DNA from: Nevskia sp. | GTDB lineage: Bacteria > Pseudomonadota > Gammaproteobacteria > Nevskiales > Nevskiaceae | Reading direction: 5' to 3' | DNA length: 64,000 bases | Assembly: GCF_021732705.1 (NCBI RefSeq) | Contig: NZ_JAKFUM010000008.1 | Location: 124,001-188,000 of the forward strand | Shown here: positions 1-64,000 of the stretch, one piece after another | Layout of the letters: each line of letters opens with the position of its first letter | How positions within the stretch are numbered: position 1 is the stretch's first letter | Notes under the pieces: model-generated | Database searches by the model: none | What the model was told of the DNA's origin: nothing | The model's input: the letters and a program-made list of their open reading frames with translations, nothing else | Position numbers and translations under genes: made by a program

Positions 1-1
1 C

Positions 2-1168
2 ACGCTGGCGCAGATTCAGGCTGCGCTCGGCGTCGGCAATGCCGAGGACCTGCTCGACCTGCAACTGCCGCAAAGCCAGATTCTCGATGCACTGGCCACG
101 GCACTGGCCAACACCGGTCAGACCGCCGCCGCCAACACGCTGCAGACCCTGGCCGATCTCGCCGATCCGAACCGCACGACGACGCTTGGCAATGTGCTCG
201 GGATCGAGGACGGGGCGGCGGCCTTGGTCGATGCGCTGCCGTTCAACGCGCTCTCGGTGCTGCAGGCGCTGGCGTTGAGCGCCGCGCATGGCCTGTATCC
301 GCTGAACATTCCGAACCTGGGCGTCAATGTCGCGAATCTGGTCAGCCTCGACACCTTCATCGAGGTCGGACAGCCGCAGCGCGAGTCCCAGCAGTTCGAG
401 ACGATCGGCCTCGGCCGCCCGAGCCCGCTGAGCGCGCCGCGAACGGTTGCGACCACGCAGCAGATCACGCTGAAGCTGCGCGCCGTCGTCAACAATGTTC
501 CGGGCCTCGCGGCCCTGGCGCAGGTCAAGCTGGGCGTCGACGTGGCGGTCAGCAGTGCCAGCAGCCAGCTGACCTCGATCCTGTGCCCGTCGGCGGTGTC
601 GAGCCCAGCCCGGCCGCAGCCGGTCGTGGCGCTGAGCACGACGGTGATGCCGGCCTCGCTGACGGTCGGCTCGTTCAGCACGAGCAACCCGTCGGGGCCG
701 TTGACCTCGGGATCACTGGTGTCGGCGCTCTTTGGCCTGCTGACGGTCAATCTGAATTCGGCACCGCTGTCGGCTCAGGTCGGCGGCGCCGGCCCGACGA
801 TCAACACCTTCAATGGGCCGTTCCCGAGCGCCCCGGCGACGGTTGGCTCGAACATTTCGCTCGGCAACACGCTGAACGGCCTCAGCGGCAGCCTGCGCAA
901 CAATCTGACGATCTGCGCGACACCGCTGCCCTGCCTGCAGGCGGGCGGCCTCGCAGCGGCCGTCACCGGCATCCTGTCCCCGGTCACGAATGTCCTCGAC
1001 GGCGCGGTGACCAACCTGCTGCAGACGCTGGGCGTGCAGGTGGGCGCGGCGCAGATCACGGTGCTGCGGCTCAATTACGGCAACGAGTCGAATGGCGGCG
1101 CCAATCCGCTGAACCAGGTGCCGAGCATCTTCAACGAGCAGGTTCCGGCGCCGCCCGCGACGCGTTGA
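2..1168 (+). CDS. TadG-like pilus-assembly-associated protein, C-terminal part (5' truncated by window)
   Basis: The frame is open from the window edge to a TGA at 1166-1168, so 388 residues are visible and the start lies outside. The ATG at 194 is internal because protein-like sequence continues without a break upstream of it. The protein is rich in Ala, Leu, Asn, Thr and Val, nearly uncharged, with long beta-prone stretches and three Cys near the C-terminus (TIC, PLPC). This composition, and a late segment of the type NLLQTLGVQVG followed by an interaction-like tail, resembles the C-terminal half of large exported proteins annotated as TadG-like in Tad/Flp pilus loci of Nevskiales-type bacteria. 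The family call is from memory of such proteins and is not proven. No other tad gene is in the window, so the locus, if present, lies upstream. Confidence 0.5.
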   Translation, partial: TLAQIQAALGVGNAEDLLDLQLPQSQILDALATALANTGQTAAANTLQTLADLADPNRTTTLGNVLGIEDGAAALVDALPFNALSVLQALALSAAHGLYPLNIPNLGVNVANLVSLDTFIEVGQPQRESQQFETIGLGRPSPLSAPRTVATTQQITLKLRAVVNNVPGLAALAQVKLGVDVAVSSASSQLTSILCPSAVSSPARPQPVVALSTTVMPASLTVGSFSTSNPSGPLTSGSLVSALFGLLTVNLNSAPLSAQVGGAGPTINTFNGPFPSAPATVGSNISLGNTLNGLSGSLRNNLTICATPLPCLQAGGLAAAVTGILSPVTNVLDGAVTNLLQTLGVQVGAAQITVLRLNYGNESNGGANPLNQVPSIFNEQVPAPPATR

Positions 1169-1217
1169 CGCGAGGCCCGCGATAATCGGCGCGGGCCCAC
1201 CACCTGCTCCGATTCCG

Positions 1218-1643
1218 ATGCCGCTGCCTGACCCGGTTCTCGACGCTGCCGCCGTCGAGCGCATCATCTACAACGGCCTGCCGATGTCTTCGCTCGCGGC
1301 CTTCACCGTCATCGACGTGGCCCGCGGCAGCACCACCGTGCGCCTGCCGTTTGCCAGCTGGATGCTGCGCCCGGGTGGCACCGTCGCCGGGCCAGTGATG
1401 ATGCTGGCAGCCGATACCGCGATGTACGCGGTGATCCTCGCCCACATCGGCGATCAGGTGATGGCGCTGACCACGAATCTGACGATCAACTTCCTGAATC
1501 GGCCGCAGCCGGCCGCCGTGATCGCCGAAGGCCGGATCCTGAAGCTGGGCCGGCGGCTGGCGACGGTGGAAGTACTGATCCGCAGCGAAGGCGACGACAC
1601 GCTCGTCGCTCACGCCACCGGCAGCTACGCACTGCCCGGCTGA
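1218..1643 (+). CDS. PaaI-type hotdog-fold thioesterase
   Basis: A 141-residue protein of the length expected for a single hotdog domain. The central helix region (residues about 55-75, PGGTVAGPVMMLAADTAMYA) matches the PaaI/YdiI-type pattern in which a small-residue-rich helix carries the catalytic acidic residue (Asp in AADTAM). A beta-strand block follows (TTNLTINFLNRPQ, then ILKLGRRLATVEV), typical of the ligand-binding sheet. Such enzymes hydrolyse acyl- or aryl-CoA thioesters in the cytoplasm. The gene stands alone between the TadG-like gene (50 bases upstream) and cstA (about 147 bases downstream), so the context does not give the substrate. The fold call is confident; the exact CoA ester is unknown. 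Confidence 0.8.
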   Translation: MPLPDPVLDAAAVERIIYNGLPMSSLAAFTVIDVARGSTTVRLPFASWMLRPGGTVAGPVMMLAADTAMYAVILAHIGDQVMALTTNLTINFLNRPQPAAVIAEGRILKLGRRLATVEVLIRSEGDDTLVAHATGSYALPG

Positions 1644-1790
1644 GCCAGCGCCGCACGCGGCACGGGCGGCTCACCCGACGCCCGACATTCGACCTTCGCC
1701 GCGCTTGACCCCGCTGCCGTCACGGCCGAATCTTGCCGCCACAACGAGCAGATTGCCGGCCGCGTCCCGCAGGCCCGGCCGGAGAACACG

Positions 1791-3872
1791 ATGAACGCTG
1801 GTGCAACGAGCGTGGGCGCGCGGATCGGCTGGGCCGTGCTGGCGCTGTTCGGCGCGGCCTGCCTCGCCGTGGTGGCGTTGCGCCGCGGCGAGACCATCAA
1901 CGCGATGTGGCTAGTCGCGGCCGCCGCGTCCGTGTTCCTGATCGGCTACCGCTTCTACAGCCGCTACATCGCCTACACCGCGCTGGGGCTCGACCCGAAC
2001 CGCGCGACGCCGGCGCAGTTGCGCAATGACGGTCTGGACTTCGTGCCGACCGACCGCACCGTGCTGTTCGGCCACCATTTCGCCGCCATTGCCGGTGCCG
2101 GTCCGCTGGTTGGACCGGTGCTCGCGTCGCAGATGGGGTATCTGCCCGGCACCTTGTGGATTCTCGTCGGCGTCGTGTTCGCCGGGGCGGTGCAGGATTT
2201 CATCATCCTGTTCCTGTCGACCCGACGCGATGCCCGCGGCCTCGGCGACATGATCCGCACCGAACTCGGCCCCACCGCCGGCTGGGTGGCGATGACCGGC
2301 ATCCTGATGATCACCATCATGCTGATCGCCGTGCTCGCGCTGATCGTGGTCAAGGCGCTCGCGGAAAGTCCGTGGGGCCTGTTCACGGTGGCCGCGACCA
2401 TTCCGATCGCGATGTTCATGGGCGTGTACTCGCGCTATCTGCGGCCGGGCAAGGTCGGCGAGATGTCGCTGATCGGCATCGTGGCGCTGGTGGCGGCGGT
2501 GATCGTCGGCGGCCATGTCGCCGCTGATCCGGCGTGGGCCGCCGCGTTCACGCACAAGGGCACGACGCTCGCCTGGCTGCTGATCGGCTACGGCTTCGCG
2601 GCCTCGGTGCTGCCCGTCTGGCTGCTGCTGGCACCGCGCGACTACCTGTCGACGTTCATGAAGATCGGCACCGTGGCGCTGCTGGCAGTGGCGATCCTGA
2701 TCTCCGCGCCGACCCTGCAGATGCCGGCCGTCACCCGCTTCATCGACGGCACCGGCCCGGTCTGGAGCGGCAGCCTGTTCCCGTTCCTGTTCATCACCAT
2801 CGCCTGCGGCGCGGTCAGCGGCTTCCACGCGATGGTGTCCAGCGGCACCACGCCGAAGATGCTGGCCAACGAAACCCACGCCCGGCCGATCGGCTACGGC
2901 AGCATGCTGATGGAAGCCTGTGTCGCGATCATGGCGCTGACCGCGGCCTGCACGCTGGACCCCGGCGTCTACTTCGCGATGAACTCGCCGGCCGCGGCGA
3001 TCGGCACCACGGTCGAATCGGCCTCGGCCGCGATCGCCAACTGGGGCTTCGTGATCACGCCGGACCAGCTCGCCCAGACCGCGAAGGACATCGGCGAGAA
3101 CTCGATCCTGAGCCGCGCCGGTGGCGCGCCGACCTTGGCCGTCGGCATGGCGCACATCCTGCACAACGTCATCCCGAGCATCGGCTCGATGGCGTTCTGG
3201 TACCACTACGCGATCCTGTTCGAGGCGCTGTTCATCCTGACCACGGTCGACGCCGGCACCCGCATCGCCCGCTTCATGATCCAGGACCTGTTCGGGGCGA
3301 TGTACGCGCCGATGAAGAACACCGCGAGCTGGGGCGCGAACACCGTGGCGACCACGATCTGCGTCGCCGGCTGGGGCTGGTTCCTGTATCAGGGCGTGAC
3401 CGATCCGCTCGGCGGCATCAACACGCTGTGGCCGCTGTTCGGCATCGCCAACCAGATGCTCGCCGGCATCGCGCTGATCTTCGCCACCGTCATCCTGATC
3501 AAGATGAAGCGCGAGCGCTACGTCTGGATCACCGCCGTGCCGATGACCTGGCTGTTGATCTGCACGATGACCGCCGGTTACCTGAAGGTGTTTTCGGACA
3601 ACCCGCGCATCGGCTTCCTCGCGCATGGCAACAAGTTCGCCGATGCCCTGGCCCGCGGCGAAGTGCTGGCCCCGGCCAAGTCCGTCGCGCAGATGCAGCA
3701 GATCGTGCTGAACGACCGCATCGACGCAACACTCGCGCTGCTGTTCATGTCGGTGGTCGTGATCGTGTTCGCGCTCGCCATCCGCACCGTCAGAGCAGCG
3801 CTGCGCGCGAATGCGCCGACGACGCTGGAAGCGCCGTACGTGGAGCGGAAGGATGTCGCGGTCACGGCCTGA
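1791..3872 (+). CDS. cstA: Carbon starvation protein CstA (peptide/pyruvate transporter family)
   Basis: This 693-residue, highly hydrophobic protein has roughly 16-18 membrane segments and the conserved CstA landmarks: a GAGPLVGPVLASQMGY-type loop near residue 100, the RRDARGLGDM block, the SGFHAM-SSGTTPK block in the middle, and the FWYHYAILFEALFILTTVDAGTR segment at about 470-490. CstA proteins sit in the inner membrane and import peptides or pyruvate, typically during carbon limitation. An AGGCCCGGCCGGAGAAC leader offers a GGAG ribosome site ahead of the ATG. The next gene is its usual small partner YbdD, essentially abutting, as in many proteobacteria. Substrate choice between peptide and pyruvate cannot be read from sequence. 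Confidence 0.95.
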   Translation: MNAGATSVGARIGWAVLALFGAACLAVVALRRGETINAMWLVAAAASVFLIGYRFYSRYIAYTALGLDPNRATPAQLRNDGLDFVPTDRTVLFGHHFAAIAGAGPLVGPVLASQMGYLPGTLWILVGVVFAGAVQDFIILFLSTRRDARGLGDMIRTELGPTAGWVAMTGILMITIMLIAVLALIVVKALAESPWGLFTVAATIPIAMFMGVYSRYLRPGKVGEMSLIGIVALVAAVIVGGHVAADPAWAAAFTHKGTTLAWLLIGYGFAASVLPVWLLLAPRDYLSTFMKIGTVALLAVAILISAPTLQMPAVTRFIDGTGPVWSGSLFPFLFITIACGAVSGFHAMVSSGTTPKMLANETHARPIGYGSMLMEACVAIMALTAACTLDPGVYFAMNSPAAAIGTTVESASAAIANWGFVITPDQLAQTAKDIGENSILSRAGGAPTLAVGMAHILHNVIPSIGSMAFWYHYAILFEALFILTTVDAGTRIARFMIQDLFGAMYAPMKNTASWGANTVATTICVAGWGWFLYQGVTDPLGGINTLWPLFGIANQMLAGIALIFATVILIKMKRERYVWITAVPMTWLLICTMTAGYLKVFSDNPRIGFLAHGNKFADALARGEVLAPAKSVAQMQQIVLNDRIDATLALLFMSVVVIVFALAIRTVRAALRANAPTTLEAPYVERKDVAVTA

Positions 3873-3897
3873 TGCTGCGGCAGCACCGGACGCCGGC

Positions 3898-4092
3898 ATG
3901 ATCGCGCGGCTGCACGCTGCATGGCGCAAGGCCGCGCAGACCGCGAATCTCGCGATCGGCGTGCCGGATTACGACACCTATGTGGCGCATCAGCGCGACC
4001 GGCACCCGGACCAGCCGGTGATGAGCTACGCCGAGTTCTTCCGGGACCGGCAGGACGCGCGCTATGGCAGGGGGACGTCGCGCTGCTGCTGA
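3898..4092 (+). CDS. YbdD/YjiX family small protein (DUF466), CstA partner
   Basis: A 64-residue protein almost collinear with E. coli YbdD: an N-terminal basic helix, then the block IGVPDYDTYVAHQRDRHPDQ, then MSYAEFFRDRQDARYG and a C-terminal CC pair. The start at 3898 gives the family's normal length. An in-frame ATG at 3853, preceded by a good GGAGCGGAAGG site and overlapping the end of cstA, would add 15 residues and is a real alternative. YbdD-type proteins are almost always encoded directly after cstA-type transporters and are needed for their activity in E. coli relatives; the mechanism is unknown. The gene ends just before a hairpin at 4137-4157. Confidence 0.9.
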   Translation: MIARLHAAWRKAAQTANLAIGVPDYDTYVAHQRDRHPDQPVMSYAEFFRDRQDARYGRGTSRCC

Positions 4093-4136
4093 GCGGGCCG
4101 GGCCGCGATTCGGCGACCGGCCGCCGACAGAGCCTC

Positions 4137-4157
4137 AGGCGGCGCGTTGCGCCGCCT
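4137..4157. repeat. GC-rich inverted repeat after ybdD
   Basis: AGGCGGCGC and GCGCCGCCT form a perfect 9-bp stem around a GTT loop. There is no T-run, so it is at best a weak terminator for cstA-ybdD. The sequence immediately after the stem reads TATACT, a good -10 hexamer, but no convincing -35 lies 17 bases upstream. Confidence 0.35.
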
Positions 4158-4193
4158 ATACTGGCGCGGTACGTCTGACCGTCGGCTCAAGGC

Positions 4194-4682
4194 ATGACCC
4201 TGCAAGACCTGCTGCGTGCCGATCAGCTCGGCATTCGCCTGGAAGTGATGAACGGCCTGTCGATCTGGAAGGCCACGCCGCTGTACGGCGATCAAAAACA
4301 GGTTGAGCCCATCGCCAACAGCGTGCGACCGGCTGAAGGCGTGGTCGATTGCCAGTGCGTTCATGCGATGGACGTCGATGTCCCGTTCCGCGATGGCCTG
4401 AAGCAGCCCGATGTCTCGATCCTCTGCCGCGAGCCGACCGAAGCCGAGCAGCAACAGGCACTGACCTCGATTCCCGAGGCCGTGGTCAAAGTCGTCAGCA
4501 AGGGTTACGCGGCGAAGGATCTGCAGCTGGCGCCGAATTTCTACCTGCCGCCGGGTGTGCAGGACGTACTGGTCTTCGGCCCCACGACTCTGCTGGTGCT
4601 TCACGCCACGCCGGATCGTACGGAGCGGCTGGTGCCGCCGGTCACGCGGCGTCTGGCCTGCGGCAGCGAAGTGACGGTGTAA
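4194..4682 (+). CDS. Uma2-family (DUF820) restriction-endonuclease-fold protein
   Basis: A 162-residue protein with the Uma2 layout: a PDVSIL strand at about residue 71, a PEAVVKVVSKGYAAKDLQ segment at about 94-111, then YLPPGVQDVLVFGP and a short beta tail. Uma2 proteins share the PD-(D/E)XK nuclease fold. The usual VVEVxS motif carries Glu; here it reads VVKVVS, so the canonical catalytic acid is replaced by Lys and activity is doubtful. There is no toxin, methylase or transposon gene next to it. The family is best known from expanded copies in cyanobacteria and its cellular role is not established. The next gene starts 26 bases downstream on the same strand. Confidence 0.7.
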   Translation: MTLQDLLRADQLGIRLEVMNGLSIWKATPLYGDQKQVEPIANSVRPAEGVVDCQCVHAMDVDVPFRDGLKQPDVSILCREPTEAEQQQALTSIPEAVVKVVSKGYAAKDLQLAPNFYLPPGVQDVLVFGPTTLLVLHATPDRTERLVPPVTRRLACGSEVTV

Positions 4683-4708
4683 CAGCGCTTGCGGCCGCCA
4701 GTCCGGTG

Positions 4709-5152
4709 ATGACGAGCGCCAAACGGGTGGCGAGTCTCTGGGGTGAGTCGTCAGGCACCTGCTCATGCTGTGGCCGGACGTCACGAACCATCTGGGGCGG
4801 GCTGCACGCCGACGGCCTCGCGCGCGCCACCTATTTCGTTCAGTGGACCATTGGTGCGCCTGAGCACGACGTCCACATCGATCTCGTCGTTGGGGCCTGG
4901 GGCGAGGGAACTTCCGCTGCCGATCGAGCGCTGATTGCAGTCCTTTACCGGCCATCGCCAGAGGGCGGTTCTTTCAAGGTCATCGATGGCAGCGGCCGCC
5001 ACGCGCGACAGGCCAAGCTGTGCGCCCGATCCTTGCCACGGGCCGAAGTCCTGGGCACGCCAATCGCCGAAGAGGTCTTCGGCTTCCTCGATGCGATTTG
5101 GCTGGGCGATCCCCGGATTGCAGAGGTGACCGCCCTCAACAACCTGGTCTGA
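4709..5152 (+). CDS. Conserved hypothetical protein with N-terminal CxCC motif
   Basis: A 147-residue soluble protein. After a 15-residue lead it shows CSCCGRTSRTIWG, a compact Cys cluster that may bind zinc, followed by a beta-rich region (YFVQWTIGAPEHDVHIDLVVG, then GAWGEGTSAADRALIAV) and an acidic helical C-terminus ending in LDAIWLGDPRIAEV. I recognise this as a widespread family of small cytoplasmic proteins with no known function. The start at 4709 is the first ATG after the preceding gene ends; the longer open frame upstream is only a shadow of the Uma2 gene. It is convergent with thrB. Confidence 0.6.
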   Translation: MTSAKRVASLWGESSGTCSCCGRTSRTIWGGLHADGLARATYFVQWTIGAPEHDVHIDLVVGAWGEGTSAADRALIAVLYRPSPEGGSFKVIDGSGRHARQAKLCARSLPRAEVLGTPIAEEVFGFLDAIWLGDPRIAEVTALNNLV

Positions 5153-5199
5153 GCGCGCGGCGCGTCCGGCGTGCGCGGTCAAGCGGCGTCATCCCGAGG

Positions 5200-6138
5200 T
5201 CACAACACGGGCGGCTTCTGGGTCCGGTGGTGCACGAGAATGCGGCGATACGGTTCCGGGTCCTTGATGTGGACGAGGTCGCCTTCGCGCGGGAAGGTCC
5301 AGTCGTACAGGCGTGACAGGTAGAAGCGGAACGCGGCCGCGCGCAGCACCAGCGGCCAGGCGGCTTCCTCGGCCGCGGTTGGCGGGCGGCAGGCGCGGTA
5401 GGCGCTGAGCAGCGCGGCGGAGTGGGCGCGGTCGAGGCTGCCATCGGGCAGCGCGCACCAGTCGTTCAGGGTCACGGCGAGGTCGTACAGCAGCGAGTCG
5501 TTGCAGGCGTAGTAGAAGTCGATGACGCCGGTCAGGCGGTCGTCGACGAACAGCACGTTGTCCTTGAACAGGTCGGCGTGGATCACGCCCTGCGGCAGGC
5601 TGGCGAGATCGAGTCGCGCCTGCGCGGCCAGCTCGTCGGCGATCAGGTCGCGCGCGTCCGGTGTGGTCTTCGGCAGCAGCGTTTCACCGGTCTGCCGACG
5701 CCAGTCGACCCCGCGCGAGTTGCTGCAGACGCCGGTGTAGCTCGCGGTGAGCTTGTGCAGTTCACCCAATGCGTGACCGACGGCGGCGCACTGCATCAGG
5801 TTCGGGAACAGCACGCTCTGGCCGGTGAGCCGGGCGACCAGCGCCGCCGGCTTGCCGTTCAGCGCTTTCAGCGTCTGGCCAGCGTTGTCCGATACCGGCA
5901 GCGCGCTCGGATACCCGTGCCGCGCCAGATGTTCCATCAGACCGAGGAAGAATGGCAGGTCGTTGTAGTCCAGCCGCTCGAACAGCGTCAGCACCCACCG
6001 GCCGCGGCTGGTGTCGACGAAATAGTTGGTGTTCTCGATGCCTTCGCCGATGCCCTGGAAGCCGAGCAGGGTGCCGAGATCGTACTGGCGCAGGAATTCC
6101 AGCAGTTCGGCGTGGCTGACTTTGGTGAAGACGGACAT
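5200..6138 (-). CDS. thrB: Homoserine kinase, ThrB type II (APH fold)
   Basis: A 312-residue protein beginning MSVFTKVSHAELLEFLRQYD, the standard opening of the aminoglycoside-phosphotransferase-like homoserine kinases. The ATP-loop region IGEGIENTNYFV lies near residue 30, the catalytic loop VIHADLFKDNVLF (HxDxxxxN) at about 185-197 and the metal-binding IDFYYAC just after. It phosphorylates homoserine on the way to threonine in the cytoplasm. Length matches the family. It is divergent from trkH with about 130 bases between likely starts, and no other thr gene is adjacent, which is normal for this kinase type. Confidence 0.93.
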   Translation of the reverse strand: MSVFTKVSHAELLEFLRQYDLGTLLGFQGIGEGIENTNYFVDTSRGRWVLTLFERLDYNDLPFFLGLMEHLARHGYPSALPVSDNAGQTLKALNGKPAALVARLTGQSVLFPNLMQCAAVGHALGELHKLTASYTGVCSNSRGVDWRRQTGETLLPKTTPDARDLIADELAAQARLDLASLPQGVIHADLFKDNVLFVDDRLTGVIDFYYACNDSLLYDLAVTLNDWCALPDGSLDRAHSAALLSAYRACRPPTAAEEAAWPLVLRAAAFRFYLSRLYDWTFPREGDLVHIKDPEPYRRILVHHRTQKPPVL

Positions 6139-6272
6139 GGCGGCAGGTGGCGGGCTGGGGCGCCGCGCAGTTTACGAAAACACGGCCGCCGCCGTTCGCG
6201 CCCGACGCACGGGAAGCGCGGTCACGCGTTGTAAACTCATGGTTCCGCACACGGCCTTTCGGACTCCGGCAC

Positions 6273-7730
6273 TTGCTGAAGGATTTGCTCAACGTCGCCC
6301 GTCCGCTCGGCATCCTGCTGATGGCGTTTTCCGTGGCGTTCCTGCCGCCGATCGGCATCTCGCTGCTGAATGACGAAGGCGCGCTGCGGCCGTACCTCGC
6401 CGGGCTGGCGGCCAATTTCGGGCTGGGCCTGCTGCTGTGGCTGGTCGCGCGGCGAAACCGCCGCGAGCTGAAATCGCGCGACGGCTTTCTGCTGGTGGCG
6501 CTGACCTGGACCCTGCTCGCCGCCACCGCCGCAGTGCCGCTGATGATCGGCCTCGGCATGAGCTTCACCGATGCCTACTTCGAGACGATGTCGGGCTTCA
6601 CCACGACCGGTGCCACCGTGCTCACCGGCCTCGATGGCATGGACCACGCGCACAATCTCTGGCGTCACGAGCTGTGCTGGCTCGGCGGCCTCGGCATCAT
6701 CGGCCTCGCGATGGCCGTGCTGCCGCTGCTCGGTGTCGGCGGCATGCAGGTGTATCGCGCGGAAGCCACCGGGCCGATCAAGGATTCGCGCCTGACGCCG
6801 CGGCTGGTGCAGACCGCGCGCTCGCTGTGGCTGATCTACACCGGCCTGACCGCCGCCTGCGCGCTGGCGCTGTGGCTGGCCGGCATGACCGCGTTCGATG
6901 CCATCTGCCATGCCTTCGCGTCCTTGTCGCTTGGCGGCTTCTCGACCCACGACGCCAGCATCGGCTACTTCGATTCAGTGCTGGTCGAAGTGATCCTGAT
7001 CGTGTTCATGGTGCTGGCCGGCATCAACTTCGCCACGCACTTCCTCGCGCTGCGTGGCCGAAGCCTGCGGCCGTACTGGCGGGATGCCGAGGCGCTGGCG
7101 ATGATCGGCGTGCTGGTCGGCAGTTGCGTCGGCATCGCGCTGTACATCTGGATCAGCGGCGTCTATCCGGATTTCTGGACGGCGCTGCGCTACGCCAGTT
7201 TCAACCTGGTGTCGGTGGCGCTGGACTGCGGCCTGGTCAATGCCGACTTCGGCCAGTGGCCGATCGCCGCCGGTTTCTGGATTCTTGCGATGTCCTGCGT
7301 CGCCGCTTCGGCCGGCTCCACCGGCGGCGGCATCAAGATGATCCGCACGCTGATCCTCTTCAAGCAGAGCGGGCGCGAGCTGACGAGCCTCGTGCACCCG
7401 AGCGCGATGCACTCGCTGAAGGTCGGCGGTCAGGTGGTGTCGGAGCGCACCATCCTGTCGGTGTTCGGCTTCATCCACCTGTACACGATCAGCATCGTGG
7501 TCTTCGCGCTGCTGCTGCTGATCAGCGGACTCGATCCGGTGACCGCGTTCTCCGCCGTGGTGACGACGATGAACAACGCCGGCCCGGGCCTGGGCCTGGT
7601 CGGCCCGGCCACGACCTTCGCCGTGCTGACCGATTTCCAGACCTGGGTGTGCACGGTCGCGATGCTGACCGGGCGTCTGGAAGTGTTCGTGCTGATCGTG
7701 CTGCTGACGCCCACGTTCTGGCGCGAGTGA
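6273..7730 (+). CDS. trkH: Trk system potassium uptake protein TrkH
   Basis: The protein carries the four selectivity-filter repeats of the Trk/Ktr/HKT superfamily, including TMSGFTTTGATVL (filter 1, about 65 residues into the mature frame), SLGGFSTHD (filter 2) and ASAGSTGGGIK (filter 3), with TMNNAGPGL as the fourth. It forms the K+-conducting membrane subunit regulated by TrkA. I start it at TTG 6273 (LLKDLLNVARPLG), which fits the family's N-terminus. An in-frame ATG at 6147 would begin 8 bases from the divergent thrB start and adds 42 residues of low-quality sequence; ATG 6321 is also possible. It is convergent with trkA, 46 bases apart, an arrangement that keeps the two Trk subunits together. 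Confidence 0.92.
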   Translation: MLKDLLNVARPLGILLMAFSVAFLPPIGISLLNDEGALRPYLAGLAANFGLGLLLWLVARRNRRELKSRDGFLLVALTWTLLAATAAVPLMIGLGMSFTDAYFETMSGFTTTGATVLTGLDGMDHAHNLWRHELCWLGGLGIIGLAMAVLPLLGVGGMQVYRAEATGPIKDSRLTPRLVQTARSLWLIYTGLTAACALALWLAGMTAFDAICHAFASLSLGGFSTHDASIGYFDSVLVEVILIVFMVLAGINFATHFLALRGRSLRPYWRDAEALAMIGVLVGSCVGIALYIWISGVYPDFWTALRYASFNLVSVALDCGLVNADFGQWPIAAGFWILAMSCVAASAGSTGGGIKMIRTLILFKQSGRELTSLVHPSAMHSLKVGGQVVSERTILSVFGFIHLYTISIVVFALLLLISGLDPVTAFSAVVTTMNNAGPGLGLVGPATTFAVLTDFQTWVCTVAMLTGRLEVFVLIVLLTPTFWRE

Positions 7731-7776
7731 GCGGGCGGGCTGCGCAGCGTCGGCGTTGCCCGCGCGGTGCCGCTGC

Positions 7777-9156
7777 CTACAGGAACGTCAGCCCGACCTG
7801 GAACAGCTTCTCGACATCCTTGGTCCGGCGCTTGTCGACGATGAACAGGATCACGTGGTCTTCCGCCTCCACCCGGGTGTCGTGGTGGGCAATGATCACG
7901 TCGTCGCCGCGCACCAGCGCGCCGATGGTGGTGCCGGGCGGCAGCTTGATCTCGTCGAGCCGGCGGCCGACGACCTTCGAGTTGTGCCGGTCGCCATGCG
8001 CCACGGCTTCGATCGCTTCCGCCGCCCCGCGCCGCAGCGAGTGCACCTTGGCGACATCGCCGCGCCGCACATGGGTCAGCAGCGCGCTGACCGTGGCCTG
8101 CTGCGGCGAGACCGCGATGTCGATCGCGCCACCTTCCACCAGATCGACATAGGCCAGCCGATTGATCAGGCTCAGCACGCGCCTTGCGCCGAGGCGCTTG
8201 GCCAGCATCGCCGACAGGATGTTCGCTTCGTCGTCATTGGTGACGGCGCAGAACACGTCGGTGTCCTCGATGTTTTCCTCTTCCAGCAACGCTTCGTTCG
8301 CGGCGTCGCCGGCCAGCACGATGACGTGGTTCAACTGCTGCGACAGCAGCCGTGCGCGGTCGGTCGAGCGTTCGATGATCTTGACCTGGCACTTCTTTTC
8401 CAGCGCCCGCGCCAGCCGCATGCCGATGTTGCCGCCGCCGGCGAGCATCACGCGCTTCACCGGGCGATCGACCCGGCGCAGCTCGGCCATGATCTTCGGG
8501 ATGTGGCCGCGCGCGGCGACGAAGAACACTTCGTCGTCGGCTTCGAGGATGGTCGAGCCTTCCGGAATGATCGGCCGGCCGCGCCGGTAGATCGCGGCGA
8601 CGCGGGCATCGACCCCGGTCGGCAGATGGTTCGGCAGCTCGCGCAGTTCGTGACCGACCAGCGGGCCGCCGTAGTACGCGCGCACACCGACCAGCTGCAC
8701 CTTGCCGTCGGCGAAGTCGACCACCTGCAGCGCGCCCGGATACTCGATCAGACGCAGGATCGCGTCGGTGACCAGCTGCTCCGGGCTGATCCGCATGTCG
8801 ACGCTGAGCGCGTCCGGCAGGAACAGCCGGTCTTCCTCGTTCAGGTACTCGGCGGCGCGGACGCGGGCGATCTTGGTCGGCGTGTGGAACAGCGTCTGGC
8901 TGATCCGGCAGGCGAGCATGTTGGTCTCGTCGCTGTCGGTGACGGCGATGATCATCTCGGCATCGTTGACGCCGGCGCGGCGCAGGGTTTCCGGGTGCGA
9001 GGCGTGGCCGAGCACGGTGCGGATGTCGAGCCGTTCCTGCAGCGCCGCCAGCGCGTGGCTGTTGGAATCGATCACGGTGATGTCGTGCGCTTCGCGGGCG
9101 AGATTCTCGGCCAAGGTGGAGCCGACCTGGCCTGCGCCCAGAATCACGATCTTCAT
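7777..9156 (-). CDS. trkA: Trk system K+ transport regulatory protein TrkA
   Basis: A 459-residue cytoplasmic protein with duplicated RCK units. The first begins [20 protein letters not shown], a GxGxxG NAD-binding fold; the second has [17 protein letters not shown] at about residue 235. Each Rossmann domain is followed by a TrkA-C domain, for example the block ending [25 protein letters not shown]. It gates TrkH in response to NAD+/NADH and ATP in characterised systems. The length equals E. coli TrkA. It faces trkH tail to tail. Confidence 0.96.
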
Positions 9157-9330
9157 GCCCGAATCACTGGAATTCCTTCACGGCGCGCACGGTACCCCCG
9201 CGTGCTGCACTGCGCAACCGGGCTTGATCGGCTCAAGACGATCGCTCATCCGCGGTGATGACCCGTGGGTTCGCCACCCCCGGCCGCGGTGCGACAAGCC
9301 GGCTGGCCGGTCTCGCCGCGTGGGCCGTCC

Positions 9331-9349
9331 CGCCGCTACAGTAGCGGCG
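9331..9349. promoter_or_regulatory. Perfect inverted repeat overlapping a possible -10 box
   Basis: CGCCGCTAC-A-GTAGCGGCG is a perfect palindrome with 9-base arms, 35 bases before the start of the alpha/beta hydrolase gene. Its centre contains TACAGT, a fair -10 element. It could be an operator or simply a hairpin in the leader. Confidence 0.35.
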
Positions 9350-9383
9350 CGCGGTCGTCGCGCCACCCGAAACGCCATCATCC

Positions 9384-10220
9384 ATGGTCTACGAACTGCG
9401 CAGCTTCACCTGTGGCGAGCACCGCCTCGCCTACGAAATCCACGGCGCCGGTCCGCAGACCGTGGTGCTGATGCACGGCCTGCTGCTCGATGCCCACGTC
9501 AACCGCGATCTCGCCACGGCGCTGGCCGACGCGGGTTTCCGCGTGGTGCTGCTCGACCTGCTCGGCCACAGCCGCAGCGACCGCCCGCACGAGCCGACGC
9601 ATCACCGCTTCGATCTGTATGCGCTGCAGGTGATCGCGCTGCTCGATGAACTGAAGGTGCGGCAGGCAGTGATCGGCGGGCTGTCGCTCGGCGCCGATGT
9701 CAGCCTGCATGTCGCCGCCATCGCCCCGAACCGCGTCCGCGCGTTGTTCATCGAGATGCCGGTGATGGAGTGGGCGACGCCCGCCGCCGCGCTGCTGTTC
9801 GCGCCGCTGCTGATCACCGTGCGCCGCGCCAAGCCGCTGGTGCGGCTGTGGTCCGGCATCTGGAAGCGCCTGCCGCGGCCGAAGCACAACGTCGGCATCT
9901 CGGTCATGAACCTGTTGTCGATGTCGCCGGAAGAACTCGGGGCCGTGCTGCACGGCATCCTCGTCGGCCCGGTCGTGCCCGATCTGGCCGCCCGCCGCGC
10001 GATGACCATGCCGACGCTGATCATCGGCCACCCCGGCGACTTCCTGCATCCGTTCGACGACGCCGCAGCCCTTGCCCGGCAACTGCCGAACACGCAGTTT
10101 CTGGAGGCGAAATCGATCCTCGAACTGCGCACGAAGCCCGAGCGGCTGCTGCCGGGGATCGTCAAGTTCTTCACCGACCACGGCATGCAGCGGCGGGTGG
10201 TGGAGCGGGCGGTACGCTGA
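9384..10220 (+). CDS. Alpha/beta hydrolase
   Basis: A 278-residue alpha/beta-hydrolase. The oxyanion segment MHGLLLD follows the first strand, and the nucleophile elbow is GGLSLGA (GxSxG, Ser at about residue 99). A DxxHPF-like segment (GHPGDFLHPFDDA, about 215-227) probably supplies the acid or histidine; the last catalytic residue is less certain. There is no signal peptide, so it acts in the cytoplasm. Substrate is not predictable; esterase or lactonase chemistry is likely. A DUF4265 gene starts 12 bases downstream and may be cotranscribed. Trk genes lie upstream on the other strand. Confidence 0.82.
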   Translation: MVYELRSFTCGEHRLAYEIHGAGPQTVVLMHGLLLDAHVNRDLATALADAGFRVVLLDLLGHSRSDRPHEPTHHRFDLYALQVIALLDELKVRQAVIGGLSLGADVSLHVAAIAPNRVRALFIEMPVMEWATPAAALLFAPLLITVRRAKPLVRLWSGIWKRLPRPKHNVGISVMNLLSMSPEELGAVLHGILVGPVVPDLAARRAMTMPTLIIGHPGDFLHPFDDAAALARQLPNTQFLEAKSILELRTKPERLLPGIVKFFTDHGMQRRVVERAVR

Positions 10221-10232
10221 GGCCGTCCGGTC

Positions 10233-10700
10233 ATGAGCCAGTATCCGGACATGGCGAAGGTTCTGTTTCGTGTGCCGAACGGGGACGGCGGGGAATTCTG
10301 CGAGACGCTATGGGCGTTCCCGCTCGGGAACGACCTTTTCCGGATCGACAACAGTCCGTTTTATGCCTACTCCGTTTCTTGGGGGGATGTGGTGCTGGCA
10401 CCGTTCGATGACGAGCGCGGCATCGCCAGTTTCGAGCGGGTGGTCACGAAGTCAGGCCATCGGATGATTCGCGTGCTGTTCGAGACCGCCGCGACCGATG
10501 GCTCGACTTCGGCGCAGACGCTGGCGGAATTCGTGTCCCTCGGCTGCACATTTGAGGGATCGAACGGACGGTACATTTGCATTGATGTTCCGCCGCAAGT
10601 CGAGCTGGAAACGGTCCGCAAGGTGGCGATCCACCACGCGCTCCAGTTCGAGCACGCTGATCCGACCTACGATGACTTGTTTCCGGATTCGGTGACCTGA
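10233..10700 (+). CDS. DUF4265 domain protein
   Basis: A 155-residue protein with the DUF4265 pattern: an early strand VLFRVPN, the segment ETLWAFPLGNDLFRIDNSPFYAYSVSWGDVV covering residues about 25-55, and a later FERVVTKSGHRMIRVLF block. No function is known for this family, which often occurs as a single small soluble protein. It follows the hydrolase by 12 bases and is convergent with the mtfA-like gene. Base composition is somewhat lower in GC than that of its neighbours by eye. Confidence 0.75.
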   Translation: MSQYPDMAKVLFRVPNGDGGEFCETLWAFPLGNDLFRIDNSPFYAYSVSWGDVVLAPFDDERGIASFERVVTKSGHRMIRVLFETAATDGSTSAQTLAEFVSLGCTFEGSNGRYICIDVPPQVELETVRKVAIHHALQFEHADPTYDDLFPDSVT

Positions 10701-10726
10701 AAACCTGTTCGAGGCAGCGCCGAACC

Positions 10727-11530
10727 TCAATCCGACGTCTCGATCCGGTAGTAATCGCGTAACAACTCATACAGCGGCGGGTGCAGCAGGCGCAGTTCGG
10801 TGCCGCGCTGGAAATAGGCTTCGGTGGCCACGGCGAAGAATTCGGTCGGGCCTTCGAGACCGTAGTCGTCCAGCACCTGGGACGAGCGCTGCTTCAGCGC
10901 CTTGAACTCGGCCGTCATCACCTTCGACCAGCGCGTGTAGTCGGGCAGCAACGGCGCGCCTTCGGTTTCCGGGTTCTCGTCGTCCAGCTGATGGGCGAAT
11001 TCATGGACGAGGACGTTGACGGCATCGCCGTCGAGCGCGGCCTCGACGTCTTCCCAGCTCAGCACCACGCGCTCGCCGTTCCAGGATTCGCCGAGTCGCA
11101 GCTCCGGCTGATCATTGACCAGACCGAGCTCGTCCGGCTCGTGATGCCGCACCCAGAACGGCGCCGGATAGACCAGCACCGATTTGAGCCCCCGGAACAC
11201 GTAGGCATCCGGCCGCAGCAGCATCAGGCAGGCGAAGCCGGCGATCAGCACGCGCATCTCTTCGGTCAGTTCCAGACCGCCACGGCCCAGCAGGCGGATG
11301 TCGGTCAGGAATTCCATCACCCGCTTTTCGTGCAGGCGGCGCTGGTCCGGCGTCAGCCGGCGCAGCAGCACGAGTCGCCGTTCGAGCAGCGCCCGCCAGT
11401 GCGGCGGAAAGGGCGCGAGTTCGCGCCGGCGCCGGGCCTGCCGGCGGCGCCAGTAGGTGACGCAGACGACGGCCGCGAACAGGCCCATCGCGAAATCGAC
11501 GATGCCGATCGTCCAGTCCCAGATCAGCAC
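10727..11530 (-). CDS. mtfA: MtfA-like M90 zinc peptidase
   Basis: A 267-residue protein with an N-terminal membrane-prone helix (IVDFAMGLFAAVVCV), an arginine-rich stretch, then the MtfA catalytic signature VLVHEFAHQLDDENP at about residues 164-178, in which HEFAH supplies the two zinc histidines and the catalytic Glu. The C-terminus has the EFFAVATEAYFQ segment that normally contributes the third ligand. In E. coli MtfA binds the repressor Mlc and influences glucose uptake; here the N-terminal anchor suggests a membrane-attached relative. The start is a GTG at 11528-11530. No sugar-uptake gene is nearby. Confidence 0.85.
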   Translation of the reverse strand: MLIWDWTIGIVDFAMGLFAAVVCVTYWRRRQARRRRELAPFPPHWRALLERRLVLLRRLTPDQRRLHEKRVMEFLTDIRLLGRGGLELTEEMRVLIAGFACLMLLRPDAYVFRGLKSVLVYPAPFWVRHHEPDELGLVNDQPELRLGESWNGERVVLSWEDVEAALDGDAVNVLVHEFAHQLDDENPETEGAPLLPDYTRWSKVMTAEFKALKQRSSQVLDDYGLEGPTEFFAVATEAYFQRGTELRLLHPPLYELLRDYYRIETSD

Positions 11531-11632
11531 CTTGCAGCCCCGGTTGCCTTGCTCATCGACCGGACATGGGTGCCGCGCGCCGCCGAATCAAGGCGGCTCA
11601 GCGCTCGCGACGTGGTCGCCTTGGCGGCAGCT

Positions 11633-14065
11633 TCACGGACACTCCGCCACCGGCCCGGCGACGGTGAACGGGCTCGACACGCCTTCATAGGCGGTAACCG
11701 GCGCCAGCGGCGAGGTCCGCGCCGCGCCGCGATGGCGCAGGCGATACGTGCCGGGCGGCGTGTTGGCCGGGATCTGCCAGATCGCGGCGGCGGTCGATGG
11801 GCCGATCACCGGCGGATCGATCGGCAGCGGCGACGGCAGCGACGGGTTCCATTCGTAGAACAGTTCCGGATCGCGGTCCTGGGCCACCGTTTCCCAGCTG
11901 CCGTCGGCACGGCGGCGTTCGGCATCGACATAGCTCGCCTGCGTCCGCAGATCGTTGCGCGGGTGGCCGGCCTGGAACTCGGCGCGCACCGTGTCGCCCG
12001 GGCGCGCGGTCGCGGGCACATCGGTCACGACGGTGCCGAACGGCTGCACCGGCAGATCGGATGGCACATACGGCGGGCGGCGCAGGATCGGCGTGACGCG
12101 CGGATACGCCGGGCCCGGCGCCACCGCCGCGCCGTCGCGCAGCGCGATCGCCAGCCGCCGCGTTTCCTGCTGCACGGCGGCGAGCGACCATGGGCCGAAC
12201 ACGGTCGAAGCACCCTCGTACTGCTGGCTCGCGTATTCCTCGCGCGTGGTCAGGTAGTGGATGTAGTCGTTGGCGAGGCCGGCGATGACCACGGTATCGA
12301 CGCCGGCCGGTGCCAGCACGTCGAGCACGGTCTTGCGCAGCCGCCGCGCCGACACCGTGGTGACTTCCCACGGCAGCCCGACGATCGCGAGGTTGCCGAT
12401 GCGGAACAGCTGGAACGGCATCACGGCCGGTTCCAGATTGGTGGTCAGATCGAGCCCGTTCAGCAGCGGATCGAGCACGCCGCCGGCCGCCTCCGCGAGG
12501 TTGACCGGCAGCAGCACCGGCTTCTCGGCATGGCAGCCGAGGCCCAGCAGCGGCAAGGTATCGGCCCGGCACAGCAGCGCGCCGGAGACGACACTGGCCG
12601 GCACGCGGAAGCTGGCCAGCGCCTGGAAATCGGCGACAGCGCGGGCGATCAGATCCGGGCTCGATGCGCACGACACCCCTTCGACGCCGGTCGGGCTCGG
12701 CCCGTCCTCGGCACCCGCCGGGAACGACACGCCGAGCGCGCCGTTGCAGGTCTGCTTGCTCGACACATCGAGCGCGGCCGGATGGCGCAGGCTGGCCAGC
12801 ACCACCGGATCGGTCACCGTGACGCGGTTCATCGCCACGTGGAAGAAGCGGGTGTCGACCGGCCCGCGCAGCGCCGAACCCTGCGCATACAGGCTCAGCG
12901 CCCGCGCCAGCTGCTTGGTGCCGGCGATGGCGTTGGAGTCGAAATCGTCGACGCCGCCACCGCGTGCCGGGTCGGGGTGCGGGAACTGCTCGATGAACAG
13001 GTTGGGCGAGGCATCGCCCTCGTCGGTCTGTGCGAACGCGCTCACGAACGTATCGGCGCCATCGGTGGCGGCGGCATAGCGGGTCTTCATCACCCGCTCG
13101 AAGCCGAGTGCGGCGTAGCCCTTGTTGTCGCTGCTGACGAAATGCTGCGTCGGGCCGATCGTGGTCGGATGGACGCCGAACCAGTTGACGAGGCCGACGG
13201 CGCTGCCGCCGTCGCGCACCAGATTGAGCTGGACCACTCGCTTGTCGGTCTCGATCGGGTTGCCCAGGGCATCGAGGAACTCGCGGCGCTCGGCTTCGCT
13301 GTTCATCGCGAACGCCGGCTTGGAGCGGTTGATGCTGGTATCGAGCAGTTCGCCGATCGCCATGCGGATCGGGGCGGTCTGCGGATGCGCCTGCAGGTTC
13401 GCATGCGCCAGCCGGATCGCTTCGACGATGCCGTGGACGATGCCGTTGTAGACGGTTTCGTCGTAGCCGAAGTGCAGCGCGTTGCCGGCCTCGTGATGGG
13501 CATAGCCGGCCGGCCCGGAATGGGTGTGCGTGGCCGACAGCATCAGGTTGTCGCCGCGGTAGTGGCGCGACAGCTCGGGATCGGCGGCGATGGCATCGAG
13601 CACGCCGAGCCGCAGCGAGCCGTACATCAGGCCGATGTCGGCGGAGACGAACATCACGCGCTGGCCGTTGCACGGCGACTCGAACGCGAATGCCCGCGCG
13701 TACTGGCGCTGGTGCAGGCCGCGGAACACCTGCGTCGGCGATTCCCAGCCCGAGCCGCCGGTGTAGGCGACAACGCCGGTGACGTCGTGCAGCCCGCTGC
13801 CGAAACGAAACCGCGTGTTGCCGCTGCAGGCACCGGATGCCGCGCCGACCGGTGTCGACAGCGGCGCTTCGAGCCGCCCGCTGGCATCGCGCCCGGCACC
13901 GACCTGCAGCCGCGGGCTGCGCACCACGCATTGCGCGCGCGCCGGATCGGCAAGCGCCGCCTGCGGCAGCGCGGCGGCGGCCGGATCAAGGCCCTGGCTG
14001 CAGGCGGTCAAAGTCAGCAGCGCGCCGGCGATGGCACCGGTCGCGATCAATCGCAGGCTATTCAT
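11633..14065 (-). CDS. Neutral/alkaline non-lysosomal ceramidase, lipoprotein
   Basis: An 810-residue protein starting MNSLRLIATGAIAGALLTLTAC, a lipoprotein signal with LTAC lipobox. The longer frame upstream (ATG 14161) is rejected because GGGAG sits just before 14065. The catalytic domain opens with GLHDVTGVVAYTGGSG and contains GDNLMLSATHTHSGPAGY at about residues 180-197, the neutral-ceramidase signature with zinc-binding His and nucleophilic Ser. A beta-sandwich C-terminal domain follows (WETVAQDRDPELFYEW, then ANTPPGTYRLRHRG). These enzymes hydrolyse ceramide to sphingosine and fatty acid at the cell surface or periplasm. The family is patchily distributed in bacteria. There is no obvious partner gene next to it. 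Confidence 0.9.
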   Translation of the reverse strand: MNSLRLIATGAIAGALLTLTACSQGLDPAAAALPQAALADPARAQCVVRSPRLQVGAGRDASGRLEAPLSTPVGAASGACSGNTRFRFGSGLHDVTGVVAYTGGSGWESPTQVFRGLHQRQYARAFAFESPCNGQRVMFVSADIGLMYGSLRLGVLDAIAADPELSRHYRGDNLMLSATHTHSGPAGYAHHEAGNALHFGYDETVYNGIVHGIVEAIRLAHANLQAHPQTAPIRMAIGELLDTSINRSKPAFAMNSEAERREFLDALGNPIETDKRVVQLNLVRDGGSAVGLVNWFGVHPTTIGPTQHFVSSDNKGYAALGFERVMKTRYAAATDGADTFVSAFAQTDEGDASPNLFIEQFPHPDPARGGGVDDFDSNAIAGTKQLARALSLYAQGSALRGPVDTRFFHVAMNRVTVTDPVVLASLRHPAALDVSSKQTCNGALGVSFPAGAEDGPSPTGVEGVSCASSPDLIARAVADFQALASFRVPASVVSGALLCRADTLPLLGLGCHAEKPVLLPVNLAEAAGGVLDPLLNGLDLTTNLEPAVMPFQLFRIGNLAIVGLPWEVTTVSARRLRKTVLDVLAPAGVDTVVIAGLANDYIHYLTTREEYASQQYEGASTVFGPWSLAAVQQETRRLAIALRDGAAVAPGPAYPRVTPILRRPPYVPSDLPVQPFGTVVTDVPATARPGDTVRAEFQAGHPRNDLRTQASYVDAERRRADGSWETVAQDRDPELFYEWNPSLPSPLPIDPPVIGPSTAAAIWQIPANTPPGTYRLRHRGAARTSPLAPVTAYEGVSSPFTVAGPVAECP

Positions 14066-14247
14066 GGTGTTGCGGCTCCCCCGGGTCCAGCCGTGCCCAG
14101 CCTTGTCCCGCGTCGGTCCAGCCGATGCGGCAAGGCGTCTTGTGGGTGCCAGTGTGACCAAGCGTCACGCCGACTGCACGGCCAGGCGATGCGGCGCGTC
14201 GTGTGGCGAAGAGTCCGAAGTCGGGCCGCGTCCGCCCCGACGCCGCG

Positions 14248-14415
14248 CTACCAGAAGCCTTTCGGCTTGTCCGGGTCGTCCTCGTCGTCCGGCTTCGGGG
14301 GTGCCGCGCGGGTGGCCTTGCGCGCCTTGTAGTGCGACACCGCCCGCAGGGTCGCGAACGGGCCGACGATCAGCGCGACGACGAGGATCAGCACCCAGAT
14401 GACCGTGGCATTCAT
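14248..14415 (-). CDS. Small single-pass membrane protein downstream of uvrD
   Basis: A 55-residue protein: MNATVIW, then a strong membrane helix (VLILVVALIVGPFATL, residues 8-23), then a basic segment HYKARKATR and an acidic Pro/Asp tail ending PKGFW. It starts 10 bases after uvrD on the same strand, so it is probably cotranscribed and reads as genuine despite its length. Position after uvrD and architecture recall the DUF2897 small proteins found next to uvrD in pseudomonads, but the match is architectural only. Function unknown. Confidence 0.6.
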   Translation of the reverse strand: MNATVIWVLILVVALIVGPFATLRAVSHYKARKATRAAPPKPDDEDDPDKPKGFW

Positions 14416-14425
14416 TCGTCGATCC

Positions 14426-17400
14426 TCACAGCTTTTCGAGATGCGCGTACGACAGCATCAGCCACTTGGTGCCGGCCTCGCGGAACTTGATCTCGATGCG
14501 CGTGCGGTCGGCATCGCCATCGAAGCTCAGGATGGTGCCTTCGCCAAACTTGGCGTGCCGCACGCGATCGCCGAGCCGGAAACCGCCCGGGCCTTCGCCG
14601 GTGGTGGCCGCGGTCATCTTGGTCCGCGCCGGCGGCACGTCGACCGCCCGGCCATAGCGGCTCTGGCCACCGTAACCGCCGCCGTAGCCACTGCCGCCGC
14701 CGCCATACGAGCTGCCACCGCCGTAGCCGCCGGTGCCGGACGGGCCGCCGTACGCCGGCCGCAGGATGCCGGCGCGCGGCCGGGTTTCGACCAGCGTCTC
14801 GGCCGGGATGTCCTTCAGGAACATCGACGGCATGCCGATCTGTTCCTGCCCGTGGATGCGGCGGATTTCGGCGTAGCTCAGATACAGCTGCTGCCGCGCG
14901 CGGGTCAGGCCGACATAGGCCAGACGCCGCTCTTCCTCCAGCGAGCCGCCATCGACCGCGCGCTGGCTCGGGAACAGGCCGTTTTCCATGCCGACGAGAA
15001 ACACCACCGGGAATTCGAGGCCTTTCGCCGAGTGCAGGGTCATCAGCTGCACGCAGTCCTCGCCGACGCCGGCCTGACGCTCGCCGGCTTCAAGCGAGGC
15101 GTGGGCGAGGAACGCGTTCAGCGGGTCCAGCCCGTCGTCTTCCGGCGGCCGCTCGAAGCCGCGCGCGGCGTTGACTAGTTCATCGAGGTTGTCGAGCCGC
15201 GCCTCGGCCTGCTCGCCCTTGTCCTTCTTGTAGTGCTCGCGCAGACCCGAGCGCTCGATCGCCAGCTTCATCAGCTCGGCCAGCGGCTTGCCCTCGGTAT
15301 CGCGGGCCAGACCATCGATCAGGTCGATGAACGCCTTGAGGTGCCCGGCGCTGCGGCCGAGCGCCGGCCCGGCGCCGACCGCCGCCTTCCACAGCGAGAC
15401 ACCGGCATCACGCGCCAGGGTCCGCAGCTTGTCCAGCGTGGTGGCACCGATGCCGCGCGGCGGCGTGTTCACCGCGCGCTCGAAGCTGGAATCGTCGTCG
15501 CGGATCGCGACCAGCCGCAGATAGGCCAGCGCATCCTTCACTTCCTGCCGCTCGAAGAAGCGCAGGCCGCCATAGATGCGATACGGCATGCGATTGCGGA
15601 TCAGCGCTTCTTCCAGCACGCGGGACTGCGCGTTCGAGCGATACAGGATCGCGCAGTCCTTCAATGCGAACGTGCTCTCGTGATGGGTCTTGATCCGGCC
15701 GACAACGAATTCCGCCTCGTCGTACTCGTTGAACGCGGCATAGAGCTGGATCGGGTCGCCATCGCCGCTGTCGGTCCACAGCACCTTGCCGAGCCGCCCG
15801 GCGTTCTTCTCGATCAGCCCGTTCGCGGCCTTGAGGATCGTGCCGGTCGAGCGATAGTTCTGCTCCAGCCGCACCACTTCGGAGCCCGGAAAATCCCGCC
15901 CGAGCTTGGCCATGTTCTCGACCTTCGCACCGCGCCAGCTGTAGATCGAGTTGTGCGTGACCAGACCGCCGGCGACGAAGTTGTGCGTGCTGTCGATATC
16001 GAGATCGTGGACCGCGGCGGGGCCCGACACACGACGGACGTCGGTGACGACATCGAAACGGCCATCGGCCGTCACCATGGCCATGCCGGGGCGAATCGAG
16101 CCGGCTCGAATGAATGGCAGCGAGCGGCCGCCTTCGTTGCCGCGGCCGAGATTGGCCTGCAGCAGCACCTGACCGGACAGCGCCTTGGCCGCGCGCTCGG
16201 CGATGGCATACAGCTCACCAAAATCACGGCGTGATGTTTCAAAGCGCCAGCTTTCGGAACCCGCCTTGGCGGGGCGCACCGACAGCCCGAGCGTGCCGAG
16301 GATCGCGCGGCCGAGCACATCGTTGCCGATGATCGAGATCCGGTGCATCGGGGCGGCACCGCGACGGTCCCCGCACAGCGTGACGACGATGTTGCGGCGA
16401 TTCGAGTCCCGTGATTGCGGGCGATGGTGCGGTTCGTCGGCGTTCAGGTCACGATCGGCCAGCAGATGGTGGGCAGCACTTTCCGTGTCCAGCGATGCGA
16501 AGACCTGCGCGATCAGCGCCGCATCGTGGACCAGACCGCGGGTCGAGCCGCCCTTGCGCGCCACGAACGGCAGGGTCGGCAGGCCGTAACGCAGGCTGGT
16601 CAGCATTTCGTCGCGGCGGGCCTCGCTTTCTGTCGCGTGCGTGCCGATCACCCAAAGCGCGTCGGCATGTTCTTGCAGGCAGCGCTGCTTGAAACCGAGC
16701 ATCGGCCGACGCTGGCCACGGGTGTAGGTCTGCGACGTGCCGATGCGCCAGCCGATGCCGCGCTTGTACATCAGGTAGCTGAAGTACAGCGCAGGCGCTT
16801 CGCCCAGCCGATAACCCGCGAAATGCGTGTGCTCCGGCGTCGACAGCAGGCGATGGCCGTCACGCGTGATGATCTCGACCAGATCGCTTCGGGCACCGAG
16901 CTGCTTCGTGCGTCGCACGGTCGATGGCTTCAGCGTGCCGCTGCCATGCGCCGACAGCACTTGATCCCCGGGGGCGACCCGCTCAATCGGTCGCTGGCTG
17001 CCATCGGCCATCGTCACCGGTGTGCCAGCGGCGAGACATTGGTCGTCATCACCCACCGCGAACATCGTGCCGGTGCGGCCGGCGAGCACCTGCAGCCAGG
17101 CGTACTGCAGCGTGTTGGTGTCCTGGAACTCGTCGACCAGGATGTGCCGAAAGCGGTTGCGGTAATGCTGCTGGATCGACGGCACGTCGCGGCACAGCTC
17201 GTGGGCGCGCAGCAGCAGTTCGGCGAAGTCGACCAGGCCGTTCTGCTTGCACTGGGCTTCGTAGGCGCTGTAGATGCGCACCAGCTGGCGCTGCGCGAAA
17301 TCGCCCTGATCCTCCATGCCGTGCGGGCGGCGGCCCTCTTCCTTCTGGGCGTTGATCCAGCCGGTGATCTGCTTCGGCACCCACTGCTCTTCCGACAGGT

Positions 17401-17803
17401 CCAGCGCGCGGATCACGCGCTTGACGAGGCGCTGCTGATCGTCGGCATCGAGAATCTGGAAGTTCTGCGGCAGGTCGGCGTCTTTCCAGTGCAGCCGCAG
17501 CATGCGGTGGGCGATGCCGTGGAACGTGCCGACCCACATCGTCCGCACCGGCACGGTGACCAGCGCTTCGATCCGGCTGCGCATCTCGGCGGCGGCCTTG
17601 TTGGTGAAGGTCACCGCCAGGATCGAATGCGGCGATACCCCTTCGACCGCGATCAGCCACGCGATGCGGTGGGTCAGCACCCGGGTCTTGCCGGAGCCGG
17701 CGCCGGCCAGCACCAGCCGGTGCTCGGGCGGCGCGGTGACCGCCTCGCGCTGGGCGGGGTTCAGTCCGGAAACGAGATCTGCGACGTGCGTGTCAACCTG
17801 CAT
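14426..17803 (-). CDS. uvrD: DNA helicase II UvrD, interrupted by an in-frame intein
   Basis: The 1125-residue precursor contains a complete SF1A helicase of 762 residues plus a 363-residue intein. Visible motifs include LAGAGSGKT (motif I, residues 33-40), LAVTFTNKAAAEM (Ia), ILVDEFQDTN (II), VGDDDQ/SIYSWRGA (III, split by the intein between Gln255 and Ser619), LEQNYRS (IV) and LMTLHSAKGLEFPVVFLVGME (V). UvrD unwinds DNA in nucleotide-excision and mismatch repair. The C-terminal linker has an unusual Gly/Tyr/Ser-rich run at residues about 1016-1049 before the usual Tudor-like end (GDRVRHAKFGEGTI). A terC gene lies 21 bases upstream and a small membrane protein 10 bases downstream on the same strand. 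Confidence 0.97.
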   Translation of the reverse strand: MQVDTHVADLVSGLNPAQREAVTAPPEHRLVLAGAGSGKTRVLTHRIAWLIAVEGVSPHSILAVTFTNKAAAEMRSRIEALVTVPVRTMWVGTFHGIAHRMLRLHWKDADLPQNFQILDADDQQRLVKRVIRALDLSEEQWVPKQITGWINAQKEEGRRPHGMEDQGDFAQRQLVRIYSAYEAQCKQNGLVDFAELLLRAHELCRDVPSIQQHYRNRFRHILVDEFQDTNTLQYAWLQVLAGRTGTMFAVGDDDQCLAAGTPVTMADGSQRPIERVAPGDQVLSAHGSGTLKPSTVRRTKQLGARSDLVEIITRDGHRLLSTPEHTHFAGYRLGEAPALYFSYLMYKRGIGWRIGTSQTYTRGQRRPMLGFKQRCLQEHADALWVIGTHATESEARRDEMLTSLRYGLPTLPFVARKGGSTRGLVHDAALIAQVFASLDTESAAHHLLADRDLNADEPHHRPQSRDSNRRNIVVTLCGDRRGAAPMHRISIIGNDVLGRAILGTLGLSVRPAKAGSESWRFETSRRDFGELYAIAERAAKALSGQVLLQANLGRGNEGGRSLPFIRAGSIRPGMAMVTADGRFDVVTDVRRVSGPAAVHDLDIDSTHNFVAGGLVTHNSIYSWRGAKVENMAKLGRDFPGSEVVRLEQNYRSTGTILKAANGLIEKNAGRLGKVLWTDSGDGDPIQLYAAFNEYDEAEFVVGRIKTHHESTFALKDCAILYRSNAQSRVLEEALIRNRMPYRIYGGLRFFERQEVKDALAYLRLVAIRDDDSSFERAVNTPPRGIGATTLDKLRTLARDAGVSLWKAAVGAGPALGRSAGHLKAFIDLIDGLARDTEGKPLAELMKLAIERSGLREHYKKDKGEQAEARLDNLDELVNAARGFERPPEDDGLDPLNAFLAHASLEAGERQAGVGEDCVQLMTLHSAKGLEFPVVFLVGMENGLFPSQRAVDGGSLEEERRLAYVGLTRARQQLYLSYAEIRRIHGQEQIGMPSMFLKDIPAETLVETRPRAGILRPAYGGPSGTGGYGGGSSYGGGGSGYGGGYGGQSRYGRAVDVPPARTKMTAATTGEGPGGFRLGDRVRHAKFGEGTILSFDGDADRTRIEIKFREAGTKWLMLSYAHLEKL
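15950..17038 (-). other. UvrD intein (residues 256-618 of the precursor)
   Basis: This in-frame insertion splits helicase motif III. It opens with CLAAGTPVTMADGSQRPI (block A, Cys1 nucleophile), has LLSTPEHTHF (block B, TxxH with His at intein position 70), and closes with VHDLDIDSTHNFVAGG (block F) and GLVTHN followed by Ser (block G: penultimate His, terminal Asn, +1 Ser). These are all the residues needed for class 1 protein splicing. At 363 residues it is longer than a mini-intein. The middle (for example FASLDTESAAHHLLADRDL) probably holds a homing-endonuclease-type domain, but I see no canonical LAGLIDADG decapeptide, so nuclease activity is uncertain. Similar inteins occur at this site in helicases of other bacteria, notably actinobacteria, which suggests horizontal movement. 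Confidence 0.95.
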
Positions 17804-17824
17804 CGAAACATGGGGGGTGCGAAA

Positions 17825-18553
17825 TCAGTGCGCACCATACCGCAGCAGGTGCTTCCTGAGCCGCAGGTTGAGCAGTTCCACGGCCACCGAGAAGCCCATC
17901 GCGGTGTAGACATAGGCCTTCGAGAAGTGCACCTCCACGCCTTCGGCCATCAGCACGATGCCGATCAGTACGAGGAAGGCCAGTGCCAGCATCTTGACCG
18001 TCGGGTTGGCGTCTACGAAGCGCGACAGGGGGCCGGAGAAGAACATCATCGCGATCACCGCCGCCACGATCGCCGCGATCATCACCGGCAGGTTGGTGGT
18101 CATGCCGACGGCGGTGATCACCGAATCGAGCGAGAACACGATGTCCAGAATCATGATCTGGACGATCACGCTCATGAAGCCGACGGCGGCCGCGCCGGGC
18201 GCATGACCCACGCTGTGGCCGTCGCTGGTCAGCATCTCGCGGATTTCCTTGCCCGCCTTCCAGACCAGGAACACGCCGCCGAAGAACAGGATCAGGTCGC
18301 GGCCGGAAAAGCCCATGTCGCCGATCGCGAACAGGTCGTTGGTCAGCTTCGCGATCCACGCCAGCGATACCAGCAGCAGGATGCGCGTGCCCATCGCGCC
18401 CGCCAGACCGATGGTCCGGGCGCGCGCCTGCTGATGTGCCGGCAGCTTCGCCGCCATGATCGACAGGAAGATGATGTTGTCGATGCCGAGGACGATTTCG
18501 AGCGCGGCCAGGGTCAGGAAGGCAACGATCAGTTCGGGGTCGAGCAGGTTCAC
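17825..18553 (-). CDS. TerC-family integral membrane protein
   Basis: A 242-residue protein with about seven membrane helices and the TerC family's paired acidic motifs: LEIVLGIDNIIFLS near the N-terminus and DIVFSLDSVITAVG near the middle, whose Asp residues are thought to bind metal. Members are linked to metal (Mn, Ca) efflux or tellurite resistance, and to membrane-associated metalation of secreted proteins. I start it at GTG 18553 (VNLLDPELIV), giving the family length. The longer ATG at 18625 would overlap the divergent gene's start. uvrD follows 21 bases downstream. Confidence 0.85.
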   Translation of the reverse strand: MNLLDPELIVAFLTLAALEIVLGIDNIIFLSIMAAKLPAHQQARARTIGLAGAMGTRILLLVSLAWIAKLTNDLFAIGDMGFSGRDLILFFGGVFLVWKAGKEIREMLTSDGHSVGHAPGAAAVGFMSVIVQIMILDIVFSLDSVITAVGMTTNLPVMIAAIVAAVIAMMFFSGPLSRFVDANPTVKMLALAFLVLIGIVLMAEGVEVHFSKAYVYTAMGFSVAVELLNLRLRKHLLRYGAH

Positions 18554-18623
18554 TGGAAACGATGTCGGTATTCGGGTTGCGCGATTATGCGGCAACCCCA
18601 GCCACAGGAAGGTTGCAGAAATC

Positions 18624-20516
18624 ATGGACGAGATCGTGCAGGGCGGGCGTGTGGCCGGTGACGGCGCGCCGGATCGGGCGACGCAAGCATTGATCGTGCT
18701 GGTCGCCGTGCTGGCGTCGCTGGCGCTGCTGCTGCTGCATCAGGGTCAGGAATGGTATTGGCCATGGCTCAGCGATTCCCGCGTGCTGTTTGCCGGCTAC
18801 ACGCTGGCAACGGCGCCGCCGCTGATGCTGGCGCTGATGATCAGCCGGATCGACGAGCGCCGGACCTGGGTGGTGATCGGCTTGACCGCCATGCTGCTGC
18901 TTGGGCTGTCGCTGCACAACGGCACCGCGTGCTTCCCGCCGGGAACGGGCTGCGGACCGGTGCGCGCTACGTATATTCCGAGCCTCGTCGTGGCCTTGTT
19001 CATCCTGCTGCCTTTCCTGCAGGCCGGGCGTGACCGCCAGCCCGGCGATGCGTGGCAGCCGCCGTATCCGTTGTTGTTTCGATATGCCTGGGACAATGCG
19101 CTGGCGCTGGCGGGCACTGCACTGTTCATCGGCGTGTCGTGGCTGATCCTCTGGCTGTGGGCTGCCCTGTTCGTATTGCTCGGGATCACCGTGTTCCGCG
19201 ACTTGTTTGACGAAGTACGCTTCATCTATCCCGCCAATGGCCTGATGACCGGGTTCGGCCTGGTGCTGTGCCGCGCGCAGGGTGGTGCTTTGCGCGCCTT
19301 GTTGCGGCTGTGCCTGAGCCTATGCCGTGCCCTGTTGCCTTTCATCGCCGTGCTGGCACTGTCGTTTCTGGCGGTAGTGCTGCTGCAGGGCGTGGAGCCG
19401 CTATGGAAAACCGGGCGGCCGGCGAGCCTGCTGCTGTGGCTGGTACTGGGCACGCTGGTATTGACCAACGGCGTGTTTCAGGACGGCGAGGCCGACGATC
19501 CCTACCCGCGCTGGCTGCGCCATGTCGTCGGCGCCGGCTTGCTGACGATGCCGGTGCATGCCGCCTTGGCAGCCTATGCCATTGCACTGCGCGTGAGCCA
19601 GCACGGCTGGACGGTCGATCGGCTGACCGGAGCACTGGTTGCAGCCATTCTGCTGCTGCACGCCGTGCTGCTGGCGATTGCCGTATTGCCCGGCCGTGGC
19701 CGCTGGCTCGCACGACTGCAAATGGCGAATCCGCTGCTGGCCGCGTTCGTGGTGGCGACCGTGCTGGCCACGCAATCTCCGCTGCTGGATTTCCGCGCCA
19801 TCACCATCCGTTCGCAGTTGGCGCGGCTGGAGCGCGGCGAGACGACTGCAGCGGAGTTCGATGTCCGGACCTTTGCCCGTCTACTGGGACGGGGCGGGCG
19901 TCAGGCCTTGAAGTCGCTGAAAGCCGATCCGGCACATGCCGGGAATGCCGACTTCATGGCGAAGATTGACGAAGCACTGGCGGCCGACGGGGCGGAACAG
20001 GTTGTGGATCGCCCGCTGGTGGCAGCCGATTTCATCCTGATCCCGGCCGGCGCCGAGCCACCGGAAGCGCTGCTGAAAGCCATCGACCAGGACCTGAGCC
20101 AGAAATCCGAGCGGCCTCACGCCGAAAAGCTTGGCTCTGGCGGCTATTTCCTCGAAATCAAACGACAAGACATCAAGTTCGGATGCCTGTATCCACGCAG
20201 CCACTGTCTGCTGACGCCGGTTCGCTTGAGCGTGGTTGATCCCGACGCGGAGCAATGGCTGGTGGCGCCGGGTCCTCACGATCGGCAGCTTCCGCCGCTG
20301 ATTTACGCCAACAGCGCCGATGGCTGGCAGATCGCCGCCCACGTGCTGGTCCAGCCCTCCCACCTGTCTTTCCCGGAAGCGAAGGACTGGGCTGTTCGCG
20401 GCATCGAAGGGGTGACATCGGACTGGCAGTGGGCGCAGGTCGGCAACGTCCGGTTTCCCGTACAGGCCGGCCGGCCGCCGATGCTATCGGACCCATCCTC
20501 TCCGGCGTTCCACTGA
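18624..20516 (+). CDS. DUF4153 multi-pass membrane protein
   Basis: A 630-residue protein: about 11-12 hydrophobic helices in the first two thirds (for example LIVLVAVLASLALLLLHQGQ and LWLWAALFVLLGITVF), including a FRDLFDE loop typical of DUF4153, then a soluble C-terminal third of about 220 residues with Asp/Glu-rich and beta-type sequence. Start 18624 is preceded by AGGAAGG; upstream in-frame sequence to 18456 overlaps the divergent terC gene and is rejected. Function of the family is unknown; many copies are encoded near envelope or sensor genes. An MJ1255-type glycosyltransferase follows after 99 bases. Confidence 0.75.
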   Translation: MDEIVQGGRVAGDGAPDRATQALIVLVAVLASLALLLLHQGQEWYWPWLSDSRVLFAGYTLATAPPLMLALMISRIDERRTWVVIGLTAMLLLGLSLHNGTACFPPGTGCGPVRATYIPSLVVALFILLPFLQAGRDRQPGDAWQPPYPLLFRYAWDNALALAGTALFIGVSWLILWLWAALFVLLGITVFRDLFDEVRFIYPANGLMTGFGLVLCRAQGGALRALLRLCLSLCRALLPFIAVLALSFLAVVLLQGVEPLWKTGRPASLLLWLVLGTLVLTNGVFQDGEADDPYPRWLRHVVGAGLLTMPVHAALAAYAIALRVSQHGWTVDRLTGALVAAILLLHAVLLAIAVLPGRGRWLARLQMANPLLAAFVVATVLATQSPLLDFRAITIRSQLARLERGETTAAEFDVRTFARLLGRGGRQALKSLKADPAHAGNADFMAKIDEALAADGAEQVVDRPLVAADFILIPAGAEPPEALLKAIDQDLSQKSERPHAEKLGSGGYFLEIKRQDIKFGCLYPRSHCLLTPVRLSVVDPDAEQWLVAPGPHDRQLPPLIYANSADGWQIAAHVLVQPSHLSFPEAKDWAVRGIEGVTSDWQWAQVGNVRFPVQAGRPPMLSDPSSPAFH

Positions 20517-20615
20517 ACCCGTTCGTTTCCGCTTCACCTAACCGTCACCTCACCGTCATCCAGCCTTTACCGCCGCTTCATAAAGTCTGGCCGGGAATCA
20601 CTGAAGCCGGCGGCG

Positions 20616-21752
20616 ATGAAGATTGCATACGGAGTGATGGGCTACGGACGCGGCCACGCCATGCGCACGATGGCCGTGCTGCCGAGCCTGATGGCTGCGC
20701 ACGAGGTCACCGTCTATGCCGGTGGCGATGCCTATGACGTGCTGGCGCCGCTGTTCCCGACCGTGCGCATTCCCACCATCGGCTACGTCTATCAGGCCAG
20801 CGGCAGCCACTCGGTGCCGAAGACGATCGCGAAGAACCTGGCGCCGATGGCAGACCTGTTCTTCGGTGGCCATGGCTCGGAGATCGTCGAGCGCGAGATG
20901 AAGGCGCGCGGCACGGAACTGGTGATTTCCGATTCCGAAGCCTGGACCCACCGCCTGGCGCGCAAGCTGAAACTGCCGCGCATCAGCTTCGATCACGTCG
21001 GCATCATCGCCTACTGCAAGCCGCACTTCCCGCCGGACCTGTGGCTGATGGGCATGCGCGACGCCATCGGCTACCGCAGCCTGATGGGCATTCCGGAGCG
21101 CATCCTGATCGCCAGCTTCTATCCGGCCGAAGGCGCCTACCCGGGGGTCAAGGTGATCGGGCCGATGCTGCGCGACGAAGTGCTGCGCACGACGCCGAGC
21201 GATGGCGATTTCCTGCTCGTCTACTTCAACAAGGGCGAGCACCAGTACCGGCCGAACATCGATCACGCCCTGCGCCAGCTCGACTGCCCGGTGGTGATCT
21301 ACGGCACGCCGTTCCGCGGCAAGGTCGAGAATCTCGACTTCCGCGCGCCGAGCAACGAGTGGTTCGTCCACGATCTGGCGAACTGCAAGGCGGTGATCTC
21401 GACCGCCGGCAACCAGACCATCGGCGAAGCGATCCACTTCGGCAAGCCCATCCTGGCGCTGCCGGAAGAAGCCTTCGAGCAGCGCCTGAACGCGTGGATG
21501 ATCGAGCGCATGGGTGTGGGCATGCGCGGCGACCGCCTGCGCCTGAACCCGAGCGATGTCGATCGCTTCATGGGCAATCACGATTTCTACAAGTCGAACA
21601 TGAGCGCCCATGCCGGCGATGGCCGGGCGGAAGCGATCGAGACCCTGCATCGCTACATCGATGAACTGGCGGCCGAGCGCCAGGCCGCCAACACCGTTGT
21701 CGCCAGCCGTCGCGGCAAGCGCAGCAAGCCCGGGTTGCATCCGACGGCCTGA
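20616..21752 (+). CDS. MJ1255/VC2487-family glycosyltransferase (GT-B, MurG-like)
   Basis: A 378-residue protein opening MKIAYGVMGYGRGHAMRTM, the glycine-rich acceptor-side loop of the MJ1255/VC2487 family. The C-terminal nucleotide-sugar half has FLLVYFNKGEHQYRPN, then a strand-turn VVIYGTPF, and the donor-binding block VISTAGNQTIGEAIHFGKPILALP at about 265-290, equivalent to the MurG/UGT signature. It probably transfers a sugar from a UDP- or similar donor to a lipid or glycan acceptor at the cytoplasmic membrane. The WS/DGAT gene follows on the same strand after a 136-base gap containing a GGGCC tandem repeat, so envelope-lipid synthesis is a plausible theme. Donor and acceptor are unknown. 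Confidence 0.82.
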   Translation: MKIAYGVMGYGRGHAMRTMAVLPSLMAAHEVTVYAGGDAYDVLAPLFPTVRIPTIGYVYQASGSHSVPKTIAKNLAPMADLFFGGHGSEIVEREMKARGTELVISDSEAWTHRLARKLKLPRISFDHVGIIAYCKPHFPPDLWLMGMRDAIGYRSLMGIPERILIASFYPAEGAYPGVKVIGPMLRDEVLRTTPSDGDFLLVYFNKGEHQYRPNIDHALRQLDCPVVIYGTPFRGKVENLDFRAPSNEWFVHDLANCKAVISTAGNQTIGEAIHFGKPILALPEEAFEQRLNAWMIERMGVGMRGDRLRLNPSDVDRFMGNHDFYKSNMSAHAGDGRAEAIETLHRYIDELAAERQAANTVVASRRGKRSKPGLHPTA

Positions 21753-21773
21753 GCGCGGCATCGGCGCCGGTCA

Positions 21774-21803
21774 GGGCCGGGCCGGGCCGGGCCGGGCCGG
21801 GCC
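21774..21803. repeat. Pentanucleotide tandem repeat (GGGCC)6
   Basis: Six perfect head-to-tail copies of GGGCC occupy the gap between the MJ1255-type glycosyltransferase and the WS/DGAT gene, 86 bases upstream of the WS/DGAT start. Such short repeats can change copy number by polymerase slippage, so the length may vary between strains and alter spacing upstream of the next gene. Confidence 0.9.
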
Positions 21804-21888
21804 GCGAAAAGCCTGCCGCGGTCTGCGGCATCGGCGTAAAGTTTCTCCCAGCTGCACAGAACAAGACCCTTGGTTCCGGGAGAACCCG

Positions 21889-23283
21889 ATGGCTACCCGT
21901 CTGAAACCGCTCGATGCGTCGTGGCTGTACGTCGAATCGCGCGATACGCCGATGCATGTCGCCGGCCTGAACATCTTTTCGCTGCCGCCGGATGCGGCAC
22001 CGGATTTCCTCGCCCGGCTGGTCGCCCAGCTCAAGGCTGCCAAGACCTTCGCGCCGCCGTGGAACCTGCGGCTGAAGGATTCCCTGCTGCGCGGCGTGCT
22101 GCCGGAATGGGAGATCGACGACGGGCTCGACCTCGAATACCACGTGCGGCATTCCGCACTGCCGAGCCCGGGCGGCGAGCGCGAACTCGGCGTGCTGGTG
22201 TCGCGCCTGCACAGCCACGCGCTGGACCTGTCGCGGCCGCTGTGGGAATGCCATGTCATCGAAGGGCTGGAGAACAACCGCTTTGCGCTGTACACCAAGA
22301 TGCATCACGCGCTGATCGACGGCGTCGGCGGCATCCGGATGACGGCGCGGGCGTTTTCGGCCAGTGCCGGCGGCAGCAAGGTGGTGCCGCCGTGGACCAT
22401 CGGGGTGGAAATGCGCAAGCGCCGCACCCGCAGTGACGACGACCAGACGCCGTCGACATTGGAGCGGCTGCGCGAGCAACTGCAGCAGCAGGTGGAACTG
22501 GTGCCGCAGGTGGCCGGCGCGCTGGCCAAGATCTGGCGCGGCAAGAAGCCGGACGATGCGCTCGCCACGCCGTTCAAGGCCCCGAAATCGGTGCTGAACG
22601 ACCGCGTCGACGGCCAGCGCCGGTTCGCCACGCAGCAATACGACCTGGCGCGGCTGCGCGCGATCGCCGAAGCGGCGCGGGTCACGCTGAACGATGTCGT
22701 GCTCGCCATCTGTGCCGGCGCGCTACGGCGATTCCTGAAGGAAATGAACGTGTTGCCGCGGCGTTCGCTGACTGCGGGCCTGCCGGTGTCGCTGCGGCCG
22801 AAGGGCGACGAACAGCTCGGCACGGCGATCAGCTTCATGCTGGCCGACCTCGGCACGTCGATCGCCGACCCGGTCAAGCGCCTGCAGTGGATCCACGCCT
22901 CGACGGTCGGCGCCAAGGAGCACCTGCAGAGCCTGCCGAAGAGCGGCCTGAACAACTACACGATGCTGTTCATGGCGCCGTACATCATGGGCATGCTGAC
23001 CGGCGCTGCCGGCCGGATCAAGCCGATGTTCAACCTGGCGATCTCCAACGTCCCGGGGCCGGACGAAACGCTGTATCTCGCTGGCGCGAAGCTCGAAGCG
23101 ATGTATCCGGTGTCGGTGCTGCAGCACGGACAGGCGCTGAACATCACCTGCCTGTCGTACGCCGGCAAGCTGAACTTCGGCTTCACCGGCGCCCGCGATG
23201 CACTGCCGCACATGCAGCGACTCGCGGTCTACACCGGCGACGCGCTCGACGAACTCGAAGCGGCGGTCGGCATTCCGGCCTGA
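21889..23283 (+). CDS. Wax ester synthase / diacylglycerol acyltransferase (WS/DGAT)
   Basis: A 464-residue protein starting MATRLKPLDASWLYVESRDTP, the canonical WS/DGAT N-terminus, with the HHxxxDG catalytic motif in KMHHALIDGVGG at about residues 138-149 and the C-terminal NVPGPDETLYLAGA segment. It joins an acyl-CoA to a fatty alcohol (wax ester) or diacylglycerol (triacylglycerol) for carbon storage. The GGGAG site just before 21889 fixes the start; the longer frame from 21610 runs back into the glycosyltransferase and is rejected. A single copy is present here. It is probably cytoplasmic and membrane-associated on lipid inclusions. Confidence 0.95.
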   Translation: MATRLKPLDASWLYVESRDTPMHVAGLNIFSLPPDAAPDFLARLVAQLKAAKTFAPPWNLRLKDSLLRGVLPEWEIDDGLDLEYHVRHSALPSPGGERELGVLVSRLHSHALDLSRPLWECHVIEGLENNRFALYTKMHHALIDGVGGIRMTARAFSASAGGSKVVPPWTIGVEMRKRRTRSDDDQTPSTLERLREQLQQQVELVPQVAGALAKIWRGKKPDDALATPFKAPKSVLNDRVDGQRRFATQQYDLARLRAIAEAARVTLNDVVLAICAGALRRFLKEMNVLPRRSLTAGLPVSLRPKGDEQLGTAISFMLADLGTSIADPVKRLQWIHASTVGAKEHLQSLPKSGLNNYTMLFMAPYIMGMLTGAAGRIKPMFNLAISNVPGPDETLYLAGAKLEAMYPVSVLQHGQALNITCLSYAGKLNFGFTGARDALPHMQRLAVYTGDALDELEAAVGIPA

Positions 23284-23357
23284 ACGCAATGCCGTTCGAG
23301 GGGCGATAGGACCCGCCCGTCTGGCACCGCCTCCATCGTGTGAATACAATGTCATTC

Positions 23358-23373
23358 TGTGATGTAAATCACG
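23358..23373 (+). promoter_or_regulatory. CRP/Vfr-like binding site upstream of GT2 gene
   Basis: TGTGA-TGTAAA-TCACG matches the CRP consensus TGTGA-N6-TCACA in 9 of 10 conserved positions. It lies in a locally AT-rich patch (about 23338-23380) that stands out in this GC-rich window, and ends 13 bases before the GTG start of the glycosyltransferase. Its closeness to the start fits repression or an activator site for another promoter better than classical activation. Confidence 0.55.
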
Positions 23374-23386
23374 GAAAAAACACGCA

Positions 23387-24475
23387 GTGAACGGACTCGA
23401 CAAACACCCTCTCGTCAGTATCGTCGTCAACAACTACAACTACGAAACCTACCTCCGGACAGCGATCGACAGCGCGCTGAACCAGAGCTACCCGCGGGTG
23501 GAAGTGGTGGTGGTCGATGACGGCTCGACCGACAGTTCAGCCAAGCTGATCGCGGAATACGGTGCCCGGATCGTCCCGGTACTGAAGCGCAACGGCGGTC
23601 AAGGCTCCGCCTTCAATGCCGGATTCGCCGCCAGCCGCGGCGACTACGTCATGTTTCTCGATGCCGACGACGTCCTCTATCCGCAGGCCGTGCAGACCGT
23701 CGTCGAACAGTGGCGTCCGGGGATCATCGACACGATATTCCGTCTCGATCTGGTCGATGCCGACGGCAAGCATCTGGATGTCTTCCCCGCGCGCAGCATT
23801 GCCTTCGATACCGGCGACCAGCGCGCGACGCTGCTGACCACCGGCCGCTATTCGTCGACCGTGACCAGCGGCCATGCCTACACCCGTGCGTTCCTAGACC
23901 AGGTGCTGCCGGTGCCGGAAGCGGATTTCCGCATCTGCGCCGATGGCTACCTGATCACGATGGCGCCGCTGTACGGGCACATTGCCGCGATCGAAACCTG
24001 CCTCGGCCAATACCGCAAGCACGGCAAGAACCTGTGGGCGATTTCCGGCGGCAGCACGCCGCTGGCGGTGTTTCGCCGCTCGATCGATTTCGACCTGAAG
24101 AAGTACAAGCACCTGACACTTCGCGCCGAAGCGCTCGGGCTCAGCGTCGACGCCCGGCTGGGCTCGCGCGATCACCAGCATCTGGTGCAACGCATCGCGT
24201 CGCTGCGCATGGGCCCGGACAGCCACCCGCTGGTCGATGACCGCCTGCCACGACTGACCTTCGACGGCATCCGCGCCATCTGGCTGCACTCCGAATACCG
24301 CTGGCCGCGCAAGTGCCTGCTGATGGCCTGGTTCGCCTGGGTCGGGATCATGCCGCCGGTGCTGGCCAGCCCGGCGATCGCCTGGCTGCTGTCGACGCAG
24401 GCGCGCCCCCGGCTGCTCGATGTGCTGGTCAAGCGCCTACGCAGGATCAATCGCACCGCCTTGCCGGTCAGCTAA
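23387..24475 (+). CDS. Family 2 glycosyltransferase
   Basis: A 362-residue GT-A enzyme. The N-terminal donor-binding fold starts at once: PLVSIVVNNYNYETYL, then VEVVVVDDGSTDSSA (residues about 36-50), and the metal-binding VMFLDADDVLYP at about 86-97. The C-terminal region is helical and basic with a weak hydrophobic segment (LLMAWFAWVGIMPPVLA) that may touch the membrane. It probably acts on a surface glycan or lipid. The GTG start is the only codon that gives a normal N-terminus. The CRP-like palindrome directly upstream suggests regulation by carbon state or a Vfr/Clp-type factor. Confidence 0.88.
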   Translation: MNGLDKHPLVSIVVNNYNYETYLRTAIDSALNQSYPRVEVVVVDDGSTDSSAKLIAEYGARIVPVLKRNGGQGSAFNAGFAASRGDYVMFLDADDVLYPQAVQTVVEQWRPGIIDTIFRLDLVDADGKHLDVFPARSIAFDTGDQRATLLTTGRYSSTVTSGHAYTRAFLDQVLPVPEADFRICADGYLITMAPLYGHIAAIETCLGQYRKHGKNLWAISGGSTPLAVFRRSIDFDLKKYKHLTLRAEALGLSVDARLGSRDHQHLVQRIASLRMGPDSHPLVDDRLPRLTFDGIRAIWLHSEYRWPRKCLLMAWFAWVGIMPPVLASPAIAWLLSTQARPRLLDVLVKRLRRINRTALPVS

Positions 24476-24568
24476 GCTCCGCGGCGGGCGAATTCCCGCC
24501 CGCCCGGAAGTCCGCGATGACGTCTGCGTGCTGCCGATGCCGGTCTTGAGCCGGCCACCGCGATCATC

Positions 24569-25762
24569 GTGACCACGACCGGCCCCGGCGCCCCCGAAAC
24601 CAAGGCCCGCCTGCCGGCGCTGGATGCGCTGCGCGGCATCGTAGTCGTGCTGATGGCGCTGGACCATTGCCGCGACTACTTCAGCGCCTACCCGTATCCG
24701 CCGACCGATCTCGATCAGGCTTCCGTCGCGCTGTTCCTGACCCGCTGGATCACCCACTTCTGCGCGCCGGTGTTCGTGCTGCTGGCCGGCACCAGCGCCT
24801 GGCTGCACGCCGCGAACGGCGGGCTCGACCGTCGCGCGCTGCAGCGCTTCCTCGTCTCGCGCGGCCTGTGGATCGTGTTTCTGGAGCTGACGTGGAACAG
24901 CGTCATGTGGCGTTTCGACCTGCACGGCATCCAGTTGCAGGTGCTGTGGGCGCTGGGCATGTCGATGCTGTTCCTGGCGCTGCTGCTGTGGCTGCCGCGC
25001 GCCGCGATCATCGCGATCGGCGCTGCCATCGTCATCGGCCACCACGGGCTCGATGGCCTCCACGCCAGCGATTTCGGTGCCGAAGATTCGCCGGCCGCGC
25101 TCGGCTACAGCCTGCTGCACGAGTTCCACTTCATCCGCAGCGCCAACGGTTTCGAGTTCGGCATCATCTACCCGCTGCTGCCGTGGATCGGCGTCATGGC
25201 GCTCGGCTACGGGCTGGGGCCGGTGTTCGCGCAGCCGGCCGCGGTCCGCGACCGGCGTCTGCTGCAGCTCGGGCTCGCTGCGCTGCTGCTGTTTGCGCTG
25301 CTGCGGCTGGCCAATGGCTATGGTGATCCGCAGCACTGGGCGGTCAACGCCCGCGGCGCCGTGTTCACTGCGCTGGGCTGGCTCAACGCCAGCAAGTACC
25401 CGCCGTCGTTGATTTATCTGACGATGACCCTGGGCCCGGCGCTGCTGCTGCTGAGCCGGCTCGATCACTGGCGCGGGCGGCTGGCGACGATCGTCACCAC
25501 CTTCGGCCGCGTGCCGATGTTCTTCTATCTGCTGCACGTGCCGCTGATCCATCTCGGCAGTCTGGCCGCGCGCTATATCCTGTTCGGCCCGGCGGCGTTC
25601 AGCGGCGAGCGTCCGGACGACCTGCCGGCCAGCTACGAACCGAGCCTGCTGCCGGTCTACGGCGCGTGGTTCATCGTGCTCGTATTGCTTTATCCCCTGT
25701 GCCGCTGGTTTGGCGACTACAAGCGGCGTCACCGAGACCAGACATGGCTGAGTTATCTCTGA
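24569..25762 (+). CDS. DUF1624/HGSNAT-like multi-pass acyltransferase
   Basis: A 397-residue protein of about 10 membrane helices with the signature RLPALDALRGIVVVLMALDHCRDYF at its N-terminus, typical of the DUF1624 branch related to heparan-alpha-glucosaminide N-acetyltransferase; the His in LDHCRD matches the position thought to carry the acyl group. A conserved MFFYLLHVPLIHLG helix lies near residue 315. The substrate is unknown; it may acylate an envelope sugar. The GTG start 24569 follows the GT2 gene by 93 bases. Its last 19 bases overlap the AAC(6')-like gene, implying coupled translation. Confidence 0.8.
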   Translation: MTTTGPGAPETKARLPALDALRGIVVVLMALDHCRDYFSAYPYPPTDLDQASVALFLTRWITHFCAPVFVLLAGTSAWLHAANGGLDRRALQRFLVSRGLWIVFLELTWNSVMWRFDLHGIQLQVLWALGMSMLFLALLLWLPRAAIIAIGAAIVIGHHGLDGLHASDFGAEDSPAALGYSLLHEFHFIRSANGFEFGIIYPLLPWIGVMALGYGLGPVFAQPAAVRDRRLLQLGLAALLLFALLRLANGYGDPQHWAVNARGAVFTALGWLNASKYPPSLIYLTMTLGPALLLLSRLDHWRGRLATIVTTFGRVPMFFYLLHVPLIHLGSLAARYILFGPAAFSGERPDDLPASYEPSLLPVYGAWFIVLVLLYPLCRWFGDYKRRHRDQTWLSYL

Positions 25763-26220
25763 GCATCCACCCCTGCCGTTCGGTCGACGAACCGGGCTGG
25801 CTCGCGTTCCGCGAAGCGCTGTGGGACGACTGCCCGCGCGACGAGCATCTGGAGGAAATGGCCAGCTTTCTGGCCGATCCCGCGCGCTTTGCGCAGTTCA
25901 TGGCCTGCCGGTCCGATGACGGCCGACCGGTCGGCTTCGTCGAGGCTTCGCTGCGCGTCGACTACGTCAACGGCACCGATTCCAGCCCGGTGACCTTCAT
26001 CGAAGGCGTGTACGTCGACCCTGCCCATCGCCGCCACGGCGTGGCGCGCGCGCTGCTGGCACCGGTCCGGGCCTGGGCATTGGCGCAGGGCTGTACCGAA
26101 CTGGCGTCCGATGCCGCGATCGACAACCACGCCAGCCACGCCCTGCATCGGGCCATGGCGTTCGAGGAAACCGAACGCGTCGTGTTCTTCCGGCTGCCGC
26201 TGGACGGCGCGGCGGACTGA
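25744..26220 (+). CDS. AAC(6')-I-like aminoglycoside N-acetyltransferase (GNAT)
   Basis: A 158-residue GNAT protein. The block EASLRVDYVNGTDSSPVTFI followed by EGVYVDPAHRRHGVARALL (acetyl-CoA loop RRxGxA variant, residues about 95-110) and TELASDAAIDNHASHALHR, then FEETERVVFF, closely resembles the chromosomal AAC(6')-I enzymes of Acinetobacter and Salmonella. Such enzymes acetylate the 6' amine of tobramycin- and amikacin-type drugs; intrinsic copies may have another natural substrate. ATG 25744 overlaps the preceding membrane acyltransferase by 19 bases, so it is probably expressed with it. There is no integron, transposon or att site nearby, so it appears chromosomal and native. Confidence 0.82.
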   Translation: MAELSLSIHPCRSVDEPGWLAFREALWDDCPRDEHLEEMASFLADPARFAQFMACRSDDGRPVGFVEASLRVDYVNGTDSSPVTFIEGVYVDPAHRRHGVARALLAPVRAWALAQGCTELASDAAIDNHASHALHRAMAFEETERVVFFRLPLDGAAD

Positions 26221-26229
26221 AGCGTCGGC

Positions 26230-26736
26230 TCAGGCCGCCGTCCGCAGCGTGCGCAGTGCCATCGCGCGGAACACTGGCCGCAGCCCGTAGTACAGCGCCG
26301 CAATCGCGAACGGCGCGGCGACGCACCAGGCGGCAACGCCACCGAGCGCCACCAGCCCGAAATCGGCGATGAACTGCATCGGCCCGGCCTGAAAGCGTTC
26401 CAGCATCTCCGGAATCGACAGGTTCACGTGCGGCGCGCCGAACCATTCGCCGGCGCGATAGAACGGCAGCAGCAGCGCGAACTGCAGCGGGTAGCACAGG
26501 TAATTGACGAGCTGGATGATCGGCTGGTTCAGCTTCAACCGGAACGCGACCAGCGCGCACAGCAGGGTCGTCGAGCCCAAGATCGGGAACACCGCGATCA
26601 CGGCACCGAGCGCGGCGGTCAGCGCGATCTTTTCCGGCGTGATGCCCTGCCGAAGCTGATCGAGAATCGGCGTGACGACCTTGCGTTGCCAGACACTGCC
26701 GGTGCTCGGCGGAGCCAGGGTCGGGGTGTCGCTCAT
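26230..26736 (-). CDS. DUF2062 membrane protein
   Basis: A 168-residue protein starting at ATG 26736 that overlaps the DUF1475 gene stop by four bases (ATGA), so the two are translationally coupled. It carries the DUF2062 pattern: amphipathic QGITPEKIALTAALGAVIAVFPILGSTTLL, then LNQPIIQLVNYLCYPLQFALLLPFYRAGE and two further helices. Family members are small inner-membrane proteins of unknown function, often close to lipid or glycosyltransferase genes. The larger open frame in this register upstream is a shadow of cfa. Last gene of the minus-strand lipid cluster. Confidence 0.82.
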   Translation of the reverse strand: MSDTPTLAPPSTGSVWQRKVVTPILDQLRQGITPEKIALTAALGAVIAVFPILGSTTLLCALVAFRLKLNQPIIQLVNYLCYPLQFALLLPFYRAGEWFGAPHVNLSIPEMLERFQAGPMQFIADFGLVALGGVAAWCVAAPFAIAALYYGLRPVFRAMALRTLRTAA

Positions 26737-27098
26737 CGGGCTGATGGGCGCGAACGGCGCAGCAAAAAATCCTCGATCGTCGCCCCGGCCGGCAGCCTGA
26801 CCAGCGTGATCAGCGCGTACGCCGCCATCGCCATGTTGCCGAGCAGCAGCACCGCCACCAGCCACGCGCCGCGGGCGATCCACGAGGTTTCCTTGTAGGC
26901 AATCCACAGCCAGAACCACAGGAACGCGAAGTAGGCGTCGAACAGGGTCGCGACGAACCACGGGTTGTTGCCGCCGGCTGGGTTCGCGCTCAGGTCGGCA
27001 ATCGCCGGCACGATGCTCTGATGGCCGGTGGCCCAGATCGACACGCCGATCAGCGCGGCCAGCGCCGCAACCGCGAATGCTGCAATGCCCGCTTTCAT
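26733..27098 (-). CDS. DUF1475 membrane protein
   Basis: A 121-residue protein with three to four helices. The N-terminal helix (AGIAAFAVAALAALIGVSIWA) is followed by the conserved NPWFVATLFDAYFAFLWFWLWIAYKE block at about 46-71 and LLGNMAMAAYALI. This pattern fits DUF1475, whose function is unknown. It sits 45 bases after cfa and overlaps the next gene by four bases. In other proteobacteria such small membrane proteins accompany CFA-synthase/DUF1365/flavoprotein clusters, suggesting a role in lipid modification. Confidence 0.75.
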   Translation of the reverse strand: MKAGIAAFAVAALAALIGVSIWATGHQSIVPAIADLSANPAGGNNPWFVATLFDAYFAFLWFWLWIAYKETSWIARGAWLVAVLLLGNMAMAAYALITLVRLPAGATIEDFLLRRSRPSAR

Positions 27099-27143
27099 CG
27101 TCTTGTGAAGATTCCTTGATCAGGCCCGTGCGCAAGCCAGCGC

Positions 27144-28430
27144 TCAGGCCGGCTTGTTCAGCGTGATGTGCATCAGATCGATCGAGCCGGTGCGGAAGCC
27201 GCATTCGCAGTAGCTCAGGTAATAGCGCCACATGCGCAGGAAGCGCTCGTCGAACTGCTTGACGATCTGCTCGCGGACGCCGAGCACATTGCGATGCCAG
27301 GCGGCGAGCGTGTCGGCGTAGTCCTTGGCGTAGAACGTCGGGTTCGCCGGCAGCAGGCCGGCGGTGCGCGCCAGATCCTGGAACAGCCCCGGCGGGCACA
27401 GCATGCCGCCCGGGAAGATGTACTTCTGGATGAAGTCGCGCTTGGTCCGGTAGTTGTCGAAGATCGCCGGGTTGATCGTGATGCCCTGGATCGCGGCGAT
27501 GCCGCCGGGCTTCAGCGCCTTGGAGATCGCGGCGAAATAGCCCGGCCAGTATTCCTCGCCGACCGCTTCGTACATCTCGATCGAGACGACGCGGTCGTAG
27601 GTGTCGGTGACGTCGCGGTAGTCCCGGATCTCGAAGGTCACCCGATCGGCGACACCGGCCTTCTCCGCGCGAATCTTCGCTTCGGCGTACTGCTCGTTCG
27701 ACAGCGTGATCGAATGCACGCGGCAGCCGGCGTGCTTCGCGGCGTAGATCGCGAAGCCACCCCAGCCGGAGCCGATTTCGAGCAGCGTGTGCTCGGGCTT
27801 CAGGTCCAGCCGCTCGAACATCAGCTGGAACTTGTTGATCTGGGCGTCCATCAACGTCTCGTTCGGCTTGATGTACATGCCGGACGAGTAGGCCATCGTG
27901 TCGTCGAGCCACATCTTGTAGAACTCGTTGCCGAGGTCGTAGTGGTACTCGATGTTCTTCTTCGCGGTGCGCTTGGTGTTGGCGCGCAGCTTGTGCTTGA
28001 CCATGCCCCAGAAGCGGCCGAGCCAGTTGATCTCGAACGGGCCCTTGTAGTGCGGCTCGTTCAGGTACATGACCATCAGCAGGCGGGTGAGGTCCGGCGT
28101 TTCCCAGCAGTCGTCGAGATAGGCGTCGCCGATGCCGACTTCGCCGCCGGTCAGCAGGTGCCGCATCAGGCGCTCGCTCTTGATCTGCCAGAGCCCGTGC
28201 GGGCCGGGCTCGCTGCCTTCGAAGCGGCGCGTGCTGCCATTCGGCAGGATGATGTCGAGGGTGCCGACCTTCACGCCGGACATCATGTACATCAGGATCT
28301 TCAGGCCCCAGCTGAGGCCGGCGTTGTCGCCACGGGTGGCGAAATCGGACGGCAGATCGGGCGAAAAGCCGTCGCGGCTCATGATCTGGTCCAGCGGTTC
28401 GCGTGGTTCGCGCTTGTCGTTGTCGTTCAT
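27144..28430 (-). CDS. cfa: Cyclopropane-fatty-acyl-phospholipid synthase family methyltransferase
   Basis: A 428-residue protein of CFA-synthase length. The SAM-binding motif LLEIGSGWGGFAIYAAKHAG is at about 212-231, preceded by KKNIEYHYDLGNEFYKMWLD, a family hallmark, and followed by SIEMYEAVGEEYWPGYFA and GITI. The N-terminal 130 residues form the lipid-binding domain. The enzyme methylates a phospholipid acyl double bond, making a cyclopropane ring or, in the branch found with DUF1365 and flavoprotein genes, possibly a methylated or further modified chain. The gene is in a five-gene minus-strand cluster behind the flavoprotein and DUF1365 genes. Confidence 0.93.
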   Translation of the reverse strand: MNDNDKREPREPLDQIMSRDGFSPDLPSDFATRGDNAGLSWGLKILMYMMSGVKVGTLDIILPNGSTRRFEGSEPGPHGLWQIKSERLMRHLLTGGEVGIGDAYLDDCWETPDLTRLLMVMYLNEPHYKGPFEINWLGRFWGMVKHKLRANTKRTAKKNIEYHYDLGNEFYKMWLDDTMAYSSGMYIKPNETLMDAQINKFQLMFERLDLKPEHTLLEIGSGWGGFAIYAAKHAGCRVHSITLSNEQYAEAKIRAEKAGVADRVTFEIRDYRDVTDTYDRVVSIEMYEAVGEEYWPGYFAAISKALKPGGIAAIQGITINPAIFDNYRTKRDFIQKYIFPGGMLCPPGLFQDLARTAGLLPANPTFYAKDYADTLAAWHRNVLGVREQIVKQFDERFLRMWRYYLSYCECGFRTGSIDLMHITLNKPA

Positions 28431-28501
28431 CTCGGGCTCGGGACAGTCAGTCGGGTCCGTGCGGCAGGCATTTTGGGCAGGTCAGGCAAGGCAACAGCGG
28501 T

Positions 28502-29302
28502 TCAGCTCATCTCGTGCCGCGGCGGCAGCGGCTTCTTGTGGAAGCGCGCGCCACGCAGCCAGATCTTCAAGGCTTCCCAGTGAATGCCGGCGACGACCTT
28601 GAACGTCATCAACGGCATCCGCAGGACCTGCCGGACGATCGCACCGTCGCTCAGCGCCACCCGCTCTCCGGCGAGTGTGGCATCGAGAATCGGCACGCCG
28701 TCGCGCGTTTCGTGGATCACCACCCGCAGCCGCTCGCCCGGATCTTCCAGCGTGAAGCGATAGCGGCCGACGAGATCGAAGAACGGCGACACGTGAAAGC
28801 ACTTGTCCTTCTCGTATGGCTGCTGATACGGCATCGGCTGGCCGTCGGATGCGAGCAGGTAGCAGTGCTTCTCGCCGAAGGTGTTGCGCACTTCGGCAAT
28901 CACGGCGCGCAGAGTGCCGTCGCGATGCTCGCAGTACCACATCGAGATCGGGTTGAACGCGAAGCCGAACAGCCGCGGGAACGCCAGCAGCCGGATGCGG
29001 CCGCCATCGAGATCGATCTTCGCGCTCTTCAGCAGCGCCTCGGCCCAGGCCCGCAGCGCGCCCGGCGCGGTGGCGCCGCTGCCGTGGTCGGCGTCGCGAA
29101 AGCTCAGCAGGTTGAAGCGGTTGCGGCTGAACAGGCGCAGCGGTGCCACGGCCTCGTCGATCCGGTCGATGTCCCAGACCACGTAGAACACGGTGTAGAC
29201 GAAGCGGTAGAACGGCGCGATCAGACGCCGATGCATGACGCGGCTGGGGTACAGCGCCGCGGCGTCGCGGGTCCGCTCCGAAGCTGAGGCGCTATCGATC
29301 AA
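28502..29302 (-). CDS. DUF1365 domain protein
   Basis: A 266-residue protein containing LYPSRVMHRRL at the start, the block LRLLAFPRLFGFAFNPISMWYC at about 100-125, YQQPYEKDKCFHVSPFFDL at about 165, and a C-terminal KIWLRGARFHKKP, all hallmarks of DUF1365. The TTG at 29302 overlaps the flavoprotein stop by four bases and keeps the conserved ALYPSRV segment; ATG 29236 would cut it off. The family is almost always coupled with CFA synthase and an FAD amine-oxidase-like protein and is believed to act in lipid acyl modification, though its chemistry is unknown. Confidence 0.88.
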   Translation of the reverse strand: MIDSASASERTRDAAALYPSRVMHRRLIAPFYRFVYTVFYVVWDIDRIDEAVAPLRLFSRNRFNLLSFRDADHGSGATAPGALRAWAEALLKSAKIDLDGGRIRLLAFPRLFGFAFNPISMWYCEHRDGTLRAVIAEVRNTFGEKHCYLLASDGQPMPYQQPYEKDKCFHVSPFFDLVGRYRFTLEDPGERLRVVIHETRDGVPILDATLAGERVALSDGAIVRQVLRMPLMTFKVVAGIHWEALKIWLRGARFHKKPLPPRHEMS

Positions 29303-30597
29303 AGCGCAGTCCAGCTCGGCAGGCACGAGGCATCGATCCCCTTCACCGCCCGCAGCCCGGACTTCAGCCCGTCCTCGTGGAAGCCGTATGCGGTCCAGGC
29401 ACCGGCCCACCACAGGCCGCCGTTGCCCTGGATCGCCGGCAGCTTCGCGTGCGTGATCTGGCTGGTCGCGGTGTAGTGCGGGTGGTGGTAGACGACTTCG
29501 TAGATGGTCTTGTCGCGCGGGATCGGCCGCTGCGGGTTCAGGGTCACGAGGTAGTTCACCGGCCCCGGAATGTGCTGCAGCAGGTTCATCCAGTAAGTGC
29601 CGGAAATGCGCTGGTCGTGGATTTCCGAGACCGGATGCGTGTAGTTCCAGCTGGCCCACGCCGCGCGCCGCTTCGGCAGGAACGAGTCGTCGGTGTGCAG
29701 CACGACCTTCGATTCCGAATACGGAATGCCGGCCAGCACCTCGGTTTCCGCCGGACTGGCATCGGCCAGCAGGCGCAGCGCCTGATCGGAATGCGTGGCG
29801 CAGATCACGTGATCGAAGCGCTGCTCGTCGGCCTGACCGGCGAACTGCAGCCAGACGCCCGGCGTGCCATCCGGATGGGCGGGCTCGCGGCGAATCCGCG
29901 TCACCGGCGAATTCAGCCGGACCCGGCCCTTGAAGCGCGACAGCAGCTTCTTGACGTAGGTATTGCTGCCGCCGACGACCGAATGCCAGGTCGGCTGCTG
30001 GGTCGCGGTGAACAGGCTGTGGCTGTCGAAGAAGCGCATGAAGTCGTCGGCCGGATATTCGGCGGCGGCCTTCGGCGAGCAGCTCCAGATCATGCCGGCC
30101 ATCGGCAGCAGGTAGTCGCGGCGGAGTTCCTGCGAGAAGCCTTCGCGATCGAGGAATTCGCCAAGCGAGCCTTTCGGCAGGTTGCCGGACTTCAGCAGTG
30201 CGTTGCAGCGCTTGTTCAGCTTCAGGATGTCCAGCAGCATCCGGATGTGGCTGATCCTGAACAGGTTGGTCCACTGCGCGAAGACGCTGAGGACCTGATC
30301 GCTGCCCTTCCATTCGTAGGCGCCGTCGCCGATCGACACCGCGAACGACATGCTGGTCGGCTGGGTCTTGACCTCCAGCTCCTTGAACAGCGCGGTCAGG
30401 TTCGGATAGTTGATGCCGTTGTAGACGATCCAGCCGGTGTCGACCGCGCCGATGCCGTTCGGCGTGTTGATCTCGATGGTGTTGGTGTGGCCGCCTACGC
30501 GGCCGTCCTGCTCGAACAGCGTGACCTCGTGCTTCTGCGCGAGGAAGTAGGCGGCGGACAGGCCGGAAATGCCGGAGCCGATGACGGCGATGTTCAT
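29299..30597 (-). CDS. NAD(P)/FAD-dependent amine-oxidase-like flavoprotein of the CFA/DUF1365 cluster
   Basis: A 432-residue flavoprotein beginning MNIAVIGSGISGLSAAYFLA, the GxGxxG FAD-binding fold, followed by FEQDGRVGGHTNTI. Later it has DTGWIVYNGINYPNL and the C-terminal FAD block WWAGAWTAYGFHEDGLKSG. This profile is that of the predicted NAD/FAD-binding proteins next to CFA synthase. ATG 30597 is chosen because the longer frame adds residues with no homology-like character. It is probably an acyl-chain desaturase or oxidase partner of the cfa-type methyltransferase, an inference from context. It lies 69 bases downstream of the tesA gene on the same strand. Confidence 0.9.
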   Translation of the reverse strand: MNIAVIGSGISGLSAAYFLAQKHEVTLFEQDGRVGGHTNTIEINTPNGIGAVDTGWIVYNGINYPNLTALFKELEVKTQPTSMSFAVSIGDGAYEWKGSDQVLSVFAQWTNLFRISHIRMLLDILKLNKRCNALLKSGNLPKGSLGEFLDREGFSQELRRDYLLPMAGMIWSCSPKAAAEYPADDFMRFFDSHSLFTATQQPTWHSVVGGSNTYVKKLLSRFKGRVRLNSPVTRIRREPAHPDGTPGVWLQFAGQADEQRFDHVICATHSDQALRLLADASPAETEVLAGIPYSESKVVLHTDDSFLPKRRAAWASWNYTHPVSEIHDQRISGTYWMNLLQHIPGPVNYLVTLNPQRPIPRDKTIYEVVYHHPHYTATSQITHAKLPAIQGNGGLWWAGAWTAYGFHEDGLKSGLRAVKGIDASCLPSWTAL

Positions 30598-30666
30598 TTT
30601 TTCAGGATGCAGGGGACGGATAGCAGGAGACGCAAGGCGGATGCCGCGCAGCATTGCGCAGCGCTG

Positions 30667-31335
30667 TTACGGTGCTGCGACCTTGCGGGATGCGATGGGC
30701 GCCTTCAGCACCGGCAGCAGCGTGGGCCACACGGCGTCGAGCAGTTGCGGCTGGGCTTCGCCGGTCGGATGGATGCCGTCATCCTGAAACCAGCGCGGGC
30801 GATCGGTGGCGATCGGCGCCAGAAAGAACGGCACCAGCGGCGCCTTGACCGCCGCCGCCACGTCGCCGAACGCCTTCTGGAAGCGGCTGGTCATCACCGG
30901 GCCGTAGTTTTCCGGAATCCGCATCTCGAAGATCACCGGCGCGGCACCGGCCTTGATCGCCAGCCGCGCCATCTGTTCGAGGTTGTTGCGCATCGCTTTC
31001 AGATCGAGCCCGCGCAGGCCGTCGTTGCCGCCGAGTTCGATCAGCACCACGTCCGGCTGGTGCCGCGCCAGCGCCGCAGGCAGCCGGGCCAGCCCGCCGG
31101 CCGTGGTTTCGCCGGACACCGAGGCGTTGACCACGGACCAGCGATTCAGCGCCGGATCGGCTTGAGATTTGAGCTTCCGTTCCAATAAAGAAGCCCATCG
31201 GGCCTGCGCATCCACGCCGTAGCCGGCGCTCAGCGAATCGCCCCAGACCAGGATCGTCGGGCCAGCCAGCGCCGCACCGGCGAGCAGCCAGCCGGCCAGC
31301 ACCATCACCACGCGGTATCGGAGTTGTCGAAGCAT
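30667..31335 (-). CDS. tesA: Arylesterase / lysophospholipase L1-type GDSL hydrolase
   Basis: A 222-residue periplasmic SGNH enzyme: signal peptide MLRQLRYRVVMVLAGWLLAGAALA, then block I VWGDSLSAGYG (Ser nucleophile), block III GGNDGLRG and block V DDGIHPTGEAQ (Asp/His). These match E. coli TesA. It hydrolyses acyl esters or thioesters in the periplasm. The gene is divergent from an ABC transporter pair, the same arrangement as E. coli tesA-ybbA-ybbP. Its ATG overlaps the opposite strand's ATG by two bases. Confidence 0.92.
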   Translation of the reverse strand: MLRQLRYRVVMVLAGWLLAGAALAGPTILVWGDSLSAGYGVDAQARWASLLERKLKSQADPALNRWSVVNASVSGETTAGGLARLPAALARHQPDVVLIELGGNDGLRGLDLKAMRNNLEQMARLAIKAGAAPVIFEMRIPENYGPVMTSRFQKAFGDVAAAVKAPLVPFFLAPIATDRPRWFQDDGIHPTGEAQPQLLDAVWPTLLPVLKAPIASRKVAAP

Positions 31336-32026
31336 GAGTGCAGACGCTGCAGGCCTGAAACCAGCCGTGATTGTCGCTGAAAACCTGACACAGAAAATTG
31401 TCAGCGGCGGCGAACAGATCGCGATCCTCGATGCCCTGAGCCTGCGCGTGACCGCCGGCGAATCGGTGGCCATCGTCGGCGCCTCCGGGTCCGGCAAGAC
31501 CACCCTGCTGTCGCTGCTGGCCGGGCTCGATTCGCCCACCGCCGGCTCGATCATGCTGGCCGGCCAGCCGCTTTCAAGTCTCGACGAGGACGGCCGCGCC
31601 GCGCTTCGTGCCGGCCGGGTCGGCTTCGTGTTCCAGTCGTTCCAGCTGCTGGCCGGCCTCACCGCGCTGGAAAACGTGATGCTGCCGGCCGAGCTCGCCG
31701 GCCGCGCCGATGCCGAAGCGCTGGCACGCGACACGCTGGCCAAGGTCGGCCTCGCGGCGCGCACCGGCCACTATCCGTATCAATTGTCCGGCGGCGAGCA
31801 GCAGCGTGTGGCGATCGCCCGCGCCTTCGCCGCCCAGCCGGAAATCCTGTTCGCCGACGAGCCGACCGGCAATCTCGATGCCGCCACCGGCAGCCGCATC
31901 GTCGACCTGCTGTTCGAGCTGAACCGGGAACGCGGCGCGACCTTGGTGCTGGTCACCCACGACCTGAACCTGGCCGCACGCTGCGACCGCGTGCTGCGCC
32001 TGCGCGCGGGGCGTTTCGATGACTGA
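31334..32026 (+). CDS. ybbA: YbbA-type ABC transporter ATP-binding protein
   Basis: A 230-residue ATPase of the MacB/LolD class. Walker A is GASGSGKT (about residues 53-60), the signature is LSGGEQQRVAIARA, and Walker B plus catalytic Glu is ILFADEPTGNLD. It pairs with the FtsX-like permease encoded next (8-base overlap). By analogy with E. coli YbbAP the complex may act mechanically on the envelope or lipids rather than as a classical importer. ATG 31334 shares bases with the tesA start codon; a GTG at 31367 is an alternative that would leave a short spacer for promoters. Confidence 0.93.
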   Translation: MSADAAGLKPAVIVAENLTQKIVSGGEQIAILDALSLRVTAGESVAIVGASGSGKTTLLSLLAGLDSPTAGSIMLAGQPLSSLDEDGRAALRAGRVGFVFQSFQLLAGLTALENVMLPAELAGRADAEALARDTLAKVGLAARTGHYPYQLSGGEQQRVAIARAFAAQPEILFADEPTGNLDAATGSRIVDLLFELNRERGATLVLVTHDLNLAARCDRVLRLRAGRFDD

Positions 32027-34538
32027 CGCCCGCGCGGCCAACCCGCTGCGTTTCGCGTTCCAGCGCCTGCGTCGCGGCTGGACCAGCGGCGAACTGCGCG
32101 TGCTGGTGCTGGCACTCGCCGTCGCCGCCGCGGCGGCCATCGCCGTCGGCCTGTTCACCGATCGCGTGCGGCTGGCGCTGGAAGCCGGGGCTGGCGACCA
32201 GCTCGGGGCCGATGCCGTCGTCTCCGGGCGCGATCCGCTGCCGGCCCAGACCTATGACGCGATCAGGGCGACCGGCGTCCGCATCGTCATGATCACGACC
32301 TTTCCGAGCGTGGTCGCGCGCGAGGACGGCGACGAAACGCAGCTTGCGACGATCAAGGCGGTGGAAGCCGGCTACCCGCTGCGTGGCGCGCTGCGGCTGG
32401 CGCGCGAGCCGTTCGGCGCGACCGAACCGGCGCCGCCTCAGCCGGCGCGCGGCGAGGTCTGGGTCGACCTGAAGTTGTGGACGCATCTCGGTCTGCGCCT
32501 CGGGGCCAAGCTGCAGGTCGGCAGCCGCAGCTTCGAGATCACGCGGCTGATCGCCGAAGAACCGGGCCGCAGCGGCGCGTTTGCCGAACTGGCGCCATCG
32601 CTGCTGATCCGTGCCGAGGATCTGGCCGACACCGGCCTCGTCGGCCCCGGCAGCCGCGTCCAGCTGAGCTGGCAGCTCGGTGGCACGCGCGAGCAACTGA
32701 AGGCGGCGGAAGCGGTGAAGCTGCCGGACGCCTGGAAGTTCACCACGCCGGAAAACGCGCGGCCGGAAGTGCGCAACTCGCTGAACCGCGCGCGCAGCTT
32801 CCTGAACATCGCCGTGCTGGCGACGATCCTGCTGTCGGCGGCGGCCGTGGCGCTGGCCGCGCGGCAATACAGCCAGCGGCTGCGCGATGAAGTGGCGCTG
32901 CTGAAAGTGCTCGGCGCGCGCCGTGCGTTCATCCGTCAGGTGCTGGTGCTGCAGGTGCTGCTGCTCGGCCTGATCGCCGGCGGACTCGGGGCAGCCGTCG
33001 GCGTCGGCGGACAGTCGGTGCTGGCCAATCTCGCCGCACCGGTGCTGAAGATCACGCTGCCGACGCCGGGCTGGCTGCCGCTGCCGGCGGTACTGGCGCT
33101 GGTGCTGCTGATGCTGGCCGGCTTCGCGCTGCCGCCGGTGCTGGCGTCGGTGGAATCATCGCCGGTGCGCGTGTTCCAGCGCGCAGCCGATCCGGCGCGC
33201 GGATCCGCCGCCGGCATCGTCGCGGCCGTGGTCGCGATCGCCGCCCTGCTGTGGCTGCAGGCCGGCAGCGTGAAGCTCGCCGGCTTCGTGCTCGGCGGCG
33301 CGCTGGCCACCGCCGGCGTGCTGGCGCTGTTCGCGTGGCTGCTGGTGCGCGGTCTGGCCGGCGTCCGCGCGCGCGGCGGGCTGTCGTGGCGCTTCGGCCT
33401 CGGCAACATCGCGCGGCGCAAGGGCGCGGCGGTGGCGCAGATCGTCGCGCTGGGTGTCGCGCTGATGGCGCTGCTGCTGGTGACGGTGGTTCGCGAGGAC
33501 CTGCTGGCCACGTGGAAGAACAAGCTGCCGGCGACCACGCCGAACCAGTTTCTCGTCAACATCCTGCCGGAGCAGGTGACGCCGCTGCGGGCGTTCTTCG
33601 CCGAACGCGGCTACGCCGATCTGGCGCTGGTGCCGATGGTGCGCGGCCGCCTGACCGGCCTGAACGGCCAGGAAGTGACGGCCGACAGCTTCGACGACCC
33701 GGAAACCCGGCGCTGGATCAACCGCGAGTTCAACCTGAGCTGGACCGACCGTTTCGGCGACGACAGCACCTTCCTGCAGGGCAAGCCCTGGGGTCCGGAA
33801 GCGAACGGCAAGCCGTGGGTCGTGGTCGACGAGTACGGTGTCGAGCGGCTGAAGTTGAAGCTCGGCGACACGATGACCCTGGACTTCGCCGGCACGCCGC
33901 TGACCTTCGAAGTGCACGCCACCCGCAAGATCAACTGGGACAGCTTCCGGCCGAACTTCTTTGTCGTCGCCGCTCCCGGCGTGCTCGATGCGCCGGGCCT
34001 GAGCCCGCCGCTGCAGTGGATCACCAGCTTCTACCTGCCGAGCGAGAAACGGGCGCTGCTGCGCGAACTGATCCGCGAATTCCCGAACGTGACCGCGATC
34101 GATCTCGATGCAGCCCTGAATCAGGTGCGCAGCATCGTCGACCGCATCGTCTCCGCGCTCGAGTTCATCTTTCTCTTCACCTTGCTGGCAGGACTGATCG
34201 TGATGATGGCCGTGATCGAAGGCTCCCGGGCCGACCGGGTCCGGGAAACCGGCGTGCTGCGCGCCTTGGGGGCCTCGAGCCGGGTGATCCGGCAGGGCCT
34301 GATCGCGGAATTCGCCGTGCTCGGCCTGCTGGCCGGGACCGTGGCCGCGCTGGCCGCGCAGGCACTGGCCTGGGCGCTGGCCGTCGGCGTGCTGGAACTG
34401 CCGTACGGACCGCGGCCGCTGCTGTGGCTGGCCGGGGCCGCAGCCGGCTGCCTGATCGTCACCGCTGCCGGCTACCTGAGCCTGCGCCGCGTGCTGACGA
34501 CCTCGCCGCGCGTGGTCCTCGCCGGGGGCGGCGCATGA
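32019..34538 (+). CDS. ybbP: YbbP-type FtsX-domain ABC permease
   Basis: An 839-residue permease, the usual YbbP size. It has an N-terminal helix (VLVLALAVAAAAAIAVGLFTDRV), a long periplasmic region to about residue 250, then two groups of four helices, each containing an FtsX domain; QYSQRLRDEVALLKVLGARRAFIRQV is the coupling helix after the second segment, and a similar REtGVLRALGASSRVIRQ appears near the end. Translation is coupled with ybbA (8-base overlap) and with the downstream flavoprotein (ATGA). Confidence 0.92.
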   Translation: MTDARAANPLRFAFQRLRRGWTSGELRVLVLALAVAAAAAIAVGLFTDRVRLALEAGAGDQLGADAVVSGRDPLPAQTYDAIRATGVRIVMITTFPSVVAREDGDETQLATIKAVEAGYPLRGALRLAREPFGATEPAPPQPARGEVWVDLKLWTHLGLRLGAKLQVGSRSFEITRLIAEEPGRSGAFAELAPSLLIRAEDLADTGLVGPGSRVQLSWQLGGTREQLKAAEAVKLPDAWKFTTPENARPEVRNSLNRARSFLNIAVLATILLSAAAVALAARQYSQRLRDEVALLKVLGARRAFIRQVLVLQVLLLGLIAGGLGAAVGVGGQSVLANLAAPVLKITLPTPGWLPLPAVLALVLLMLAGFALPPVLASVESSPVRVFQRAADPARGSAAGIVAAVVAIAALLWLQAGSVKLAGFVLGGALATAGVLALFAWLLVRGLAGVRARGGLSWRFGLGNIARRKGAAVAQIVALGVALMALLLVTVVREDLLATWKNKLPATTPNQFLVNILPEQVTPLRAFFAERGYADLALVPMVRGRLTGLNGQEVTADSFDDPETRRWINREFNLSWTDRFGDDSTFLQGKPWGPEANGKPWVVVDEYGVERLKLKLGDTMTLDFAGTPLTFEVHATRKINWDSFRPNFFVVAAPGVLDAPGLSPPLQWITSFYLPSEKRALLRELIREFPNVTAIDLDAALNQVRSIVDRIVSALEFIFLFTLLAGLIVMMAVIEGSRADRVRETGVLRALGASSRVIRQGLIAEFAVLGLLAGTVAALAAQALAWALAVGVLELPYGPRPLLWLAGAAAGCLIVTAAGYLSLRRVLTTSPRVVLAGGGA

Positions 34539-35167
34539 GCCGCGCCGAGAACCGCGAAGGCCGGCTGCCGCCGGAATCGCTCGATGCCGTCGAAGCCGAA
34601 GCCTGGGCCTTCCTCGAAGCCGGTGGCCGCTCGTTCCGCGCGCCGTTCCACAGCGGCGTGATCGGCACCCTCGGCGCCGAGGGCCCGTCGACCCGCGTCG
34701 TGATCCTGCGCGGGGCCGATGGTCCACGCCGCCGCGTCTGGTGTCACACCGACACTCGCAGCCCGAAGTTCGCGGAGATCCGCGCCGATCCGCGCGTCGC
34801 GTGGACCTTGTACGACGAGCCGTCACGCCTGCAGTTCCGGCTCTGGGGCCGTGCCAGCCTGCACCATGACGATGCGCTGGCCGACGAACGCTGGGCGGCC
34901 ACGGCGATGAACAGTCGCAAGATCTATCAGGCCGTGGTCGCGCCCGGCACAGTCAGCCCGGTGCCGACCACCGGCCACCCGCCGGAACTCGATGACGAGC
35001 GCTGGACGCTGGAATTCAGCGAACGCGGCCGGCCGAACTTCGCCGTGGTCGAAACCGTCGTCACCCGGCTCGAAGCGCTGTACCTGCACCACGCCGGCCA
35101 TCGCCGCATCGGCATCCACTACGGTGCGGACGGCCAGCGGCTGTCGGCCGACTGGCTCGTTCCGTGA
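34535..35167 (+). CDS. FMN-binding pyridoxamine-5'-phosphate-oxidase-family protein
   Basis: A 210-residue soluble protein. The FMN-barrel pattern is visible: GTLGAEGPSTRVVILRGAD at about 47-65, then VWCHTDTRSPKFAEIRADPRVAWTLYD, and ERGRPNFAVVETVVTRLEALYLHH at about 168-190. It is in the Alr4036-like branch, whose substrates are unknown. ATG 34535 overlaps the ybbP stop. The larger frame upstream in this register is a shadow of ybbP. The nitroreductase gene follows after 46 bases. Confidence 0.82.
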   Translation: MSRAENREGRLPPESLDAVEAEAWAFLEAGGRSFRAPFHSGVIGTLGAEGPSTRVVILRGADGPRRRVWCHTDTRSPKFAEIRADPRVAWTLYDEPSRLQFRLWGRASLHHDDALADERWAATAMNSRKIYQAVVAPGTVSPVPTTGHPPELDDERWTLEFSERGRPNFAVVETVVTRLEALYLHHAGHRRIGIHYGADGQRLSADWLVP

Positions 35168-35213
35168 ATCCCGACATCCAGACTTCCCGCACCCCCCGAA
35201 CCCCGAACGCCCG

Positions 35214-36071
35214 ATGACCGAATCCGTCGAATCCCCGAAGCCGGCCGCCGCCGCCCCTCGCAAGCGCGCGCCGCGCAAGACCGCGGGCGCCCCATCGGCC
35301 CCGAAACAGCCGCCGAACACCATCCTCGTCGATGGCAAGCCGCGCTACTTCGAGCCGGCGCCGCAGGACATGGACATCGAGGCGTTCCGCAAGGTGGTCA
35401 CCAGCCGGCGCTCGGTGCGCAAGTTCACCGCCAAGCCGATTCCGAAGGCGGTGCTCGACGACTGCCTCGATCTGGCGATGCTCGCGCCGTGCTCGTCCGG
35501 CCTGCAGCCGTGGGAGTTCTACATCGTGCGCTCGGCCGACAAGAAGGCGAAGCTGGTCAAGGCCTGCATGAGCCAGCTGGCGGCCAAGACGGCGGCCGAG
35601 CTGATCGTCTGCGTGGCGCGCACCGACCGGGTGGAGTCGTTCTCCAAGCAGATGCTGCGCGACTGGCCGATGCCGGACGTGCCGCCGCTGGTGAAGCGCT
35701 ACTACCAGCTGATTCCGTACTACTACGCGCCCGGGCCGCTGAACAGCTTCGCGCTGGTGAAGAAGGCGGCGATTGCCGCCGGCGGTCTGGTGGCGCCGGT
35801 GCCGCGCGGGCCGTACACCACCGCGGAAGTGCAGCTCTGGGCGGCGAAGAGCACGGCCCTGGCCTGCGAAAACCTGGTGCTGGCGCTGCGCGCCCACGGC
35901 TACGACAGCTGCATGATGGAAGGCTTCGACGAAGTGCGGGTGCGCAAGCTGCTGAAGCTCGGCCCGGAAGCACTGCCGATCATGGTCGTCGGTGCCGGCG
36001 AACGGGCGGACGACGGCGTGTTCTGGCCGCAGGTGCGCTTCGAGCGCGCGCTGTTCGTCAAGGAAGTCTGA
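35214..36071 (+). CDS. Nitroreductase-family protein
   Basis: A 285-residue FMN protein. After a basic, Ala/Pro-rich lead (residues 1-35) the nitroreductase fold starts with FRKVVTSRRSVRKFTAKPIPK at about 59-79, then MLAPCSSGLQPWEFYIV, and ends with a glycine-rich PIMVVGAGERADDGVF block. Such enzymes reduce nitro or quinone compounds with NAD(P)H. The natural substrate is unknown. The lead is poor in hydrophobics and is not a signal peptide. It stands between the FMN protein and mdh; 203 bases separate it from mdh. Confidence 0.85.
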   Translation: MTESVESPKPAAAAPRKRAPRKTAGAPSAPKQPPNTILVDGKPRYFEPAPQDMDIEAFRKVVTSRRSVRKFTAKPIPKAVLDDCLDLAMLAPCSSGLQPWEFYIVRSADKKAKLVKACMSQLAAKTAAELIVCVARTDRVESFSKQMLRDWPMPDVPPLVKRYYQLIPYYYAPGPLNSFALVKKAAIAAGGLVAPVPRGPYTTAEVQLWAAKSTALACENLVLALRAHGYDSCMMEGFDEVRVRKLLKLGPEALPIMVVGAGERADDGVFWPQVRFERALFVKEV

Positions 36072-36274
36072 GCGCCTGTTTCCGGCGGAGGGTGCCGGGC
36101 GGCAGCTGAAAATCGCCGCCAGCAGCCCGGAAAACCTGGCGAACGTCCAACAAGACGGTTCGCCGGACGCGTTGAAATCACCTGCCGGTCGCCCCGGCCG
36201 GGTCAACAGCGGCATAATTCGGCGCCCAAAAAGCACGCCGCACCCCCTCACCCACGAATAACTGGAAAACATCC

Positions 36275-37264
36275 ATGAAGAAGCCCGTCAAGGTCGCCAT
36301 CACCGGCGCCGCCGGCCAGATTGCCTACTCGCTCATTTTCCGGGTCGCCTCGGGCTCGATGCTCGGCCCGGACCAGCCGGTGATCCTGCAGCTGATCGAA
36401 GTGCCGGTGCCGGAAGTGCTCGAGAAGCTGAAGGGCACGATCATGGAAGTCGAAGACTGCGCGTTTCCGCTGGTCGCCGGCATCGAGCTGCACTCCGACC
36501 CGCAGACCGGCTTCGAAGGCACCGACTACGCGCTGCTCGTCGGCGCCCGCCCGCGCGGCCCGGGCATGGAGCGCAAGGATCTGCTGACCGCCAACGGCGG
36601 TATCTTCGGCCCGCAGGGCAAAGCGCTGGCGACCAAGGCCTCGAAGAACGTCAAGGTGCTGGTGGTCGGCAACCCGGCCAACACCAACGCGCTGATCGCC
36701 GCCACCGCCGGCTCGAAGGAAGGACTGAACCCGCGCCAGGTGCACGCGATGGTTCGCCTCGACCACAACCGCGCGATCAGCCAGCTGGCGTCGAAGACCG
36801 GCGTCCATGGCAACGACATCGACAACGTCATCATCTGGGGCAACCACAGCTCGACCCAGTACCCGGACGTCAGCCACACGACGATCGGCGGCAAGAAGGC
36901 CAAGGATCTGGTCACCCAGGAATGGCTGGAAAAGGACTTCATCCCGGTCGTGCAGCAGCGGGGTGCTGCGATCATCAAGGCGCGCGGCCTGTCGTCGGCC
37001 GCCTCGGCCGCGTCCGCCGCCGTCGACCACATGCGCGACTGGGCGCTCGGCTCGAACGGCAAGATCGTGTCGATGGGCGTGCCGTCGGACGGCAGCTACG
37101 GCATCGCGCCGGGCATCGTTTATGGCTACCCGTGCATCTGCAAGGACGGCGACTACGAGATCGTGCAGGGCCTGTCGGTCGACGACTTCTCGCGCAGCCG
37201 CATGACGGTCACCGAGAACGAGCTGCGTGAAGAACGCGCCGCCGTTGAAGACCTGCTGAAGTAA
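36275..37264 (+). CDS. mdh: Malate dehydrogenase
   Basis: A 329-residue protein of the LDH-like cytosolic-type malate dehydrogenases. The NAD fold opens [22 protein letters not shown]; the catalytic Asp/His region includes [16 protein letters not shown] and [17 protein letters not shown], where NHSS holds the catalytic His. It oxidises malate to oxaloacetate in the TCA cycle. A strong terminator follows at 37284-37323, so the gene forms its own transcription unit. Length and motifs are typical. Confidence 0.97.
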
Positions 37265-37283
37265 GGCCGCCGCGAGCGGACCG

Positions 37284-37323
37284 ACCCGGCCCGTCGCCTC
37301 GCGCGCGGGCCGGGTTTCTTTTT
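37284..37323 (+). terminator. Rho-independent terminator of mdh
   Basis: ACCCGGCCCG and CGGGCCGGGT form a perfect 10-bp GC-rich stem with a 12-base loop. The stem runs straight into TTTCTTTTT. It lies 20 bases after the mdh stop codon and is the clearest intrinsic terminator in the window. Confidence 0.95.
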
Positions 37324-37415
37324 GGCGCGGCCGGCAGGCCGGTCACGCGGCATCCGGGCACCATTGGCATTCGCCGCAGTCTGAAGACGCAAGCCTTCTT
37401 CACGAGGATTTCACA

Positions 37416-37850
37416 ATGCTCCCGTCCCGCCGCCTTGCCGCACTCTCGATGTCCCTCGCCGTCGTCACCGCCGGCCCGGCCGCCGCGTTCGAGCTGAAGG
37501 TCAAGAGCGAGAACCCGCAGATCAGCGAAGAAGCCGTACGCGCGGCCGTCAACGCCATTGCCGGCGAGATCGGCCAGAACATCCCGGAAGACCCGAATAT
37601 CAAGGTCTACGTCTACACCCGCGCACTGCCATCGAAGATCGAAGGCCAGATGATCTACTTCCACCGCGTGCAGCTGACCAAGGCGGTCAGTGGCGGCAAG
37701 CCGTATCCGGTGCGCGCCTGGCTGCCGATCAAGTCGGTCGAGCGCTACGGCGTCGATGACCCGGCGCAGCTGCGGCCGCGCCTGGACGAGGCGCTGCGCG
37801 ACTTCTTCAGGCAGATGAAGACCATCGATCCGGACAAGGGCGTCGAGTAA
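37416..37850 (+). CDS. Exported hypothetical protein
   Basis: A 144-residue protein with a Sec signal (MLPSRRLAALSMSLAVVTAGPAAA, cleavage about residue 24) and a mature part of about 120 residues with alternating beta and helix, ending in a helix RLDEALRDFFRQMKTI. I do not recognise the family. A YVYTR-to-IYFHR segment in the middle suggests a small alpha/beta fold. It follows the mdh terminator and precedes corA by 89 bases on the same strand, so cotranscription with corA is possible. The periplasm is the likely location. Confidence 0.6.
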   Translation: MLPSRRLAALSMSLAVVTAGPAAAFELKVKSENPQISEEAVRAAVNAIAGEIGQNIPEDPNIKVYVYTRALPSKIEGQMIYFHRVQLTKAVSGGKPYPVRAWLPIKSVERYGVDDPAQLRPRLDEALRDFFRQMKTIDPDKGVE

Positions 37851-37939
37851 CCGCGTCCGATCGCGAGCGCGGCCTCCCGCGCCACCCGCAACCTCCCGAT
37901 CACCGCGGCCGGCCCGGCGCCGGCGCGACAGGAATCTCC

Positions 37940-38914
37940 ATGCAGATCTACCAGCTGAACCGTCAGGGCGAGGTGCCGAAGCGCCTCGACAGTGTCGATC
38001 GCCTGCCGGACGAAGGCTTCATCTGGCTCGACTTCACGCGGAGCGATGCCCTCGAATGGCCGCAGTGGGCCGAACGGCTCAGCGGCGAGAAAGTCCACGA
38101 CGCCCACATCAGCGACAGCTTCAACGGCGATCACCCGTCGTACTTCGACGGCACCGAGGACTACGACATGCTGATCTTCCAGGGCCTGACCCCGGAAGAC
38201 TGCGAATCGTCGCAGCACCTGATCGTCACCAAGTCCGCCGCGTTCTTCATGTTCGACCGGCTGCTGATCACCGTACACGCCGCCGAAAACGTGTCGTTCC
38301 AGAAGGTGAAGGAAAAATTCTGCGAAACCCGGCTGCGTTTTCCGTCCACGCCGATCGGGCTGGTCCACAGCATTCTCGACATCATGGTCGACCGCTACCT
38401 GACCATCGTCGATGAACTGGAAGATCGGCTGGAAAAGCTGCAGGACGCGCTGCTGGACCCGAAAGACCCGTTCGACGACTGGCAGGAGCTGCTCGACTAC
38501 CGCAAGCAGGCGCACCAGTTCGAACTGCTGTGCGAACACAACCTGCAGACCATCGGCACCTGGCGCCGCCGCATGCGCGTGGAGCTGACCGAAAACCAGC
38601 GCGTGCGGCTGGATGATCTGGTCGAACACCTGACCCGCGTCCAGACCCATGGCGACGCGCTGCAGAAAGACGTCGAAGTCGCCGTGCAGCTGCACTTCGC
38701 CTCGATGAGCCACCGCACCAACGAAATCGTCCGCACGCTGACCGCCGTCTCGATCATCTTCTTCCCGATGACCCTGATCACCGGCATCTACGGCATGAAC
38801 TTCGACAACATGCCCGAGCTGCACACCCGCTACGGCTACTTCATCGTGCTTGGCGTCATCGCCACGCTGGGGCTGGGGCTGCTGTATCTGCTGAAGAAGC
38901 GGAAGGTGTTTTGA
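37940..38914 (+). CDS. corA: CorA/ZntB-family divalent cation channel
   Basis: A 324-residue protein with a large cytoplasmic domain and two C-terminal helices: SIIFFPMTLITGIYGMNF, containing the family GMN filter motif (TGIYGMN at about 287-293), and YFIVLGVIATLGLGLLYLLKKRKVF at the end. The helical stalk (DRYLTIVDELEDRLEKLQDALL) matches CorA. It conducts Mg2+ or, in ZntB-type members, Zn2+; which applies here is not evident. The basic KKRKVF end is the cytoplasmic anchor. The downstream MBL gene is convergent. Confidence 0.93.
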   Translation: MQIYQLNRQGEVPKRLDSVDRLPDEGFIWLDFTRSDALEWPQWAERLSGEKVHDAHISDSFNGDHPSYFDGTEDYDMLIFQGLTPEDCESSQHLIVTKSAAFFMFDRLLITVHAAENVSFQKVKEKFCETRLRFPSTPIGLVHSILDIMVDRYLTIVDELEDRLEKLQDALLDPKDPFDDWQELLDYRKQAHQFELLCEHNLQTIGTWRRRMRVELTENQRVRLDDLVEHLTRVQTHGDALQKDVEVAVQLHFASMSHRTNEIVRTLTAVSIIFFPMTLITGIYGMNFDNMPELHTRYGYFIVLGVIATLGLGLLYLLKKRKVF

Positions 38915-38944
38915 GGGGCGGAGCAAGCGGCTCGTCCATCGGCT

Positions 38945-39928
38945 TCAGACGCCGAGCGCCTTGAGGACAGCCCCCAGCGCCTTGCGTACCGGCCCGATCG
39001 GTTGCACAACCAGCCGGTCGAGCACGATCTCCGCCGCATTGTTCCGCGTCTGCTGCAGGCGTCGATCAAGCTCGAACAGATCGGCTACCTGCAGCCCAAG
39101 CCCCGCTTCTTCCGGCTGATAGGTCGTGCCGACCGGGTACAACTTGCCCCCACGCGACATTTCGATGTGGGTCCCCATCAGGAAACTCACCCGATGCTGG
39201 CGCGCAAACGCCGCGAGCCCCTGCACCGACGACACGTAGCTGGGCCAGTGCTGGACCAGCACCAGACCGGGGTACACGGTATCCCCGGTCAGCAACCATC
39301 CGGTGCGCTCGTCAAAGACCGTCAGGCTCTCGTCCTGATGGCCGGGCGTTGGAAGCAACTGCAACATGCGCCCGCCAAGATCCAGCGTGGCGCTGCCCTG
39401 CGGCCAGTTGCTCAGCTTGAACTGCCGGATGATGGCTTCGCGCTGCGGCTCTACCAAGGTGACATCGGGGCGATTCCTGAACTGCGCATCGCCGCCGGTG
39501 TGATCCCGGTGGCTGTGCGAATGCGCGACCAGCATCGCGGGAGAGGCAGACGCACTGTTTCGGGCACGTTGTTCGATCAATCCACGCAACGTGTCCAGCA
39601 ACGCCGTCGCAGGACCATCGACTTTGCCGCCGGTGTCCTGCACGAACACCGTGTGCGCGCCGAACAGCACATAAATGAACGGCGCTTCGAAATGCAGGCA
39701 CTTGTTCTGACGAAGAATGTAAGTGTCCGCATCGGCTTGAAAAACCTCGAACGCCGGATTGCGATCAATCGAGCAATTCTCGGCACCGTGCATCCATTGC
39801 CGGCTGGCCGCTTGTGCCAACAGCGGCGACGGCGCCGCCGCCCCGTCTGGGCCGATCCCGAGCAGCAGGCACAGCATCAGGGTTCGCAGCAAGAGAGGCA
39901 TCGGGATCACCGGGCAAGTGCGTTTCAT
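38945..39928 (-). CDS. MBL-fold metallo-hydrolase, exported
   Basis: A 327-residue protein with a signal peptide (RTLMLCLLLGIGPDGAAA region) and the metallo-beta-lactamase fold: the zinc motif HSHSHRDHTGGD at about residues 135-146, LLPTPGHQDESLTVF as the second His region, LLTGDTVYPG supplying the bridging Asp, and FLMGTHIEMS near the C-terminus for the last His. It is probably a periplasmic hydrolase. The substrate is unclear; cyclic nucleotide, lactone and lactam hydrolases share this architecture. It is convergent with corA. Confidence 0.85.
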   Translation of the reverse strand: MKRTCPVIPMPLLLRTLMLCLLLGIGPDGAAAPSPLLAQAASRQWMHGAENCSIDRNPAFEVFQADADTYILRQNKCLHFEAPFIYVLFGAHTVFVQDTGGKVDGPATALLDTLRGLIEQRARNSASASPAMLVAHSHSHRDHTGGDAQFRNRPDVTLVEPQREAIIRQFKLSNWPQGSATLDLGGRMLQLLPTPGHQDESLTVFDERTGWLLTGDTVYPGLVLVQHWPSYVSSVQGLAAFARQHRVSFLMGTHIEMSRGGKLYPVGTTYQPEEAGLGLQVADLFELDRRLQQTRNNAAEIVLDRLVVQPIGPVRKALGAVLKALGV

Positions 39929-40060
39929 TCCGTGTACCCGCCCGCAACAGCGTTGTCCATTGCCGTTGACCGATGCTGCCGCTCTACGCCGGGGGCCTTG
40001 TTCTCTGCCCGCCAGACCTTCAATGGCAGCGACAAGCTGAGCGTCAGGCCAATGGACAGC

Positions 40061-40093
40061 AAAAAGCCCGCGACGGATTAACCGAGGCGGGCT
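40061..40093 (-). terminator. Intrinsic terminator of tRNA-Arg
   Basis: On the minus strand AGCCCGC and GCGGGCT form a 7-bp stem with a 15-base loop, followed by TTTTT. It ends about 15 bases downstream of the mature tRNA 3' end. Confidence 0.85.
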
Positions 40094-40107
40094 CTAAGTC
40101 ATTGATT

Positions 40108-40184
40108 TGGTGCGCCCGAGAGGATTCGAACCTCTGACCCCTTCCTTCGGAGGGAAGTACTCTATCCAGCTGAGCTACGGGCGC
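40108..40184 (-). tRNA. tRNA-Arg (anticodon CCG)
   Basis: The 77-base minus-strand sequence folds into a normal cloverleaf: acceptor arm GCGCCCG/CGGGCGC, D-arm GCTCAGCTGGATAGAGT, anticodon loop CTCCGAA giving CCG, T-loop GGTTCGAATCC, and an encoded CCA. It decodes CGG, a frequent arginine codon in high-GC genomes. A hairpin with T-run follows at 40061-40093. The helicase gene ends 44 bases upstream on the same strand; I see no duplicated 3' end that would mark an integration site. Confidence 0.98.
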
Positions 40185-40228
40185 GGAGGCTGCAAGGATA
40201 CTACGGACGGTCCCGATTGCGCGTGGTG

Positions 40229-43200
40229 TCAGTTGCCTTTCAACAAAGAATAGGCGCTGAACAATCGCGCGGGCAGCGGGATTTGCAGCCGCCAGACCAA
40301 GGTCATCGGCCGGTCGCCTTCGCAGCTTTCGAGCTGCAGCGGGCCGCAGGCGCGATACGGATCGCCCGGCTTTTCGCGGACGAAGAGTTGGTACTGCCAA
40401 CCATTGCCGGGGCTTTCGAGGTAGCGGCGGCCGACCGGTGTATCCGGCCCTGCGCTGTTCTGGGTTTGCCAGTGAAAGCGATCCGGGCTGATCGCGTAGT
40501 CGTGATAGCGAACGCCCGCGTGGTAGCCCTGCGACTTGTCGATGGTGACGAACAGCAGTTCCGTGCGCCGCGACGGCAGCGCGAGCAAGCCAGCCTGAAA
40601 CGGGGTGCGCTGCGCGCTGGTGAGCCAGCCGACGGCGGTCAGGATTTCGCGGATGCCGTAGGCGGCGTGCAGGCATAGCGGCAGGTCTTCAAGCCCAGGG
40701 ATCGGAGTGACTGCAAGACTTGAGCGCGACTGCAGCAGATCGACCAGTTCGAGCAGATCGCTCGCGACCGCGGGATTTCCCGCGAGCCGCTGAGCAAACG
40801 CAGCCGGATCGCCGGTTTGCGTGTGCTGACTGTCGATCTGGTACGCCAGCATCTGGGCAACCGCCGGATCGACACCCTCTGCTGAACGGCGAGCGGCAAT
40901 CTGCGCAAAGCCATCGAGGCGGATCGGGTCGTCGACATGCAGTAGTGCGGCGAAACGGCGGCTGAAGTACGCCTCTTCCGGGCCAGGCTCGGATAGCAGC
41001 AGTCCGACCTCGCGCTTGAGGCTGGTCCAGCCGCTGTGCGGGCCGTTGGTCGCGCCGCTGCGATACACCTCGTCCACGGTCAGCGCCTGATCGTGCAGAA
41101 ACGAGCCCAGCGTCGGATGCTGTCGGCCGCGCAACGCGACCCAACTTGCCAGTTCATTCTGCAGGCGTCGCCACGATTGCCGACTCAAGCCCCGCAGCGC
41201 CGCCAGCACCTGCTCGCGCGTCTGGCGTTGCAGGTGAATGTGGCAACCGGGCGGCAAGCTGCCGAAGCCATGCTCGACGCTGTCTTGTAGCGCGGCGCGC
41301 GTGAGACCGGTCAGGCTGCCGAGCAGGCGATCGAAGCGGAAATCGACCCGATGCTGACCCACGAAATCGAGCACGAGGCAGCTTTCCTTCTGCGTCTGCG
41401 GCGACAGGCGCAAGCCGCGGCCGATCTGCTGCTGGAACAGCACCGGGCTCTGCGTCGGGCGCAGCAGCAGCAAGGTATCGACCATCGGCAGGTCGATGCC
41501 TTCGTTGTACAGATCAACGGTGACGATCGCGCACAGCTCGCCGTTGGCCAACTGCTGCGGCGCGCGGCGACGCAGTTCCGGATCGCTGCTGCCGACGACG
41601 CAGGCGGCTGGCAGCCCCGCCGCATTCAATCGAGCCGCCATGAACTCGGCATGGGCGACGGAAACGCAGAACACCAGCGCCCTGGAACGGCGCGGGTCGG
41701 CGGTCAGGCGCCGCCATTCGTTGACCACCAACCGAGCACGAACGTCATTGGCGCTGATCAGCCTGTCGAGTGCGTCGCGTTCGCCGGCGCGGTCCCACGG
41801 CACGCTGGAGAAATCAGTGTCGTCATCGCAGGCGTAGTACTCGAATGGCGCCAGCAACTGCTGATCGAGCGCGTGCCACAGGCGCATTTCGACGGCGGGG
41901 CTGCCGTCCGGCTTCATGTCGAAGTACGGCGCCAGCAACTGTCCATCGTGGCGTTCCGGGGTTGCCGTCAGGCCGAGCAGCACGCGTGGCTGCACGGCGC
42001 GCGCCAGACGATCGAAGCCGGTGGCGACGATGTGGTGGCATTCGTCGATGACCACGGTATGCCAGTAATCCGCGCCGAAGCGCGCGATCAGATCGCGACT
42101 GTTGACGGTCTCGACCGTCGCGAACAGATGGTCGTGCCGCGCAGGCGCTTCACCGCCGTGCAGCAGTTCGCCAAACTGCGGATCGCGCAGCACTTCGCGA
42201 AAGCTGCGGCGCGCCTGCACGAGGATTTCCCGGCGGTGCGCGACGAACAGCAGCCGGGGCTGTCCGCCTGCCAACGCGCAACTTCGGCGGTAATCGAACG
42301 CGGCAATCATGGTCTTGCCGGTGCCGGTCGCCGCGACCACCAGGTTGCGCAGCCGGCCAAGTCGCCGCTCAGCGGCCAGCTGATCCAGCATGTCCTGCTG
42401 GTAGACCTTCGGGTTCAGTTCGAAGAAGTGCTGCGGCGCGTCGACATCCGGGCGATCACTGCCGGACTCCGCGCGCAAGGCCGCCCGCAAGCGCGTGCGA
42501 TGCGCGTCGTTCGCCGGGTCGTAAGGCTCGAACTCGGGATCGGCCCACAACGTCTCGTAATGCGCGGCCGCGCGATCGAACAGGGCCGCCTGCGCGCGCT
42601 CGGTGAACTTGACCGTCCACTCCAGCCCGCCCGTCATGGCTGCGCCCGACAGATTGGCGCTGCCGACATACGCCGAGCCGAATCCCGTTGCGCGCCGGAA
42701 CAGCCAGGCCTTGGCGTGCAGGCGGGTGCGGCGACCATCGAGCGATACCCGCACTTCGCAACCCGGAAGCTGCGCCAGCGTGTCGAGCGCCTGCGCGTCG
42801 GTGGCGCCGGTATAGGTCGTGGTCAGAATCCGCAGCCGGGTCGCCGCCCGGCCGTTGGCCGATACCGCCGTGATCTGCTGCAAGACGTCGACCAGCTTGC
42901 GCACACCGGACACGGTGATGAAGCTGACGAGAATGTCGACGTGATCGGCGCTGGCCAGTTCATGCCGCAATTCCTGCAGCAGCGACGGCGAACCCTTGCC
43001 GGCCGTGAACAGCCACGGCAACGCCAGACCCAGCGCCGGCGCTTGCGGAAACTGGCGATCGCGCCGGATCGATTTCAGCACCGCGCCCGGTGACACCACC
43101 GGATCCACCAGACTGGCGGCATCGCGCGTGCTCGCCGCAGCGGCCAACCGATCACGAATCGCGACCAGCGTGTCATTGGTCAGCGCCAGCTGTGCCTGAA

Positions 43201-43381
43201 GCTTGTCGTCGCCGTCGCCCGGCAGTTCGTCGAGCACGGCGCGCAGCTGGCGGCCGATGACATCCCCGAGCCATTCCGCCGCGTGCTCGCGCAGCGCCTT
43301 CAGCTCCGCGTGCTCGGCATGGATCTGCTGTTGCAGATGCTCGGTCAGCAGCAAGTCGTAAAGGCCGTCGGGACGGGTCAT
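40229..43381 (-). CDS. PLD-nuclease / SF2 DEAD-box helicase / DUF3427 fusion
   Basis: A 1050-residue three-part protein. An N-terminal phospholipase-D-type nuclease domain has LHAKAWLFR and [12 protein letters not shown] (HKD-type, about 222-245). The helicase core has AATGTGKT (Walker A, about 355), VVIDECHH (motif II, about 448), [10 protein letters not shown] and [10 protein letters not shown] (motif VI). The last 400 residues fit DUF3427. Such proteins are widespread, standalone, and suspected to act in DNA processing or anti-phage defence, but no function is proved. ATG 43381 removes an unsupported extension. The HKD motif occurs once, so a dimer would be needed for nuclease activity. 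tRNA-Arg lies just downstream. Confidence 0.85.
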
Positions 43382-43587
43382 CGGGGATCGTGGGTCGACG
43401 CTTGAAGGGTGCCGGCTGGCACCGTGCCAGCGATGATCACGGAAGCACCGGATCACGGCCAGGTCGCGATCACGTTGCAGCAACGGCGACTGTGGGCTTG
43501 ATCACAACGCACGCGATCACACCCGCGCCCGTCCACGCCACCACCTCGGGCACAATGCGTCCGGTCCCTGCCATCCCTGCGCGTCCG

Positions 43588-43746
43588 ATGGTTCACCGCA
43601 AGCGGCATCTGCCCGAGAAGACCTGCGTCGTCTGCCAGCGGCCGTTCGCGTGGCGCAAGAAGTGGGAGAAGGTGTGGGATGAGGTGCGCTACTGTTCCGA
43701 CGCCTGCCGCGCGCGGCGGGGCAGTGCGAAGTCGCCGCCGGTCTGA
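43588..43746 (+). CDS. DUF2256 small Cys protein
   Basis: A 52-residue basic protein: [20 protein letters not shown], then [21 protein letters not shown]. The CxxC-x18-CxxxC arrangement (CVVC and CSDAC) suggests a zinc-binding site. DUF2256 proteins are recurrent neighbours of, or fused to, cryptochrome/photolyase proteins of the Fe-S branch, as here: the photolyase starts 147 bases downstream on the same strand. ATG 43588 gives the family's typical length; the longer open frame upstream lacks similarity. Confidence 0.88.
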
Positions 43747-43893
43747 GCGCTGAGCTGTCTGCGCTGGCGCGCGTCGCCCGGCGTGGCCGCCGCGCGAGCC
43801 GCACAAATTCTGCCCAGTCGACCGTTCGCTGCGCGCCATCCGGCGGCTGCGCGAGGTCGGCGCCCGATCACTTGAATTGCGCCCTTGCCTGCC

Positions 43894-45423
43894 ATGCGAA
43901 ACCTCGTCGTCGTCCTCGGTGACCAACTGGACGAAGCATCCGCCGCCTTCGATGGCTTCGACCCGGCGCAGGACCGCGTCTGGATGTGCGAAGCGCCGTC
44001 GGAGGCCACCTATGTCTGGAGCCACAAGACGCGCATCGCGATCTTCCTGTCGGCGATGCGGCATTTCCGCGACGTGCTGACGGCGCGTGGCTGGACGGTG
44101 GACTACCACGCCACCGGCACGCATCCCCATGCCACGCTGGCGGACGCGTTGGCCGAGTCGATTGCGGCCCGGAAGCCGAAAGGCGTGGTCGTGGTCGAGC
44201 CGGGCGAATGGCGGCTGGCACGTGATCTCGAGCGGGTCTGCGCGGAGGCCCAGCGGCCGCTGGAAGTGCGGATCGATCGGCACTTCATCACCACCGTGGC
44301 CGAGTTCACGGCGTGGATGGGCGCCCGCAAGCAGCCGCGGATGGAGCATTTCTATCGCGCCGTTCGTAGCCGCACCGGCGTGCTGATGGACGCCGATGGT
44401 CAGCCCGAGGGCGGCGAGTGGAACTACGACCACGACAACCGCGAGGCCTTCGGCAAGAACGGGCCGGGTTTCGTACCGAAGCCCGCGCGCTTCCTGCCCG
44501 ATGCGCTCACTGCCGAGGTGCTGGCGATGGTCGCCGAGCGCTATGCCGATCATCCCGGCGAGCTGCAGCATTTCGACTGGCCGGTGACGCGGGCCGATGC
44601 CCTGATCGCGCTTGAGGATTTCATCGCGCATCGCCTCGGGCCGTTCGGGCCGTTCGAGGACGCGGTGTGGGATACCGAGCCGCTGCTGTATCACTCGCGG
44701 CTGTCCGCGGCGATGAACCTGAAGCTGCTGAACCCGCGCGAGGTGATCGACGCGGCGATTGCGGCGTATCACGCGAAGCAGGCGCCGATTGCCAGTGTCG
44801 AGGGCTTCGTGCGGCAGATCATCGGCTGGCGCGAGTACGTGCGCGGCCTGTACTGGTGGCACATGCCGCAGTACCTCGACGACAACGCGCTCGACGCGCA
44901 GCAGGATCTGCCGAAGCTGTACTGGACCGGCGATACCGAGATGAACTGCCTGAAGCATGTCGTGCGCGACACGCTGGCCCACGGCTACGCGCATCACATC
45001 CAGCGGCTGATGATCACCGGCCTGTTCGCGCTGCTGTTCGGGGTGAAGCCAAAGGCGGTGCACGCCTGGTATCTCGCGGTCTATGTCGACGCCGTGGAGT
45101 GGGTCGAAGTGCCGAACACCATCGGCATGAGCCAGTTCGCCGACGGTGGCCTGATGGGCTCCAAGCCGTACATCGCCAGCGGCAAGTACATCGACAAGAT
45201 GACGAACTACTGCAAGGGCTGCCGCTTCGACCCTGCGGTGAGCACCGGCCCAAAGGCCTGTCCGTTCACGACCCTGTACTGGGATTTCCTAGATCGCCAC
45301 CGCGAGCGCTTCGCCGGCCATCCCCGGCTGGTGATGCAGGTGCGCAACCTCGAGCGGCTGAAGCCCGATGCGGTGGCCGCGATCCGGCGCGAGGCCGAGG
45401 GGCTGCGCCGCACGCTGGTCTGA
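43894..45423 (+). CDS. phrB: Fe-S bacterial cryptochrome/(6-4)-photolyase family protein
   Basis: A 509-residue protein opening MRNLVVVLGDQLDEASAAFDGF, characteristic of the FeS-BCP group (PhrB/CryB). The C-terminal FAD domain has GFVRQIIGWREYVRGLYWW at about 305, then WTGDTEMNCLKHVV and the NYCKGC and PKACPF pair, giving four Cys for a [4Fe-4S] cluster. These enzymes repair (6-4) photoproducts using blue light, or act as photoreceptors. ATG 43894 gives the normal start; a TTG three codons upstream is the only alternative. The DUF2256 gene precedes it. Confidence 0.93.
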   Translation: MRNLVVVLGDQLDEASAAFDGFDPAQDRVWMCEAPSEATYVWSHKTRIAIFLSAMRHFRDVLTARGWTVDYHATGTHPHATLADALAESIAARKPKGVVVVEPGEWRLARDLERVCAEAQRPLEVRIDRHFITTVAEFTAWMGARKQPRMEHFYRAVRSRTGVLMDADGQPEGGEWNYDHDNREAFGKNGPGFVPKPARFLPDALTAEVLAMVAERYADHPGELQHFDWPVTRADALIALEDFIAHRLGPFGPFEDAVWDTEPLLYHSRLSAAMNLKLLNPREVIDAAIAAYHAKQAPIASVEGFVRQIIGWREYVRGLYWWHMPQYLDDNALDAQQDLPKLYWTGDTEMNCLKHVVRDTLAHGYAHHIQRLMITGLFALLFGVKPKAVHAWYLAVYVDAVEWVEVPNTIGMSQFADGGLMGSKPYIASGKYIDKMTNYCKGCRFDPAVSTGPKACPFTTLYWDFLDRHRERFAGHPRLVMQVRNLERLKPDAVAAIRREAEGLRRTLV

Positions 45424-45524
45424 GGATTCACGACAGCGCCAAACGGTATTGGCAGCCGGCGGCGGGCCGGACGATGCTTTCGGGGTCCATCGGCCGATCC
45501 ATCGGCCCTTCCCGGAGCCTTTCG

Positions 45525-46448
45525 ATGCGCCTGACACCGCTTGCCCTGACCCTCGCCTGTGCGGCGATCGTCACCCTGACCGCCGGTCCCGTCGCGGCCG
45601 CGCCCGCAGCGACCGATACCGCGTACCGCCAGCAGATCGAGAAACTGCGGGCGGACCGCGAAACCCAGCTCAAGCAGCCGGACGCCTGGCTGGCGCTGAT
45701 TGGCCGGCACTGGCTGGTGCCGGGCGTCAGCACCGTCGGCAGCGCCGCCGACAATGCCGTGGTGCTGGCCAAGGGGCCGGCGCATCTCGGCAGCGTCGAC
45801 TGGACCCCGAACGGCGAGGTGCGGCTGACCCTGCTGCCGGAGGCGAACGCGACGATCGACGGCGACGCGAAGACCAGCGCGGTGCTGGTCAGCGACATCC
45901 ACGAAGACCGGCCGCCGACCCAGGTGCGCTTCGGCAGCACGAACTTCCATCTGATCGAACGCGGGGACCGGCGTGCGCTGCGCGTGTTCGATCCGGACTC
46001 CGAGATCCTGCGCAACTTCACCGGCATCGAGTATTTCCCGATCGACCCGTCGTGGCAGGTGACCGCGCGCTGGGTGCCGTTCGATCCGCCGCGCGAGCTG
46101 AAAGTGACGAATCAGATCGGGCAGGTCACGGTCGAGAAGGTGCTGGGCAAGGCCGTGTTCGAACGCAACGGCCAGACCTTCGAGCTGACGCCGATTCCGG
46201 ATGGCTCCGAACCGGGGCTGTTCTTCGTGATGGCCGATCGCACCAGCGCTCGCGAGACCTACGGCGGCGCGCGTTTCCTCAACGCCGAGCCGCCGAAGGA
46301 CGGTCGGGTGACGCTCGATTTCAACCTGGCGCGCAACCCGCCGTGCGCGTTCACGCCGTACACCACTTGCCCGCTCGCGCCGAAGGAAAACCGCCTGAAG
46401 ATCGCCGTGACCGCCGGCGAGAAGAAATATCGCGGCGGGCCGCACTGA
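45525..46448 (+). CDS. DUF1684 domain protein, exported
   Basis: A 307-residue protein. A signal peptide (MRLTPLALTLACAAIVTLTAGPVAAAPA) precedes a beta-rich domain with KQPDAWLALIGRHWLVPG, then FERNGQTFELTPIP and a C-terminal LDFNLARNPPCAFTPYTTCPLAP, which matches DUF1684. The NPPCAF...TTCPLAPKENRL segment is the most conserved part of the family. Function is unknown. A GGAG site lies 9-10 bases before ATG 45525. It is 101 bases downstream of the photolyase. Confidence 0.85.
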   Translation: MRLTPLALTLACAAIVTLTAGPVAAAPAATDTAYRQQIEKLRADRETQLKQPDAWLALIGRHWLVPGVSTVGSAADNAVVLAKGPAHLGSVDWTPNGEVRLTLLPEANATIDGDAKTSAVLVSDIHEDRPPTQVRFGSTNFHLIERGDRRALRVFDPDSEILRNFTGIEYFPIDPSWQVTARWVPFDPPRELKVTNQIGQVTVEKVLGKAVFERNGQTFELTPIPDGSEPGLFFVMADRTSARETYGGARFLNAEPPKDGRVTLDFNLARNPPCAFTPYTTCPLAPKENRLKIAVTAGEKKYRGGPH

Positions 46449-46490
46449 CACGAGGCCGGCGCGATCGCCCGCTTCGATTGCGAGCGATAA

Positions 46491-46514
46491 CTGTTGACAC
46501 TGTTACGTTAACAG
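46491..46514 (+). promoter_or_regulatory. Candidate TetR operator/promoter of the SOI-like operon
   Basis: CTGTTGAC and GTTAACAG form a near-perfect inverted repeat (one mismatch) around ACTGTTAC; nested inside is TGTTA-CGT-TAACA, a perfect inverted repeat. The left arm includes TTGACA at 46494-46499, a consensus -35 box, so repressor binding would occlude the promoter. It ends 15 bases before the regulator start. Confidence 0.6.
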
Positions 46515-46529
46515 CGTCAGCATGTGGGC

Positions 46530-47279
46530 ATGGCTCGAAACCGACAGTCCGACGACGTGCGCGCGAAGAAGCGCGACGACATTCTCGACAGCGCGATGGC
46601 GGTGTTCGAGAAGCACGGCGGTCTGGAAGCGCTGAGCTTCCGCCGGCTGGCCACCGAGATGGACCTGAGCTACTCGGCGCCGTACCGCTACTTCGCCGAC
46701 AAGGATGAGCTGGTCAACGCGCTGCGGGCGCGCGCGTTCCGCTGGATCGAGCAGGCGATGCGCGACGCCATCGCCGGGATCGACGATCCCGAAGCGCAGC
46801 TCGAAGCGCTGGCCGCGGCCTACATCCGCAGCGGCATCGAGCGGCCGGATCGCTACGCGCTGATGTTCTTCAAGCTCGACGACACCGACATCGCCCGCCG
46901 CTCGATCGAGCTGAAAGCCGCGCGCCGCGACGCGCTGGATGTCTGCCGACAGGCGATCGCCGCCGGCCAGGCCTGCGGCCAGCTGCCGGACCGGGTTGAT
47001 CCGCTGACCGCCGCGCACCTGTTCTGGATTGGCGCGCATGGCCTGGTCTCGCTGCAGGTCGCCGGCCAGTTCGTCATGGGCCGCGACCTGCCGGTGCTGG
47101 TCCCGACCCTGATCCGCTGCCTGCGGGCCGGACTTGAACATTTCGACGAGACGCCGGCCACACGGCGCGCATCCGTCAACGAGGAGAGCCTCCATGTCGC
47201 AAACCCTGACACCGCCGGCCGCCGCCCATCCGATCCCTCAGCCGACGCCAAGACGCATCCCGTTCGAATTCCCCGATGA
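46530..47279 (+). CDS. TetR/AcrR-family transcriptional regulator
   Basis: A 249-residue protein with an N-terminal helix-turn-helix (RDDILDSAMAVFEKHGGLEALSFRRLATEMDLSYSAPYRYFADKDEL, residues about 16-62) and a ligand-binding C-terminal domain of the WHG-type (HLFWIGAHGLVSLQVAGQF). It probably represses its own operon through the operator at 46491-46514. The last 28 codons overlap the start of the next gene in another frame, an unusually long 86-base overlap, so the extreme C-terminus could be non-essential. It is the first gene of the four-gene set to 49126. Confidence 0.9.
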   Translation: MARNRQSDDVRAKKRDDILDSAMAVFEKHGGLEALSFRRLATEMDLSYSAPYRYFADKDELVNALRARAFRWIEQAMRDAIAGIDDPEAQLEALAAAYIRSGIERPDRYALMFFKLDDTDIARRSIELKAARRDALDVCRQAIAAGQACGQLPDRVDPLTAAHLFWIGAHGLVSLQVAGQFVMGRDLPVLVPTLIRCLRAGLEHFDETPATRRASVNEESLHVANPDTAGRRPSDPSADAKTHPVRIPR

Positions 47280-48135
47280 CCTGAACCCGCAGTGGAAGCC
47301 GGACGATCCCGAGTTCTCGGCGATGGTCAACGGCGCCTCGCTGGTGATGCCGTATCTGGAGCCGTTCCTGATCCGCACCGTGCGCGAAGCGCTGCCGCAG
47401 ATCGGCGACCCGGAAGTGGCCGACAGCGGCCGCGCGTTCAACACGCAGGAACAGCATCACTATCAGGCGCATCGCCGCTTCAACGAGCTGCTGAAGCGCA
47501 GCCGTTATCCGGAGCTGACGGAGATCGAAGCCGACATGGCCGCGTCTTACGCGCGGCTGGCCAAGCGCTCGCTGCGCACGCGCATGGCCTACACCGCCGG
47601 CTTCGAAGCGATGACCCTCGGCGTCACCCGCTGGCTGGTGGAATCCCGGCAGCAGTTGTTTGGCGGCTCCGATACCCGCGTGGCCTCGTTCATCCTCTGG
47701 CACTTCGTCGAGGAATCCGAGCACAAGTGCGTGGCCCACGACGTCTATCAGGCGCTGTACGGCGGTGGCCTCGGCAGCTATCTGGTGCGTGCGCGCGGCG
47801 TGCTGCACGGCTCGCTCGACGTGATGTGGTATTCGATGCGCGGCTACCGGTTGATCCTGAAGAAAGAAGGCCTGTGGTACCGGCTGTCGTCGCGCCTGCG
47901 GCTCGCCCGCCGCCTTGGCAGCTTCGTTCGCCACGTCGGCCCGTACCTGCTGCGCGCCATGCTGCCCGGCCACGATCCCCGCGAGGAAGCGAATCCGGTC
48001 TGGGTCGATGACTGGATCGCCGGCCATGCCGCCACCGGCGACGACCAGGTACCGCTGCTCGACACCCGGCATCCGGACATCCCGGTGCCGTTTGCAAGCC
48101 GAGCATCGATTGCCCCCGACGGGCTGCCTGCGTGA
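47194..48135 (+). CDS. PF10118-type metal-dependent protein with a ferritin-like diiron motif set
   Basis: A 313-residue protein of the family annotated metal-dependent hydrolase (PF10118). In the sequence I see Glu56 (PYLEPF), E86-Q-H-H89 (QEQHHYQAH), Glu138 (GFEAMTLG) and E174-S-E-H177 (VEESEHKCVAHD). This is the E, ExxH, E, ExxH ligand order of four-helix-bundle diiron oxygenases, so a carboxylate-bridged diiron centre is likely. The hydrolase label may therefore be misleading. GAGGAGAG precedes ATG 47194. Its stop overlaps the next GTG by four bases (GTGA), tying it to two SOI-like membrane proteins. Chemistry is unknown; hydroxylation or epoxidation is an inference. Confidence 0.75.
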   Translation: MSQTLTPPAAAHPIPQPTPRRIPFEFPDDLNPQWKPDDPEFSAMVNGASLVMPYLEPFLIRTVREALPQIGDPEVADSGRAFNTQEQHHYQAHRRFNELLKRSRYPELTEIEADMAASYARLAKRSLRTRMAYTAGFEAMTLGVTRWLVESRQQLFGGSDTRVASFILWHFVEESEHKCVAHDVYQALYGGGLGSYLVRARGVLHGSLDVMWYSMRGYRLILKKEGLWYRLSSRLRLARRLGSFVRHVGPYLLRAMLPGHDPREEANPVWVDDWIAGHAATGDDQVPLLDTRHPDIPVPFASRASIAPDGLPA

Positions 48136-48623
48136 CGCCGACGGATGACCTGAAGCCGCTGCGCCGCCTGCTGATCGGCCACGGCGCCCTGCTGCTCTTC
48201 ACCGGCGGCGTGATCGGCTTCGGCTTCCTGTTCCACCTGATCGGCGCGATCAAGCTGTGGCCGTTTCCGGGCGTGATCGACTTCCAGATGCCCGGCAGCT
48301 ACAAGGCCTGGCGCATGTCGCATCTGGAAGCGCTGATGAACGGCTCGATCATCTGGTTGATCGCCGCACTGCTGCCGCATCTGCCGTTCACCATCGCCGG
48401 CCTGCGTCGCATCACGTGGGGGATCATCGTCACCGGATGGACGCTCGTGGCAGGCTCGATGTGCGATGCGCTGTTTCCCGACAGCCGCGGGCTGGCCGCC
48501 AATTCGGTACTGACCAACAACATCGCGTTCGGGCTGTTCTACATCGGCATCCTGATCGTCATGGCGATCCTCGCGCTGATCGCGTGGCGTTCGCTGCGCC
48601 CCGAGCCGCCATCGTCGTCATGA
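48132..48623 (+). CDS. Styrene-oxide-isomerase-like membrane protein, copy 1
   Basis: A 163-residue protein with four helices. It resembles StyC: HGALLLFTGG near the N-terminus, the PGSYKAW loop, then H64-LEALM-N70-G, matching StyC His58/Asn64 spacing (His as haem ligand, Asn in the active site, by recall of the StyC structure). The later StyC Asp/Tyr pair is not conserved (VTGWTLVAGS), so true epoxide isomerase activity is not assured. The GTG start overlaps the upstream diiron-like gene and the stop overlaps the next ATG. Confidence 0.6.
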   Translation: MTPTDDLKPLRRLLIGHGALLLFTGGVIGFGFLFHLIGAIKLWPFPGVIDFQMPGSYKAWRMSHLEALMNGSIIWLIAALLPHLPFTIAGLRRITWGIIVTGWTLVAGSMCDALFPDSRGLAANSVLTNNIAFGLFYIGILIVMAILALIAWRSLRPEPPSSS

Positions 48624-49126
48624 GCCCAGCCCTGCTGACACCTGCCGAGCGCGGCCGTCTGATCCTGCTGATGCATGGGGCTGCGATCGGCGTGATCGGG
48701 CTGGTCTCCGGCTTCGGGCTGGTGTTCTCGATTCTCGACGCCTGGCATGTCTGGCCGCTGACCTTGCCGATCCACCTGCCGGTGCCCGGCAGCGAGCACG
48801 GCTGGCGTGTCGCGCATGTCGCCGGCGTGCTCAACGGCATGCTGATGATGCTCGGCGGCCTGGCACTGGTGCCGACGGCACCCGGTCCGAGCGCGCAGCG
48901 CTGGATCGTCGGCGGGTTGGTCTGGACCGGCTGGGGCAATACCGTGTTCTTCCACCTGGCCAACGTCTCGAGCAACCGTGCGCTGTCAGCCGGCAGCACG
49001 CGACTCGGCGAGGCCGATGCGGCCGGCATGCTCGGCTACCTGATCGGCGCGAGCACCATTCCGTTCACCATCGTGGCGCTGGCGCTGCTCGGTCTGGCCG
49101 CCGCGCGCCAGCTTCGGCCGCGCTGA
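48620..49126 (+). CDS. Styrene-oxide-isomerase-like membrane protein, copy 2
   Basis: A 168-residue four-helix protein, closer to StyC than copy 1: PVPGSEHGWRVAHVAGVLNG (H66 and N72 in the same HxxxxxN spacing) and WGNTVFFHLANVSSNRALS, which mirrors the StyC FSPNRGLS turn. The StyC Asp95 and Tyr103 positions read Thr and Phe here. It overlaps copy 1 by four bases (ATGA), so the pair is translated together and may form a heteromer. The haem-binding His suggests a haem-b membrane protein. Convergent with the diguanylate cyclase gene. Confidence 0.68.
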   Translation: MSPALLTPAERGRLILLMHGAAIGVIGLVSGFGLVFSILDAWHVWPLTLPIHLPVPGSEHGWRVAHVAGVLNGMLMMLGGLALVPTAPGPSAQRWIVGGLVWTGWGNTVFFHLANVSSNRALSAGSTRLGEADAAGMLGYLIGASTIPFTIVALALLGLAAARQLRPR

Positions 49127-49142
49127 TCGCGGCGCGACGTCG

Positions 49143-50384
49143 TCAAGCGGCGAGACCGCCGTCGCCATTGCCGTCGGACGGCGCGGCCCGATCCGACAAC
49201 GGTTTCGACGCCGTCACCGTACCGCCGACGCTGCGCAGCCGCCGCCGATGCAGCGCTTCCGACCACTCGCGCACCACCATCTGGCTGCCGCCGATGCGCT
49301 TGACCAGCATCGACAGCGCATCGGCCCGCTGGATCAGCTCGTCCTGCTGCAGCCAGGGGCCGGGACGGCGCACGATCATCACGCCGAGCGAGGCCGAGGT
49401 GCGGGCGACGCCGGCCGCGCCTTCGCCGAACTGCAGCGAGATGTCGCGCGTGGCCTCGTGCAGCGACTCGGCGATGCGGTACAGATCCTCGATCTCCGGC
49501 GCCACGCAGATCACCGCGAACTCGTCGCCGCCGAGTCGGGCCACGACATCGGTGCTGCGCCGCGCGACCGACTGCAGCCGCCGCCCGACTTCGCACAGCG
49601 CGGCATCGCCGGCCTCGTGGCCGAAGGCGTCGTTGATCGGCTTGAACTTGTCGAGATCGAGCATCATCACGGCCAGATGCTGGCTTTCGCGCCAGGCAAT
49701 GTGGATCGCGGCTTCAAGGCCCTGATGCATGCCGCGGCGATTGGCGAGCCCGGTCAGCGAATCGGTCGTGGCCAGGGTCTTCAGCGTCAGCTGCGCGACG
49801 AACTGCGTGCGCTGCGACAGGTTGATCCAGTAGCGGCCGGCAAGGCCGATGGCATTGATCGCGGCCATCACGAACGCCGCCCGGGCGATGGCGACGGTGC
49901 TGGCACCCGCCGTCATCGAGATCGCCAGTGGCAGCCCCATGCCGATCACCAGCCCGGCCACCGCGGCCGTGCGCTGCGTGAGCCCGGCGAACAGGTAGCA
50001 GAACGCCAGCTGCACGATGACGAATTCCTGCATGTACGGCTCGTTGTCGCCGGGCAGGGTGTGCAGCGCGCTCAGCACCACCCACATCAGCCCGTTGACC
50101 GCGACCAGAAGGCCGCGCAGGTGCTCGCCGGGCGCTGGCGCACCGCGCACCATGCGGATGGTCAGCACCACGCACTGCAGCAGCACGAAGCCGACGGCGC
50201 CATTGACCGCAGACCACGCGAAGCGCCCTTCGAACAGGAAATGCTCGGCCAGCAGTGCGAGCGCGAACATCAGGCAGCCGCTCAGGTACGACGCGCGCAG
50301 CATCCGCTGGTTTTCGCTTTCGGTGAACGCCCGAAAGCGCGCGCTGATTTCGCTGGTCACTGCGGCATCGCCGGACTCGATCAC
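49143..50384 (-). CDS. Membrane-bound diguanylate cyclase (GGDEF)
   Basis: A 413-residue protein. About six helices occupy residues 30-195 (for example YLSGCLMFALALLAEHFLF and LLVAVNGLMWVVLSAL), followed by a GGDEF domain with DSLTGLANRRGMHQGLEAA, DLDKFKPINDAFGHEAGD and RLGGDEFAVICV (intact catalytic site). The RxxD inhibitory I-site is not obvious. It makes c-di-GMP in response to a membrane signal. The start is GTG 50384 with no good ribosome site, so a later start within the first 30 residues is possible. No c-di-GMP effector is adjacent. Confidence 0.88.
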   Translation of the reverse strand: MIESGDAAVTSEISARFRAFTESENQRMLRASYLSGCLMFALALLAEHFLFEGRFAWSAVNGAVGFVLLQCVVLTIRMVRGAPAPGEHLRGLLVAVNGLMWVVLSALHTLPGDNEPYMQEFVIVQLAFCYLFAGLTQRTAAVAGLVIGMGLPLAISMTAGASTVAIARAAFVMAAINAIGLAGRYWINLSQRTQFVAQLTLKTLATTDSLTGLANRRGMHQGLEAAIHIAWRESQHLAVMMLDLDKFKPINDAFGHEAGDAALCEVGRRLQSVARRSTDVVARLGGDEFAVICVAPEIEDLYRIAESLHEATRDISLQFGEGAAGVARTSASLGVMIVRRPGPWLQQDELIQRADALSMLVKRIGGSQMVVREWSEALHRRRLRSVGGTVTASKPLSDRAAPSDGNGDGGLAA

Positions 50385-50495
50385 GAGGAGGCGTTTTCGA
50401 TAGAGGAGGTCGATGCCATTATCGACAGGCGATCCCGGACGGCGATGCGGGACGGACGGACGGCGGCCATCCGTGGCCCGGTCGGCGGGCGCTGA

Positions 50496-51404
50496 TCAGG
50501 CCGCTCGGCCGAGGACATCGCGCAGCGCCGCGTCGAGCGTCGGGAAGCGGAACGCGAAGCCCTGATCGAGCGCCGCCTGCGGAATCACCCGTTGCCCGGT
50601 CAGCAGGATTTCGGCCATTTCGCCGACGATCATCTTCAGCGCGAAACCCGGCATCGGCAGGAACGCCGGGCGGCTCAGCACGCGGCCGAGCGTCTTCGCG
50701 AACTCGGCATTGGTCACCGGTTCCGGCGCGGTGCCGTTGTACGGGCCGGCGGCAACGTCGCGCTCGATCAGGAAGCGGATCAGCGCGACCAGATCGGCCC
50801 GGTGCACCCAGCTCATCCACTGCTTGCCGGAGCCCATCGGCCCGCCGCCGCCGAGGCGGAACGCCGGCAGCATCTGCGCCAGCGCGCCGCCACCGGCCGG
50901 GCCATCCGGCCCGAGCACGATGCCGGTGCGGAGCGTGCAGACGCGCACGCCGAGGGCCGCGGCCTTCTCGGCCTCGGCCTCCCAGTCCCGGCACAGCGTG
51001 GCGGAGAAGTCGTCGCCGGCCGGCTCGCGTTCGGTCAGCTTTTCATCGCCATGCGGGCCGTACCAGCCGATCGCCGAGCCGGACACCAGCACCTTCGGCT
51101 TCACCGGCAGGCGGCTGATCCACTCGACCAGCCGCCGCGTGGTGTCGATGCGCGACGTGCGGAAGCCCATCTTGGTGACGGCGTTCCAGCGCGCGCCGCC
51201 GAGGCTGGCGCCGGCGAGATTGACCACGGCATCGACCGGCTCGGCCTTGGCCAGATCGCGGATCGCTTTCGCGCCGTTCGGCACGCGGTTGCCGGCCGAG
51301 GTGATTTCGCGCGTCAGCACGGTGACGGCGTGGCCATCGGACAGCAGCGAAGCGGCCAGCTCGCGGCCGATGAAGCCGGTACCGCCGGTGATCAGGACAT
51401 GCAT
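50496..51404 (-). CDS. TIGR01777-family NAD-dependent epimerase-like oxidoreductase
   Basis: A 302-residue extended SDR: MHVLITGGTGFIGRELAASLL at the N-terminus (TGxxGxxG), VVNLAGASLGGARWN, LVSGSAIGWYGPHGD (the motif that distinguishes the YfcH/TIGR01777 group) and a C-terminal DUF1731-like portion (LSRPAFLPMPGFALKMIVGEMAEILLTGQ). The function of the family is unknown. ATG 51404 overlaps the end of the PdeM gene by 13 bases, so the pair is coupled. Confidence 0.9.
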   Translation of the reverse strand: MHVLITGGTGFIGRELAASLLSDGHAVTVLTREITSAGNRVPNGAKAIRDLAKAEPVDAVVNLAGASLGGARWNAVTKMGFRTSRIDTTRRLVEWISRLPVKPKVLVSGSAIGWYGPHGDEKLTEREPAGDDFSATLCRDWEAEAEKAAALGVRVCTLRTGIVLGPDGPAGGGALAQMLPAFRLGGGGPMGSGKQWMSWVHRADLVALIRFLIERDVAAGPYNGTAPEPVTNAEFAKTLGRVLSRPAFLPMPGFALKMIVGEMAEILLTGQRVIPQAALDQGFAFRFPTLDAALRDVLGRAA

Positions 51405-52132
51405 GGCGCGGGTGCCTCGAAGGAATCGCCGGACTGTAGCCGAACCACGCCGTCCGGCGTGACCGCGATCACCGTGTCCGTGCCTGCCGGCACCACCGGC
51501 CAGCCGCCGGTGAAGCTGCCGAACGACGGCAGCACGCCGATGCGCTCGGCGTGGCGGAACCAGAACACCGGCAGTCGCGCCGAGTCGCGCCGCGAACGCA
51601 GCCGCACCACAGGGTGCAGGTGCCCGGCCAGCACGAAGCCGCGGGCGTCGCTCGCCGGCTCGTGCGCGAACACGAACGGCGGCTGATGCTGCTGGCCAGC
51701 GATCCAGTCGATCCGCCACGCGGCCGGCAGGCGCTCGATCTGGCGATCGTGATTGCCGACGATGGCGCGGATTTCGAGCTGCGGATGCGCCTGCCGGAAC
51801 GCTTCGATCGCGGCGATCGCCGGTTCGCTCGCGGTCAGCGCGGTGTGGAACAGGTCGCCGAGGATCACCAGACGCTGCACGTCATGCGCGCGCAGCAGGC
51901 GGTCGAGCCGGTCGAGATCGGTCCGCGTCGCGCCGCTCGGCACCGGCACGCCGGCGCGGCGGAACGCGGCCGCCTTGCCCAGATGCACGTCGGCGACGAT
52001 CAGGCAGCGCTGCCGCGGCCACAGCAGCGCGCGGTCGGCCAGCGGCAGCAGCGTTTCGCCGGCAACGCGGAGCGCGTCGCCGGCAGCGGCGGTGGCGCCG
52101 GGAAAAGTCGCCTGCGGGGCGAGCGGGGTCAT
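51392..52132 (-). CDS. pdeM: PdeM-like ligase-associated DNA damage response endonuclease
   Basis: A 246-residue calcineurin-type phosphoesterase: CLIVADVHLGKAAAFRRAG (DxH, metal 1), VILGDLFHT (GD), AIVGNHDRQ (GNHD) and VLAGHLHPVVRL (GHxH). This combination and the RRAGVPVP segment are typical of PdeM, which normally sits with an ATP-dependent DNA ligase, an Lhr helicase and an exonuclease. None of those partners is present here. ATG 52132 is chosen because the upstream frame lies inside no homology. Coupled with the TIGR01777 gene. Confidence 0.88.
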   Translation of the reverse strand: MTPLAPQATFPGATAAAGDALRVAGETLLPLADRALLWPRQRCLIVADVHLGKAAAFRRAGVPVPSGATRTDLDRLDRLLRAHDVQRLVILGDLFHTALTASEPAIAAIEAFRQAHPQLEIRAIVGNHDRQIERLPAAWRIDWIAGQQHQPPFVFAHEPASDARGFVLAGHLHPVVRLRSRRDSARLPVFWFRHAERIGVLPSFGSFTGGWPVVPAGTDTVIAVTPDGVVRLQSGDSFEAPAPCMS

Positions 52133-52157
52133 CCGCTTCGGGATCGCGGAGAAAGGT

Positions 52158-53783
52158 CTAGGGCGATGATGCCCCGGGTCGCGCGACGGCAGGCGCCGGG
52201 TCGAGCGGAATCGCGCCCCAGCCGTAGACCGGATCGCGGCCGGTCGGGCCGAGATCGCGGGCGGCGTGGCGCAGTTCGGCCAGCACCACGTTCGGCGGCG
52301 GCATGCGGCCATCGGCACGCGGGCGGGTCAGGCGATCGGCAATCACCGCGGCCACTTCCGACGCCGCGAACGAGGTGCCGGACACCGGCTGCGAATCGTA
52401 CGAGCCGGCCTGGCTGACGACATTGACGCCCGGTGCGGCGAAGCTGATGTAGTCGCCGCGGTTGGCGCGCCGGTAGACCTCGTCGCGGTCGTTGATCGCG
52501 GTCACCGCGATGACGCCGGGATACGCGGCCGGATAGACCGGCGCGGCGGCCGGGCCGCTGTTGCCGGCGGCGGCGACCACGGTGATGCCGCTTTCGATCG
52601 CACGCCGCACCAGCAGCGCCATCACCGCGTTGTCCGGCCCTTCGATGCTGATGTTGATCACCGGCACGCGCTCGGCCATCAGCCAGGCGATGGCGCCGGC
52701 GACGGCATCGGTCGGCGCGACCAGACGGTTGTCGCCATCGGCGCCGAAGACATCGGCGACCGCGAGCGGCGCGCCCTGCCGCATCGCCCGCTCGGCCACC
52801 AGCGTGCCGTGCGCGCGCGGGATGTAGGTCGCGCCGGCGAAGGCCTGTCGCCGGACCACGGCGCGCGCCAGCCCCGGCGTGCGGGTGTCGACTCCGGTAT
52901 CGAGGATGCCGATCGCGCGCCGCACCTCGGCCGCGCTCTGCGTCGCGCCGGCCGCCGCGTTCGGCAGCGCCGGCGCCACCGCGGCCGCCGACGCGCCCGC
53001 CTGCGACGGCCGGAAGATGTGATTCGGCGCGACACTGGCCGTCGGCCGCAGCAGCTGCAGGCGCTCGACCGTCTTCTCGATGTTCTGGCCGGCCGGGACC
53101 GCCACGCGCAGCAGCGCTTCGCGGCCCGCGCCGAACGATTGCGCGTTGCGCACGGTGTAGCCGGCGGCGCGCACGGCGGCGGCGGCTTCGCTGCGATCGA
53201 TCACCAGCACTTCGCCCGGCAGCCGCTCGCGGCCATCGAGACCGCGCTCGACGAGGTAACGCTCGCCGCCATCGCGGCCGGCCGATTCGATCCGTTCCTT
53301 CGCCGCTTCCCGTGACGCGTCTTCGGCGTCCTTGGCGGCATCTTCCTCGGCGTCGGCCTGCGCCTTGGCGGCATCCTCGGCGATCTTCGCCGCTTCCTTG
53401 CGGCTGTCGGCGTCGGCCTTGGCGGCGTCTTCGGCGCGCTTGGCGTCGTTCTTCTGGGCTTCGTTCTGGGCGTCCTTTTGGCCGTCCTTCTGGGCGGCGT
53501 CGGCCTTCGCGGAGCCGCCTCCGGAGGCCTTGCCGGCCGATTCGGCGGACCGTCGGGTATCGCCGCCGCTGTCCCGGCTGCGCCGGGCGGCCTCGTCGGC
53601 CGTGCGTCGGGACTCGCGATCGCGGCTGTCGTCACGGCTGCGCTCGCTGCCGCCGCCGGTTCGAAGCTCGCGATCCTCGCGGATGTCGCGGTCCGCCCGG
53701 GCCGGCGGCGAGGTCAGCGGGATGGCGGTCGCGGCGAGCAGCGCGATCGCGCAGCGGCCGAACGGGCGTGAAAACTTGTTCAT
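52158..53783 (-). CDS. S8 (subtilisin-like) serine protease with charged repetitive N-terminal region
   Basis: A 541-residue exported protein. A signal peptide (to about residue 30) is followed by a strongly charged, Ala/Lys/Asp/Glu/Arg-rich region to about residue 175 (many AEDAAK-type repeats, helical), then a subtilase domain with catalytic Asp295 (ILDTGVD), His325 (RAHGTLVA), oxyanion Asn408 (AAGNSG) and Ser471 (SGTSFAAS). All four are intact. It is divergent from an ECF sigma/anti-sigma pair, 84 bases apart, and could be a target or effector of that stress response. GAGGA precedes ATG 53783. Confidence 0.9.
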   Translation of the reverse strand: MNKFSRPFGRCAIALLAATAIPLTSPPARADRDIREDRELRTGGGSERSRDDSRDRESRRTADEAARRSRDSGGDTRRSAESAGKASGGGSAKADAAQKDGQKDAQNEAQKNDAKRAEDAAKADADSRKEAAKIAEDAAKAQADAEEDAAKDAEDASREAAKERIESAGRDGGERYLVERGLDGRERLPGEVLVIDRSEAAAAVRAAGYTVRNAQSFGAGREALLRVAVPAGQNIEKTVERLQLLRPTASVAPNHIFRPSQAGASAAAVAPALPNAAAGATQSAAEVRRAIGILDTGVDTRTPGLARAVVRRQAFAGATYIPRAHGTLVAERAMRQGAPLAVADVFGADGDNRLVAPTDAVAGAIAWLMAERVPVINISIEGPDNAVMALLVRRAIESGITVVAAAGNSGPAAAPVYPAAYPGVIAVTAINDRDEVYRRANRGDYISFAAPGVNVVSQAGSYDSQPVSGTSFAASEVAAVIADRLTRPRADGRMPPPNVVLAELRHAARDLGPTGRDPVYGWGAIPLDPAPAVARPGASSP

Positions 53784-53816
53784 GCAGGGGTCCTCGACCA
53801 ATCGTCAGGCAGCGCG

Positions 53817-53844
53817 GGAATAAACTGCCGCGTCGTTCGTTGTC
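53817..53844 (+). promoter_or_regulatory. Predicted ECF sigma promoter upstream of the sigma gene
   Basis: GGAATAAAC, 12 bases, CGTTGTC. The first element is a GGAAT/GGAAC-type ECF -35 and the second a -10, ending 23 bases before the sigma ATG (53868). The same two elements with the same spacing recur at 56225-56252, indicating autoregulation and a second target. Confidence 0.7.
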
Positions 53845-53867
53845 CCGTCGAGCCACAGGTAGTGCGC

Positions 53868-54377
53868 ATGTCCGATTTCCGGGTCCAGCTGGTGGGTTTG
53901 TTGCCGCGTCTGCGCCGTTTTGCGCTGACCTTGAGCACCACCGCGCACGACGCCGACGATCTGGTGCAGGGCGCCGTCGAACGGGCGCTGCGCCATGCCG
54001 ATGCCTGGGAACCGGGCACCGCGCTGGACAGCTGGATGTACCGCATCGTGCAGAACCTGTGGCGCGACGAACTGCGGGCGCATCGGCGCCGCGCGGAACC
54101 ACTGGACGATGTCACCGAAGTCATGGGCGAAGACGGACGCGAGGTCAATCTGAACCGGATCCAGTGGGACGAGGCCCGCGCCGCGATGAACGGCCTGCCA
54201 GAGGACCAGCGCGTGGTGCTGACCTTGGTCGTGCTCGATGGCCTGTCGTACCAGCAGGCGGCCGAGACGCTCGACGTGCCGATCGGCACGGTGATGAGCC
54301 GGCTGTCGCGCGCCCGCGCACGGATGGCCGAGCGGCTCGGCGGCAGTACCGTGGTGCCGCTGAAGGCAGGTCGCTGA
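53868..54377 (+). CDS. ECF-family RNA polymerase sigma factor
   Basis: A 169-residue sigma factor with region 2 (AHDADDLVQGAVERALRHADAW, about 26-47; RIVQNLWRDELRAHRR) and region 4 (LPEDQRVVLTLVVLDGLSYQQAAETLDVPIGTVMSRLSRARARM, about 108-151). Its partner anti-sigma gene starts 20 bases downstream. It is divergent from the S8 protease and carries its own probable promoter at 53817-53844. The likely regulon includes the exported repeat protein at 56352. ATG 53868 is preferred over GTG 53862. Confidence 0.93.
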   Translation: MSDFRVQLVGLLPRLRRFALTLSTTAHDADDLVQGAVERALRHADAWEPGTALDSWMYRIVQNLWRDELRAHRRRAEPLDDVTEVMGEDGREVNLNRIQWDEARAAMNGLPEDQRVVLTLVVLDGLSYQQAAETLDVPIGTVMSRLSRARARMAERLGGSTVVPLKAGR

Positions 54378-54397
54378 CAACCGGGAGTAAGGCGGCA

Positions 54398-55123
54398 ATG
54401 GAACCGATGATCGAACTGAATGACGAGACGCTGTCCGCCTATCTCGATGGCGAACTCGACGCTGCGCAGGTACCGGCGTTCGAGGCGGCGCTGGCGGCCG
54501 ATGCCGGCGCGCGCCTGCGCCTGGAACGCATGCGCCTGGCCGATGCCCGGCTGCGCGCTGCGTTTCCGATCGCCGCGTCCGGTCAGGACGATCCGCTGGC
54601 CGCGCGCATCCTGCGCCATGCGCCGGACGCCCCCCGTGCCCGGCCGGAAGCCCCGCGCCGCGCGGCCCGGCAGCGCCGGCCGCAAACCTTGATGGCGCTC
54701 GCCGCCGGCCTCGCGGCACTCGCGGTTGGCGTACTGGTGCTGAACCGGGAAGTCGCGGTGACCGGCCTCGACCCGGCGCTGACCGCCGCCCTCGACCAGC
54801 TTCCGAGCGGTGGCAGCCGGCGCGATGGCGATGCCAGCACCCGGCTGGTGCTGAGCTTCAGGGCCGACGATGGCCGCTGGTGCCGCGTGTTCGAGCAGCA
54901 GACCGCGGCCCATCACCGCGAAGGCCTGGCCTGCACCGCCGGCGACGGATGGCAGGTGCTGGCGCTCGACGAGCAGGCGAGTGACGCCGGCAGCCTGCGT
55001 CCAGCCGGGGCCAGCCCGCGGATCGACGCGCTGATGAACCAGCTCGGCAGCGCGCCGGTGCTGGAAGCGGCCGACGAGCAGGCCCGCATCGCCAGCCGCT
55101 GGCGCCCGGACCCCGCGCGCTGA
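54398..55123 (+). CDS. Anti-sigma factor, single-pass membrane
   Basis: A 241-residue protein that begins with the zinc-less anti-sigma style MIELNDETLSAYLDGELDAAQVPAFE, then a helical linker, a single membrane helix (LMALAAGLAALAVGVLVL, about 105-122) and a periplasmic domain of about 115 residues containing two Cys (WCRVFEQ, LACTAGDGW) that could form a disulfide. It most likely holds the sigma factor at the membrane until an envelope signal. The start is ATG 54398 after GGGAG; a second ATG at 54407 is possible. Confidence 0.85.
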   Translation: MEPMIELNDETLSAYLDGELDAAQVPAFEAALAADAGARLRLERMRLADARLRAAFPIAASGQDDPLAARILRHAPDAPRARPEAPRRAARQRRPQTLMALAAGLAALAVGVLVLNREVAVTGLDPALTAALDQLPSGGSRRDGDASTRLVLSFRADDGRWCRVFEQQTAAHHREGLACTAGDGWQVLALDEQASDAGSLRPAGASPRIDALMNQLGSAPVLEAADEQARIASRWRPDPAR

Positions 55124-55158
55124 ATCCGCGCGCGGCGCCGGGGCTTGCGCCGCGTCGA

Positions 55159-56067
55159 TCAGAGCCGGTATTGCCACGACAGGCTGAAGCCGGCCGCATA
55201 GTCCGGGCTGCCGTTCGACAGGCCGCGGCTGGCGAACAGGCTGGTCTGCCAGGCCTTGCCGATCAGCACGCCGAGGTTGATCTCGACGTTGCGGCTGTCG
55301 ACACCCAGCGGCACCGCCGCCTGGCGCCAGTTGTACAGCGCGCCCAATTCGACCGCCGAGCCGAGGTTCAGCCAGCCGCCGCCGCTCCACTGCCAGCCAT
55401 CGCGGCGCTGCAGGGTCGCAGTGCTGCCGAGGAAACGGCGGGCGCCGCTGACATACAGCCCGCCGGCGCGGCCGACGTAGCCGATCTCCGAGCCGGCCTG
55501 ATAGTCGGTGGCGCCGACCCCTAGACCATCGCTGGCCTTGCCGGTCGCGAACTTCACGCGACCGACCACATCGAGATAGACCGGCGAGCCGCCGATCGCG
55601 TTGAACGAGCGCGTCACCGACAGCGTGGCATCGCCGATGCCCGACACGCTGCGGTTGTCGGGAAACGAGTTGCCGCCGCCGTTGTCGTCGCTGCCGCCGC
55701 CGCCCGAACCGCCGGAGCCGCCGGACGATCCGGAGCTGCCGGAACTGCCGCTGGACCCGCTGTTCGAGCCGCCGTTGTCGTCGACGAAGATGGTGACATC
55801 GGCCGGGCCGCGCACGGTCAGGTACGGCACGGTGGCGCGGAACGACCAGTCGCCGAGGCGCAGACGGGCCGACAGCGGCACCACCAGCACATCGGTCGTG
55901 GTCGGGCCGCCGAAGTCGCCGGAGGAATAGTCGGCGCCGGTGGCCAGTTGGAAGCTGTTCGCGGCGAGGGCCGCCGGGCTGCACAGGCTGGCGGCGGCCA
56001 GCACGGCCGCGCTTGCGGCCGCGATGGCTGCGTCGGTGCGGCGAGTAGAGGTCAGGAAGGACTGCAT
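55159..56067 (-). CDS. Outer-membrane beta-barrel-like protein with Gly/Ser linker
   Basis: A 302-residue exported protein: signal peptide (to about residue 36, AALAA), then many beta strands with aromatic ends, and a terminal aromatic strand AAGFSLSWQYRL, as in outer-membrane proteins. Residues 99-134 are a nearly pure Gly/Ser/Asn/Asp run inside an extracellular-type loop. The remaining sequence (DVVGRVKFATGKASDG, GALYNWRQ) is like transporter-type barrels sometimes labelled phenol-degradation MetA-like. The role is unknown. ATG 56067 follows from the signal peptide; the longer frame has no sense. Convergent with the anti-sigma gene. Confidence 0.65.
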   Translation of the reverse strand: MQSFLTSTRRTDAAIAAASAAVLAAASLCSPAALAANSFQLATGADYSSGDFGGPTTTDVLVVPLSARLRLGDWSFRATVPYLTVRGPADVTIFVDDNGGSNSGSSGSSGSSGSSGGSGGSGGGGSDDNGGGNSFPDNRSVSGIGDATLSVTRSFNAIGGSPVYLDVVGRVKFATGKASDGLGVGATDYQAGSEIGYVGRAGGLYVSGARRFLGSTATLQRRDGWQWSGGGWLNLGSAVELGALYNWRQAAVPLGVDSRNVEINLGVLIGKAWQTSLFASRGLSNGSPDYAAGFSLSWQYRL

Positions 56068-56224
56068 GCGATCTCCGAAGGCTGGTGGCGCGGGCGTCCC
56101 GTTCGGGACCGCTGCCGCGGGTTGGTTCGTGAACGAAGGATCGGACCGCACGCGTGTCCCCTCGGGATTCCGCCGGGTCGAGCGCGCCACTATCGGCCGC
56201 GTTCGCCAAAGCTTGAATGCCGTC

Positions 56225-56252
56225 GGAATAAACGCCCGTCCGGTCCGTTGTC
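56225..56252 (+). promoter_or_regulatory. Predicted ECF sigma promoter upstream of the exported repeat protein
   Basis: GGAATAAAC, 12 bases, CGTTGTC: identical in both elements and spacing to the motif at 53817-53844. It lies about 100 bases before the ATG at 56352, leaving a leader of roughly 90 bases. Confidence 0.7.
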
Positions 56253-56351
56253 TCGATGAGCGCCGCGGAACCAAGTCCTGGCCGGGATCGTCCGCTGCGC
56301 TCGTCCCACATCCATCGGTCACACCCACATCACCGCCATTCGGAGCACACC

Positions 56352-56621
56352 ATGAAGCTCAAGCACATGCTCGTCACCACCGTCATCGCGCTGGTCGGCA
56401 TCAGCACCGCCCAGACCGCGATGGCCCGCGAGATCGGCGAACGTCCGCGTCACGAGGATCGCCGCAGCGATCGCCAGTCCGATCGGCAGTCGGATCGTCA
56501 GGCCGATCGCCAATCCGATCGACAGTCCGACCGTCGCGCCGAGCCGGGCGATGACCGCGGCGGCCGCAATCCGCGTGACGGCCGCACCGAGCCGGGTGAC
56601 GACCGTCGCGGCGGTCGCTGA
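56352..56621 (+). CDS. Small exported Asp/Arg-rich repeat protein
   Basis: An 89-residue protein. A signal peptide MKLKHMLVTTVIALVGISTAQTAMA is followed by a wholly charged, Arg/Asp/Ser/Gln-rich mature part: six (S/A)DR(Q/R) units (residues 39-62), then two EPGDDR repeats. There is no hydrophobic core, so it is probably disordered in the periplasm or outside, with alternating plus and minus charges. I know of no characterised homologue. The upstream ECF promoter makes it the probable target of the sigma factor encoded 2.5 kb away. Confidence 0.65.
   Translation: MKLKHMLVTTVIALVGISTAQTAMAREIGERPRHEDRRSDRQSDRQSDRQADRQSDRQSDRRAEPGDDRGGRNPRDGRTEPGDDRRGGR
56466..56537 (+). repeat. 12-bp coding repeat encoding (S/A)DR(Q/R) six times
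   Basis: Six in-frame units of the type TCC-GAT-CGN-CAG with synonymous variation make up residues 39-62 of the exported repeat protein. Variation at third positions suggests an old expansion kept by selection on the protein. Confidence 0.85.
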
Positions 56622-56786
56622 TTGCCGGTTCGCGACAGAGTGGCGCGAAATCGCGGCGCGATCATTTCAGCGGCTTCATGAACTGAATTTCATCGACCCG
56701 CGCAACAGCGCCAGCCGACGCCGCGGGCACCGGATCATCGGTCTCGCGGCGTTCTCCGTGGCGGGCCGTCGACGGCCGGCACCCGA

Positions 56787-57800
56787 TCAGGGATACGGCC
56801 GCACCACCTGCTGGATGGCGCCGAAGATCGAGGCGCCGGCGGCATCGAACATCTCGATCCGCACCTCGTCGCCGAACTTCAGGTACGGCGTCTTCGGCGC
56901 GCCGGTCAGCAAGGTCTCGACGGTGCGCTGCTCGGCGAGACAGGAATAGCCGACGCCGCCATCCGCCAGCGGCTTGCCCGGGCTGCCGTCCGGACCCTTG
57001 TTCGAGACCGTGCCGCTGCCGATGATCGTGCCGGCCACTAGCGGCCGGGTCTTCGCGGCGTGGGCGATCAGCTGCGGGAAGTCGAAGATCATGTCGACGC
57101 CGGCATTCGGCTGGCCCAGCCGCACGCCGTTCAGATACGACACCAGCGGCAGGTGCACACGGGCGCCGTCCCAGGCCGCGCCCAATTCGTCCGGTGTCAC
57201 CGCGCAGGGGCTGAACGCGCTCGACGGCTTGGACTGGAAGAAGCCGAAGTTCTTCGCCAGCTCGTCCGGAATCAGGTTGCGCAGGCTGACATCGTTGACC
57301 AGCATCAGCAGGCGGATCTGGGTCCGCGCGCGATCCGGCGCGGTGCCGATCATGACGTCGCCGGTGATCACCGCGACCTCGGCCTCAAGGTCGATGCCGT
57401 AGTCCTCGCTGGCCGCCGGAATCGGATCGTGCGGCGCGAGGAAGCTGTCGGACCCGCCCTGGTACATCAGCGGGTCGGTCCAGAAGCTCGGCGGCAGTTC
57501 CGCACCCCGCGCCTTGCGCACGAGTTCGACGTGATTGACATAGGCCGAGCCATCCGCCCACTGGTAGGCCCGCGGCAGCGGCGACAGGCATTCGGCCGGG
57601 TCGAACGCGAGCGTGCCGGCGATGCGGCCGTCGTTGAGCTGGGCCGACAGCAGTTCGAGGTCCGGGGCGACGGCGTCCCAGTCGTCGAGGGCGTCCTGCA
57701 GGGTCTTGACCTGCGGCACCGGAGCGGCGCGCGACAGATCGCGGCTGACGACGACCAGTCGGCCGTCGCGGCTGCCGTCACGCAAGGTAGCGAGTTTCAT
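56787..57800 (-). CDS. Fumarylacetoacetate-hydrolase-family protein
   Basis: A 337-residue protein with the FAH C-terminal domain: EDYGIDLEAEVAVITGDVM at about residues 133-150 (metal-binding acidic residues), VNDVSLRNLIPDELAKNFGFFQSKP, and IGSGTVSNKGPDG at about 255-267. The N-terminal 110 residues form the usual small beta domain (KLATLRDGSRDGRLVVVSRDL). It may cleave fumarylacetoacetate in tyrosine/homogentisate breakdown, or hydrolyse another acylpyruvate. The homogentisate dioxygenase-like gene 3 kb away supports the former. Confidence 0.85.
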   Translation of the reverse strand: MKLATLRDGSRDGRLVVVSRDLSRAAPVPQVKTLQDALDDWDAVAPDLELLSAQLNDGRIAGTLAFDPAECLSPLPRAYQWADGSAYVNHVELVRKARGAELPPSFWTDPLMYQGGSDSFLAPHDPIPAASEDYGIDLEAEVAVITGDVMIGTAPDRARTQIRLLMLVNDVSLRNLIPDELAKNFGFFQSKPSSAFSPCAVTPDELGAAWDGARVHLPLVSYLNGVRLGQPNAGVDMIFDFPQLIAHAAKTRPLVAGTIIGSGTVSNKGPDGSPGKPLADGGVGYSCLAEQRTVETLLTGAPKTPYLKFGDEVRIEMFDAAGASIFGAIQQVVRPYP

Positions 57801-57879
57801 GTTGGATCATCCGCCAGCAGTGCCAGCGGTCCTGTCTGGTAGCGATCCGGCCATTGTAGTCCTGCCCTGCGGCCGGCCG

Positions 57880-59241
57880 TCAGGCGACGGGCTCACACGG
57901 CAACCGCAGCGACACCGCCAGCCCGCCGCCGTCGGCATTGTCGGCATCGACCGCGCCACGATGCGCGCGGACGATGCGATCGACGATCGCCAGGCCGAGC
58001 CCGTGGCCCTCGGCCCGGGCGGCATTGGCGCCGCGGAAGAATGGCCGGAACAGCGACGCGCGCTCGGCATCCGGCACGCCGGGGCCGTGATCGCGCACGG
58101 TGATGGTCGCGGTCGCCGCCTGCGCCACCAGCATCAGCGTGATCACGCCGCCATCCGGGCTGAACTTCACCGCGTTCGACAGCAGGTTGTCGACCGCCCG
58201 CTCCAGCAGGTTGCGGCTGCCGCTGACCGCGATCGGCTTGGCGCCGGCAGCCAGTGCCGCGCCGTCGAACGCGAAGCGCACGCCGCGGGCATCGGCCTCG
58301 ATCTGGAACGCGTCGGCCCGCTCGCGCAGCAGTTCGGCGAGATCGACCGGTTCCAGGCTCATGCCGGGAAGATCGGCTTCCATCCGCGACAGCGCCAGCG
58401 CTTCGCCGATGGTGCGGTCGAGCCGCTCGATCTCGGCCTCGGCGCGGGCAAAATGCGGGCCGGCGGCGTCCGGCGGCGTGCGCCGCACGAGATCGAGCAG
58501 CAGATGCAGCCGCGCCAGCGGCGAGCGCAGTTCGTGCGACACGTCCTGCAGCACGCCGCGCTCGTGCGCCACGAGCGCTTCGATGCGCGTCGCCATGCGG
58601 TCGAAGTCGGCGGCGAGCCGGCCGATCTCGTCATCGCGGCCGGTCCACGGCGCGCCGACGCGGGCGCCGAGATCGCCGGCGGTCATCTTCTGCGTCGCTG
58701 CGCTCAGCGCGGCGACCGGCCGCGAGATCGAGCGCGCCACCGACCAGCCGAGCGCGCCGATCACCAGCAGCGACAGGGTCACCTGCACCAGCAGCAGGTG
58801 CTCGATCCGCGTCGGCGGCGGCCGCGAGCCGCGCACGGCGATCAGCCGGCGCTCGATGCCATCGCTGCCGATCACGCGCTCGCCCGCCAGCAGCACGCCG
58901 GGGCGTGGGCGCAGCAGCACGCTGTTTTCGCCGAGCAGCTGATCGAGCGAGCGGCGGGCGAACGGTGGCGGCCGCGGCAGCAGGTTCTCGCGGCCTTCGT
59001 ACAGCGTGCCGTCGATGCCGCTGCGCCGGTGCTCCTTGCGCCAGCGGGCCAGGCTCGCGACACCGCCATCGAGGTACGCGAGGTTCGCCGACTGCGCCAG
59101 CGCCGCCCAGTCCGGCTCCTGCGCGTAGGCGCTGCGGGCAAAGCGCTCGGTGACGAAGACGCTGACCAGCAGGGTCCCGATGTTGGCGGCGACGAACCAG
59201 ACCAGCAGACGGCCGTAGAGATTCAGCCGCGGCCGCTTCAT
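57880..59241 (-). CDS. cpxA: Sensor histidine kinase, CpxA-like
   Basis: A 453-residue kinase: membrane helix 1 (LLVWFVAANIGTLLVSVFV), a periplasmic domain of about 130 residues, helix 2 (LLLVQVTLSLLVIGALGWSVA) followed by a HAMP domain, the phospho-His box (QDVSHELRSPLARLHLLLDLV), and a catalytic domain with NLLSNAVKFSPDGG, DHGPGVP and GHGLGLAIVDRI. The start overlaps the response-regulator stop by four bases. The gene's position next to CpxR-like and CpxP-like proteins, plus a CpxR box, supports the Cpx assignment. Confidence 0.9.
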   Translation of the reverse strand: MKRPRLNLYGRLLVWFVAANIGTLLVSVFVTERFARSAYAQEPDWAALAQSANLAYLDGGVASLARWRKEHRRSGIDGTLYEGRENLLPRPPPFARRSLDQLLGENSVLLRPRPGVLLAGERVIGSDGIERRLIAVRGSRPPPTRIEHLLLVQVTLSLLVIGALGWSVARSISRPVAALSAATQKMTAGDLGARVGAPWTGRDDEIGRLAADFDRMATRIEALVAHERGVLQDVSHELRSPLARLHLLLDLVRRTPPDAAGPHFARAEAEIERLDRTIGEALALSRMEADLPGMSLEPVDLAELLRERADAFQIEADARGVRFAFDGAALAAGAKPIAVSGSRNLLERAVDNLLSNAVKFSPDGGVITLMLVAQAATATITVRDHGPGVPDAERASLFRPFFRGANAARAEGHGLGLAIVDRIVRAHRGAVDADNADGGGLAVSLRLPCEPVA

Positions 59242-59945
59242 GGGCTCGACGCGGTGGCGGCGGCTGTGGCGATCAGCTGATAGCCGGCGCCGCGGATCGA
59301 TTCGATGCGCGGCGCCAGCGTCGAGGCGTCGGCCAGTTTCTTGCGCAGCCGGCTGATGTGGACATCGACACTGCGATCGAAGCGCTCGATTTCCCGGCCC
59401 AGGCCTTCGCGGGTCAGCACCGCCTTGTCGACGACCTGCCCGAGCCGCGAGGCCAGCGCCAGCAGCAGCGCGAACTCGGCCCCGGTGAGCTCCAGCGGCG
59501 TGCCGTCGATCGTCGCGCGGCGGATCAGCGGCTCGATCCGCAGATGGCCGGCCTCCAGTGCTTCGCCGGCCGCGGACGATGGTGCCCGCAGCCGTGCCCG
59601 GACCCTCGCCAGCAGCTCGCGCGGCAGGCAGGGCTTGGCCAGATAGTCGTCGGCGCCGAGTTCCAGACCGATCACGCGGTCCACCGGCTCGCCGCGGGCC
59701 GACAGCATGATCACCGGCAGTGCGTGGCGCGCACGCAGCTCGCGCAGCGTTTCCAGCCCGGTGCGCCCGGGCATCATCACGTCGAGGATCAGCAGGTCCG
59801 GCCGCTGCTGCGGCTGGTTCAGGCGTTCGATCGCCGCCGCGCCGTCGTGCACGACCTCGACCTCGTACGCTTCATGGCGCAGATAGTCAGCCAGCAGTTC
59901 GGCCAGCTCGCGGTCGTCGTCGGCAATCAGGATGCGGGAAGTCAT
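59238..59945 (-). CDS. cpxR: Response regulator, OmpR/CpxR-like
   Basis: A 235-residue protein. The receiver domain has DDDRELAELL (acidic pocket), phosphoacceptor Asp55 (LLILDVMMPG) and DYLAKP (Lys). A winged-helix DNA-binding domain follows (LELTGAEFALLLALASRLGQVV, then RSVDVHISRLRKKL). It overlaps the kinase gene by four bases. The GTAAA-N5-GTAAA box at 60007-60021, which lies between this gene and the CpxP-like gene, matches the CpxR recognition sequence, so control of both directions is likely. Confidence 0.92.
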   Translation of the reverse strand: MTSRILIADDDRELAELLADYLRHEAYEVEVVHDGAAAIERLNQPQQRPDLLILDVMMPGRTGLETLRELRARHALPVIMLSARGEPVDRVIGLELGADDYLAKPCLPRELLARVRARLRAPSSAAGEALEAGHLRIEPLIRRATIDGTPLELTGAEFALLLALASRLGQVVDKAVLTREGLGREIERFDRSVDVHISRLRKKLADASTLAPRIESIRGAGYQLIATAAATASSP

Positions 59946-60006
59946 GGCCTTACTGTCCGGCCGCGATCCGGGCCACGCAAGCCCGCCCTTCGCCGGCCGC
60001 CCCCGC

Positions 60007-60021
60007 TTTACCGATCTTTAC
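60007..60021 (-). promoter_or_regulatory. CpxR box between cpxRA-like and cpxP-like genes
   Basis: TTTAC-CGATC-TTTAC on the plus strand, i.e. GTAAA-N5-GTAAA on the minus strand. It is an exact match to the E. coli CpxR consensus, which is rare by chance in this GC-rich context. It lies 61 bases upstream of the regulator and 74 bases upstream of the CpxP-like gene. Confidence 0.8.
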
Positions 60022-60095
60022 GGCCGCGCAACCCATCGCCACGGCTGCGAGGCGCTCAATGCTCGGGCGTTCCCAACCCCCCTGCGAGAACCACC

Positions 60096-60716
60096 ATGAA
60101 CAGCCTCAACCGCGACAACCGTGATGCCCCGTCCGTTTCCTTTTCCGCGATCCGTCCGCTGCGTCGCCTGACCGCCGTGCTGCTGCTCGGCGGCACCGCG
60201 CTGGCGGCGCCGATGCTGGCCAGCGCGCTCGGTGCGTTGCCGCCGCTGCCGCCACCACCGGGCGAGCTTGCCGCCGGCCCCGAGCAGAACGCCGGTCCGG
60301 GCGCGGGTCCGGCCTTCGGCCCCCGCGGCCACCACCGTGGCCGCCACGGCGGCCCGTTCCTGCACGAGCTGCGCACGCTCGATCTCAGCGAAGCCCAGCG
60401 CGCCAGCATCCGCACCGCGATGAAATCGGCCTGGGAATCGGGTCGCAGCCAGCATGAAGCGCTGCGCAGCCTGCAGCGTGCGGCGCTGATCACGGCCCCC
60501 GGCGCACCGAACTACGGCAGCGTCGTCAACCAGCTGGCCGATGCCGAAGCCAATGCCGCCCGTGACCGCGTGCAGCGTCTGGCCGCGCTGAAGGCCGAGA
60601 TCTACGGGATGCTGACGGATGCCCAGAAAGCGACGCTGAACGAGAAGCTCAAGAACCTGCCCGAACCCCCGGCACGCGGCGAGCGTGGCGACAAGGGCGG
60701 CTTCCGCGATCGCTGA
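60096..60716 (+). CDS. Spy/CpxP-family periplasmic stress protein
   Basis: A 206-residue protein: a long N-terminal lead and signal (LTAVLLLGGTALAAPMLASALG), a Pro/Gly- and His/Arg-rich stretch (PRGHHRGRHGG), then a helical domain with two LTxxQ-type motifs: LDLSEAQRASIR at about 90-101 and MLTDAQKATLNEKL near 185. That spacing is the CpxP/Spy pattern. Such proteins are periplasmic chaperones that feed back on the Cpx sensor. Its divergent position across a CpxR box from cpxRA-like genes supports the role. GAG ribosome site precedes ATG 60096. Confidence 0.88.
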   Translation: MNSLNRDNRDAPSVSFSAIRPLRRLTAVLLLGGTALAAPMLASALGALPPLPPPPGELAAGPEQNAGPGAGPAFGPRGHHRGRHGGPFLHELRTLDLSEAQRASIRTAMKSAWESGRSQHEALRSLQRAALITAPGAPNYGSVVNQLADAEANAARDRVQRLAALKAEIYGMLTDAQKATLNEKLKNLPEPPARGERGDKGGFRDR

Positions 60717-60733
60717 GGCGAAGCGCGTGTCAC

Positions 60734-60762
60734 CAGAACGCCGGCGTCATGCCGGCGTTCTG
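60734..60762. terminator. Hairpin between convergent genes, possible bidirectional terminator
   Basis: CAGAACGCCGGC and GCCGGCGTTCTG form a perfect 12-bp stem with a five-base loop (GTCAT). No T-run is present on either strand, so termination is uncertain. It lies 17 bases after the CpxP-like gene and just beyond the end of the dioxygenase gene on the other strand. Confidence 0.5.
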
Positions 60763-60770
60763 CTGTCGGA

Positions 60771-61910
60771 CTAGGGCTGGGCCGGCGTCGTCTGCCACGA
60801 CTGGTGATAGCCCGCCCATTCCACGGCACTCGCGGCATCGGCGACGTCCAGCGCATCGCGAGCATCGATCATCACCGCGTATTCGTCGGTCGCGATCTTC
60901 GGCTGCACCAGCATGCGGCCGAGCGCCTTCGGGTGCGGGCCGTGGGTGAAGCCGCAGGGGTGCAGCGTGACCATGCCGGGATGGATGCCGTCGCGGCTGA
61001 AGAAGTCGCCGGCGTGATAGAAGATCACTTCGTCGAAGTCGTCGTTGTTGTGGAAGAACGGCACCTTGATCGCGCCCGGATCGGTCTCGAACGGCCGCGG
61101 CACGAAGGTGCAGACGACGAAGCGATGCGCGACGAACGTGGTGTGCGCGCTCGGCGGCAGGTGATAGCGATGCGAGACCAGCGGCCGGATGTCGCGCACG
61201 TTGATCCGCACCGGATGCAGCGTGCCGTGCCAGCCCAGCGCATCGAGCGGGTTGTAAGGATAGGTGACGATCGACAGCAGATTGCGGCGCTTGATCACCA
61301 CCCGCCATTCGCCGGACAGCGCCGCCTGCGCCTTGAAGGCGTCGTCGATCCGCGGCAGGTCGAGCATCGCCGGGTCGAAGATCGCGTGCTCGCCGACCAG
61401 CCCCTTGTCCGGCAGCTGATAGCTGCTGCCGGTCGCTTCGATCAGCAGGATCTGCATCGGCTCGGCCACGTCCAGCCGCCACATCGTGCCGCGCGGCAGC
61501 ACCACGTAATCGCCGGCCTCGATCGCCAGATGACCGTAGTCGCAGTACAGCTCGGCGCGGCCGGCGTGGACGAACAGCAGCTCGTCGCCATCGGCATTGC
61601 GCGCAAGGTGATCCATGCTCGCGGCGACGTTCCAGAAGCGCATCCGGCAGTGGCCGTTGTGCAGCAGCTCGCTGGCATGCCACGGACTGGCGCCATCGCG
61701 CGGCAGCTGCGTGCAGTCGAACGCGCGCGGCCGCAGCGGGCCATCCCAGCGGGACCAGCCGGTCGGCGGGCGCGGGTGGATCATCTGCGTGGCCGGGCCG
61801 AAGAAGCCTTCCTTGCCCAGTTCCCGCTCGACCGTGCCCGGCGGCAGATCGGCATGGGCCTGACGCGAGGCCAGACCTTCAACGTGGGGAATGTGGATCC
61901 ATTTGCGCAT
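60771..61910 (-). CDS. hmgA: Homogentisate 1,2-dioxygenase-like protein
   Basis: A 379-residue protein with the double-cupin layout of homogentisate dioxygenase: an N-terminal cupin (GDELLFVHAGRAELYCDYGHLAIEAGDYVVLPRGTMWRLDV) and a C-terminal metal site (FHNNDDFDEVIFYHAGDFF, followed by HPCGFTHGPHP). It oxidatively opens the ring of homogentisate to maleylacetoacetate. It is shorter than human or Pseudomonas HmgA (about 430) and belongs to the bacterial short form, so the ring substrate is likely but not certain. ATG 61910 fits; the longer frame is a shadow. The FAH-family gene lies 3 kb away. Confidence 0.8.
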   Translation of the reverse strand: MRKWIHIPHVEGLASRQAHADLPPGTVERELGKEGFFGPATQMIHPRPPTGWSRWDGPLRPRAFDCTQLPRDGASPWHASELLHNGHCRMRFWNVAASMDHLARNADGDELLFVHAGRAELYCDYGHLAIEAGDYVVLPRGTMWRLDVAEPMQILLIEATGSSYQLPDKGLVGEHAIFDPAMLDLPRIDDAFKAQAALSGEWRVVIKRRNLLSIVTYPYNPLDALGWHGTLHPVRINVRDIRPLVSHRYHLPPSAHTTFVAHRFVVCTFVPRPFETDPGAIKVPFFHNNDDFDEVIFYHAGDFFSRDGIHPGMVTLHPCGFTHGPHPKALGRMLVQPKIATDEYAVMIDARDALDVADAASAVEWAGYHQSWQTTPAQP

Positions 61911-61932
61911 GACGGGCTCGCGGTTGATCGGC

Positions 61933-63990
61933 TTACGGCGTGGCGGGCAGCAGCGGCGGCGCCACCGGCGATTCGGTCCAGCCGACACTGCCGGCAAACG
62001 GCTTGATGCCGAGCGCGGTGAACAGTTCCTGCGGCTGCCACAGCGTATCGCCCTGGATGACGGCGGCGACGCGCCGGATGTCAGAAATGCTCGTCGTCGG
62101 ATCGCCATCGACCAGCACCAGATCGGCCGCGTACCCGGGTGCAATGCGACCGGCCTCGGCGCTCAGGCCGGCGACGCGGGCAGCGTCGCGCGTCGCCATC
62201 TGCAGCACGCGCGGGGCCGGAATGCCGGCGGCGACGTACAGCTCCAGCTCGCGATGCAGCGCAAAACCGGCGAAGCCGTCGGTGCCCGGCACCACCGTCA
62301 CGCCGGCATCGAACAACTGCTTCAGGAAGCGGCTGATCCTGTCGAACACGATGCGGTCCCGCGGCAGGGTCTTCGCGGTCACGTCGAACAGGCCGCTGCG
62401 CAGCGCGCGCTGGAAGGTCAGCGGCAGGTGATCGCTGATCGCCGCGAACGACGGATCGACCTCGCCGCCGACATGGATGAAGGCCTCGTGCACGGTCAGG
62501 GTCGGATCGACGACGGTGCCGCGCGCGGCCAGCAGCGCGATGAAATCGCGCACCTCGCGGCTATCCAGATCAAGCTCGGGCAGCAGGTCGCGGATCAGCG
62601 TGAAGCGCAGCAGGGTACGGGTGTCATCGCCCGGCTTGACCAGGAAGTTCAGCAGCAGCTGATTGAGGTGATGGACTTCGTCGTAGCCGGCGCGCACCGC
62701 TTCCTCGGCGCGCATGAACGCCGGAATGTGGCCGCCCACCTTGAGGCCGCGCTCGTGTGCATGGGCCACGACCGGCGGCACCCATTCCGGCTTGAACGAG
62801 TTGTACAGCTTCAACTGGCGCACGCCGCGCTCGGCGTACCAGTCCACCGCCCGCTTTGCGGAATCGACATCGTTGACGACGATGCCGTTGCGCGCGGCAT
62901 TCGGACTGTCGCCTTCGATGAAGCCGTTGACGACCACACGCGGGCCGATCGCCTCGTGCCGCGCGATGCTGTCGCGCAGCGTTTCGAGCGCATCGTTCTG
63001 GTTGCCGAGGTCGCGCACGGTGGTGACGCCGTTCGCCAGATGCAGCGCGCCATCACTCGGGGCCAGGTGTGCGTGCATGTCGAACAGGCCCGGCAGGGCG
63101 ATGCGGCCGCCGCCGTCGATCGTCGCCTGCGCGTCCTGCGGCGCGGAGCCGGCCGGGCGGATCGTGGTGATCCGGCCGCGGAACACGGTGATATCGGCAG
63201 GCTGACCCACCTGCGCGGTCTCGCTGTCGAACACGCGGACGTTGCGGATGACGGTAAGCCCCGGCAGCGGGTGGCGCAGGCTGCTCGCGAGTTCCTGCTG
63301 GAGGGCGGCCTTCGCGGCTTCCGTGGCCTGCCCGAGCGCGACCGCTTCCGCCTCGTAGCCTTTCTCGATCAGCCCGAGCCAGGGCTCGACGGCAGCGAAC
63401 AGCCGCGGCGTCTTCCCTTCCGTCAGCCACAGCAGCTGCGGCTCGGTGCCGAGGCCGATCAGCGCGTACAGGCCGATCTCGTGCTCGCCCGCCGTGCCTG
63501 TCACCGTGCGGCTGGCGAGGCGCTTCACGCTGAGCTCGCCACCGGGCAGCAGCCCAATCCGGCCACCATTGGCGAGTGCCGCGACCGCCACCTGCGCATA
63601 CGTATGGAAGCTCGATTCGATCGGCAGATAGACCGCAGGCCCGCTCGGCACGGTCTGACCGGTTTCGCCCGGCGCATTCCAGCGCGCGCTGCTGCCTTCG
63701 CGAATGAAATCCGCCTTGACCCGGCTGCCGAAAGTGCTGGTGCCGCGCACCCGGTAGCGGCGGAAGGTGCCATCCGGCGCCAGTGCGTAGTCTTCCGACA
63801 GGTCCGGCCCGCGGCCGTTGTCGCGATAGTGCTGCTCGACATGGACGCGGCCATCGGCGGCCGTCGTCGCCACCTCGCTGCCGCCGGACTGGCCCTGGAA
63901 CATCACGTTGAACTCGACGCGCGACGCGGGCGCGGCGGACGCGGCAGTCACGACCAACAGCGGCAGCAGCAGGCTGATCCAGCGGCGCAT
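61933..63990 (-). CDS. Exported amidohydrolase-family protein
   Basis: A 685-residue protein, complete at its start (ATG 63990, 10 bases from the window edge). A signal peptide (ISLLLPLLVVTAASA) precedes an extra N-terminal domain of about 240 residues rich in beta strands, then an amidohydrolase with GLFDMHAHL (HxH metal site, about 306), LKVGGHIPA (His), VVPGTDGFAG (Asp) and a C-terminal GYAADLVLVDGDP strand typical of imidazolonepropionase/dipeptidase-like amidohydrolases. It probably hydrolyses an amide or cyclic amide in the periplasm. It ends 22 bases before the dioxygenase gene on the same strand. Confidence 0.85.
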   Translation of the reverse strand: MRRWISLLLPLLVVTAASAAPASRVEFNVMFQGQSGGSEVATTAADGRVHVEQHYRDNGRGPDLSEDYALAPDGTFRRYRVRGTSTFGSRVKADFIREGSSARWNAPGETGQTVPSGPAVYLPIESSFHTYAQVAVAALANGGRIGLLPGGELSVKRLASRTVTGTAGEHEIGLYALIGLGTEPQLLWLTEGKTPRLFAAVEPWLGLIEKGYEAEAVALGQATEAAKAALQQELASSLRHPLPGLTVIRNVRVFDSETAQVGQPADITVFRGRITTIRPAGSAPQDAQATIDGGGRIALPGLFDMHAHLAPSDGALHLANGVTTVRDLGNQNDALETLRDSIARHEAIGPRVVVNGFIEGDSPNAARNGIVVNDVDSAKRAVDWYAERGVRQLKLYNSFKPEWVPPVVAHAHERGLKVGGHIPAFMRAEEAVRAGYDEVHHLNQLLLNFLVKPGDDTRTLLRFTLIRDLLPELDLDSREVRDFIALLAARGTVVDPTLTVHEAFIHVGGEVDPSFAAISDHLPLTFQRALRSGLFDVTAKTLPRDRIVFDRISRFLKQLFDAGVTVVPGTDGFAGFALHRELELYVAAGIPAPRVLQMATRDAARVAGLSAEAGRIAPGYAADLVLVDGDPTTSISDIRRVAAVIQGDTLWQPQELFTALGIKPFAGSVGWTESPVAPPLLPATP

Positions 63991-64000
63991 CGCGGGCTCC

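Follow-up and report, generated by a model that had tools for sequence, protein, structure and literature searches.

A Nevskia operon pairing a predicted ferritin-like diiron oxygenase with two styrene oxide isomerase-like membrane proteins

Background

Styrene oxide isomerase (SOI) converts styrene oxide to an aldehyde, and StyA/StyB is a known epoxidase pair. In a 64,000-nucleotide stretch of DNA from Nevskia sp. (hereafter the window), two SOI-like membrane proteins, P0003 and P0004, are instead encoded behind a TetR regulator and a protein of Pfam family PF10118 (P0002), a family named as a metal-dependent hydrolase. The question is what such a combination may do. The original prediction saw in it an oxidation-plus-rearrangement module. 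Judging from sequence, predicted models and analogous loci, we place even weight on a two-step reading of this kind, in which the PF10118 protein would oxygenate a hydrophobic alkene and an SOI-like haem protein would rearrange the product.

Data sets

Fifty-six named loci were found by means of P0003-type patterns; they include assemblies that are also among the 61 related genomes (e.g. L121-L124), and in two cases a pair of loci comes from a single assembly. Residues E66 and S/A109 served for the first selection of the P0003 type, a circular choice, and 60 P0003-type rows were rechosen from the tree, where they make up three groups under an unresolved fork and not one supported clade.

A set of 137 SOI-family rows leaves out loci L001-L040, L121-L124 and L180-L188, as well as SOI matches of at most 100 positions and PF10118 matches of at most 200; one gene is counted twice in it (L099/L119). 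The 61 relatives hold 91 SOI-family places, 25 over the StyC cut-off and 66 under it. Of those over the cut-off 23 were taken, and from those under it 63 distinct proteins were drawn, the window's own two being excluded.

The operon

The observed operon, consisting of TetR, the PF10118 protein and two SOI-like membrane proteins, is confirmed. All four genes lie on the forward strand: the TetR-family regulator (46530-47279, with an alternative GTG start at 46524; PF00440, TetR_N, and PF13305, TetR_C_33), P0002 (47194-48135), P0003 (48132-48623) and P0004 (48620-49126). They had been described as stacked by GTGA/ATGA overlaps throughout. Four-base overlaps are indeed present between P0002 and P0003 and between P0003 and P0004, whereas the TetR frame overlaps the start of P0002 by 86 bases.

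Upstream of TetR, the imperfect palindrome GACACTGTTACGTTAACAGCGTC (46496-46518) is a likely TetR operator, as judged from its pattern and from related sites in front of TetR in related operons. Sites that at most 1% of shuffles could equal precede TetR in 21 of 36 related regions, and in 16 of 29 once seven second copies of the same contig are dropped. A promoter scan yielded nothing useful.

The SOI-like membrane proteins

Against the NCBIfam StyC model NF045734, P0003 scores 58.8 bits and P0004 78.9 bits, both well below the cut-off of 150 bits. The proposed SOI relationship of P0003 is supported by sequence matches to the solved SOI chains (E 1.2e-12 and 1.5e-11) and by a predicted model (pLDDT 95.0) with the SOI fold, which aligns to SOI structure 8pnu at TM 0.79/0.82 and E 4.2e-8. 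The HxxxxxN motif is present as claimed, as H64/N70 in P0003 and H66/N72 in P0004, corresponding to StyC H58 and N64. The reported loss of the StyC Asp and Tyr from both proteins is borne out and goes further in one of them: at Asp95, Asn99 and Tyr103 of StyC, P0003 has T, L and S, lacking Asn99 as well, while P0004 has T, N and F.

Throughout the 137 SOI-family rows the haem His (H58) is kept; N64 is kept in 132, and no other alignment column is fully His. P0003 as a bis-His cytochrome is thereby ruled out, because only one His is fully conserved. According to a section of the 2024 SOI structure paper, changing N99 or Y103 to Ala inactivated the enzyme and changing D95 impaired it (PMC11374702). 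From these residues we infer that P0004, which keeps the His, Asn64 and Asn99 (StyC numbering), is the better candidate isomerase. The pocket of P0003 appears rebuilt around Glu66, Ser109 and Asp112, and the 60 P0003-type rows all have their own Glu two residues past the His. A pocket of this kind would point to another substrate, to another type of rearrangement or to an accessory role.

The last of these leads to an explanation that we consider possible but doubtful, namely that P0003-type proteins are haem or structural membrane partners which anchor the PF10118 protein or feed it substrate or electrons, and that any isomerisation would be left to P0004-like proteins or SOI proteins with the full site. 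It would fit the lost catalytic network of the P0003 type, its close tracking of PF10118 (within 1.5 kb in 53 of the 60 P0003-type rows) and the presence, in the window, at L138 and at L144, of a second, adjacent SOI protein with more of the site intact (H,N,T,N,F and H,N,I,N,Y). However, a single fully conserved His does not make a bis-His cytochrome, two P0003-type genes from mycobacteria stand without a PF10118 gene nearby, and PF10118 proteins 67-69% identical to P0002 have as partners clade-D SOI proteins in which Asn99 and Tyr103 are retained.

Oxygenase partners of SOI-family genes

Elsewhere, SOI-family genes adjoin StyA/StyB (six loci) or an FMO-like flavoprotein (eight loci). An AlkB-like gene lies near or beside the SOI-family gene at five loci (L058, L098, L100, L112 and L115), and at one (L082) the SOI-family gene belongs with a soluble diiron monooxygenase operon. 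In the two mycobacteria with a P0003-type gene and no PF10118, an FMO-like flavoprotein stands in its place (57% identity). The flavoprotein partners match known oxygenases weakly. Since other SOI-family genes adjoin StyA/StyB, AlkB-like, soluble diiron or flavoprotein genes, PF10118 seems by analogy to fill an oxygenase slot.

The PF10118 protein

P0002 belongs to PF10118 (Metal_hydrol) with a score of 173.4 bits (E 9e-51) against a gathering score of 33.2. The candidate ligands E56, E86, H89, E138, E174 and H177 had been named correctly, as read from the translation. They are among ten residues, including QExxH and HxxEExxH, that are invariant in 60 of 60 PF10118 proteins, the additional ones being Q85, H170, E173 and E176. 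For CylC halogenases aligned to AurF, the motifs QExxH and HxxDExxH are given in a part of the published account (PMC12101540). The active-site set Glu, (D/Q)ExxH, Glu, HxxDExxH can be read in P0002 as E56, Q85-E86-H89, E138 and H170-E173-E174-H177, with Glu at position 173 where the published motif has Asp.

The predicted model of P0002 (pLDDT 94.3) is a ferritin-like four-helix bundle with long helices at 39-69, 73-103, 127-150 and 161-189. E56, E86/H89, E138 and E174/H177 lie near the mid-points of these four helices, positions from which the candidate ligands would converge. All 50 Foldseek matches listed for the model belong to the ferritin-like superfamily, although none reaches E <= 0.001; the first PDB match is the diiron oxygenase CmlI (E 0.038, the best value; TM 0.44-0.47, 14% identity). 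In 41 genomes the AurF profile gave ten weak places, all of them PF10118 genes; the best of these, in PF10118 paralogues, reached 21.9 bits against the gathering score of 29.6 of Pfam AurF (PF11583), and P0002 itself had no AurF match at E <= 1. Comparison of the PF10118 profile with PDB sequences gave chance matches only, and comparison with R2 proteins gave no match, although the R2 alignment was too uniform to make this a fair comparison. The predicted diiron-type site thus gains support from motif, model, Foldseek and AurF profile, but as a site of the AurF/CylC kind, with H170 as a likely third His, and not just as the plain two-His set first described.

By motif, PF10118 comes closest to N-oxygenases and halogenases, and the P0003 pocket is unlike that of SOI. 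Both observations suit another explanation, which we regard as unlikely: PF10118 would be a diiron oxygenase that yields something other than an epoxide, through hydroxylation, hydroperoxide formation, N-oxygenation or halogenation of the sort seen in its AurF/CylC relatives, and some other haem chemistry would fall to the SOI-like proteins. The repeated placing of SOI-family genes beside oxygenase-type genes, StyA/StyB included, speaks against it. That PF10118 is a metal-dependent hydrolase acting on the SOI-like substrate or product is very improbable; the family name is all that favours this, and we reject the label in view of the ferritin-like model, the AurF/CylC-like motif and the AurF profile matches. 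PF10118 is thus probably not a hydrolase. A paper on any PF10118 function was not found in the open-licence literature searched.

Association of PF10118 with SOI-like genes

The association had been predicted to be non-random, and the counts agree. Among the 56 named loci with a P0003-type gene, which are spread over four phyla, 51 carry PF10118, in 48 cases directly upstream on the same strand. In the 61 relatives a PF10118 gene lies within 1.5 kb of 41 of the 63 sub-cutoff SOI-like proteins and is missing there from the other 22, compared with a chance expectation of 0.45% per gene on average and 1.9% at most. The corresponding figure for SOI proteins over the cut-off is 0 of 24 rows, 24 because L099/L119 is doubled. 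Looked at from the other side, 21 of 23 P0002-like genes in the relatives adjoin an SOI-family gene. Of the 137 SOI-family rows, 87 have PF10118 within 1.5 kb, truncated contigs like L050 being scored as lacking it because of the match-length limits, and 27 rows are without any of the partners searched. Distances between PF10118 proteins and between their SOI partners correlate (Mantel r 0.52, a level reached by 0 of 2000 permutations), a value that includes shared ancestry.

Chance neighbourhood or shared descent of the region without joint function is hardly credible: clade-C pairs do share a fixed neighbourhood within the genus and for that reason are not independent, but pairs of the P0003 type turn up in four phyla, where their flanks differ, and 41 of 63 stands against about 0.5%.

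No frame in the loci scanned fuses PF10118 with an SOI protein. The idea that some third enzyme is always present in the vicinity was considered and rejected, as the largest recurring groups in the rough gene calls were regulators, plus scattered acyl-CoA genes; likewise, no carbonyl-using enzyme or electron donor was constant in the neighbourhoods. An SOI-family profile matched in 6 of 398 genomes of the phylum, three of them weakly. Plasmid records were rejected as an annotated source (seven records, of which five were annotated StyC, one hypothetical protein and one had no annotation).

Discussion

The predicted oxidation-plus-rearrangement module is supported in part, namely for the diiron-type site, the SOI fold of P0003 and the association. 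The lack of D95, N99 and Y103 speaks against P0003 as a plain epoxide isomerase. In the two-step reading that we prefer, the substrate would be hydrophobic, probably unsaturated, and located in or near the membrane. TetR would bind the palindrome and repress the operon to which it belongs until substrate or product releases it. PF10118, a putative ferritin-like diiron oxygenase akin to AurF and CylC to judge from its fold, its motif and some weak profile matches, would oxygenate the substrate, most simply from alkene to epoxide. By homology, the SOI-like proteins would hold haem b by their conserved His and act as a Lewis acid that rearranges the PF10118 product to a carbonyl compound. P0003, the type paired with PF10118 in most genomes, may fill any of the three roles suggested by its pocket.

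A further-reaching version, which we hold tentatively and a little below even, is that PF10118 represents a previously unrecognised branch among the ferritin-like diiron oxygenases, that the diverged SOI-fold pocket (Glu66, Ser109, Asp112) performs a haem Lewis-acid rearrangement carried out by no described enzyme, and that the SOI fold is a general second-step module for about five unrelated kinds of oxygenase. If true, this would assign a role to PF10118, which is named as a hydrolase family and occurs in 56 of the 61 genomes searched, and would add a new branch to the AurF/CylC group. In a passage of the structure paper, SOI and PenF are described as the only enzymes for which catalysis of a Meinwald rearrangement has been reported (PMC11374702). 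SOI would become a family whose natural partners and pockets are of several kinds, and a source of new epoxide-rearranging catalysts, and the recurrence of the pairing in several phyla suggests an unrecognised oxidise-then-rearrange system.

Comparison with known systems

In keeping with the original prediction, a described system of this composition was not found in the open-licence literature searched. The AlkB-like and soluble diiron loci also have an iron oxygenase-type gene near an SOI-family gene and, as far as we know, are not a described system either; their oxygenase families are unrelated, and Asn99 and Tyr103 are present in the SOI proteins of these loci. With the AurF/CmlI N-oxygenases and the CylC/NocO halogenases, P0002 shares the predicted four-helix bundle, QExxH, HxxEExxH and one Glu in each remaining helix, in agreement with the published CylC/AurF residue set; it differs in having Glu173 for Asp, in its low identity to CmlI, in the position of PF10118 under the AurF cut-off and in the paired SOI-family gene. 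The StyAB-StyC system likewise has an oxygenase gene beside the gene of an SOI-fold membrane protein with the haem His kept. In the Nevskia operon, however, PF10118 takes the place of the flavoprotein StyA/StyB, the SOI-like proteins fall under the StyC cut-off and are without Asp95 and Tyr103, and control is by TetR.

Gene organisation

The four genes lie left to right at 46524-49126 in the window and encode a TetR regulator (P0001), a PF10118 protein of 313 aa (P0002) and two membrane proteins resembling styrene oxide isomerase (SOI, StyC), namely SOI-like protein A (P0003, 163 aa) and SOI-like protein B (P0004, 168 aa). The original prediction had all four genes stacked through short GTGA/ATGA overlaps. 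This holds for P0002/P0003 (GTGA) and P0003/P0004 (ATGA), both four bases long, while the 3' part of the TetR gene overlaps the start of P0002 by 86 bases. An imperfect palindrome of 23 bases (46496-46518) precedes the TetR gene, and sites like its core, of a quality that no more than 1% of shuffles attained, were found ahead of TetR in 21 of 36 regions from related operons, or 16 of 29 without the 7 second copies of the same contig. The flanking genes, a photolyase-related protein (PF04244, 43885-45420) upstream and a GGDEF protein (49146-50384, opposite strand) downstream, look unrelated to the operon, with no evident link. A regulator gene is often close to PF10118/SOI pairs, its type varying (TetR, AraC, MEDS/MerR-like, PadR).

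Association of PF10118 and SOI-family genes

The StyC profile gave 91 places in 61 related genomes, 25 over and 66 under the cut-off (NCBIfam NF045734, 150 bits), and their surroundings were compared except for over-cutoff G010:C8 and G014:C13. A PF10118 gene was located within 1.5 kb of 41 of the 63 distinct sub-cutoff proteins (the window's own two excluded) and of none of the 24 over-cutoff rows (23 genes). The chance of such proximity, calculated from 262 PF10118 matches, averages 0.45% per gene and does not exceed 1.9%. When named genomes were scanned for the P0003 type, 56 loci emerged, spread over Pseudomonadota, Actinomycetota, Binatota and Myxococcota, with PF10118 present in 51 (directly upstream in the same orientation in 48, divergent in 3) and lacking in L129, the mycobacterial L143 and L155, L166 and L175 (short contig). 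The non-random association originally predicted is borne out by both counts. In the reverse direction, 23 P0002-like genes were found in 21 of the 61 genomes, 21 of them adjoining an SOI-family gene. One exception (G029) is placed at a contig end; for the other (G038), the P0003-type gene of that genome is on another contig. This P0003-type gene (L057:8415-8804, G038:C12) is apparently damaged, and together with the separation this may possibly reflect decay of the module.

Among 87 close PF10118/SOI pairs, 69 are on the same strand and PF10118 is upstream in 67; the two genes share a four-base stop/start overlap in 17 of the 54 pairs tested, and no fusion protein was seen among the loci scanned. 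In a Mantel test, distances among the partners were correlated (r 0.52, a value attained in 0 of 2000 permutations), with any effect of shared ancestry still included. The window's genome has four StyC-profile places: P0003 and P0004, one separated by 150 bases from a further, oppositely oriented PF10118 gene, and one about 2 kb from a third PF10118 gene. The second SOI/PF10118 pair of this genome (L069:7968-9448, G000:C6:332691-334006) is divergent, and its neighbourhood is common to several genomes of the genus.

The PF10118 protein

The model of P0002 (pLDDT 94.3) has helices at 39-69, 73-103, 127-150 and 161-189. The predicted diiron ligands E56, E86/H89, E138 and E174/H177 lie near the middles of these helices in the model, as in ferritin-like diiron enzymes. 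All are invariant in 60 of 60 PF10118 proteins, some just 23-27% identical to P0002, in agreement with the ligand order proposed from the sequence; Q85, H170, E173 and E176 are likewise invariant. Of the 238 PDB matches found by Foldseek at E <= 10, none reaches E <= 0.001. The top match is CmlI (probability 1.00, E 0.038, TM 0.44-0.47), and the best 50 of the 238 belong without exception to ferritin-like proteins (CmlI, R2 proteins, R2lox, stearoyl-ACP desaturase, aldehyde-deformylating oxygenase).

According to PMC12101540 (2025), CylC halogenases aligned to AurF have nine active-site residues, seven of them within QExxH and HxxDExxH, and the site contains three histidines. P0002 shares QExxH (85-89) and has HxxEExxH (170-177) where CylC/AurF has HxxDExxH; H170 is therefore, as judged by sequence, a likely third histidine ligand. 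In 41 genomes the AurF profile picked up 10 weak places that score below its cut-off (E 1e-4 to 9e-4). Each of them is a PF10118 gene, and these scores do not place PF10118 within AurF proper. When the 60 proteins were scanned with Pfam, the families ranking next after PF10118 were AurF, matched by 3 members (best E 0.0025), and rubrerythrin, matched by 2 (0.024). We take PF10118 to be a distant branch of ferritin-like diiron oxygenases. The open-licence literature searched gave no published function for PF10118, and the sole PF10118 paper found calls it a hydrolase.

The SOI-like membrane proteins

P0003 matches solved SOI structures by sequence, and its model (pLDDT 95.0) fits SOI 8pnu with TM 0.79/0.82; P0004 is placed as SOI-like by its sequence. 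In SOI, as stated in PMC11374702, haem b is bound by H58, alanine at N64 or D95 impairs the enzyme and alanine at N99 or Y103 inactivates it. The haem histidine is kept in all 137 SOI-family rows and Asn64 in 132. At H58, N64, D95, N99 and Y103, the residues are H,N,T,L,S in P0003 and H,N,T,N,F in P0004. Clade C, meaning the divergent type that is paired with PF10118 in the window's genome, has H,N,A,N,Y, and clade D has H,N,x,N,Y. Both proteins thus keep the histidine and asparagine and have lost the aspartate and tyrosine of StyC, as first described; P0004 keeps Asn99, which is leucine in P0003. Across 60 P0003-type rows picked from the tree, M62, H64, E66 and N129 never change, and N70 (59/60), S109 (58/60) and D112 (57/60) hardly do. 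Since the site residues differ and the type has fixed residues of its own, P0003 is related to SOI but has a rebuilt pocket and is distinct from StyC.

Proposed reaction

Operon, conservation, predicted folds, motifs and partner pattern were established here. A two-step route may be proposed, in which the PF10118 protein would use two iron atoms for oxygen chemistry, giving an epoxide from a hydrophobic substrate, and the SOI-like proteins, carrying haem, would convert it to a carbonyl product, with TetR acting as repressor. The main objection is that P0003 lacks Asn99 and Tyr103, residues whose change to alanine inactivates SOI. P0003 may therefore act otherwise, the first rival being that it serves as a partner protein. 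Within the open-licence literature searched, no paper was found that links SOI to a metal-dependent hydrolase, or an epoxide isomerase to a diiron protein, nor any described system of this composition, as the original prediction had supposed.

Comparison with known systems

In the StyC group, six of eight rows are near StyA/StyB (L105 and L106 are not). In the sister group over the StyC cut-off (16 rows), an FMO-like flavoprotein adjoins in 8 and an AlkB-like gene (PF00487; PDB alkane 1-monooxygenase match, E 9e-22) is near 5; L116 and L119/L099 have neither. The proteins of L098:8031-8510, L058, L100, L112, L115, L108-L111, L113, L114, L117 and L118 score over the StyC cut-off without Asp95, and adjoin AlkB-like or FMO-like genes in place of StyA/StyB. 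The name StyC would be given to them, though their substrate probably differs.

At L082:6202-9998 a soluble diiron monooxygenase operon of the methane/phenol/alkene type contains an SOI-family gene (order PF02332, SOI, MmoB, PF02332). Two mycobacterial P0003-type genes without PF10118 adjoin the same FMO-like flavoprotein as the sister group (57% identity). An uncharacterised flavoprotein-like family (L155:4456-5799, L143:397-1761) adjoins SOI-family genes in gammaproteobacteria and mycobacteria. The clade-C gene L076 is flanked on one side by a flavin reductase and on the other by a protein showing no more than a weak NAD(P)-binding match; its sister L074 in the same genome is paired with PF10118. 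The FMO-like flavoproteins match known oxygenases weakly, so the flavoprotein partners are suggestive of oxygenases. For 27 of the 137 SOI-family rows there is neither PF10118 within 1.5 kb nor a StyA/StyB, AlkB-like, diiron or flavoprotein partner within 5 kb. Taken together, the partner pattern indicates that PF10118 occupies the place taken elsewhere by an oxygenase.
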